Shown here one piece after another: positions 1 through 35,385 of a stretch of 35,385 bases of DNA (position 1 is its first letter; each line of letters opens with the position of its first letter). The DNA is from Planctomycetota bacterium (lineage in GTDB: Bacteria; Planctomycetota; Phycisphaerae; UBA1845), in the NCBI GenBank assembly GCA_024276605.1, contig JAJRWX010000038.1, positions 1-35,385 of the forward strand, given 5' to 3'. The notes beneath the pieces are model-generated. The model searched no databases. It worked only from the letters and a program-made list of their open reading frames with translations, and was not told the DNA's origin. The position numbers were made by a program, and so were the translations under genes.

Positions 1-140
1 CGGGGTTGCTCAGGCGTGCGAAATCCACTCATGTCCTGGGTTCCTTTCCCTATAAGACACCATCCATGGCTAACAAACCACCGATCGATAGTATACAAAA
101 ATCAACCAGCAAGAAGCGCGCCAAGTATTTCGACGGCCTG

Positions 141-160
141 TTACGGGCGCGGTTCGGTTT
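141..160 (-). repeat. Dispersed repeat copy forming the selB 3' end
   Basis: On the plus strand the segment reads TTACGGGCGCGGTTCGGTTT. It is nearly the same as the copy at 3235-3254 (TTACGGGTGCCGTTCGGTTT) and related to the 23-bp arms at 3119-3141 and 3192-3214. It supplies the stop codon and the last residues (TEPRP) of SelB, so the repeat appears to have been captured as a short C-terminal tail after the last winged helix. Confidence 0.7.
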
Positions 161-2099
161 GATCGACGAGTATACGCGCGTCGCCTGTCCTTTTTGTGAA
201 ACCGATGCGGTCAAGATACTCCATAAAGGGTACTACAAACTTTCGACTGGAGTTCAAAGCCTCACGCACCTGGGCAATGGTGACCGATTCATGGGTTTGG
301 ATCAACCGGCTGACCGTGTTACGTAACGCTTGCTCGCTTTCAGTATGTAGGAATATCTTAGCCTCGATCTTTTTTAGATCACCCATGGCTACTGCGAGGG
401 TGGCTAACTTTTCGATGCGTTTTCGGTCTACCGTCTTGGCTATGGCAAGCGCAGACAGCGCCGGGGGTTGAAACCCGCCGCGTTGCATCTCGCCAATCAG
501 GGCCATTAAATGCTGCTCGTCCGCTTTGGATAACGTTGGCGCAAACTCGGGTAGGCAGGTAAATCGCCCGAACGGTTTCACGGCTTTCCGCTTCACAAAG
601 AGATCGAACAACGGCTTGGCTAATGACGGACGGCTGAGTCTGCCCAACCAGCCGATGACCGCATCGGTCGCTCGACCCGGCTCGTCCCCGTGACGATCGT
701 GATAGCGTTTTAACCAACGCGTTAATCTGATGCACAGATCATCAATGGCGCCGGGTGTCGCTCGTACCTGTGATGTCGGAATAGGTATCCAGCGCCCATC
801 GGCTTTTAGTTGCTGGTAGTTGGTGCTGAGTTGTTCTAAGGCTACCGCCGTTCGAGCGCACACGTGCAAGTCTGCCGGTTTTGTAAAGCGATATTCCCGC
901 AGTACCTGTGCGATCCGCTCAGTATCGTCACCGGTTTCGAGTGCGGTTAATGCTGCGATATTGTCTTCGACCGACGCACGCTGTCGTCGGGCTGACATGC
1001 GAAGTACGACACCGCCGCCGATGGTGCGCGAGGCTGTTTCATCACGAAGAATGAACCGCTGACCATAGGTTGCGACGAAAGCCTGGCCGCTGCGAAGTTG
1101 CGCATAGCCGGCCTGACCCGGCACAAGCTGCTTTTCTTTCAACAACACCGCCCGAACCGCCAGCTCCGTAGTGCCTATGCCCATGCGCACAATCTGCGTG
1201 GATTTCAACGGCTTGGGATTGGACGATAGATAGGTTAGCTTCACATCGACTAGTCGGATAGGCTCAAGATAGCCTGGTGTGGCCAATTCGCTGCCACGTT
1301 GTAGCGCTTCTCTATCGATCCCGCTTAGATTGATGGCTGCGCGGCGGCCTTGTTCGAGCATATCAAAAGATGCGCCATGGGCCTGTAAACTTCGTACGCG
1401 ACAGGTATCACCGCATGGCCAAACCTCAAGTGCATCCCCGGCTGATACCATACCTCGTATGACCGAACCGGTTACCACCGTGCCACGCCCCGGCACGGTA
1501 AACACGCGATCTATGCACATGCGGAAAGGGCTTGGATGATGATCCCGTTTTGCATGGCCTGCGACCTCGACCAGGGTTTGCCGAAGCGTATCAATACCTT
1601 CATCGGTGATAGAAGACACCGGGCAAATGGGTGCCTCAGCCAGTGGTGATCCGGCTAACAGTTCTCTCACCTCTTCAACGACCATCTCTACCATGTCCGA
1701 TTCCACGGTGTCGATTTTTGTTACAGCTACGACGCCTTGCGTGATGCCGAGTAGGTGTAGAATCTCCACATGCTCTCGGGTTTGTGGCATGACGGAATCG
1801 TCAGCGGCGACTACCAACAGGGCGACATCGATGCCTGTTGCCCCGGCTACCATAGTCTTCACGAACCGCTCATGGCCGGGAACGTCAACCACGCCGAACT
1901 GTACATGGCCGATATGCATCTCGGCAAAACCCAGCTCAATGGTCATTCCCCGTCGTTTTTCTTCGGGTAGCCGGTACGCGTCGATTCCTGTCAAAGCCTT
2001 CACGAGTGATGTTTTGCCGTGGTCAATATGCCCCGCAGTCCCTAGGATGCAGTGTTGGGTCGTGTCATTCACGGCGATAGGCAATATATCATGGGGCAT
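141..2099 (-). CDS. selB: Selenocysteine-specific translation elongation factor SelB
   Basis: GTPase that carries Sec-tRNA(Sec) to ribosomes paused at UGA codons followed by a SECIS hairpin. With the ATG at 2099 the protein has 652 residues. The G1 loop GHIDHGKT lies at 23-30, followed by [10 protein letters not shown] (switch I), [10 protein letters not shown] (G3) and TKID (G4), then EF-Tu-like beta-barrel domains and a C-terminal winged-helix array ending in [20 protein letters not shown]. That end resembles the SECIS-binding last winged helix of known SelB proteins. The frame stays open to 2237, but the extra 46 codons have no GTPase similarity and run through a dispersed repeat (2166-2216), so the start at 2099 is preferred even though no strong Shine-Dalgarno is visible. 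The last codons (TEPRP and stop) lie inside another dispersed repeat. It is divergent from a probable selenoprotein gene at 2374, which supports the role. selA, selD and selC were not seen in the window. Confidence 0.95.
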
Positions 2100-2165
2100 A
2101 TGTAATAGATTATGAAATGGATAACGCTGGTGGCAAGTCTGCCGTGGTCCGTGACAGTATCGGCG

Positions 2166-2216
2166 GGATGGGCACACCGAGCCGGAATCAGAGCCGCATG
2201 GCGCCAGCCTGCGGAC
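2166..2216 (-). repeat. Dispersed repeat, second copy at 4872-4905
   Basis: Read on the minus strand it starts GTCCGCAGGCTGGCGCC, continues A-TGCGG, and ends GTGCCCATCC after an 18-nt intervening stretch. The copy at 4872-4905 has the same left part (with G for A) followed directly by GTGCCCCATCC. It sits in the selB / selenoprotein divergent spacer (2100-2373). This makes it unlikely that the upstream-extended selB frame is coding. Confidence 0.6.
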
Positions 2217-2373
2217 CAGATTAGTCAACATGGCCAATTACGCCTATACGCCGGTATGTCACCAGGCTTGCGCCAGGTGCTCTGATATGACTCGTCGCCG
2301 ATACTGTCACAGACCCAGTATACCGCGTTTTCGCTGTTACCAATTAAGTCTGGTTGATGAACGGGAGTTGCCT

Positions 2374-3036
2374 ATGAAGTGTAGACTGTTATGCCATAAG
2401 ATCACGGCGATGGTTATGGTGCTTGTGTTGGGTGCGGCAGTAGCTGAAGCACAACCTTCGGGTAAGATGCGCGGTAAAGGTCGGCATGGCCCCGACACGG
2501 CCCCAAAAGTTGGTGACCACGCGCCGAATTTCAAACTCAAATCACTCGATGGAAAAAGTGAGACCGAGTTGTCTACGTTTGAAGGGGAAAAGCCGGTGGT
2601 ACTGATTTTTGGTAGCTATACGTGACCACCTTTTCGGCGCCAGGTTGGCGCGTTGAACGAGTTGTACAAAGCGTATCGCGACGAGGTAGAGTTTTTCGTG
2701 GTTTATATTAAAGAAGCACATGCTGCTGATAGCGATTGGCCCATGGCCGTCCCTGGTGAGACTATCAATACGCCTAAGACTTGGGGTGAGCGATCCGGTA
2801 TTGCTAAAAAGTGTATGACTAAGCTCAAGATTGAGATTCCTTGCTTAATAGATAACCTAGAAGATTCAGTTGATGCTGCTTATGCTGGGTGGCCCGATCG
2901 ACTTTTTGTGGTGGACAAAGCCGGGAAGATTGTCGTGCGGGGTAAGCGAGGCCCGTGGGGTTTCAAACCTTCGGTATCACAAGCTAAGATATGGCTCGCG
3001 GAGAAGTTTCCGCAGGCAAAGGTGCCAAATGGATGA
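2374..3036 (+). CDS. Secreted selenoprotein, iodothyronine-deiodinase-like redox protein (UGA = Sec84)
   Basis: Seen as two abutting reading frames, 2374-2622 and 2626-3036, separated only by an in-frame TGA at 2623-2625. Reading the TGA as selenocysteine gives 220 residues. There is a signal peptide (about residues 1-26, ending AAVAEA), then a thioredoxin-fold domain with active site FGSYTUPPF (Sec84). It continues with FFVVYIKEAHAADSDW and a later block AYAGWPDRLFVVDKAGKI. The order FGS-x-T-U-PPF, then YI-x-EAH, then P-x-RL-(F/Y)-(V/I)-V matches the iodothyronine deiodinase family, including the vertebrate enzymes. A SECIS-like hairpin follows the TGA. The start is the ATG with GGGAG six bases upstream. 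It is divergent from selB and followed by a TlpA-like protein. The substrate is unknown; a thiol- or peroxide-linked reduction in the cell envelope is more likely than thyroid-hormone metabolism. The natural stop is also TGA but has no comparable hairpin that I could see. Confidence 0.88.
2637..2651 (+). promoter_or_regulatory. Bacterial SECIS-like hairpin
   Basis: The sequence GCGCC-AGGTT-GGCGC forms a five-bp GC stem, extendable by one A-U pair, with a loop carrying GG-U. It starts 11 nt after the in-frame TGA (2623-2625). That spacing and the exposed loop G-G-U resemble the E. coli fdhF SECIS that SelB recognises. It lies within the coding sequence, as bacterial SECIS elements do. Confidence 0.75.
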
Positions 3037-3118
3037 CCGCCGGTATGGTTATCGCACACTTTTTTTTGTGCTGTGTTATCGTGAGTACGACGTTGAGATT
3101 GAAGTGACGGACCGAACC

Positions 3119-3254
3119 GAACCGCGCCCGTGAGGAAGCGGACTTGCGGGGACCTGAGCAGTTTTCAATCGATCGTGAGTTTACTTATCAGCCGTTTCCT
3201 CACGGGCGCGGTTCTGATGGAGGGGCTGTTTCCTTACGGGTGCCGTTCGGTTTC
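3119..3254. repeat. Cluster of three copies of a 23-30 bp dispersed repeat
   Basis: The arms at 3119-3141 and 3192-3214 are inverted copies agreeing at 22 of 23 positions (GAACCGCGCCCGTGAGGAA, then G/A, then CGG), with a 50-nt spacer. A third copy, in the same direction as the second arm, lies at 3225-3254. A related copy ends selB at 141-160. The arms could form a long hairpin in RNA, but no T-tract follows, so this is not a typical terminator. Apart from these repeats I see nothing in the 3037-3411 spacer. Confidence 0.8.
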
Positions 3255-3411
3255 GTCTTATACATTCGGGACGGTACTGATCTCGCCTTGTGCAATAGCA
3301 GGAGGTATTCGTGGAATCAATGGGTAGGATATACCAAGCTGACCGACATGACATAATGCTTATAGCCACTTGCAGCGAATGTAAGTGATAAACCAACAAG
3401 AAAGATTACCT

Positions 3412-4533
3412 ATGCGATTATGGCTGACTAAAAATGTGAACTTAACTTTCATGAGCTTCTGCGTAATGGCTGGTTTGCTCACGCCGCTGGAAGTATACGC
3501 CGGTCCTCGGGCTACGTTTGAGCGGTTGGAAGATGATATGGAGGAAGCGACGGCGGACTTCTTCGATGCGCTTCACGAGTCGATAGATCAAGATGGTAGC
3601 CTAAAAAAAGGCGCGAAGCCGCCGCGCGACGATCGCACCATGATTCTGAAAAAGATGGATGCATTGGCAAAAAAATATGCCGATTCGCCGGACGGAGGGT
3701 ACATGGCTGCCAATACGCTGTTGTGGTCCGTTGACTTGGAACCCAAGTCGATCTTCCCGCGATTTACCTATCTCGTAGAGCATTTTACTAACGACCCGGC
3801 TATGGATTTGGTACTCGAGCAATTCGATTTTTTCTACGAACATGCAGCGACACCGCAAGCTTGGGCGATCGCCTTGCGTGATTTAGCCAAGCGGTCTACG
3901 CGAGCGCAGACAACATTTTCCGCTACTTTTTATGCCAGCCTAGCCCTCGTTCCGACCAAACAAGCTAATCAGGCTAAGCCTTGGCTACGCGAGGTATTAC
4001 AAACGGTTGCCAGTCAACAAAAAACGACCGACGGTTCTCAAAAAATAGACGCTGACCTTGCCGCACAGTTAGCTCAGCAGGCGAAAGCGTTACTCTTTGA
4101 GGTAGAACACTTGCAAATGGGCATGACCGCTCCCGGTTTTACCACTAAGACGCTTGATGGCAAACCCATGTCACTATCGTCGCTGCGAGGTAAGGTTGTG
4201 TTGCTCGATTTTTGGGCTACTTGGTGCCCCAGTTGTATAGCGGAGTTCCCCAATCTTACTACAGTGCAAAAGCAGTTGAGCGGAAAGCCATTTGTGATTG
4301 TATCAATCTCTCTCGACGATAGTCTTGATATAGTCCAGCGCGTTGTGAAACGCATGAAAGCACCGGGCATCCACACGTGGGACTTACAAGACGGCGAAAA
4401 CCCAGTTGGCACGATGTACAACGTGCGTCAATTACCCACGTGGTATCTATTGGATCAACAGGGTGTCATCCGCAACAAAGACCCCAAGAGCGAAGAGTTA
4501 GTTGGGTTGGTTGAGTCAATGCTAAAGAAGTAA
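3412..4533 (+). CDS. Secreted TlpA/ResA-like thioredoxin-fold protein with a helical N-terminal domain
   Basis: The protein has 373 residues from the ATG at 3412; a GTG start at 3385 is possible but would place nine polar residues before the signal peptide. The signal peptide is followed by about 200 residues rich in Ala, Lys and Gln that look alpha-helical and match no family I can name. The C-terminal domain (about 240-373) is AhpC/TSA-TlpA-like: MGMTAPGFTTKTLDGKPMSL, then LLDFWATWCPSC with the redox pair Cys272-Pro-Ser-Cys275, then cis-Pro RQLPTWYLLD. Its likely role is thiol-disulfide exchange outside the cytoplasm. It follows the selenoprotein in the same direction but is separated by a repeat-filled spacer of about 375 bp, so cotranscription is uncertain. 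A helical region before a TlpA domain is common in planctomycete TlpA proteins. Confidence 0.9.
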   Translation: MRLWLTKNVNLTFMSFCVMAGLLTPLEVYAGPRATFERLEDDMEEATADFFDALHESIDQDGSLKKGAKPPRDDRTMILKKMDALAKKYADSPDGGYMAANTLLWSVDLEPKSIFPRFTYLVEHFTNDPAMDLVLEQFDFFYEHAATPQAWAIALRDLAKRSTRAQTTFSATFYASLALVPTKQANQAKPWLREVLQTVASQQKTTDGSQKIDADLAAQLAQQAKALLFEVEHLQMGMTAPGFTTKTLDGKPMSLSSLRGKVVLLDFWATWCPSCIAEFPNLTTVQKQLSGKPFVIVSISLDDSLDIVQRVVKRMKAPGIHTWDLQDGENPVGTMYNVRQLPTWYLLDQQGVIRNKDPKSEELVGLVESMLKK

Positions 4534-4871
4534 AGCCTACGAAACACCTCTCCGGTCGTGGCAACCCTACCCAACGTCATACCTGCGCAGGTGGGTATCC
4601 AGCGCGTCGGTGGAATCGTGCCCTACCCCTGCGTGTCCTCGAATGGTCACACACACCTCGGTATGTCTTTGGGTTGTGATGTCCTGTCGTGTGACGAGTA
4701 TGGTCAGAGCACCACGGCGCAAGCTTGGTGACACGGTAACAGGTTGGCGCGGGCATCCATAACATGAACCGCGAAGACATGCCCGCGCTTCACTTGGCCA
4801 TGCCACACACAGCATATCATCGACTCCACCAGGTCCAAAAAGAAGGACTTGGGCCACCCAGTCGTGCGCCA

Positions 4872-4928
4872 GTCCGCAGGCTGGCGCCGTGCGGGTGCCC
4901 CATCCTTGCCTACTGGCAAAGGGTGGGG
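4872..4928 (+). repeat. Dispersed repeat plus adjoining hairpin
   Basis: Positions 4872-4905 match the repeat at 2166-2216 (minus strand), with GTCCGCAGGCTGGCGCC in common. The 3' part overlaps an inverted repeat, CCCCATCCTTGCC then TACT then GGCAAAGGGTGGGG, which could form a stem of about 11 pairs with small bulges. Confidence 0.6.
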
Positions 4929-5013
4929 GAAGTATGATCCGTGCAATGTCCGTGACACTTGTGATGCCTTTCGATACAAGATCCGTCCCCCACCCACGTG
5001 CCAAATGGCTTCA

Positions 5014-5067
5014 GGCAGGTCAACCTTTCGCCAATGCTTATTGGCATTGGCGAAAGAACGACCTGCC
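5014..5067. repeat. 54-nt symmetric stem-loop element
   Basis: The left arm is GGCAGGTC, then AAC, then CTTTCGCCAATGC. The loop is TTATTG. The right arm is GCATTGGCGAAAG, then AAC, then GACCTGCC. The 8-bp outer and 13-bp inner stems are perfect and enclose an AAC/AAC internal loop. No T-tract follows on either strand, so this looks like a REP- or MITE-like mobile palindrome rather than a simple terminator. It lies between the convergent genes ending at 4533 and 5201. Confidence 0.8.
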
Positions 5068-5200
5068 CTACCTCTGCGTGTTGAAGACACGGGTCGCTTG
5101 CGCTCGCCGCTCGGATTTGGTGTGACCTGCCCTACCGGGCTATCAGAAAAAAACTATCCAACCACACTCCCGGCCCCAATAAATTATCCTGACACCTTTT

Positions 5201-6739
5201 TTATGGTGAGCTGTTACCGATGACGGTTGAACCGTTCCAAGAGTTGACCTTTAATCGCTTGGAGAGGATCATCCCTGCGCTGTGTATACCGGACTTGACA
5301 ACCACCATTCCGCCGTCTGGGACAGCCACAAGTCCTTCTAGTAATGTGTTGAATGGTGAGTCGAACAGACCGTCTTCCGTACCCGACCAGTCGAAGTCGA
5401 CCCAATAGCGTGTAGTGCGGAAACGGGCGATTGTGACGCGTGAGCTATTGATTGTATGTGCGTTATGAGCCTCTCCCGAACTGCCGATGGGTACGCCCGT
5501 CGCGACGCCGTCATGACTCAGGTTTGGGTTCGAGAACTGACCAATGGGCTGCCAGGTGTTCTCGGCGTCGTTATAGGCCATGATCGTACCCCAACCCCGC
5601 GTATCTCCCATAAAGCGGTGGCCGTATGAGTAGGAGAACACTCCGTCTACGCCGGCATCCTCGCGGTTGTGAGCGCAGCCCTGATTGTGGCCGACCTCGT
5701 GGGCCAGTGTCCAGTTGTCGCCAGAGCATACGCGGCTAACAACGCTGAATGCAAGCGATTCGAAGTCCGCCGATATTTCCTGCATCACCGGAGCCAGCCC
5801 ACACGTCAGGTTCCCGTAAAAGTCGGGATCAGTATCTTCGACGATCAAGCTGACAAAGTCGGCCCCGACGCGGTCGCGTAACTCGTGGATGTGATCGAAA
5901 TAGCCATCATCCGGAATGCCCAGCCGAACCAGGTGGTCTTGGTAACCATCCCAGCCTGTATCCTCGTCATAGAGAATCTCTTCCATATGTACGAGCCGCA
6001 GTCGAGAGACGATCCCGCTGTTGGCGTAAGCATCGTTGGCAGCATCGATGGCGAGTTGGATCTCGGCGCGGATCGCAGATGTTCCGCCGGCTGCCTGTCG
6101 CGTCACGTTGCTGTAAAGAACCAGAATGTCGTGACCGTTACCGTTGTCAGTTGAACCAGCTGCAGCAGCTTCTAAGGCCATGCCTCGACTGGTAGACCGG
6201 TCGACTGCATCGTTCAACAGGTTATGAAAACGGCGAGTCTTATCAGGCGTTACGCCACAGCGCGGAAAGGTAGCCGGGTCGATTTGTCGAACAACATGCC
6301 TTCCGTCGACGAAGTAACGGATATGATATGTATTGCCTCCGGCATTACGAACGATCCCTACCAGCACGTCGTCGTAGACCACCAGATTGAAGCGTCCATT
6401 GACGTACTCATCAAGGCGTCCGCTGAGCGAGTACCCGCTGGTATAGTTCGCAACGCGTTCGACGGTGGCAGAAAATACGGCGTCATCGAATAGGTTTAGC
6501 GTCAAGTGCTCCGCATGAGTCACACGAACATTATCCAATCGTGACCAATCAATCGAAACTGCTCGGGCACGGGTGTACATTGTAGAATTGACGCTTACCG
6601 TACGCGATGGAGCAGGTGGTTCGATGAAAATGGCACCTATGTTGGGTTGTATCGCGCCGTCGTCTGCGAAAGTGAGACTCGTGATGAGGCTCAGCATCAC
6701 AAGGGTGAGAACGCGGTGCGCACGTACGACTCCCATCAT
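5201..6739 (-). CDS. Secreted metzincin zinc metallopeptidase (reprolysin/M12B-like) with C-terminal beta-helix-like module
   Basis: The protein has 512 residues from the first of two adjacent ATGs (6739), with GGGGA about eight bases upstream; the frame is open to 6871. The signal peptide ends near SLTFADDG. The propeptide-like region is followed by a catalytic domain starting near HDILVLYS. It contains the zinc motif HEVGHNQGCAH at 347-357 (HExxHxxGxxH) and a Met-turn TIMAYN about 30 residues later, together diagnostic of metzincins. The last 70 residues (WVDFDWSGTEDG, PFNTLLEGLVAVPDGG, VVVKSGIHSAG) resemble one or two coils of a NosD/pectin-lyase-like beta helix. They recur in the next two peptidases. 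It is an exported protease; its substrate is unknown. It is last of a minus-strand series of exported proteins. Confidence 0.9.
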   Translation of the reverse strand: MMGVVRAHRVLTLVMLSLITSLTFADDGAIQPNIGAIFIEPPAPSRTVSVNSTMYTRARAVSIDWSRLDNVRVTHAEHLTLNLFDDAVFSATVERVANYTSGYSLSGRLDEYVNGRFNLVVYDDVLVGIVRNAGGNTYHIRYFVDGRHVVRQIDPATFPRCGVTPDKTRRFHNLLNDAVDRSTSRGMALEAAAAGSTDNGNGHDILVLYSNVTRQAAGGTSAIRAEIQLAIDAANDAYANSGIVSRLRLVHMEEILYDEDTGWDGYQDHLVRLGIPDDGYFDHIHELRDRVGADFVSLIVEDTDPDFYGNLTCGLAPVMQEISADFESLAFSVVSRVCSGDNWTLAHEVGHNQGCAHNREDAGVDGVFSYSYGHRFMGDTRGWGTIMAYNDAENTWQPIGQFSNPNLSHDGVATGVPIGSSGEAHNAHTINSSRVTIARFRTTRYWVDFDWSGTEDGLFDSPFNTLLEGLVAVPDGGMVVVKSGIHSAGMILSKRLKVNSWNGSTVIGNSSP

Positions 6740-6867
6740 GCTTGTATCCCCAAGGCCCACGCACTCAATCCTCATCTCTGCCCTGCCGAGCTTGATCCTC
6801 TTACGTTTCACTAGAAACCGATGATCGCCAACGTGTAATTCGGTTTGGGCCTGTCCGGGGATAATGC

Positions 6868-8172
6868 TCATGGTGTCGAGCCTATCGCGTCGCTAGCGGT
6901 GTCTTTTTGTTGCGTGCTCGATCCTGGGAATCCGAGTCGAGCAGCGGATGGATCATTGGTGTAGCCGGGGAGTTTGCTAAGTCGTTCTTCAATCTGCGTT
7001 ACTGGGGGTTGGGTGGGATTCCGTCCTGCTGTTGCGCTGGAGCCGATAATCGCCGTGCTGACACGGGTTGCCCGAAGCGTTAACGGAGTATCTATTTGCA
7101 CTGTTTCCGGGTACCAACCAGATTTGATGACTAAAATATCGCCGCCGAAGGGATTGGCCGCATTGACGCCGTTGGTCACCGTTAGGAACGGCGATATTTC
7201 AGTTCCACTACCGGCGGACAGGGCCTTCCAATCGACCAGATACATGTCGCCATCAGTTACCTGACTTCGGTACTCGAGCGCCGTGCCGCCCCAGCGGTCC
7301 AACTGCTGTTCGGTCATGCGGAAGTTGTCTACGCTCTGCCCGCAACCTGATCCGTGGTAGGACATGACGTTCAGAAACGAATCATCGACTTGGTTCTGCT
7401 CACCTGGGGTGAGCTGTGCATAAGTGAAGCCGCCGAAATTGTGCTGCGCAATTTCATCCTGCCCCCAGCAGGCGAGATCTTCAACCGTATCCCCGATGCA
7501 GTCCGATCTTGGTATTGTGTGACAGTTACCCGTCACACCTGCTTCGCAGCATCCGCAAGGGCAACCCTGCGTGTGACAGAGGTCGAAGAAGTGCCCCATC
7601 TCGTGAAGGGTTAGCCGGCCGTTGTTGGCAGACGCCCCTCCGATAATCGCGATCTTTTCGTCGATCCCGGTAAAGCGCACACAGTCGGGATACCCCAGCC
7701 ATCCGCTGTAAAACGAACAGATTCCTCCAGAGATGCCATTCGTGATATAGATGTTGATCGCACTATCGTTCCAGGCGTACTCCACCGGGTTCGCCTCGGC
7801 TTCGCTTTCCATGAAGCGCTTGGCTGCACTCCCTCCGGCGGCGAAGAAATCGGTATCGAAGAACTGACTCGGTCCGCCCGTAAACGGTCCACCACCAACC
7901 TCGGTGATCGGGTCAACGCGGTAGAACTGATACCCGCGCCAATAGGACGCGAGCAGCTCGTTGGCGAACTCGATCGCGTCGTCAATATCCTGATCCCTCA
8001 CTGGTCCTCCGCCGTTGCGCGTCGGTCGAGCCCCATCTCCCGCGTGAAGTACGATCTTGTACGACACGCGGATGTGAATCACATTGTCGGCAAAGACCGG
8101 AGGCACCACTAAGAGAAGCACGCAGATGCCTGGAAATTTCGCGTTTCGATGGTTCATGCTTTTTGTTTTCAT
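6868..8172 (-). CDS. Secreted metallopeptidase (pappalysin/M43-like) with C-terminal beta-helix-like module
   Basis: The protein has 434 residues from the ATG at 8172 (MKTKSMNHR...). A GTG at 8190 and an ATG at 8157 are alternatives, and none has a strong Shine-Dalgarno. After the signal peptide (ending PPVFA) comes a catalytic domain with HEMGHFFDLCHT; the HExxHxxxxxH motif is at residues 190-200. A Cys-rich insert follows (QGCPCGCCEAG), then the Met-turn NVMSYHG. This pattern fits the M43 family better than astacin, although the usual Gly of HExxHxxGxxH is Asp here. The C-terminus has YLVDWKALSAGSGTEISPF, GGDILVIKSGWYPETVQI and LTLRA, the same kind of short beta-helix module as its neighbours, plus a polar tail. 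The upstream sequence includes TTAGCC before the start, as in the astacin gene. Confidence 0.85.
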   Translation of the reverse strand: MKTKSMNHRNAKFPGICVLLLVVPPVFADNVIHIRVSYKIVLHAGDGARPTRNGGGPVRDQDIDDAIEFANELLASYWRGYQFYRVDPITEVGGGPFTGGPSQFFDTDFFAAGGSAAKRFMESEAEANPVEYAWNDSAINIYITNGISGGICSFYSGWLGYPDCVRFTGIDEKIAIIGGASANNGRLTLHEMGHFFDLCHTQGCPCGCCEAGVTGNCHTIPRSDCIGDTVEDLACWGQDEIAQHNFGGFTYAQLTPGEQNQVDDSFLNVMSYHGSGCGQSVDNFRMTEQQLDRWGGTALEYRSQVTDGDMYLVDWKALSAGSGTEISPFLTVTNGVNAANPFGGDILVIKSGWYPETVQIDTPLTLRATRVSTAIIGSSATAGRNPTQPPVTQIEERLSKLPGYTNDPSAARLGFPGSSTQQKDTASDAIGSTP

Positions 8173-8310
8173 TCTGGGTCTCTTTGCCACGGCTAACCTA
8201 AGCTCGTGAATATTAGGAGTCCCGACTTTTTTCTACCCAAATGTTCCATAGTTTTGGGACGATTTCCAGCAAATATGATGAAGCAAACAGTTCCAAGCAA
8301 CAGCAACTAG

Positions 8311-9381
8311 CTAATTGTTCAGTATCACGCCGCGCAGTGGCGCTCGAATCGTGCCGGCAATGTCTAATATCCCACCTGTCGAGTAGGTTCCCGGCTGAAG
8401 TAGCCAGAGCGTTCCCCAGATCGACATAGCCGCATAGCCTTCCGTGAATGTATTGAAGGGCCTGATGAACGTGCCGGACTCGCCGCCGCTGTAGGTCACG
8501 TCCGCGAACACCCAATCAGTTTCCGGGTACAGGAACGACATCACGCGTTCATCCCATTGGCTCAAGTGCGTGCGCTGCCCGATTGTCGTTGTGGGGCATT
8601 GCACGATCGACGAGTCAACGCATGACGTATCGTATGGCGGGATCACTGTGATTGTGGGGCAGGATGTCTGTCCGACGGGCGGTGGTCCACATCCACCACA
8701 CCTTGGATCGCACCCGCAGTTGTCAAAAGAGCATAATCCATAGTGCATCACTGAATCGAAATCGTAAGGGCCGTACTCGCCGCCGCTGCTTCGAACATTG
8801 AATTGAGGGTTGCAGGTGTCGCCGCTGCAACAGGTTTGACATATGTTCTCCCAGTTAATCTGGACGAAGGTGCCGCGATCCGTCCTTGACTGTTCATGCC
8901 AATAGGCAAGTGCGTGACCCAGCTCATGGGCAATGATCCACATGTTGGTCCAACTGGCGATCCATATATCGTGGCGACCGCCGGCCATACCGATGCCCTC
9001 GGATGCGTTGAACGTGGCGTTCTGGATGTAAATGAAGTTGGACTCTCCCGCGCGAGGTATGAAATTGACATTGACGACCGCCTCCCATTCGGCCATCGTA
9101 TTGATCATGGTGGTCTGGTTGGCTGCGGTGACGTTCGCGTCAAACTCGAACGGCACAATACCGCCCGGCCAAAAAATCGTACCATAACCCGCTCTGACGC
9201 CTTCCATTTCATAGAAGTTTTCAGGAACAACAATGTCCCCCTCGATCATCATGTAGCCAACAGGGATGCTCTCGACCGGTGCGTAAATGTCGTAGGCGTT
9301 GAGCGGTTCCTGAGCTTCTTGTCCCAAAGCGCCGTTGCTTACGAGCATCCCCATGGCTAAAAGAAACATCTTTGTTTTCAT
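8311..9381 (-). CDS. Secreted astacin-family (M12A) metallopeptidase with C-terminal beta-helix-like module
   Basis: The protein has 356 residues. The start ATG has GGAGA about nine bases upstream. The signal peptide (MKTKMFLLAMGMLVSNGALG) is followed by a short prodomain and a catalytic domain. Its zinc motif HELGHALAYWHEQSRTDRG (from residue 152) matches the astacin signature HExxHxxGFxHExxRxDR except for Ala-Tyr in place of Gly-Phe. The Met-turn is SVMHYG. A Cys-rich loop (CSFDNCGCDPRCGGCG) follows, unusual for astacins. The C-terminal 65 residues (WVFADVTYSGGESGTF, RPFNTFTEGYAAM, LLQPGTYSTGGILDI) share the PFNT-x-x-EG, G-x-YS and ILxI framework seen in the two downstream peptidases. It is an exported endopeptidase with unknown substrate. 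Confidence 0.92.
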   Translation of the reverse strand: MKTKMFLLAMGMLVSNGALGQEAQEPLNAYDIYAPVESIPVGYMMIEGDIVVPENFYEMEGVRAGYGTIFWPGGIVPFEFDANVTAANQTTMINTMAEWEAVVNVNFIPRAGESNFIYIQNATFNASEGIGMAGGRHDIWIASWTNMWIIAHELGHALAYWHEQSRTDRGTFVQINWENICQTCCSGDTCNPQFNVRSSGGEYGPYDFDSVMHYGLCSFDNCGCDPRCGGCGPPPVGQTSCPTITVIPPYDTSCVDSSIVQCPTTTIGQRTHLSQWDERVMSFLYPETDWVFADVTYSGGESGTFIRPFNTFTEGYAAMSIWGTLWLLQPGTYSTGGILDIAGTIRAPLRGVILNN

Positions 9382-9456
9382 GGCTAATTCTCCGATGGCT
9401 ATCGAAAAGCTCCCGAGTACGGCTTTTGGATCGCGACCTCGGGCGCATTGTCTTCC

Positions 9457-12141
9457 CTATTGCAGGCTCACAAGAACCAGGACGAGTCCTTTATCCTTCT
9501 CTAGCTTGGTCATAGCCTTGCCGATCATGGCACCGTGGGCTTTGCTGAAATCAGAGACCTTCATCGCGTGGCCTAGTGTTCCGGAGGTTGTCAGAAGGTC
9601 GCCGGGCTGGATCGGTCCATTCGAGGTATCGCACATGGTCCACACCCGACCGGTGAGGGCGATGGGGTGTTTCCCGTCTGCCATCGATCCCTGCTGGCTC
9701 ATAATCATGCCCGGTCTAACACCACCGGCACCGCTTACGATGCCTGCCACCTTCCGATCGTAGGGTTCGCGTGCCATGGTCAGCTTGCCGGGGTGATCGG
9801 GGTCGATCGACACAACCATGCCCGGTTGGACCTCAGCGTTCTCCGCAGAAACGTCGAATTGTTCAGAGAGATCAGCACCACCGGTGATCTCCAGGACGGA
9901 TACTCTGGTCCAACCGTCTTGGTCGACGGTGAAGACTCTCCTTCCGGTGACTTCGTTGTGTGCCACGATAAACTCGCCGACGGCGTTGTTTTTCGACAGC
10001 CAGAGAACCTCGCCGGTGCCGTCGTTCTTGGCATGCATGGTTGCGTAGGTACCCACACTGGTTAAGTAGGCGGCCATGCCGGCATTGATTTGTGTGTTAT
10101 GCACTTGAAGGGTTGCGTCGCTGCGTCCGGCTCCCGCACTCTCGGCGTATAGGGCGGTACCGTCTGAACTGGTGTTGATAAAGTGCCCGCCATACCCGCT
10201 CGTACTGTTCGATTCACCGCGCACACCATAGTTGACAGCGTTTCCAGTGGTCTTGCCGAAGACGCCGGTACCTGCGCCGCTGTAATGTCCGTATACGCCT
10301 TCGCAGCCGGTAGAACTGCAGGTTCCTTCTATACCTGTGCCTGTGCCGGTGCCGTAGACGCCGGCAGCGGTCGGGCAGTTGGTAATGCCGAACATGCCGT
10401 GGGCACCGCCGCCCGTCCCATAGGTGGCCTCTCCAACCACGGCTGCACCGATGGCATTGGGGGTTTCGGCCTTGATTCCGTACAAGCTACTGGCAACCAG
10501 TCCGAGTGTTGCGTTTGCCATAGAGGTGTCACCTACGGTCAAGTTGCCCTGGAGCCAGGTGTCACCCATGACGTGTAGACGGTCCGCTGGATTGTTGGTG
10601 CCGATGCCGACGTTGCCGCCGCCGCTTACGATAGTGACGTTGCCAGTCGAATCGTTGTTCAGGTTCAGTGTGGCATCACCAAGCAAACTGTATGCGTTGA
10701 TCTTGCTGCCGTCGATCTCGGTATGCAAGTACATCGGAAAGGGAGTTGATGCAGTCTTCCTCGTCACGCGTATGCCCGGCCCCGTTTCATTGAGGCCTTT
10801 GTACACACGCAACGTTCCCGCTGAATTGATCGCGTTTGCGTTCGTATCTCCCGTGACATATAGCGGATAGGTTGGATTCGTGGTCCCTATGCCGACGTTG
10901 CCGGCATTGTAGTAAATATCGCTTCCGGCTGACGACCAGAGGCTTGTTCCACCGCTTGTAGCCGCAGTGGTCTGAAGCGTGCCATCCGGGAACATGATTC
11001 CGTCGATGCTTGCCGCGCCGCCGATGTGCAACTTGGCTTGCGGGTTGAGTTCCCCGATCCCGACGTTGCCATCGAAGTAGCTTTTTCCACCCACGAAGTA
11101 CCCGGCATATCCGTTCGGGCTGTTGGTCCGTCCGAACACGCCATAGTTGATGCCCGATGTGGCACTAGCAATGCCGTACGCGCCCCGACCATTGGTGCTC
11201 CAACTCTGGCCATAAACGCCGTAGTTGATTCCAGTCCCGGCACTGGCGTTGCCGTACACGGCCCGGCCACTCGTGCTGTAGCTTCGACCAAACACACCAT
11301 AAGTCGTACCCGATGAGGCAGTGGCCATGCCGGTCAAGCCGCGACCGCTGGTGCTGACGCTATGGCCATAGACGCCATAGACGGCCCCTGTAGTGGCGGT
11401 GTTTTCGCCAGAGATGGCTCGCACTCCGTTGCTGACGACTTGGAATGCATGGATCGGTGTAGTTGTTCCCACGCCAACGTTACCGGCGGCGCCGATGACC
11501 ATCCGAGGTGCACCATTCGTAAAAAACCGGTGGGTATCGGTGGTGCTCAAGTAGTCGTACACCGGATCTTCGCTCGTACCTTCTTTGAATTCGATCGTGT
11601 CGCTCGTCAGGTTGATGCCGTGGTTCTTGTCGTCGAATACGATCAACCCACCTTTCTCCATCCAGACCTTTCCCGTGTTGTCCACGCGAACCGCGTTAGT
11701 CGGACTGCCGTCCGGAGCGTCCAGCGAGTTTCCGTCTACACCGATGGTTTTCAACGCCACCGACGCATACGGTGCAGACGTCAACGCGTGACGCGGTGAA
11801 AGCGCAATCGGCGCGGCGTCGCCGGGGCACTGTACGTTGACCTGCAGGAACCGCTGGTCACCCTTAAACGCGTTGGCACCAAAGTTGAGCTGGACGCTAA
11901 ATAAACCGTTGTTCACCGGCAAGCCCGGAACCGACTGGGTGGTAGTCTGCGGTATCCCACCGCTTGGCACTTTGAACAGGTCAAACGTGAAGTCGCATAC
12001 CTCGCTGACCGGCACGGCGCCGCGTTTAAGTTGCCCCTGATACGTGAATGTCGTATCAACAGCTACCTGTCCAAAACCCCGCACCGCCGGTAAGGCGACG
12101 ATCGCCGCGGTGAGTAAGATCAATCCTGTTAATGGCTTCAT
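9457..12141 (-). CDS. Large secreted repeat protein with GNVGIGT (tail-fibre-like) motifs
   Basis: The protein has 894 residues; the ATG at 12141 has CGGAGGA six bases upstream. The signal peptide is followed by an FTYQGQLKRGAVPVSE N-terminal domain typical of planctomycete and delta-proteobacterial surface proteins. The middle part repeats GNVGIGTTNP-type phrases (three or more) and two blocks of YGVYG / YGVFG units with a period near 32 residues. A final beta-rich domain (ADLSEQFDVS, VQPGMVVSI, KVAGIVSGAGG, GRVWTMCDTSNGPIQPGDLL) is often found where such proteins end in phage-fibre-like architectures. It is probably an elongated trimeric surface fibre or appendage. Its neighbours are also exported proteins. 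Confidence 0.85.
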   Translation of the reverse strand: MKPLTGLILLTAAIVALPAVRGFGQVAVDTTFTYQGQLKRGAVPVSEVCDFTFDLFKVPSGGIPQTTTQSVPGLPVNNGLFSVQLNFGANAFKGDQRFLQVNVQCPGDAAPIALSPRHALTSAPYASVALKTIGVDGNSLDAPDGSPTNAVRVDNTGKVWMEKGGLIVFDDKNHGINLTSDTIEFKEGTSEDPVYDYLSTTDTHRFFTNGAPRMVIGAAGNVGVGTTTPIHAFQVVSNGVRAISGENTATTGAVYGVYGHSVSTSGRGLTGMATASSGTTYGVFGRSYSTSGRAVYGNASAGTGINYGVYGQSWSTNGRGAYGIASATSGINYGVFGRTNSPNGYAGYFVGGKSYFDGNVGIGELNPQAKLHIGGAASIDGIMFPDGTLQTTAATSGGTSLWSSAGSDIYYNAGNVGIGTTNPTYPLYVTGDTNANAINSAGTLRVYKGLNETGPGIRVTRKTASTPFPMYLHTEIDGSKINAYSLLGDATLNLNNDSTGNVTIVSGGGNVGIGTNNPADRLHVMGDTWLQGNLTVGDTSMANATLGLVASSLYGIKAETPNAIGAAVVGEATYGTGGGAHGMFGITNCPTAAGVYGTGTGTGIEGTCSSTGCEGVYGHYSGAGTGVFGKTTGNAVNYGVRGESNSTSGYGGHFINTSSDGTALYAESAGAGRSDATLQVHNTQINAGMAAYLTSVGTYATMHAKNDGTGEVLWLSKNNAVGEFIVAHNEVTGRRVFTVDQDGWTRVSVLEITGGADLSEQFDVSAENAEVQPGMVVSIDPDHPGKLTMAREPYDRKVAGIVSGAGGVRPGMIMSQQGSMADGKHPIALTGRVWTMCDTSNGPIQPGDLLTTSGTLGHAMKVSDFSKAHGAMIGKAMTKLEKDKGLVLVLVSLQ

Positions 12142-12201
12142 GGTTGTTCCTCCGAACTGCATTTCTAAACTCCTACATTTGCTCGGACATGCGTCCGACC
12201 T

Positions 12202-12633
12202 CTATGGCCCCGAATAGGCGACCTGGATCGCGGCGAAATCCGCAAGGTCTACATTTCCACTACGGTTTACGTCGAAGACGCGACACTGGACGGCTGTTGG
12301 TCCTCCATCGGGGCCTAAGGAACACGCGTAGAACTCGGCGTAATCCACGAGATTAACGATGCCGTCTTCGTTAGCATCACCGGGAGGTACGGGAAACCAG
12401 AATGCTGCGGACATTTGATAGTCACCGCCCGTCGACACGCCTGCATCCGGCTGACCGATCGTGCTGCTCAGTTCGTACATGCCACCAACAGCTTGCATCA
12501 CACCACCGCCATCAATCGTGAACCGGTTGATGTTCAACGCCGGTTCCCCGCTGGCCTGTGTGCCCACGATGATGATGACTGTAGTGATGACCAACCAGTT
12601 CACCGTTTCTCGCCTTTTCATTATGAATCGCAC
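12202..12633 (-). CDS. Small exported protein with paired dockerin-like repeats
   Basis: The protein has 143 residues. The start is taken as the GTG at 12633 because a strong GGGAGG lies seven bases before it; the internal ATG at 12621 would be 19 bases away. A signal/TM segment (NWLVITTVIIIVGTQASG) is followed by the phrase FTIDGGG...YELSSTIGQPDAG, common in planctomycete exported proteins. The C-terminal pair of Ca-binding loops, GDANEDGIVNLVDYAEF and FDVNRSGNVDLADFAAIQ, resembles type I dockerin repeats. Such repeats in planctomycetes occur without cellulosomes and may serve in attachment or sorting. The product is otherwise uncharacterised. Confidence 0.85.
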   Translation of the reverse strand: MRFIMKRRETVNWLVITTVIIIVGTQASGEPALNINRFTIDGGGVMQAVGGMYELSSTIGQPDAGVSTGGDYQMSAAFWFPVPPGDANEDGIVNLVDYAEFYACSLGPDGGPTAVQCRVFDVNRSGNVDLADFAAIQVAYSGP

Positions 12634-12640
12634 TTTTCTA

Positions 12641-12646
12641 CCTCCC
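12641..12646 (-). promoter_or_regulatory. Ribosome binding site that selects the GTG start at 12633
   Basis: On the minus strand GGGAGG is followed by seven bases and then GTG. The first in-frame ATG is 12 bases further on, too far for this site. Confidence 0.7.
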
Positions 12647-13045
12647 AAGCGTGTCATCCAACTGTGTTACTCCACGCGGCGTTCTGATTAACGGTCGGTA
12701 CTGATGCCGAAGCGGATGTCCACAATAGGTAGCGCCGGCCCAACGGCGTATGGACGCTTCGGGTGAGAATTGTCGAACTTTTTTCCCAAGGGTTTGTTGC
12801 CTCCGGCAGCGGTGTGTATGCCGGGTAGGTTTGTTTACCACCATAGAGGGTGTGACATGCAATTCCTTCATCAAACGCCCTATAACGCGCATGTCTTGAT
12901 GGGGAACGATCTTTTGCACTACAATGAGTACCGTATGTTTAGCTGATGTCAGGTGGGTGGATCGTCATATAAAAAGACGTATAAGTTGCGTCACTTCCAT
13001 ACCCGGTATCGTTGCACATATCGTTGCACATAAGGGAGATGCACC
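12647..13045. other. Divergent intergenic region between two dockerin-protein genes
   Basis: No gene is visible. It must hold divergent promoters, but no convincing -35/-10 pair stands out. A perfect 12-bp tandem duplication (TATCGTTGCACA twice) occupies 13007-13030, directly before the ribosome binding site (GGGAGA) of the gene at 13046. Confidence 0.6.
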
Positions 13046-16000
13046 ATGAATAGGTGCCTTAGAGAAGTGCAGTGGTCGTCGGTCGGTTCCGTGCGAAGAC
13101 GTCCACGTTTGTTTACGATCGGTGTCTTGTGTGTCTTGGGGGGACTGATCACACCGAACACCAGTCGTGCTACGGACTACTTCTGGCAAAATGCAGCTGG
13201 TGGGGATTTTACAGACAAGTACAACTGGTCGCCGAATACCAGTTATCCGAGTACTTCGTCCGATGTAGCGTTCTTTACGATTCCTGGAACCTACGACGTT
13301 GGTTTTACCTTTGACAAGACGAACCTACGGCTTGAGGTCAGTGCGGGAAACGTGACGTTATCTTTTTCCGGGGCGACCTATCTCCTCCTACCCGGCACCG
13401 GTCGGCTTGCACCGCCGGCAGTTGTGGTCGGTACAACCTCGGGATCCAATGCAACGCTCGATACGAATGGAACCGTAGACGCGCAGGGTTTCGTACGCAT
13501 CGGACGAGACAGCGGTAGTGTGGGGGAGATCATGGCCAGTAGGCCATGGTACGTAGCAAAAAGCGTTCTCGTTGGCCAGAGCGGTCAGGGAACACTTCAA
13601 CTTGCCAGTGCGGGTCGTGTCACCGCCACGACCCTCTATGCCGGGTACAATCCAGGCGCGCTAGGCATGTTGCGCATCGACAGCCCAACTGGTGGGTTGC
13701 CGACAGTTTCGCTGACTAATGAGCTGATCATTGGTCGAGCCGGGCAGGGCGATATGACGCTCGATCGTTTTGCAGAGGTTGTTAACGACGGCGCCGGGTT
13801 CGTAGCTGAGTTACCCGGCTCGACAGGTACCGTGTTGATTGGGGTTCAGATCTGGGCCTTTGCCGTGCAGCCAACTTGGACGAACCAGAACGCACTTTAT
13901 GTCGGTGGCAACGAGACCAACCCCGGCGGAAGCGCATCGGTTACCGTCGACCTGAACGGCGTGCTCAACATTGGCACGGATATGAAATTGTGGCCCGGCG
14001 CGACGGTCACGGTCGTTGGTTCCGATATTGACAGTTTGGTTCGGCGCGATGGTTTACTCAGCGTGGGTGGTACGGTTGTGCTGGAGCCGACGTCTTCGCT
14101 TATCATCGACGGTGGGACTGTAGAAGTCGGTAATCTCAGTTCCACCACACAGACGGTTCAGTGGAACGCAGGCACTCTCACAATTACGAACGGGAATCTG
14201 CAAATCGATAACGGAACACCGCTAGGGGCGAACCTGCAGTTGAACAGTAGTAAGATCGGTACGGTCTCCGGTACCGTCGAGGTCGGTCCGATGATCGGTG
14301 GAAGTATGGTGATGCTCTTCGGCGCGAACCTATCGAGTGGTGCCGGTATCATCGGTAGCACCGCACCGGGGTCGATTCTGGCGAGTGCCGTGATGGCTAG
14401 CCCGGGTACAACATGGACGATAACCGGAGATATCCACGTGCGCGGGTTGAGTGGGGCCGATCTATTGGTCTCCGACGGGGCGGTCTTAACTAACTATAAC
14501 GCGTTCCTGGCTTCACTACCCGGAACGACGGCCAACGTCGACGTGCTCGACGTTGATACGCAGTGGATTCTCACCAGGAGTGCCTACCTTGGCGGCGACG
14601 GGGTGAACGATGGTGGGACCGGAACGCTCGACGTGCGTAATGGGGCGACGATGGCTGTGGATAGCATACTACGCGTGTGGGATAACTTCGTACTCACCAT
14701 TGATGGTGGCAACGTGTTGGCATCCACCGTCGATATAAGCGGTACCGTCAACGTTTTATCCGGTACATTGGACGTTCAAGGTAGTACGCTTCGCGTGCAA
14801 GGCAGTACGCTTCACGTGCATGGCAGTGGGGTGCTGAACGGTCAGATCGTCGGTGATCAGAACACGCAGGTGACCATAGAAGGCTTGAACGCGACCTGGA
14901 ACCTTCCCGGCACTGTCGTGAATGGTTCGAATCAGACAGGACCGGGGCACATCGGGACGCTCAGCCTTCTTGGCGGGACGATCAATGCTGATGTAATCGA
15001 TCTAGGTGCGACAACGTTTGTGGGTTTTGGTACGCTCTTTGGTGACGTCATATCAGGTGGGGTCATCACTGCGACCGGCCCGTTGACGCTAGGGGATCCG
15101 AATAGTTTTAAAGGTGCACAACTTGAGGGTGGGTTGGAAGTCGGCTTGCACACGGTGACGATCCATAAGTCCGGCTTCTTTAATGTCGGTGTCTTCACGA
15201 CCATCGACGGTGGAACGCTGAATGTGCCCAATGGTGTGGCTGTCCCGGTTGGGAATAGTCTGATCGTTTATGGCACGATCAACGGAAGAATGGCGGCCCA
15301 GTCCGGCTCACTGATGATGGCTACGGGCGATTTAACGCTCGGGGACGTATCGTCACCAGCTGGTTTCTTCAGCGACGGTGAGCTATTTACCGGAAGCTAC
15401 ACTGTGACCATTCACGATACCAACGAAGCCGTTCTTGGTTCGCTGACCTTACTCGGCGAAGGTGGCGTTCCTGGTTCGCTTGTGGCGGACAACGGTGCGG
15501 TAGTGGAGTTCGGTAAAAATGTCACGGGGTATGGTGTCATTAGCACGCCGGATGATCCTACCCGGCCACTGATTAACAACGGTGCCATTCTCGGAGACTC
15601 ACCGACCGAACCGATTGAGCTAACCGGTTACGTTAAGGGTGTCGGCACGATGGACAACGTCGTCATCACGGGAACCGATGCCCCTGGTTTCAGTCCCGCC
15701 TCCGTATACCGTGGCAACATGACTTACGGCGGCAAACTTATCATCGAAGTCGCAGGGTTGAGTCCTGGTAGTGGGCATGATCGGATCAACCACAGTGGTG
15801 TAGCCGTCTTGGGTGGGACGCTGCAGGTCGAGTTGATCGACGGTTACGTACCTCAGGTGGGGGATCGGATTGTGGCGATGACCTTCGCATCAAAGACCGG
15901 CGCATTCACTAAGCTCACCGCCCCCGGCGGCTGCGGTGATCCTGCGTTCCAGATCGAATATAACAACCAAGACGTCACGCTGGTGGTGGTCGACACGTTG

Positions 16001-16180
16001 CCGGGTGACATAAACGTCGACGGTCGCGTGGACCTCCTCGACTATGCGCCCTTTGCCGGTTGCATCACCGGCCCTGCAGGAAGCGTTGCGATCGAGTGCC
16101 AGTGCCACGACATCGACAGAAATGGCACCATCGATCTACGGGATTTCGGCGCCATACAAACGGCTTTCGCGAGTCCTTGA
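13046..16180 (+). CDS. Large secreted beta-strand repeat protein with C-terminal dockerin-like repeats
   Basis: The protein has 1044 residues. The ATG is preceded by GGGAGA. An N-terminal hydrophobic segment (LFTIGVLCVLGGLI) acts as a signal. The mature protein begins DYFWQNAAGGDFTDKYNW, the usual opening of planctomycete autotransporter-like or polymorphic-repeat proteins. About 850 residues of Gly/Thr/Val-rich beta repeats follow (phrases such as VLVGQSGQGTLQLASAG and LIIGRAGQGDMTL). The end has a globular piece and two dockerin-like Ca loops: GDINVDGRVDLLDYAPFAG and HDIDRNGTIDLRDFGAIQTA. No outer-membrane barrel or PEP-CTERM anchor is seen. It is probably a surface or matrix protein. Its dockerin pair is close in pattern to that of the divergent small protein at 12202-12633. 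Confidence 0.87.
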   Translation: MNRCLREVQWSSVGSVRRRPRLFTIGVLCVLGGLITPNTSRATDYFWQNAAGGDFTDKYNWSPNTSYPSTSSDVAFFTIPGTYDVGFTFDKTNLRLEVSAGNVTLSFSGATYLLLPGTGRLAPPAVVVGTTSGSNATLDTNGTVDAQGFVRIGRDSGSVGEIMASRPWYVAKSVLVGQSGQGTLQLASAGRVTATTLYAGYNPGALGMLRIDSPTGGLPTVSLTNELIIGRAGQGDMTLDRFAEVVNDGAGFVAELPGSTGTVLIGVQIWAFAVQPTWTNQNALYVGGNETNPGGSASVTVDLNGVLNIGTDMKLWPGATVTVVGSDIDSLVRRDGLLSVGGTVVLEPTSSLIIDGGTVEVGNLSSTTQTVQWNAGTLTITNGNLQIDNGTPLGANLQLNSSKIGTVSGTVEVGPMIGGSMVMLFGANLSSGAGIIGSTAPGSILASAVMASPGTTWTITGDIHVRGLSGADLLVSDGAVLTNYNAFLASLPGTTANVDVLDVDTQWILTRSAYLGGDGVNDGGTGTLDVRNGATMAVDSILRVWDNFVLTIDGGNVLASTVDISGTVNVLSGTLDVQGSTLRVQGSTLHVHGSGVLNGQIVGDQNTQVTIEGLNATWNLPGTVVNGSNQTGPGHIGTLSLLGGTINADVIDLGATTFVGFGTLFGDVISGGVITATGPLTLGDPNSFKGAQLEGGLEVGLHTVTIHKSGFFNVGVFTTIDGGTLNVPNGVAVPVGNSLIVYGTINGRMAAQSGSLMMATGDLTLGDVSSPAGFFSDGELFTGSYTVTIHDTNEAVLGSLTLLGEGGVPGSLVADNGAVVEFGKNVTGYGVISTPDDPTRPLINNGAILGDSPTEPIELTGYVKGVGTMDNVVITGTDAPGFSPASVYRGNMTYGGKLIIEVAGLSPGSGHDRINHSGVAVLGGTLQVELIDGYVPQVGDRIVAMTFASKTGAFTKLTAPGGCGDPAFQIEYNNQDVTLVVVDTLPGDINVDGRVDLLDYAPFAGCITGPAGSVAIECQCHDIDRNGTIDLRDFGAIQTAFASP
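14773..14835 (+). repeat. Three 21-bp tandem repeats within the coding sequence
   Basis: Units start at 14773, 14794 and 14815, the middle one reading GTGCAAGGCAGTACGCTTCAC. They encode the heptads VQGSTLR, VQGSTLH and VHGSGVL. The first two units are nearly identical and the third is diverged, pointing to recent slippage that extended the beta repeat. Confidence 0.7.
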
Positions 16181-16292
16181 GGGCATGAAGTCGGCACTTC
16201 CGGGCAACCATTGAGGCCATAGGGCCGTTTCTCCCGTTTCATGGCCGGTGTACGGTGTCATAGACATGTCCTTGAGCATCACGTCCCCTACC

Positions 16293-16333
16293 AAAAAGAA
16301 AGGGGCGACTGCAACAGAATCTGCAGCCGCCCC
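16293..16333 (-). terminator. Rho-independent terminator of the polyproline lipoprotein gene
   Basis: On the minus strand the arms are GGGGCGGCTGCA and TGCAGTCGCCCC (12 pairs, one G-U) around an eight-base loop, followed by TTTCTTTTT. It lies 28 bases past the stop of the gene ending at 16362. Confidence 0.9.
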
Positions 16334-16361
16334 ATATAGAACAATGCCTTACTGGTGTTCG

Positions 16362-18638
16362 CTACGGCGCCGTGGTTGACGCCGGCGATTGGAGATCGAG
16401 GACGCCCTCGAAATCGAGACCTAGCAACAGCGGAGGCGGTGGCGGCAACGGCGGGAGGGTTCCCGGTAATTCGCCGTCCGTCGTTTCTTGGAGGATATCA
16501 ACGACGTTGGAACCGGAAATCCGAACTTCGTCGGGGATACCGTCCCCATCCGTATCCACGTCTTGGAGCACCATGGTCCAAGTCATCTGACTAATAATTT
16601 CTCTGGACTGGTCGACTTGCATTTCGGCTTCGGGATCGTTCGGATCGGTGATTAGAATGCTAGTACTTGTCTGCTGACGAATGTTGAGCGTCCACTGCGT
16701 TTGGGAAACACCCGGTGCCATCTGTACCAGTGGTGTAGCCTCGCCTTGGACAACCTCGAGCAGTGTTGTCTCGCTACAATTGACAGATGATCCGTCGTCG
16801 AGAGCACCGCCAAAAGTCGTCATCACTTGCCCACGCATCGTCTCGCCGGTGTTTTCGGCATTGTAGACGGTGAACAGGTCGTCAAACTGCGGTAAGTCAC
16901 CCTGATAATCGAACCCATCGAATCCCGTAGGTACCGGTGGACGGTCCGCGAATGCCTTTTCCAAATCCGGATTGACCTTACCGTCTTCGCTGATGAGAGG
17001 ATGATTCTGGCCGAACTGATCGAAAAGCGCAACTGCACCCTCTGGAGGTAGGAAACTCTCCGGCAACTGGTCCGCCACATCTTCGAACGGCACGAAGCCA
17101 AGTGTGGTTGGATCTACCGGACCACCGTCTCCGTTGTCACCGTTGAGCAATGGGATGTTGAGGTCGTCGACGATTCCGTTGAATTCACCAACGGGTTCAT
17201 CAAACACGAAGTCAATACCACCCGGTCCATCAACGAAGGCCGGAGGCGGGGGGAAGTCGCGAAACCCTGACGGTGGCGGCGGAATCTCTCCGAACACGAA
17301 TTCGCCAAAAGCGCCCGGTTCGAACTTAGGTGGTGCATCTGGGATAATCTCTTGAAGTGGATGTGTTTCCAGAAAAGATCCGAATGGGAACTCTTCAAAC
17401 GGAGGCGGACCATCGGCGAACCCCTGCTCAATGAAAAGATCGGGCGTGAAAAACTCATCGAACTTATCTGAGAAAAAGATATCGCCGGGGAATTCCTCAA
17501 GCCCCTCAGGCGGTGGAGGCGGAGGGAACCATTCTCCATCCCACCCTGGTGGCGGCGGAGGTGGATACCACTCGGCGTCGGCATATAACAACTCCGGTGG
17601 CGGCGGTGTCCAATCGCTGGTCCCGTCCCACTCATTAGGTGGTGGCGGTTGCCATTCACCTGAGAATTCCGGCGGTGGCGGTGGAAAGCCGTCGTAGACG
17701 TCAAAGAAATCCGCCGGCGCTTCAAAACCTGCTTGGTTTTCAACCCCATCCGGCGGTGGGAAGAAGAACCCGTCACCTTGGAAATCCGGTGGTGGTGGTG
17801 GGAGGAAAATAGCGTCGCCTACAAAGCCATCCGGCGGAACAAATAGGATGCCATCGCTATCGAAACCTGGCGGCGGTGCAAAGAATCCTCCGTCGCCCTG
17901 GAACCCCTCCGGCGGGGGCGCGAACGTAACTGCGCTGCCGTCTCCGTTGAAATCCGGTGGTGGCAAGAATTCGCCATCCGGCGGCGGCGGTAAGAATTCG
18001 CCATCCGGCGGTGGTGGAAACGACCCATCAGGTGGTGGGGGTGGAAACCCGCCGTTCGGTGGTGGTGGTTCACTTCCGTCTGGTGGCGGCGGAAACCCAC
18101 CGTCCGGTGGCGGAAACCCACCATCTGGTGGTGGTTGGTTACCGTCAGGCGGCGGCATACTACCATCACCCGGCGGCGGTGGTGGTACATTTCCGTCACC
18201 CGGTGGTGGCGGTGGAGGTACGCTTCCGTCGCCCGGTGGTGGAGGCGGTGCTGTGCCATCGTTTGGCGGCGGTGGGGCGTTGCCTCCGTCTGGTGGAGGA
18301 GGAGGAGGTGCCGATCCATTGTCACCTGGCGGCGGCGGTGGTGGTGGAGGAGGCGGCGGTGGCTCACCACCATCTACCTGTGCCGTGGAGATGGTTTCTT
18401 CGTCGACCGTGCTCGTCGCCTGTGCGAAAGCGCCGGGATCGAACGATGTAATCTTAGCTGCTCCCGACGCTGTCGAACCCAGCTTCAAGTCCGACAAGCC
18501 GCCGGCACTCTCGTAAGTGCGCTTGGCCGAAGCCGTGCTGTTATCGGTGACACTAGTGCCACATCCTGAAAGCGCAACCCCGAGTGCGCACATCAGCAAG
18601 CCCGTCCAAGTCTGTTTGATCCTCTGTCTGATTGTCAT
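16362..18638 (-). CDS. Polyproline-rich lipoprotein
   Basis: The protein has 758 residues; the ATG has AGGAG eight bases upstream. The lipoprotein signal ends at Cys26 (VALSGC). Residues about 90-420 are an extreme Pro/Gly/Asp tract: a run of 12 prolines, then degenerate units of the type PPPPPDGG, and further on longer units (PPPPEFSGEW, PPPPNEWDG). A Phe/Pro-rich stretch follows. The last 180 residues form a more ordinary domain (GETMRGQVMTTFGGALDDG, TQWTLNIRQQTSTSILI, DVDTDGDGIPDEVRISGSNV) including one Ca-loop-like DTDGDGIPDE. The tract probably forms an extended stalk holding the C-terminal domain away from the membrane. Translation of so many Pro runs should need EF-P. Function unknown. 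A strong terminator follows. Confidence 0.85.
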   Translation of the reverse strand: MTIRQRIKQTWTGLLMCALGVALSGCGTSVTDNSTASAKRTYESAGGLSDLKLGSTASGAAKITSFDPGAFAQATSTVDEETISTAQVDGGEPPPPPPPPPPPPGDNGSAPPPPPPDGGNAPPPPNDGTAPPPPPGDGSVPPPPPPGDGNVPPPPPGDGSMPPPDGNQPPPDGGFPPPDGGFPPPPDGSEPPPPNGGFPPPPPDGSFPPPPDGEFLPPPPDGEFLPPPDFNGDGSAVTFAPPPEGFQGDGGFFAPPPGFDSDGILFVPPDGFVGDAIFLPPPPPDFQGDGFFFPPPDGVENQAGFEAPADFFDVYDGFPPPPPEFSGEWQPPPPNEWDGTSDWTPPPPELLYADAEWYPPPPPPGWDGEWFPPPPPPEGLEEFPGDIFFSDKFDEFFTPDLFIEQGFADGPPPFEEFPFGSFLETHPLQEIIPDAPPKFEPGAFGEFVFGEIPPPPSGFRDFPPPPAFVDGPGGIDFVFDEPVGEFNGIVDDLNIPLLNGDNGDGGPVDPTTLGFVPFEDVADQLPESFLPPEGAVALFDQFGQNHPLISEDGKVNPDLEKAFADRPPVPTGFDGFDYQGDLPQFDDLFTVYNAENTGETMRGQVMTTFGGALDDGSSVNCSETTLLEVVQGEATPLVQMAPGVSQTQWTLNIRQQTSTSILITDPNDPEAEMQVDQSREIISQMTWTMVLQDVDTDGDGIPDEVRISGSNVVDILQETTDGELPGTLPPLPPPPPLLLGLDFEGVLDLQSPASTTAP

Positions 18639-18964
18639 GTGTTATGCTCCTATGACAGGAATACCAGTAATTGGTGAAGTGTCCCTGTTTGGGTACTTAC
18701 GCCATGTCCGATAACTTCGGATTCGATAGAACTCTACTCCGAACGCTTCGCCTATCGGCAGGCTTTAAGTTGGAGTTCAATCGTGGAAACACAGAAACAG
18801 AGACTGTACTAACAGCCATGAGAATCGTGTGGGGAATGTATATTATCGTGAGGGAGACAACTCTCGATCTTGCCGGTAGAAACTTTTAGTCCTACGTCTT
18901 TTTTTATCGCGCCTGCGACAAATCAGCAATTGGCGAAAGCATACGCCACTAGGGTTTATCTGCT
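18639..18964. other. Spacer between the lipoprotein and ferredoxin genes
   Basis: It carries the upstream region of the lipoprotein gene (minus strand, AGGAG site next to 18638) and the 3' side of the ferredoxin gene. I see no gene, convincing promoter or clear terminator; short open frames here lack ribosome binding sites. Confidence 0.5.
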
Positions 18965-19273
18965 TCAGGTGGTCAGAAGCTCGGCGTACTTGGGTTCCAT
19001 GATGACTTGATTCGTGGGGACCATGGTGATGACATGCCAGGGGCAAACTTGGGCGCAGAGTTTACAGCCAATACAGACCGGCAAATCGATCGTGCAGATA
19101 CCCATGGCGTAAGCTGGATGGGTAGGGTCGGCAATTTTGTCTATGCAATCCACCGGGCACACGCTCACACAGGCATCACAGCCGGTACACATGTCCTCAT
19201 CTAGAATGGCTAACTGTTTCGGTAGTTTTTTCTTCTTAGCCATCGCTTTTGCACATTCCCAGGCGAATTCCAT
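18965..19273 (-). CDS. 2[4Fe-4S] ferredoxin
   Basis: The protein has 102 residues from the ATG at 19273; a TTG at 19291 and an ATG at 19243 are possible alternatives. After a lysine-rich N-terminus (MAKKKKLPKQ) come two cluster motifs, CTGCDACVSVCPVDCI and CIGCKLCAQVCPWHV, each the CxxCxxCxxxCP type that ligates a [4Fe-4S] cluster. About 20 residues separate them, longer than in clostridial ferredoxins, and a short C-terminal tail follows. It is a soluble electron carrier; its partner is not evident from the neighbours. No signal peptide is present. Confidence 0.9.
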   Translation of the reverse strand: MEFAWECAKAMAKKKKLPKQLAILDEDMCTGCDACVSVCPVDCIDKIADPTHPAYAMGICTIDLPVCIGCKLCAQVCPWHVITMVPTNQVIMEPKYAELLTT

Positions 19274-19420
19274 CGCACCACAATTGGTCAACGTCAGCGT
19301 GCGAATTGTAATACGTTAGTCGTTAGTCGGCAACGATCCTACGTTGTCGGATCAGAGGATGCTCAATCCAAGTGTAGGGTTGAATCGATACTACATTCCG
19401 GTAGAAAATACTTATGGATG

Positions 19421-20254
19421 CTACAGCTGAGTAGAACCTGCTTTGGAGCCGTTCACCGTGCCGGAGTGTTGAGGGGCGTGTTGGACGATAGTAGGATCAG
19501 ATTTGCCCGATGCATCGTGAGCTAAGCTTATGGGTTTACCTTTAATGACCAAAAGAGAATCAATGCCGTTTCGCTTGTTCTCGCCATTTCTAAGGGCCGG
19601 TTTTCCTTTGCGGCGATATTTTTGTGTGGGCGTTATCGAGATCAGCTTGTCAACGGTAGTGAGTTTACCACCCTTAGTCACCACCTGCCTTAGCGCCCAA
19701 TGGGCAGCATCCTGATCCCAATAACCGCAGGCATCCGTGATGATCGAGACGTTTTTATGACGGGCGAGCAAACCCAAAGCAAGTACCTTGACCGAACGTT
19801 CGACCGTATTGCCAAAAATATAAACTTTATCCGTGTTTAACTGTGTCAAAAAGTGGTCGGCTTTAGGGTTACAGAGCAAATCATCCGTGCGCTTACGGAA
19901 AATCAACTGCTGATATTGATGTAGCAAGTCCGGTGGGAGGTTTAATGTATTGTCGATTTCGATCATTTGTCGCAGGGGCATCAGTGTAAAATCAACCTTC
20001 TGTTGCCCTTCGCTACCATCTACACAATACCGGGTACGGCCAATTTCGTGAATTTCGTGGGCACGACGAGAGTCAATAGCGGAAATGATGGGAATGCCAT
20101 GCTGCCGCAGCCAGCTCACGAGGAGTTGTAATGATGGGTATATTGCCCTCGCGTTTGTGACGGGGCAGGCTCCGTCCGGATAACAAAAATCGCGTTGGGT
20201 ATTAAGGTCTATAGCGATACACTCGTATAAACTCTCGCCATGCGTGAAAGCCAT
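19421..20254 (-). CDS. Isochorismatase-fold protein with Ser in place of the catalytic Cys
   Basis: The protein has 277 residues; the ATG has GGAGGGAGG about eight bases upstream, a strong site. The fold is that of the isochorismatase / nicotinamidase / cysteine hydrolase superfamily. Asp16 lies in AIDLNTQRDF, Lys121 in FRKRTDD, and the nucleophile loop reads GNTVERSVKVLALGLL. Aligned with the usual G-x-x-T-(D/E)-x-C-V-x-x-T-A-L pattern, the catalytic Cys is Ser154. It may therefore be inactive as a thiol hydrolase, use Ser, or act as a binding protein. The last 80 residues are a basic, low-complexity tail (KYRRKGKPALRNGENKRNG) not needed for the fold. It is next to the ferredoxin gene, same strand, about 150 bp apart. 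The substrate cannot be named. Confidence 0.82.
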   Translation of the reverse strand: MAFTHGESLYECIAIDLNTQRDFCYPDGACPVTNARAIYPSLQLLVSWLRQHGIPIISAIDSRRAHEIHEIGRTRYCVDGSEGQQKVDFTLMPLRQMIEIDNTLNLPPDLLHQYQQLIFRKRTDDLLCNPKADHFLTQLNTDKVYIFGNTVERSVKVLALGLLARHKNVSIITDACGYWDQDAAHWALRQVVTKGGKLTTVDKLISITPTQKYRRKGKPALRNGENKRNGIDSLLVIKGKPISLAHDASGKSDPTIVQHAPQHSGTVNGSKAGSTQL

Positions 20255-20429
20255 GCCCTATCCTCCCTCCAGCTGCACGTGCAAATATGCAGGTCATTGG
20301 CGCGAACACCTCGCGCAGAAAATCTTAGTAGATGTGAGTAGGTGGTGCTTCAATCCCGTCCTTCCCAAACCTACAGCCAGCTTACGATGGAGGCGTAGAC
20401 AACATGTCATTTGCGTAACGTCGTATTCG

Positions 20430-20456
20430 TGAAACTCAACAATTGTGTGAGTTTCA
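20430..20456. other. Inverted repeat TGAAACTCA-N9-TGAGTTTCA
   Basis: Perfect 9-bp arms flank ACAATTGTG, which itself contains a CAATTG palindrome. No T-tract follows. It could be an operator or the base of a small hairpin; it lies about 175 bp upstream of the isochorismatase-like gene. Confidence 0.55.
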
Positions 20457-20809
20457 TATGCCACGCAGTCATGTAGCTTGCCCTATCGGCTAGCGGTGAC
20501 AGAGTCTAGCAGGGTGTTGCGTATCTGGCGACCTTTGGGCGAAAAAATATGTAACTCGATATATAGAAATATGTTATGACTTTTCGGAATAGGTGTACGA
20601 CGTCGTTTTCTTTGTAAAATAGCGTGTTTCTAAAGAGCTGAAGGTCATATCGGCCCCATCGGTCCAGAGGTATGTTGATATATAACCGCAGCCCACAAGC
20701 TTGGTTTACACGAGTGGTTTTCTACTTACCCATGTTACCAATCAAGCGAATTGAGGCAGTTCATTAGTGATGGTTTAAGCTAAGTATTAACCCCATATAG
20801 CTGCGAGCT

Positions 20810-20941
20810 ATGAAACGTCGATACAATGTTATCGGACAATGCCCGACCAGCGATGTTAAAGAGAAAATCATCGCTTGCTGCAAACTTGGTTGGCGACTTT
20901 ACCAAGCCGATAAGCAACACATAGAGCGCCTCTCGTCGTGA
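20810..20941 (+). CDS. Possible small protein, 43 residues
   Basis: The open frame runs from ATG to TGA and encodes a basic, mixed peptide (starts MKRRYNVIGQC, ends QADKQHIERLSS). It has no clear Shine-Dalgarno and no recognised family. It sits in a long gene-free spacer upstream of a lipoprotein gene and could equally be chance. Confidence 0.2.
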   Translation: MKRRYNVIGQCPTSDVKEKIIACCKLGWRLYQADKQHIERLSS

Positions 20942-20959
20942 GGGTTGCCGATTGCTTAT

Positions 20960-20997
20960 GCGCAAACTGGGTTGGTTGCTATGTGCTTGGTTTGCGC
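20960..20997 (+). other. Leader hairpin upstream of the propeller lipoprotein gene
   Basis: The arms GCGCAAAC and GTTTGCGC are perfect over 8 bp with a 22-nt loop, ending 29 bases before the ATG at 21027. It is not followed by a T-tract. It may be a leader structure or an operator. Confidence 0.45.
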
Positions 20998-21026
20998 GAC
21001 CAATTGATTGTATCGATGGGTGAGCC

Positions 21027-22292
21027 ATGAATTTGTTTGCCGTACGCAAGTTGCACTTCGGTGCCTGTATTGTTGGATTGTGCGCTGTTTTCATCATAAG
21101 CGGATGCGCTTCCATGCGTGCTTCGCAGGCCGCGCCGAAATCCGCACCATCTAAAACGCATATGCAAAGGACGCCGGCTCCCAGAGAGCATCCGATTCTG
21201 ACTGCGGCCCGCGCCGACAAGATCACGATGTTTGGTGATTTGGAAGGGGCAGCGCCGAGTTCTTACTTCACGCGCACGGTTGTTTCATTGCGTCAACACT
21301 CTTTTACGGAAGTTGGTGGTGACACCGATGTGTCTTTTGATGCGAGTGGACGTCGGATGGTTTTTTCATCCACAAGGCACAATAACAACCCTGATATTTA
21401 CATCAAGTCGGTGGATGGACTCGCCGTGACGCAGCTAACCAGCGATCCCGCATCGGATGCTCATCCCGAACTGAGTCCGCACGATCGGCGCGTGGCCTTT
21501 GCCAGCGATCGCAGTGGTAACTGGGACATTTGGGTGATAGACATTTCGGGTGGTCAGCCGGTTCAAATTACCAATACCCCCGCGGACGAAATTCATCCTT
21601 CCTGGTCTCCGGACGGTAAACGCCTAGTTTATAGCAGCCGACCTGCACAAGGCGGTCAATGGGAGTTGTGGTTGTCAGACGCCGAGGCTGCGGGGCGTCG
21701 AAAATTTGTAGGGTATGGATTATTTCCGGAATGGTCGCCGGTAGGCGAAAAGATTTTATTTCAACGAGCACGCGAACGCGGCAGTCATATGTTCAGTATT
21801 TGGACCATGACTTTAGTAAATGGTGAACCCCGGTTTCCAACCGAAGTTGCCGCTTCCGCCACACATGCCTACACCTTACCTGCTTGGAGCAGAGATGGAC
21901 GATACATCGCATTTACCAGCATCGCTGCTTTTGATGAAGATGGTCATGAAGCCGACGGTAGCGTGTCGGACATTTGGATGATGGAAGAGAATGGTCGTGG
22001 CAAGGTGCGTGTGACCGACGGGTTTACAGCTAACTATGGGCCGGCGTTTGCACCGGACGGTCGATTGTTTTTTAGTACAAACCGCAGTGGGTTTGACAAT
22101 ATATGGTCGGTTCAGGCGGGTACGGGCACGCTGGCCGCGACGATTATTGCCTCACCGGACGAGGGCCATAGCCAGGCTCAAACGGTGTCGCCAGATGCGC
22201 AATTGCCTGTACTTGGGCGTCCGATGACGTTACCGGACGGGCATAGCCATGGTCAGAAAGTTTTTTCGGAAGGTGGAAAACAACAACATTAA
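21027..22292 (+). CDS. TolB-like beta-propeller lipoprotein
   Basis: The protein has 421 residues. The lipoprotein signal ends at Cys27 (FIISGC). After a linker, PD40/WD40-like blades follow: VSFDASGRRMVFSSTRHNN, PELSPHDRRVAFASDRSGN, PSWSPDGKRLVYSSR, PEWSPVGEKILFQRAR, PAWSRDGRYIAFTS and PAFAPDGRLFFSTNRSG, which gives six recognisable blades. This is the architecture of TolB-type propellers, but the TolB N-terminal domain is missing and a lipid anchor replaces the periplasmic signal, so it is not called tolB. It likely mediates protein contacts at the envelope. The next gene encodes another lipoprotein, with an inverted-repeat spacer between them. Confidence 0.9.
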   Translation: MNLFAVRKLHFGACIVGLCAVFIISGCASMRASQAAPKSAPSKTHMQRTPAPREHPILTAARADKITMFGDLEGAAPSSYFTRTVVSLRQHSFTEVGGDTDVSFDASGRRMVFSSTRHNNNPDIYIKSVDGLAVTQLTSDPASDAHPELSPHDRRVAFASDRSGNWDIWVIDISGGQPVQITNTPADEIHPSWSPDGKRLVYSSRPAQGGQWELWLSDAEAAGRRKFVGYGLFPEWSPVGEKILFQRARERGSHMFSIWTMTLVNGEPRFPTEVAASATHAYTLPAWSRDGRYIAFTSIAAFDEDGHEADGSVSDIWMMEENGRGKVRVTDGFTANYGPAFAPDGRLFFSTNRSGFDNIWSVQAGTGTLAATIIASPDEGHSQAQTVSPDAQLPVLGRPMTLPDGHSHGQKVFSEGGKQQH

Positions 22293-22300
22293 AGTCAAAA

Positions 22301-22357
22301 GCGCACCTGAGAATCTGACGATGAATGCTTAGCTTTATATTCTCATCGTGTGTGCGC
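22301..22357 (+). other. Overlapping inverted repeats that could form alternative hairpins
   Basis: Outer arms GCGCAC (22301-22306) and GTGCGC (22352-22357) enclose two competing pairs: GAGAAT (22309-22314) with ATTCTC (22339-22344), or ACGATGA (22318-22324) with TCATCGT (22343-22349). Both cannot form fully at once because they share bases 22343-22344. There is no T-tract after either. It lies between two lipoprotein genes. Confidence 0.45.
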
Positions 22358-22413
22358 AATGGTAGGCGCTTGCGACAAAGGCTTTGGCCAAGTCGCATAC
22401 GAGAAAGTCAAGG

Positions 22414-23157
22414 ATGACGAAAAGAGAATTGGGTTGGTGTTTGCGATGGTGTGCCATGGTTATGGCTGTGGTTTGGCCGGCGAGTAGCGGCTGTCACAAA
22501 GAGCACCATGTGAACAGGTTTGTGGTTCCCAACCGTGGGTTGGGGCCTATGACGATTGCCGTTGCCCCGGCGATCAATCTTAGCGGTTCGGCTGACTTTG
22601 ATGTCAATCGTTTTGCCGACCTGATGGCCAGTGAGCTTAGTTACGGCAAGGGAATTACAGTGATTCCCGTGAGTCGTGTGATGGCCATGCTGGATGCTAA
22701 GGGATTACATAGCGTTGAATCACCAACTGTGGCGCTTGAGTTGGTGAAATTGCTCGGTGCTAACGCGATGTTGGTTTTTTCGGTGACGGAATATGACCCC
22801 TACGACCCGCCAAGCATTGGTATCACCGCTCAACTGTTCGGGCAAAGGCCTGGCCAGGGCAGCGGTCTTGATCCCATCGCCCTATCGCGCAGTTCGCGCG
22901 TTACAGCCCAGACAAGGCGTGGGGCGTCCAAACGGGTGCTCGCACAGACCCAACGGGTGTTTGATGCCACGCACGACGGCGTGGTCGAGGATATTAAGCG
23001 GTTCGCGTCACAACGTGACGCCGATGACAGCCCGTATGGCTGGAAAAAATATGTTGTTTCTCAGCAAGCGTACGTTCGCTACTGCTGTTATGCCACGATT
23101 CGTGATCTGTTAAATGGTTGGCAACAGGCCGATCTCGCGAACGGAGTTCGCGATTAG
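22414..23157 (+). CDS. Lipoprotein with a CsgG/TolB-N-like domain
   Basis: The protein has 247 residues from the ATG at 22414; a TTG at 22384 is less likely. The signal ends at Cys27 (PASSGC). The body starts MTIAVAPAINLSGSADFDVN, then MASELSYGKGITVIPVSRVMAMLDAKGL and KLLGANAMLVFSVTEYDPYDPP. This alternation of a strand, a set of helices and 'VIPVSRV' resembles the anticodon-binding-like fold of TolB N-terminal, LpoB and CsgG-type lipoproteins. The C-terminal part is helical. Together with the propeller lipoprotein upstream it may provide, on separate chains, the two halves normally fused in TolB; this is inference. The next gene starts 12 bases after its stop. Confidence 0.75.
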   Translation: MTKRELGWCLRWCAMVMAVVWPASSGCHKEHHVNRFVVPNRGLGPMTIAVAPAINLSGSADFDVNRFADLMASELSYGKGITVIPVSRVMAMLDAKGLHSVESPTVALELVKLLGANAMLVFSVTEYDPYDPPSIGITAQLFGQRPGQGSGLDPIALSRSSRVTAQTRRGASKRVLAQTQRVFDATHDGVVEDIKRFASQRDADDSPYGWKKYVVSQQAYVRYCCYATIRDLLNGWQQADLANGVRD

Positions 23158-23168
23158 GTAAGGATGCT

Positions 23169-23375
23169 ATGAGCGTCATTCGGCAACTTTCGTTGGTAAA
23201 GGGAGACGAGCGGTTTGTTTTCCGATATCAACCTGGACAGGAGGCAGATGTCATCGATTCTTTTGCATCGATGGCAGCGAATCAGTCGAACGAATTTGAC
23301 TGGTTTGATGCGGCTGTTCTCAGTTACCAGATGGGCCGAAGACTCGAGACGGAGCTCGATCAGATCGCCACGTAG
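23169..23375 (+). CDS. Small conserved-looking protein upstream of xerC
   Basis: The protein has 68 residues. AAGGA five bases before the ATG and a 12-base gap from the previous stop fix the start and suggest cotranscription. The sequence includes FRYQPGQEADVIDSFASMA and FDWFDAAVLSYQMGRRL. It is acidic, probably helical, and has no signal peptide. I recall similar small proteins in other planctomycetes but cannot name a function. Confidence 0.7.
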   Translation: MSVIRQLSLVKGDERFVFRYQPGQEADVIDSFASMAANQSNEFDWFDAAVLSYQMGRRLETELDQIAT

Positions 23376-23469
23376 TATTGTGGAGAAGGGTTCTTGCGGT
23401 TGCGCGGTTATAGCCAGGGGACAATGGCTATGGTTGACGCGGTCACATTCGCCGACGTGAAGATCGATC

Positions 23470-24480
23470 ATGGGTGAGAATTCTTTTATTAACGAGTTCC
23501 TGAACTACCTCAAGTTTGAGCGTCACTTTTCGCCTCACACGGCGAAGTGTTACGCGGCAGACCTATCGCAGTTCTGTGCTTACTTAAGCGGCGGCCCGGC
23601 CGGCGCTAGCGCAAGCTTTAGCTTAGGTCCAAGTCGTAGCGCGACAGCGGTATCTTCAGGCGGTCAGCCAACCGAGGCTTCGATAGCCACTGTGGCTGTG
23701 AAGCCTGGGGTGCAAGCGAAGCTTGGTGAGGTTGATACGGAACAGGTGAGGTCGTTCTTGGCTTTTCTTGGAACGCAGAACTATTCCAAGTCTACCATCG
23801 CGCGAAAGCTAGCTACGTTACGAAGCTTCTACAAGTTTTGTATGCGACGTGGTTACGTGCAAACGAACCCACTGGCTACGATCAAGACACCGAAGCAGGA
23901 CAAGCGTCTGCCGAAGTTTCTCGATCTCGATGCTATCAACAAACTATTAGCGACGCCTGACTGCAACACGCTCCTGGGATCGCGCGATCGTGCGATGCTC
24001 GAAGTGATGTTCTCGACAGGTGTTCGTGTCAGCGAGTTGGTAGACCTGAACTTTGCGGATGTGGAGATGGTCAACCGTACCATTCGCGTTCGCGGTAAAG
24101 GTAAGAAACAGCGAACAGCGCCCATCGGGCCGACGGCCATCGCAGCCATCCAACGATACCTGGAACTACGTCGGGCAGACGCCCGTTCCGCTCGATTCGA
24201 TCAGGAAGCACTTTTCGTGAATAAGCATGGTCAACGTCTGAGTACGAGAAGCGTTCGTCGCAAGCTCGATAAATACCTGTCGGAGTGCGGCTTGGATCCG
24301 ACGATCAGCCCGCATACGCTACGACATAGCTTTGCCACGCACATGCTCAACAATGGTGCCGACCTGCGAAGTGTTCAAGAATTACTGGGACATCAATCGA
24401 TTTCCACTACCCAGGTGTATACCCACCTGACAACGCCAAGGCTCAAAGCGGCCTACGACGACGCCCACCCGCGTGCGTAG
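23470..24480 (+). CDS. xerC: Tyrosine recombinase XerC/XerD
   Basis: Site-specific recombinase that resolves chromosome dimers at dif. The protein has 336 residues. The N-terminal SAM-like core-binding domain starts at NEFLNYLKFERHFSPHT. Catalytic residues are visible: Arg186 (STGVRVSEL), Lys210 (RGKGKK), His282 and Arg285 (HTLRHSFATHML), His308 (LGHQS) and Tyr317 (YTHL). It is about 35-40 residues longer than typical XerC/D because of a low-complexity insert (about residues 40-84, rich in Ser, Gly and Ala) in the middle of the N-terminal domain. XerC versus XerD cannot be settled from sequence alone. A strong terminator follows. Confidence 0.92.
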   Translation: MGENSFINEFLNYLKFERHFSPHTAKCYAADLSQFCAYLSGGPAGASASFSLGPSRSATAVSSGGQPTEASIATVAVKPGVQAKLGEVDTEQVRSFLAFLGTQNYSKSTIARKLATLRSFYKFCMRRGYVQTNPLATIKTPKQDKRLPKFLDLDAINKLLATPDCNTLLGSRDRAMLEVMFSTGVRVSELVDLNFADVEMVNRTIRVRGKGKKQRTAPIGPTAIAAIQRYLELRRADARSARFDQEALFVNKHGQRLSTRSVRRKLDKYLSECGLDPTISPHTLRHSFATHMLNNGADLRSVQELLGHQSISTTQVYTHLTTPRLKAAYDDAHPRA

Positions 24481-24511
24481 CGGCGAGATAGCCATACAAT
24501 TAGAATCCCCT

Positions 24512-24553
24512 AACCGGTCGGCGTGCTCAACATGAGTAGCCGACCGGTTTTTT
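24512..24553 (+). terminator. Rho-independent terminator of xerC
   Basis: The arms AACCGGTCGGC (24512-24522) and GCCGACCGGTT (24539-24549) form a perfect 11-bp stem; an inner CTCA/TGAG can pair too. The T-tract of six lies at 24548-24553 and overlaps the stop codon of the convergent fic-type gene. Confidence 0.92.
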
Positions 24554-25925
24554 ATGATTCAAACCCCTGTCTACTTGCCTTCGCCATAGCCATTTGATCA
24601 CCTAGAAGCTTGCTTGCGGGGCGAAAATCGTAACGTTTGCTGTCCATATCTGCTACCAAGTATTCCCAATCCATTAACTGCAAGAGGTCTGATCTTGCTG
24701 TAGCGTAGGAAACGGCAAAGCGCTCTTTATGATCTGCAATCGTAAAAATCCTGTCCGGATTTCGTGCACCCTGCAAGACGACTTCGCGTTGCCTGTGGTT
24801 TAACCGCTGGTCTTTTGTAAACAGTTTACGCGCTTCTGCGAGTTGTTCTTGTTTTTTATGTAGAAAAAGACGTAGGTCTTGTCTCGCACGGCTAATTATC
24901 TTGGTCTTATATGTCAAAAAATAAGTGATATCAAAATCGTCTATTTCGCTGTTTAAGTACGCACGTACATACTTGCCAGGGCTACGATAGATGAGTCTAG
25001 AAATTGGAAGGTACTCAAAAAGCCAGTAGCCATTCCGCAACATTGACCAGTAAAAAATAGCTCGTGCGGTCCGCCCATTTCCATCACAAAACGGATGATC
25101 GAAGCCCAACTGAAAGTGAAGGATGCACGCGCGTATCATTGGATGAATAAACTCTCCATCCTGTGGCTGCTGATTGGCGAAGGTGCATAACCGTTCCAGT
25201 CGGTCACTTAACTCATGTGCCGGCGGCGGTACATGAATGACTGCGTTGTCTCGGTCGTCAACGACCGTTATGTTCTCGTCCTCACGACGTAAACGCCCCA
25301 CCGAATTTTCGTGATCCTGTGTGCCTTTGGTTAATATGGATTGCAATTCCAGCAGAAGTTCTACCGATAGCGGAGTCTTTCTATGTTCACGAATAAACTG
25401 TATCGCATGATAGTTATTGGTGACCATCCTCTCGCCCTTAGTTTTTGGCTTTCGACCTGATCTGAGCATCTTATTGGCGTCATGCCGGGTTGTTGCAGCA
25501 CCTTCAAGCATACTTGATGCAATGGCCTCTTCTCGGAGAGCACTAATAATGAATCGTTCTCGCTGGTGGGGTGCTAATGGGGCTTCATCATCCGAAATTA
25601 GGCGCCCTGCTGTTTGTTGATCAACAAGCATTAGTTCCCGCTGAACGCTGTCCGGGACATTGAAGCGAAGTAGCTGTTCGCCGGTTCCAACTAGTGGTGT
25701 CCAGTGATATCTTTGTAGCCGTCCCATTTTGATAACAGACCACGCGATTTCTGCGTTTACCTTCGCGGCTGGGGCGGTCACTCGCACTTTATCCCAGGGC
25801 CAATAATTGGCTTCACACTCGCGGGTGTATTTAATAAGCCCGGAGTTTTTGAACAACTCTTGTAAAGCACCCTTGTGCCGAGATAGCACATCTTGAATAT
25901 CCGGTGGCTTTCTCGGTATCCTCAT
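24552..25925 (-). CDS. Fic-domain protein with N-terminal inhibitory motif and C-terminal winged helix
   Basis: Fic enzymes usually transfer AMP from ATP to protein targets. The protein has 457 residues from the ATG at 25925, chosen because the predicted promoter and operator lie just upstream; the open frame reaches 26006 but would then start inside the promoter. An N-terminal domain is followed by an inhibitory helix motif S137-S-M-L-E141-G142 (S/TxxxE(G/N)). The catalytic motif is HPFCDGNGRTAR (277-288), matching HPFx(D/E)GNGRxxR completely. The C-terminal part contains a helix-turn-helix-like stretch (FAVSYATARSDLLQLMDWEYL). The inhibitory helix precedes the Fic core, as in class II proteins. 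The gene looks more AT-rich than its neighbours, stands alone and has its own regulatory region, consistent with acquisition. The target is unknown. Confidence 0.93.
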   Translation of the reverse strand: MRIPRKPPDIQDVLSRHKGALQELFKNSGLIKYTRECEANYWPWDKVRVTAPAAKVNAEIAWSVIKMGRLQRYHWTPLVGTGEQLLRFNVPDSVQRELMLVDQQTAGRLISDDEAPLAPHQRERFIISALREEAIASSMLEGAATTRHDANKMLRSGRKPKTKGERMVTNNYHAIQFIREHRKTPLSVELLLELQSILTKGTQDHENSVGRLRREDENITVVDDRDNAVIHVPPPAHELSDRLERLCTFANQQPQDGEFIHPMIRACILHFQLGFDHPFCDGNGRTARAIFYWSMLRNGYWLFEYLPISRLIYRSPGKYVRAYLNSEIDDFDITYFLTYKTKIISRARQDLRLFLHKKQEQLAEARKLFTKDQRLNHRQREVVLQGARNPDRIFTIADHKERFAVSYATARSDLLQLMDWEYLVADMDSKRYDFRPASKLLGDQMAMAKASRQGFES

Positions 25926-25929
25926 AAAA

Positions 25930-25954
25930 CTATCACTTACGAACAAACTGATAG
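25930..25954. promoter_or_regulatory. Operator copy 1, CTATCA-N13-TGATAG, next to the fic start
   Basis: A perfect 6-bp dyad with 13-bp spacing. It lies in the predicted leader, four bases before the ATG at 25925, where a bound protein (or the RNA hairpin) could block translation or elongation. It is identical in arms and spacing to the copy at 25994-26018. Confidence 0.75.
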
Positions 25955-25977
25955 AATAAACTTGTCTTTTCCGAAAT

Positions 25978-26006
25978 ATCATATAACAATAATCTATCAA
26001 TGTCAA
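25978..26006 (-). promoter_or_regulatory. Near-consensus sigma-70-type promoter of the fic gene
   Basis: On the minus strand TTGACA (26001-26006) and TATGAT (25978-25983) are separated by exactly 17 bases. Predicted transcription start is near 25970, giving a leader of about 45 bases. The -35 box lies entirely inside operator copy 2. Confidence 0.85.
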
Positions 26007-26018
26007 GTAAATTGATAG
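25994..26018. promoter_or_regulatory. Operator copy 2, CTATCA-N13-TGATAG, covering the -35 box
   Basis: The arms here extend to CTATCAA/TTGATAG. The TTGACA box is in the spacer, so binding should exclude RNA polymerase. Centres of the two copies are 64 bp apart, about six helical turns, so they lie on the same face of the DNA. Confidence 0.78.
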
Positions 26019-26360
26019 TTATTTAATGTAGGATATTAGGACTATGCCGAACCGATCACGCAGAAAACAGCGGAAAGTGGTCAAAGCTGCCTTCGTTGAG
26101 AGCATCAGATCAATACTCTACTGCTCGAGTGACCTGTGTATCGAAACCAACCATCCCAAAGTAATTGCTGAGTGAATTCGACGATAACAACGACACCCGC
26201 CCAAACAGATGATTTGACTCGTCATGATTGGATTTTGGTTGAGATGTTTGGACTGCTAAACTGAAATAATTCCAGTATAAATTAACAAAGATTATAGTCT
26301 GAGGTATTGTTGAAATGAGATTACATGAGATCGTCGGTATCACCTTAATGGAGTCGATTT
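26007..26360. other. AT-rich spacer between the fic and mnmE genes
   Basis: It holds the upper part of operator copy 2 and a short divergent open frame (26044-26175). The rest (26176-26360) is AT-rich with no credible gene. The mnmE gene ends at its right edge and no clear terminator is visible. Confidence 0.5.
26044..26175 (+). CDS. Possible small basic protein divergent from fic, 43 residues
   Basis: The ATG is preceded by GGATATTAGG. The peptide starts MPNRSRRKQRKVVKAA and is strongly basic at its N-terminus, then mixed. It is immediately divergent from the fic regulatory region, the place where a partner of a Fic toxin could lie, but the Fic protein already has its own inhibitory motif and no known antitoxin family is recognised. 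Chance is quite possible. Confidence 0.25.
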   Translation: MPNRSRRKQRKVVKAAFVESIRSILYCSSDLCIETNHPKVIAE

Positions 26361-27827
26361 TCATTTTCCAATACAAAAGTTAGCGAAGATTTGGCTTAGC
26401 AGGTCTTCGGTGGTGATGTCGCCGGTGACGGTGCCCAGGTATTCCAAGGCTTCTCGTAGCTCGAAGGCTAATAGGTCGGCACAATCGATGGTTTCAGTGG
26501 CTGATTGGCAGAGTGTTATGGCGTGGGCGATGGCGGTCGCGGCTTGACGTATGCCCTCCCGCTGTCGCTCGCTGAGCAAGATGGCTTGGCTTAGGGTTGT
26601 GGTGGTTGTGCCGGATAGGGCATCTAACATCGCGGATTGTAATGATTCAATACCTTGGCCTGTGGCTGCGCTGATGGGGCATAGAGATATTGCGACGGTT
26701 TTTGAATCTTTGATAGTCGTGTGTGAATCGTCATGTAAACCGCTCAGACCGAGGCGTTGAAGCTCTTGTTGGATGGTGTGATGAGGCGATGTTTCGTTTG
26801 GCTTTAGATCACATTTGTTGGCCGCTATGACAATGTTCCCGATGTTGAGCTGTTGCATCAATTCGACTACATGCGGATCAACCGCTTGGGTTACGTCCAC
26901 GACCAAACATATGGCATCTACGCGCTGTGCCTCGGAAAGGGTCATGTATCTGGCAGCGGCAGCTATTTGGTCGATGGATTGATCGACTCCGGCTGCGTCT
27001 AATAGGATGGCTTCGCAACGCCCCAGTTTTATCGGTGCAGACAGGATGTCCCGCGTGGTTCCTGCTGCGGCTGCACAAATGGAACGACTGATCCCGCTGA
27101 GGCGATTCATAAGCGAACTCTTGCCGACATTGGGCGAGCCGAATAGGAGAATGCGTGGCAGGCTATCGAATTGCTCTACGGCTTGGGCGCTATTCATTTG
27201 ATGATCAAGTTCGAGTTGCAGGTCGCGTAAGCGGGTTTGTAATTGTGGAGGTGTTATGAATTCGATCGGTTCTTCCGCGAAGTCAATGTCGGCTTCGATT
27301 AGGGCGACTAATTCGGCGAGTTGTTCACGAACTGCGAGAACCTGACGTGTCGCGCTACCGTCGGCGAGTCGTCGAGCGGCGCGAAGTTGCACATCACTTT
27401 CAGCGCGAATGATGCCGGCTACGGCTTCGCTTTCGGCGAGCGTTTTTGCACCGCTAAGAAATGCTCTGGCTGTGAACTCGCCGGGTTGTGCTTGACGTGC
27501 GCCGTAAGAGACTGCTTGATGGGAGATCATGTCGAGTAAGGGCGGTGAGCCGGGGGCGTAGATTTCGACGAGGTCTTGTCGCGTGTAACTATGCGGCTCG
27601 CGAAAGAGGTAAAGCGTCGCAGGTAGTCGCAGGTCATCTTCGATGGAAATCTCAGCGTTGATACGACGGGATCCATCTGCCTTGGTGAGCGAGGTGCTGC
27701 GGTCTTGCACCATCATCTGGTCCACGATGTGAATCGCCTGCGGTCCGCTCAGACGAACGATGCCTACCGAACTGTGTCCGGGCGGAGAGGAAATGGCTAC
27801 GATGGTTTCGTGAATGCGCTCGATCAT
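26361..27827 (-). CDS. mnmE: tRNA uridine-5-carboxymethylaminomethyl modification GTPase MnmE
   Basis: MnmE, with MnmG, modifies wobble U34 of several tRNAs. The protein has 488 residues, somewhat longer than the usual 450-460. The N-terminal folate-binding domain contains FREPHSYTRQDLVEIYAPG and QPGEFTARAFLSGAKTLAESE. The G domain has G1 GSPNVGKS (230-237), G2 GTTRD, G3 DAAG (277-280) and G4 NKCDL. The C-terminus ends FCIGK, the family hallmark whose Cys is conserved. Odd points: G3 is DAAG rather than DTAG, and the following residues are VDQS where E. coli has LRE, so the position of the catalytic Glu282 is Gln283. The His-Gly-Gly of the N-terminal motif is also changed to Ala-Pro-Gly. No Shine-Dalgarno is obvious before the ATG. 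Confidence 0.95.
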   Translation of the reverse strand: MIERIHETIVAISSPPGHSSVGIVRLSGPQAIHIVDQMMVQDRSTSLTKADGSRRINAEISIEDDLRLPATLYLFREPHSYTRQDLVEIYAPGSPPLLDMISHQAVSYGARQAQPGEFTARAFLSGAKTLAESEAVAGIIRAESDVQLRAARRLADGSATRQVLAVREQLAELVALIEADIDFAEEPIEFITPPQLQTRLRDLQLELDHQMNSAQAVEQFDSLPRILLFGSPNVGKSSLMNRLSGISRSICAAAAGTTRDILSAPIKLGRCEAILLDAAGVDQSIDQIAAAARYMTLSEAQRVDAICLVVDVTQAVDPHVVELMQQLNIGNIVIAANKCDLKPNETSPHHTIQQELQRLGLSGLHDDSHTTIKDSKTVAISLCPISAATGQGIESLQSAMLDALSGTTTTTLSQAILLSERQREGIRQAATAIAHAITLCQSATETIDCADLLAFELREALEYLGTVTGDITTEDLLSQIFANFCIGK

Positions 27828-28098
27828 AGGTTATAGCTGCATCAGACAAGTGGTCGCTGCCGGAGCCACGGATGCAACGATCACAAATCATGATGACGAT
27901 GCATGAATGTTAGCTGCGAGATGAATGAAACTCAATGGATAAAGCAAGCTCTATTTAACTGTAGCGTTCCGTCGCACGTTTTTAATGGAGGTTTTCGATG
28001 TTTCCATGCTACACTTGACTGTTAAACGCTATAGTGTTGAGTCGTTGTGAACTCGTAGCGCAGGGATTCTTTTTCGCAAGATATGGGTTGTCGGATTT

Positions 28099-30240
28099 TC
28101 AATCCTGCATGAGCCGCTGTAGAAATCGTATCACCTTACGGGCGACGCGTGTGCCGATCGGTTGGGGTGGTCCGTGTAGCAGAAGCGCCCCCGTTGCACC
28201 GTGACGGAAGTATGCGCGTTGCACATTAGGCAGATCAACGGTGATTTCAAAGTAGGGTTTGTTGGATTCGAACGTAGTTGGGTCGACTGCGATCCGGCCA
28301 CCTGCCAATTGGGTGAGCGCGATCAGCTCCACGTGACGTGAGCCTACCGCGTCTATGCTCACGATGTGGCCTTCATGCGTTTCTGCCGGTTGAGCGTAAG
28401 ATCGAAATTGAACTTCATCGCCGACAGCCGGCTGGGCACTGGCCATCTCTTCGTCGGTTAACAGCACACGGACGCGCCATCTCCCGCTCGTGATTGTCGC
28501 TATAGGTGTGCCGACTTCGAGGAATTGGCCTCGGTGCTGCGGACTCAAGCTTGCGGTGACCTCGCCTGCTTCGTGGCTACGCACGTTTAATTGGGCTAAC
28601 TCGTCCTCAGCCTCTCGTAGTGCACGATTCAACGTCTTGACTTTGGCCGCTTCTTGCATGGATCGATTCGGTTGATCGATACGAAAGGCGTCGCGACGAA
28701 TTTCAGCGGATTGTAAGTTAGCCGTCGCGCGCGCCAGTGATTCGAGCAGCGTATCATTGCGTAGTTGGGCTACGGGCGTACCCATGTTTATGATATCACC
28801 CGTATTGACCGTTACGTTTTCGACGAATCCAGCCACTTCGGTTCTGATGATCGATTCGTTCTGTGTGGTTATGACGCCGGTTGCGTGAACACGGGTGGGT
28901 GAAGGGATCAAGCAAATCATGGCTGGTCCGATGACCAGTACGACTATTCCGACTGCGACGGCACGCCGACGGATTTGGGCTGTTTCTTCGCTGTGCCATA
29001 AATAGGCCGTTAAGCCGCGAACTAACTTGACGATTGAGGAAAGCAGATAGATGGTGGCTAAGCCAATCCCGACAAAGAATAATTTCGACGCTAGTACTGC
29101 AGCAATCGCGATTAAGAGCATGACGCGATAGATCGCAGCCGAGATGCCAAACGTCAACAGCGTCAAACGCAATCGACGAGGCATATTAGCTGTATTTGCA
29201 GGTATATGTAGAACAAGCTGTTTCAGTCTTGATATAACATATCGATTCGCGCGTGATCTCAAGTTGGGAATCTCAGTCAAATCGCTGAGGATATAATAAC
29301 CATCGTAGCGCATTAAGGGGTTGACATTGAATAGTAAGGTGACAACGCTGGCTAAGAAGATAACGTTGTAAGCAACATGATGTATGGCTGATGGCCCGGT
29401 TAGCGACCAGACAAAAACCGCTATGGCAGCGCAGGCTGTTTCCACATACATACCTGCCAGGCACACAATGATACGATGCTTTTTACTGGTAAAACCCCAG
29501 GACGAGGTTGCATCGACGTAGGCGCAGGGCGTGAACATGATCAAATATGCGCCCATATCGGGGACATACCCGCCAAACCGTTTGCAAGCGAAGGCGTGTC
29601 CGAATTCGTGAATCACTTTTAGCACGATCAATGTGATCCACATTAGCCCTAAATTCTGTGCGGCTAAGATGCCGCTTAGCGGTTCGGTGAGATCTTCCCA
29701 CCGCTTGACGATGGTATATCCCGCAGCGATGAGCAAGGCCATCCACATGATAAATGCCGTGCGACTAAATACCGGGGCAGCCCAGCGGACATAACGGGTG
29801 AGAAACGCGTCTGGATTCCAGAGTGGAATGCGTAAAAACATGATGCTCATCAGCCTTTGGCGCCGCTTGGCTTTTTGCTTTTCCAAGAGTCTGCGGTACA
29901 AGCGTTTATCGTCGTTAATGGGTAGATGAAGGAAGCCAATTTGGTGTAAGGAGAGTATGAACTTATAGAAGCGTTCTTCGTCCTGTTTATGCATTTTCTC
30001 CTGCGAAATAAGATTTTGACATATGTCACCCAGCGGAAGACTTTGGTTGATGGCAATGAATACAGCATAGTCCGGTGGATCGAGCCGTTGTGTTTGGAAC
30101 GTGACGGGGTCGCGCACAATGTAGGATGGATTACCGCGAAACAGATGCCGGGTGACTTCAAGATCATCGCGCACATTCACGTGCACTTTGGCCAGTTGCG
30201 AAGCCATCGAGGCTGGATTATGTTCTTGTTGGGTAGCCAT
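28099..30240 (-). CDS. Site-2-protease-type (M50) membrane protein fused to a HlyD-like domain
   Basis: The protein has 713 residues. The N-terminal 110 residues look like a PqqD-like winged helix (PSYIVRDPVTFQTQRLDPPD). Several TM helices follow from about 155. The M50 zinc motif HEFGH is at 211-215, and the second motif NVNPLMRYDGYY at 305-316 supplies N-P and D-G; both are intact. More TM helices precede a periplasmic adaptor-like domain (VHATGVITTQNESIIRTEVAG, EVAG-FVENVTVNTGD, LRNDTLLESLARATANLQ, a coiled coil, and a second half of the lipoyl domain). It could act as an inner-membrane transporter component or a protease acting on an exported partner. It starts six bases after the stop of the GAF-HlyD gene, so the two are surely coupled. 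Confidence 0.9.
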   Translation of the reverse strand: MATQQEHNPASMASQLAKVHVNVRDDLEVTRHLFRGNPSYIVRDPVTFQTQRLDPPDYAVFIAINQSLPLGDICQNLISQEKMHKQDEERFYKFILSLHQIGFLHLPINDDKRLYRRLLEKQKAKRRQRLMSIMFLRIPLWNPDAFLTRYVRWAAPVFSRTAFIMWMALLIAAGYTIVKRWEDLTEPLSGILAAQNLGLMWITLIVLKVIHEFGHAFACKRFGGYVPDMGAYLIMFTPCAYVDATSSWGFTSKKHRIIVCLAGMYVETACAAIAVFVWSLTGPSAIHHVAYNVIFLASVVTLLFNVNPLMRYDGYYILSDLTEIPNLRSRANRYVISRLKQLVLHIPANTANMPRRLRLTLLTFGISAAIYRVMLLIAIAAVLASKLFFVGIGLATIYLLSSIVKLVRGLTAYLWHSEETAQIRRRAVAVGIVVLVIGPAMICLIPSPTRVHATGVITTQNESIIRTEVAGFVENVTVNTGDIINMGTPVAQLRNDTLLESLARATANLQSAEIRRDAFRIDQPNRSMQEAAKVKTLNRALREAEDELAQLNVRSHEAGEVTASLSPQHRGQFLEVGTPIATITSGRWRVRVLLTDEEMASAQPAVGDEVQFRSYAQPAETHEGHIVSIDAVGSRHVELIALTQLAGGRIAVDPTTFESNKPYFEITVDLPNVQRAYFRHGATGALLLHGPPQPIGTRVARKVIRFLQRLMQD

Positions 30241-30246
30241 GACACA

Positions 30247-32148
30247 TCAATAGTAGAGACGCATGTAGTCGATCATACGGTGAAGTGTAATCCACCAGAT
30301 GCGACGTGATCCGACGCGCACCCGGGCGACGCCTTCCATGCCCGGACGTACCCAGCCCCCTTTGGTTTCTACCGTGGCTTCGGCGATAATCACGTTTCGA
30401 TTGGCTCGTTGTTGTGTTTCGCCGTAGATACTATGTACTTGGAAGGCGTGTACGTTTTCAGGACTAGCAAAAGTGGAAAACACACCGGCTTGTTGCACGA
30501 TCAGCTCAGCGGCAGACTGCTCCGGTACTTGCAACTCCAAGTGCCACTCATTGAGTGGGGCGATGGCGAAAAGTGGATCACCTTGGGCGATGACACTACC
30601 GATACTCTTCCGCAAATCACCTTGAACGATCATCCCTGAGATGGGAGCGCGAACGACGGCTTGCTCAATGCGACTTTCGACGATATCGAGTTTGGTGAGG
30701 ATGAGTTTTTTCTCGGCCTGGGCAAGTTGGGCTTCCACCGGGATATTATCCGCTAAGGCACGATCGATCCGATGTTCAATGACGGTTAGCTCCGCACGTA
30801 ATTCTGATCGTTGTTGGTCCAACATGCCGTGGTCGAGTTCGCAGAGGATGTCACCTTGTGTGACGCGTTTACCCTCCATGGCTATAGCGGACGAAAGTAC
30901 CGCTTGGAAAGGTGCAGCGACATGTCTTAGCGAGGCCGGTGTAAGCACGGCGGGTACGCGCAGGTCGTAGTTCATGGAGCCGAAGAAAAAGGTAATGGTA
31001 CCCAGTAATGCGATAAGGGCCATGACTTGCGCCCCAATCCGACCGGGCTGACGCAAAGCAGCGATGGATTGGTGTAGCTTGTCGATTGCGTGTCGAGGTA
31101 AAGATCGACCTGCACGCTGGGTCATTACTAACGATCCACCGAAGGGTTCGATGCGTGTGCGCACTTCATCCAATTGACCGGGCTTGTATGGGTCCGACGG
31201 TCGGCGTCTTATGCTGACCACCGCGACGGTTTCCTCTCCGGCTGAGAGTGGTATGGAGGCTACGGCATCGCCACCGGTTGCGGTGTGCCATTGTTTGTGT
31301 AGCCGATATGTGCTGCTATCGTTTTGTTGATCCGACCATTCTGCACTGGCTTGGTAGACAATCATGGTTGATGCGTCGAGACACTCTTCCATGGCAGCGC
31401 GCATGGATGATACACCGGGGCTTTGGTGTTTAATTTCGTCCATGCCGGAGATGGAAAGCACGCGAATGCGATCATGCTTGACAATGCCCAGGGCGACTTG
31501 TTCTGCGCCCATTTTGTTGCAAATTTCGTTGGTCAGCGCAAAAGCCAATTCCTCCGTAGATCGATAACGCGATGCCTGAGCGAGAGCGCGATCGGCGTTG
31601 GTAGTGCTTGTTGTGCGCTGGGCAGAGGTCAGATTGTTACGATCATGGGCGGCGCCGAGAAATTCAACGGTGACGGAGACAAAACGCGTCATCGCTTCGA
31701 GGGTAGCCAATCTTGACGGCAGTTCATCTTGATTCATCGGTGCCAGCACGAGTGCCACGGCACCGATGGCTGGTCCGGAAGGATCAAAGATGGGTGTGGC
31801 TAACAACGCCACTTTGGTGTTGCCGCCTTTTGCTTGGAGCAATCTTGCTTGGGGCCTTGGCTCGGCGAGACATTCCGTGAGATATTGTTGAACGCTGGGT
31901 TTCCAGAACGCAGGATCGGTTGGACCGGTGTGCCAATCATGCTGCACAACTTCGGATGCGTATCGCACGTGCATGGCTGAATATGGACTGGCGAAATGCT
32001 TAGCGATCAACATTAAGGCATCACGTAGAAACTGCGTTTGCGAAACACCCTTCCGCGCGAGAGCGACCAACTCCACGTAGGCGTCATGGTTTTTTTCACC
32101 TGAGGAAGACTCGGATGATTGACCCGTGGATGTTTGGGCGTTGGCCAT
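30247..32148 (-). CDS. GAF-domain protein fused to a HlyD-like periplasmic adaptor
   Basis: The protein has 633 residues. The cytoplasmic N-terminal half looks like two GAF-type sensor domains (about 25-165 and 195-345; phrases FASPYSAMHVRYASE, VALLATPIFDPSG and ATGGDAVASIPLSAGEETVAVVSI). A single TM helix lies near 374-391 (VMALIALLGTITFFFG). The outer half is HlyD-like: VLTPASLRHVAAPFQAVLSS, GDILCELDH, a helical hairpin (LRAELTVIEHRIDRALAD), VVRAPISGMIVQGD and a barrel ending RPGMEGVARVRVG. A ligand sensor joined directly to an export adaptor suggests gating by a small molecule. It is located between the PilZ gene (31 bp upstream) and the M50-HlyD gene (6 bp downstream). Confidence 0.9.
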   Translation of the reverse strand: MANAQTSTGQSSESSSGEKNHDAYVELVALARKGVSQTQFLRDALMLIAKHFASPYSAMHVRYASEVVQHDWHTGPTDPAFWKPSVQQYLTECLAEPRPQARLLQAKGGNTKVALLATPIFDPSGPAIGAVALVLAPMNQDELPSRLATLEAMTRFVSVTVEFLGAAHDRNNLTSAQRTTSTTNADRALAQASRYRSTEELAFALTNEICNKMGAEQVALGIVKHDRIRVLSISGMDEIKHQSPGVSSMRAAMEECLDASTMIVYQASAEWSDQQNDSSTYRLHKQWHTATGGDAVASIPLSAGEETVAVVSIRRRPSDPYKPGQLDEVRTRIEPFGGSLVMTQRAGRSLPRHAIDKLHQSIAALRQPGRIGAQVMALIALLGTITFFFGSMNYDLRVPAVLTPASLRHVAAPFQAVLSSAIAMEGKRVTQGDILCELDHGMLDQQRSELRAELTVIEHRIDRALADNIPVEAQLAQAEKKLILTKLDIVESRIEQAVVRAPISGMIVQGDLRKSIGSVIAQGDPLFAIAPLNEWHLELQVPEQSAAELIVQQAGVFSTFASPENVHAFQVHSIYGETQQRANRNVIIAEATVETKGGWVRPGMEGVARVRVGSRRIWWITLHRMIDYMRLYY

Positions 32149-32179
32149 GAGTGCAAATTCCCGATCCTAGTTTCGGTTA

Positions 32180-32611
32180 TCAGCCAAGCAACGTCGATGA
32201 TGGCTGCTGGGCGAGGGTCTCCGGTAAACACAAAGGTTTGAAGAAAGAAAAACCAACCTCGAAGGCATCCTCTCGGATCAAACGACAACGTACACAACGC
32301 GAGAAGGTCATAGGCAGATCAATAGCCTTTTTATCAAAATCAATACGATAGATATCGCCGACGGTGACTGGTATGGGTAGTAGTGCGCTGCAACCGCCTT
32401 GCGAAATGTCTCCCGTAACGCCTTTCACTTTCATGGAAAGCACTTCGCTGGCATTCCCGGGGCGTAGTGTAATAGCCACTTTGACAGTCAGACGAAAGTG
32501 GGCACGTTGGCGGCGAATATCTTCGGTTGTATTGCTACTCAAATCTTGCAGCAGATCGAAGGCTTCGTCATCGTTAGGTAATTGGGATGATCGTTCTGTA
32601 TCATCAAACAT
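32180..32611 (-). CDS. PilZ-domain protein, predicted c-di-GMP receptor
   Basis: The protein has 143 residues; the ATG has AGGATG about eight bases upstream. The PilZ signature is complete: R36-A-H-F-R40 (RxxxR) and D68-I-S-Q-G-G (D/NxSxxG), followed by a beta barrel (MTFSRCVRCRLIREDAFEVGFSF). A short acidic N-terminus precedes it. It should bind c-di-GMP and report it to the neighbouring export apparatus. It is within the apparent operon, 55 bp after the adaptor gene and 31 bp before the GAF-HlyD gene. Confidence 0.9.
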   Translation of the reverse strand: MFDDTERSSQLPNDDEAFDLLQDLSSNTTEDIRRQRAHFRLTVKVAITLRPGNASEVLSMKVKGVTGDISQGGCSALLPIPVTVGDIYRIDFDKKAIDLPMTFSRCVRCRLIREDAFEVGFSFFKPLCLPETLAQQPSSTLLG

Positions 32612-32666
32612 GGTTTACATCCTATGAACATGGCTTCATTCGTATCATCCACTTCCCAACTCACTA

Positions 32667-33587
32667 TCAAGGCGATACCTGGGTTACGGTTTCTCGCGTA
32701 TGCGTTAGCGCGACATTTACTTTCAATCCTGCGGGCCAGGCATCTTCTATATTGTCAACTTGTATGCTGATGCGTATGGTCTGACTGGCGGCATCGACGA
32801 CGCGACTGACAAATGTCACTATCCCTACTTTTCCAGTCCAGTGCGCGTCTGCCGGAGTCACAACGACCCGATCCCCAACGACGACGGACTTAGCGATGGA
32901 TAAGGGGCAATCGAGCGTGACACGAAGCGGGCTTAGTTGGACAAGTCTCAACACCTCATCATTTTCTTCCAATGATGCGCCGGGATCCATCATGCGCCGG
33001 GCGATATAACCATCAAAGGGGGCGCGGACGTGATACAACTCTGCTTGCGCCTGTTCACGCTTAAGTGCAAGCATGGCTTGCTGATGTTCAAACCGAGCGA
33101 TTTCATAATCGAGGCGAGCCATCTCTTCTTTGGTGGCTGTGTCGTAGAATTCTTTGGAAGACGACTGATCACGGCCACGTAATTTCGTGAGACGTTCGAG
33201 ATCGTGCTTGGTTTGATCCCACTTGGCTTTGGCACGATCTATATCCAGTGTTGATTCCGCAGCATCTTTAGCCATGGCAATCCGAGCTTGTTGCACACGG
33301 TCATCCAATGAAAACAGCAGGTCTCCTTGTTTAACCATTGCGCCCTCACTAACCGCGATAAAGGTCAAGCTGCCTCGCTGTACCGGACCGAGAATAGACT
33401 CGTGCATAGGCGTGGTCATGCCTACCAGCCTGGTGCTCATGGTGGCTAGGGAAGGCGTTGTGTCTCCCCATACTGGATGAACCGCTAATAACCATGGATA
33501 TATGATCAGTGACCCGATTAGCGTGTACCGGTTCGGTAGACACAACTGGTTGTGTCGTAAGATGTTATGCCCGGTTCTGACAATCAT
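32667..33587 (-). CDS. HlyD/RND-type periplasmic adaptor (membrane fusion protein)
   Basis: The protein has 306 residues from the ATG at 33587; a TTG start at 33599 is also possible. An N-terminal signal or anchor (TLIGSLIIYPWLLAVHPVWG) is followed by the first half of a lipoyl domain (GSLTFIAVSEGAMVKQGDLL), an alpha-helical hairpin (residues about 100-185, DIDRAKAKWDQTKHDLERL), the second lipoyl half (HVRAPFDGYIARRMMDPGA) and a beta barrel ending AWPAGLKVNVAL. Adaptors of this kind link an inner-membrane transporter to an outer-membrane channel. It is first in the four-gene series and lies downstream of the giant repeat gene. Confidence 0.9.
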   Translation of the reverse strand: MIVRTGHNILRHNQLCLPNRYTLIGSLIIYPWLLAVHPVWGDTTPSLATMSTRLVGMTTPMHESILGPVQRGSLTFIAVSEGAMVKQGDLLFSLDDRVQQARIAMAKDAAESTLDIDRAKAKWDQTKHDLERLTKLRGRDQSSSKEFYDTATKEEMARLDYEIARFEHQQAMLALKREQAQAELYHVRAPFDGYIARRMMDPGASLEENDEVLRLVQLSPLRVTLDCPLSIAKSVVVGDRVVVTPADAHWTGKVGIVTFVSRVVDAASQTIRISIQVDNIEDAWPAGLKVNVALTHTRETVTQVSP

Positions 33588-33599
33588 GTCTATCTGCAA

Positions 33600-33953
33600 A
33601 AGAAGGCTATATTTCCCCCGACCTCAATGCGCACTTTGCCCATGTACTGCTAGTTTGTCGGCACTGTAGTCGCTGTCTATTGAGGTAGTCGTGGGAATGA
33701 TAGTTTATCGGTCTGATCTGGATAATAAGCGGTGAGAACAGCTGTCGCACTGTTTTTTGGGGTTATTTAAGTGCCTTATTATGGGAACCACGCATCGGAC
33801 GATCTCGTGTGATTATTCGATCGTTGTAGAAATTAGGGAGTCTGTGCTTATCGGGTGCTTTGAGCTGTTACCCATCACACAATTCGATATAACCCGCATG
33901 ATATGTGCCAATCACGCGGGTAGTGTGAGAGCTTGAGTCATCGCTGTTTGTGC
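33600..33953. other. Spacer between the giant repeat gene and the adaptor gene
   Basis: No gene is seen. An inverted repeat (ACCCGCATGA 33892-33901, TCACGCGGGT 33912-33921, one A/C mismatch or G-U in minus-strand RNA) lies about 33 bases past the stop of the giant gene and may act as a weak terminator, though no T-run follows. The rest probably holds the promoter of the export genes; no clear box pair was found. Confidence 0.5.
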
Positions 33954-34838
33954 CTATTTTCGCTTGGTATCCGTCTTTTGGTTTCGTTGTCCCAGGCCTC
34001 GCAGCGCACCCCACATCTGTGCTAGGAATCCGATGTTGTTATTTACTTCACTTACGCTTTCCACGATTTCTTCATGGAATTCCGTGGGTTTAGCTTGCTC
34101 AAAGAATGAGGATGGGTCGCGTTGCTCTTCCCCATCGGTAACGTCCGTCTTCGGGACTTCGCTTTCGGCAATGGTACTATTGATTGAGCGTCCAGTGAAT
34201 TCGACATCATCGGTGGCTTCGAATGTTTGGGCGAAAGTACCCGTAGTCATCGTTGGGGATATAACAGGTGTTGGCACATCGATGGTGTCATAATTGATAG
34301 CCGGTAACTCGAACGTTTCGAGCGTTTCGAATTCTGCTTCCAGTTGACTATTGCCGTCATCAACGAGTGGTACGTCGCTGATTGCTTCGTCTAACCTTTC
34401 CTGTTGCGTCGGCGCGTATTCCACCTCCCTGTCACTATCCGCAGTACCCTCAACGACAGCTATTGCATCCAGGTCAGCGTCAGACCATTCAACATCATCA
34501 GGTGAATTCCCTGGTATCTGCGTACTACCATTGTCATTCGGCTGATGACTATTTGGATCCGCGGCGGCATTTGAAGAAATCACGCTTGGCGTGTTATCTA
34601 CTACGAATGTCACATCTTCAGATGAATTCGAGTTGCTCGCCGAGGTATTAGATGCTGAGTCACCACCAACCGCTGGGGCACTACCGGGGCCTGTAGAGGT
34701 TGGATCTGTCATGGGGAATGTGTCAGCGATAATTTCCTCTTGCAGTTCGCCTTCAGGTTGGGGTGTTGAGGAAGGAACCGACGGAGTGAGAGAAGGCGCT
34801 GATTTTGGTGCCGTCGTATCGTTAACCACAATACTCAC
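33954..34838 (-). CDS. C-terminal segment of a giant surface protein, separated by an in-frame stop
   Basis: The piece has 294 residues if translation restarts at the GTG at 34838; the frame is open from 34871. Its first residues (ISDGVTTSTDTVSIVVND, read from 34871) complete the last strands of the PKD-like domain that is cut by the TAA at 34872-34874, so it is the same gene. After that comes a Ser/Pro/Asp-rich acidic stretch without repeats and a basic end (GLGQRNQKTDTKRK). A short hydrophobic patch (NIGFLAQMWGALRGLG) lies close to the end. There is no Shine-Dalgarno at the GTG, so independent expression is doubtful. It may be the secretion or anchoring signal of the giant protein. Confidence 0.6.
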   Translation of the reverse strand: MSIVVNDTTAPKSAPSLTPSVPSSTPQPEGELQEEIIADTFPMTDPTSTGPGSAPAVGGDSASNTSASNSNSSEDVTFVVDNTPSVISSNAAADPNSHQPNDNGSTQIPGNSPDDVEWSDADLDAIAVVEGTADSDREVEYAPTQQERLDEAISDVPLVDDGNSQLEAEFETLETFELPAINYDTIDVPTPVISPTMTTGTFAQTFEATDDVEFTGRSINSTIAESEVPKTDVTDGEEQRDPSSFFEQAKPTEFHEEIVESVSEVNNNIGFLAQMWGALRGLGQRNQKTDTKRK

Positions 34839-34871
34839 CGTATCGGTTGAGGTCGTAACGCCGTCGGATAT

Positions 34872-35385
34872 TTACACTTGGAATGTCAAGGTTTCATTAC
34901 CGTTAACACCCGGTGCGATAAACGTCGGTTTAGCCGCACTGGCATCGTCAAGCGTCACAGCCGTACCACCAATTTGCGTCCAGGTGTACGTCAAGTTGTC
35001 GCCGTCCAAGTCGCTACTGCCGGAAGCGTCCAACGTAATGGTTTCACTCTCATTGATTGTTTGATCAATACCTGCATCCGCAACCGGTCCGTCGTTGACT
35101 GCACCTACGGTAACGCTAACCGTAGCCGTGGACGTTCCACCGTTGCCGTCGTCGATGGTGTAAGTGAACGAATCGTTGCCGTTGAAGTTGGCGTTGGGAG
35201 TATAGGTGAAGGTTCCGTCGTTGTTATTGACTACGGTTCCGTTGCTGCCTTGTGTGAACCCGGTGATCGAGAGCGTATCACCTTCGGGATCGGTGTCGTT
35301 GGTTAGAACGTTACCGGTTGTGACCGCGTTGTCCTCGGTTGTCGTAACGCTATCAGCTACGGCTGTCGGTCCGTCGTTAACTGCA
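34872..35385 (-). CDS. Giant cadherin/VCBS-type repeat protein, partial (5' end outside window)
   Basis: Translated from the right edge, the frame reads [20 protein letters not shown], then [16 protein letters not shown], then [20 protein letters not shown], one complete tandem-95 / VCBS-like cadherin fold repeat of about 100 residues ending at the next AVNDGP. It is followed by a PKD-like domain ([56 protein letters not shown]) that stops at TAA (34872-34874) one strand before its end. Such repeats make long adhesins or matrix proteins. The downstream adaptor, PilZ, GAF-HlyD and M50-HlyD genes are likely its export or control partners. Confidence 0.8.

Follow-up and report, generated by a model that had tools for sequence, protein, structure and literature searches.

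A predicted selenocysteine-containing protein of the iodothyronine deiodinase family encoded beside selB in a planctomycete

According to the parts of the literature consulted, deiodinase-like proteins of bacteria were described in 2005 from the Sargasso Sea, where selenocysteine (Sec) forms (four sequences) and Cys forms were found and a redox role was suggested (PMC1088965). Deiodinase-like selenoproteins were counted again in GOS 2008 (PMC2398784), deiodinase-like proteins fused to EF-hands were found in 2021, and bacterial members are listed in reviews (PMC9312934, PMC13188914). For the animal enzymes, the consulted parts of PMC9141512 state that a proximal Cys resolves the Sec of DIO1, that a distal Cys lies 69-76 positions after Sec, and that the distal Cys has no role in DIO1 kinetics, its role in animal deiodinases being called elusive. 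Since bacterial deiodinase-like selenoproteins have been reported since 2005, the gene analyzed here adds a member to a known group.

The gene lies in a contig of a Planctomycetota bacterium (JAJRWX010000038.1), whose whole analyzed stretch of 35,385 nucleotides is called the window below; its features are listed in Table 1. An earlier note, made from the letters alone, had proposed that two short frames fuse at a TGA into one deiodinase-like protein, which an ordinary annotation would split. The frame is indeed interrupted by this TGA only, read-through places FGSYTUPPF at residues 79-87 (a T-U-P-P-F context), and a plain ORF listing does give two pieces. The GGGAG is located 6 nt upstream of the ATG at 2374. 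In the two closest orthologues the alignment likewise begins at residue 1, and a GGGAG or AGGAG precedes each start. The putative signal peptide, judged by eye, has a predicted cleavage between AEA and Q. In addition, a crude hydropathy count, which carries little weight since it lacks a control and the reading may overrun the start, showed a 14-residue hydrophobic segment upstream for 112 of the 120 frames that could be read (123 loci, less three running off their contigs). The protein is probably exported, as judged from the putative signal peptide.

Table 1. Features of the deiodinase-like locus in the window.
Feature	Coordinates	Strand	Basis or remark
selB, Sec-specific elongation factor, divergent neighbour	141..2099	-	TIGR00475 352 bits, cut-off 242
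Likely ribosome-binding site GGGAG	2363..2367	+	Sequence; same site type in orthologues L089, L090
Predicted deiodinase-like selenoprotein gene	2374..3036	+	220 residues, Sec at 84, stop TGA 3034-3036
Probable signal peptide, residues 1-26	2374..2451	+	By eye
In-frame TGA, predicted selenocysteine 84	2623..2625	+	TGA in 113/124 distinct homologues, Cys codon in 11
Candidate bacterial-type SECIS hairpin core, loop GGU 2643-2645	2637..2651	+	Folding and comparative tests
TlpA/ResA-like thioredoxin (WATWCPSC; secreted by eye), possible electron donor	3412..4533	+	Same neighbour in relatives

The family assignment of the earlier note was upheld by a Pfam search, in which the read-through protein matched T4_deiodinase (PF00837) at E=4.6e-29 and 101.8 bits (cut-off 27). 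NCBIfam NF038285 (deiodinase_rel) was matched at E=5.1e-55 over model positions 175-339, but at 187.3 bits the match did not reach the cut-off of 250. Among solved structures, mouse DIO3 (9.9e-21) and DIO2 (1.1e-16) were nearest by sequence. With an AlphaFold2 model of residues 27-220 (pLDDT 94.2), Foldseek put DIO3 and DIO2 on top and VIA-align scored them at Z 22.0 and 21.3, the next chain reaching 17.7, so that the predicted model resembles DIO more closely than it does other proteins of thioredoxin fold. In the tree, the animal deiodinases join locus L015 with a support of only 77. On these comparisons and the TGA and hairpin evidence given below, we regard it as nearly certain that the gene encodes a Sec protein of the iodothyronine deiodinase family. 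AhpC-TSA and Redoxin were matched more weakly, at 47.3 and 42.4 bits, yet above their cut-offs, and the AhpE and Bcp folds are close to the predicted model (Z about 17). These observations are consistent with a different reading, namely that the protein is mainly an exported, peroxiredoxin-like selenium peroxidase whose resemblance to deiodinases reflects shared ancestry only; against this reading, DIO folds come clearly first in the structure ranking with the predicted model.

The TGA recurs across homologues. A set of 168 loci gave 157 profile matches, of which three below 60 bits were dropped and 124 were distinct after duplicate removal (123 distinct loci in a later comparison by core sequence); this set is not random, being composed of the best matches of a phylum search, a relatives search and a pattern search (best 80). 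The codon for residue 84 was TGA in 113 of the 124 distinct domains, TGC in nine and TGT in two, with no other codon, in line with the U or C that the earlier note had proposed to look for at this position. Downstream of the TGA, the codons of the window gene differ from those of its two nearest orthologues in 21/11/55 and 20/9/73 cases at positions 1/2/3, and this third-position excess shows that the stretch evolves like translated sequence. Of 392 genomes sampled from the phylum, 118 contain a match to PF00837 at E<=0.001. The window gene is split by a plain ORF listing and does not reach NCBI's curated cut-off, and yet among the matches listed 96 of the 392 genomes had one lying over an in-frame TGA, which may not be the Sec position in each. 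selA (E<=1e-40) was present in 89 of these 96 genomes versus 157 of the 296 others (Fisher p=5e-14), and the seven lacking selA are draft assemblies that are 67 to 92% complete. The remaining 22 of the 118 genomes, with no TGA-spanning match among those listed, comprise carriers of Cys forms, carriers of fragments and two genomes whose matches fall outside the listing; 12 of the 22 have selA.

We then consider the hairpin behind the TGA, which the earlier note had described as SECIS-like. Its stem core pairs 2637-2642 with 2646-2651 and starts 11 nt after the TGA, and the extended stem as scored covers 2633-2657. Folded as a single sequence it was not special against dinucleotide shuffles (MFE z 0.24; 118 of 200 shuffles folded at least as well), and an Rfam scan of the window at gathering scores gave no match. 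Single-sequence folding therefore failed as proof of a SECIS and was replaced by comparative tests. These used our own scoring, not a published predictor: for each gene, the best hairpin lying at a distance typical of a SECIS and carrying a G at loop position 1 or 2 was compared with 200 synonymous-codon shuffles. The window hairpin gave p=0.015. The mean over the 113 TGA forms was -9.35 kcal/mol, where the null gave -3.96; the mean z was -1.9, and only 51 of the forms were individually at p<0.05. For the 11 Cys forms the corresponding means were -3.06 and -3.08, with none at p<0.05 and four reaching -4 kcal/mol. A GGU loop 17 nt after the TGA was found in the window, in a paralogue of the same genome and in three orthologues (p=0.08 in one of these); throughout the 113 TGA forms the best loop starts at 17 in 70, with GGU in 64.

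Pairing in the SECIS register reached 75.6% in TGA forms and 39% in Cys forms, and ten alternative registers gave 31-46%. For covariation we used 65 of the 113 TGA sequences, less than 60% identical as proteins, and obtained a score of 0.447 against 0.188 for shuffled alignments (0 of 500 reached it) and at most 0.264 for slid versions; cells changed on both sides numbered 74 against 33 (0 of 500 shuffles). Note that two-sided change of any kind, seen in 7 of 7 pairs, says little because 145 of 500 shuffles matched it, and that RNAalifold alone returned 3 weak pairs at -1.06 kcal/mol. The hairpin claimed by the earlier note thus lies at the stated position and is strongly backed by the comparative tests, although as a single fold it does not stand out from dinucleotide shuffles. 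The unremarkable single-sequence fold is also what could be said for the TGA being an artefact of sequencing or a genuine stop codon in a gene undergoing decay. We rejected this explanation as extremely unlikely, given that the same TGA stands in most distinct homologues from many assemblies, the codons downstream are under protein-level selection, the hairpin covaries and the TGA form is associated with selA.

The host genome comprises 4.5 Mb in 110 contigs, the window being contig C16, and the closest named relatives are Planctomycetota metagenome-assembled genomes with 77% (Phycisphaerae bacterium) and 75% identity over residues 1-220. It contains selA (568.8 bits), a tRNA-Sec (64.8 bits against a gathering score of 47; anticodon tca by ARAGORN) and a selD (L012, G000:C110) that has an in-frame TGA of its own and is probably itself a selenoprotein. 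Together with selB, which the earlier note had correctly recognized as the divergent neighbour, these make up a complete SelA/SelB/SelD/tRNA-Sec system, and the UGA at 2623-2625 is, as predicted from sequence, decoded by this system via the SECIS hairpin. None of the results that the earlier note had named as speaking against its proposal (homologues ending at the TGA, missing sel genes, an error in the TGA) appeared. Beyond selB the window contig extends for another 140 nt, and selA lies on a different contig, C13, 3.7 kb from its end; in two orthologous loci (L089, L090) selA follows closely behind selB. Several further genes were observed. The same genome carries a second deiodinase-like gene with an in-frame TGA and a C-terminal extension (G000:C6:31837-32331; L002, L073), as well as a thioredoxin-like match with an in-frame TGA (G000:C75:26861-27034), with similar matches in relatives, which is possibly a further selenoprotein. 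Elsewhere, L159 and L160 hold tandem deiodinase-like paralogues on one contig, the L159 copies being one Sec and one Cys form.

Linkage of the deiodinase-like gene to Sec-machinery genes was observed in several lineages of two phyla. A divergent selB stands beside the gene in the window and five distinct relatives, and a match to selA, selB or selD lies within 8 kb in 11 of the 123 distinct loci, four of these also having tRNA-Sec; 65 of the 123 have 3 kb or more on both sides. Three of the linked loci belong to Verrucomicrobiota, and in two of these three the order selD-selA-selB-gene runs along a single strand; L112 and L154 show two other arrangements in planctomycetes. In two additional genomes (G109, G171) the gene is about 4.8 and 3.5 kb from sel genes. 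Judged from genome fraction alone, 16 kb is below 0.4% of such a genome, so that less than one of the 123 would be expected by chance; the related loci are not independent, and six Phycisphaerae-type loci may represent one event. On the tree, sel adjacency needs six changes. The largest neighbour cluster other than sel, protein-kinase-like by eye, occurs in 12 of 123 loci at scattered distances. The TlpA-like neighbour was found in 4 of 123 distinct loci (the window, L055/L089, L056/L090 and L057), many loci having short flanks.

We also observed that the selB-deiodinase gap (window 2100-2330) is longer than in orthologues, and pieces of it recur at 4693-4733 and 4872-4894, so it is probably an inserted repeat element. 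Window 3119-3214 holds two 23-nt pieces in inverted orientation, and the end of the selB frame (TEPRP) is, by eye, of the same sequence type. On the minus strand, window 5201-8190 contains two large adjoining frames with zinc-protease-like HExxH motifs (HEVGH, HEMGH), again by eye.

A comparable arrangement is fdhA, which is found near selA-selB-selC in Proteobacteria according to the consulted part of PMC1794560. In the literature consulted we found no report of a deiodinase-like gene beside Sec-machinery genes, and the consulted parts of the accounts of bacterial deiodinase-like selenoproteins (PMC1088965, PMC2398784, PMC9312934, PMC13188914) do not mention sel linkage. This location suggests a reason why these bacteria keep selenocysteine. 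It could be read as a main role in selenium supply, with the protein placed beside selB to report on or tune Sec decoding, and the sel genes near 11 of 123 distinct loci and in the two additional genomes would fit. We consider this very unlikely, because most loci lack a nearby sel gene (many flanks are short), the complete conservation of the catalytic residues points to an enzyme, and fdhA is similarly sel-linked with no such role claimed for it in the consulted part of PMC1794560. A broader proposal is that the protein accompanies the Sec-decoding genes in Planctomycetota and Verrucomicrobiota and contributes to their maintenance, a role already suggested for fdhA in Proteobacteria. It would act as an exported reductive dehalogenase or peroxidase, and a downstream Cys corresponding to the animal distal Cys would resolve its oxidized Sec; in this full form we hold the proposal to be unlikely.

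Turning to the active site, all 113 Sec forms share S81, T83, Y111, E114, A115, H116, D119 and D160 without exception. The loop-D Tyr, Glu and His thus appear as Y111, E114 and H116, corresponding to DIO1 Tyr153 and Glu156 and DIO2 Tyr157, Glu160 and His162, and among the invariant residues are some for which a part in the proton relay of animal deiodinases has been proposed (PMC9141512, PMC11592359, as far as consulted). Position 134, that of the second relay His (DIO1 174, DIO2 182), is occupied by Pro in the window protein; among the 113 Sec forms, 82 have Pro, 26 His, four Ala and one Gln. Loss of this His need not stop catalysis, because DIO1 H174A is active, H174Q being inactive (same sources). 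R192 aligns with the Arg of DIO3 GGRGP (Arg275, counting from Cys239) and is kept in 48 of 113 Sec forms. The loop residues that the family has in common with DIO (E114, A115, H116 and D119) also weigh against the peroxidase reading. Peroxiredoxins have the pattern PxxxTxxC, with which a T directly before U does not agree. Overall, the peroxidase reading is a serious possibility that we place somewhat short of even odds.

The proximal-Cys position is Tyr or Phe in 105 of 113 Sec forms, and at least one Cys at 141, 147, 148 or 157 (U+57 to U+73) is likewise present in 105 of 113, the equality of the two counts being a coincidence. Only residue 157, Cys in 42 of 113, falls within the animal distal-Cys range; 141, 147 and 148 lie outside it and may be functional counterparts of the animal distal Cys. 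A Cys at U-2 occurs in three sequences, all among the eight without Cys at the four positions, and two of the three are sister rows, so these represent two events. Cys141 goes mostly with His134 (22 of 27) and Cys147/148 with Pro134 (73 of 78), and no sequence has both. The window protein has Pro134, Cys147 and Cys157, and its own-genome paralogue has His134, Cys141 and Cys157, the paralogue IREHK aligning with the window INTPK. The sequences thus appear to form two subtypes that differ at the proton-relay histidine. Neither these subtypes nor near-universal downstream cysteines where the animal proximal Cys is missing were found reported in the literature consulted. With the proximal Cys nearly always missing and a downstream Cys kept, the family offers a natural test of the animal deiodinase question.

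Taken together, the best explanation is a Sec-containing deiodinase-family protein acting as an exported, Cys-resolved selenol reductase, to which we give a probability of about 0.65. The protein would be exported, and the Sec84 selenolate would attack an electrophilic small molecule, either a halogenated organic compound, at its halogen, or a peroxide, with the E114/T83/S81/Y111 network supplying the proton as proposed for animal deiodinases. Resolution of the oxidized Sec by Cys147 or Cys157 might then yield a selenenyl-sulfide, which a thioredoxin of the periplasm could reduce in the last step; the neighbouring TlpA-like protein is a candidate. The Cys-resolved cycle stands at roughly even odds, and either particular substrate class below that. 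Points against the explanation include Pro134 at the DIO1 His174 position, the kinetically silent distal Cys of DIO1, and the rarity of the TlpA neighbour (4 of 123). A narrower possibility is that the protein genuinely works as a reductive dehalogenase or deiodinase, with iodinated or brominated organic compounds from the environment as its substrates. Retention of the relay residues S81, T83, Y111 and E114, the alignment of R192 and the isolate names of some relatives, such as Dive100, would suit it; however, the relay His is mostly replaced by Pro, R192 is kept in a minority of Sec forms, and the 2005 authors expected a different function (PMC1088965, consulted part). We therefore judge it fairly unlikely.

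In comparison with known systems, the window gene shares PF00837 membership, Sec forms, a bacterial SECIS and Cys homologues with the bacterial deiodinase-like selenoproteins described so far, as far as those accounts were consulted, whereas the consulted parts of two reviews (PMC9312934, PMC13188914) list UxxC and all 113 Sec forms here have F or Y at position +3. NF038285 also describes deiodinase family proteins, but its model has 347 positions and its N-terminal half is unmatched by the window protein. ResA/TlpA thioredoxins share the fold of the predicted model (Z about 17), but lack Sec and the deiodinase loop; their active site is CxxC, to be compared with CPSC in the TlpA-like neighbour. 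Vertebrate DIO1-3 (4tr3, 9h48) resemble the window protein in fold, U-P-P-F, the Thr-Sec pair, the loop D Tyr/Glu/His and a Cys 73 residues after Sec. On the other hand, the window protein is short and probably exported, lacks the proximal Cys (Tyr82) and has Pro for the relay His, and thyroid hormone is not expected as its substrate.
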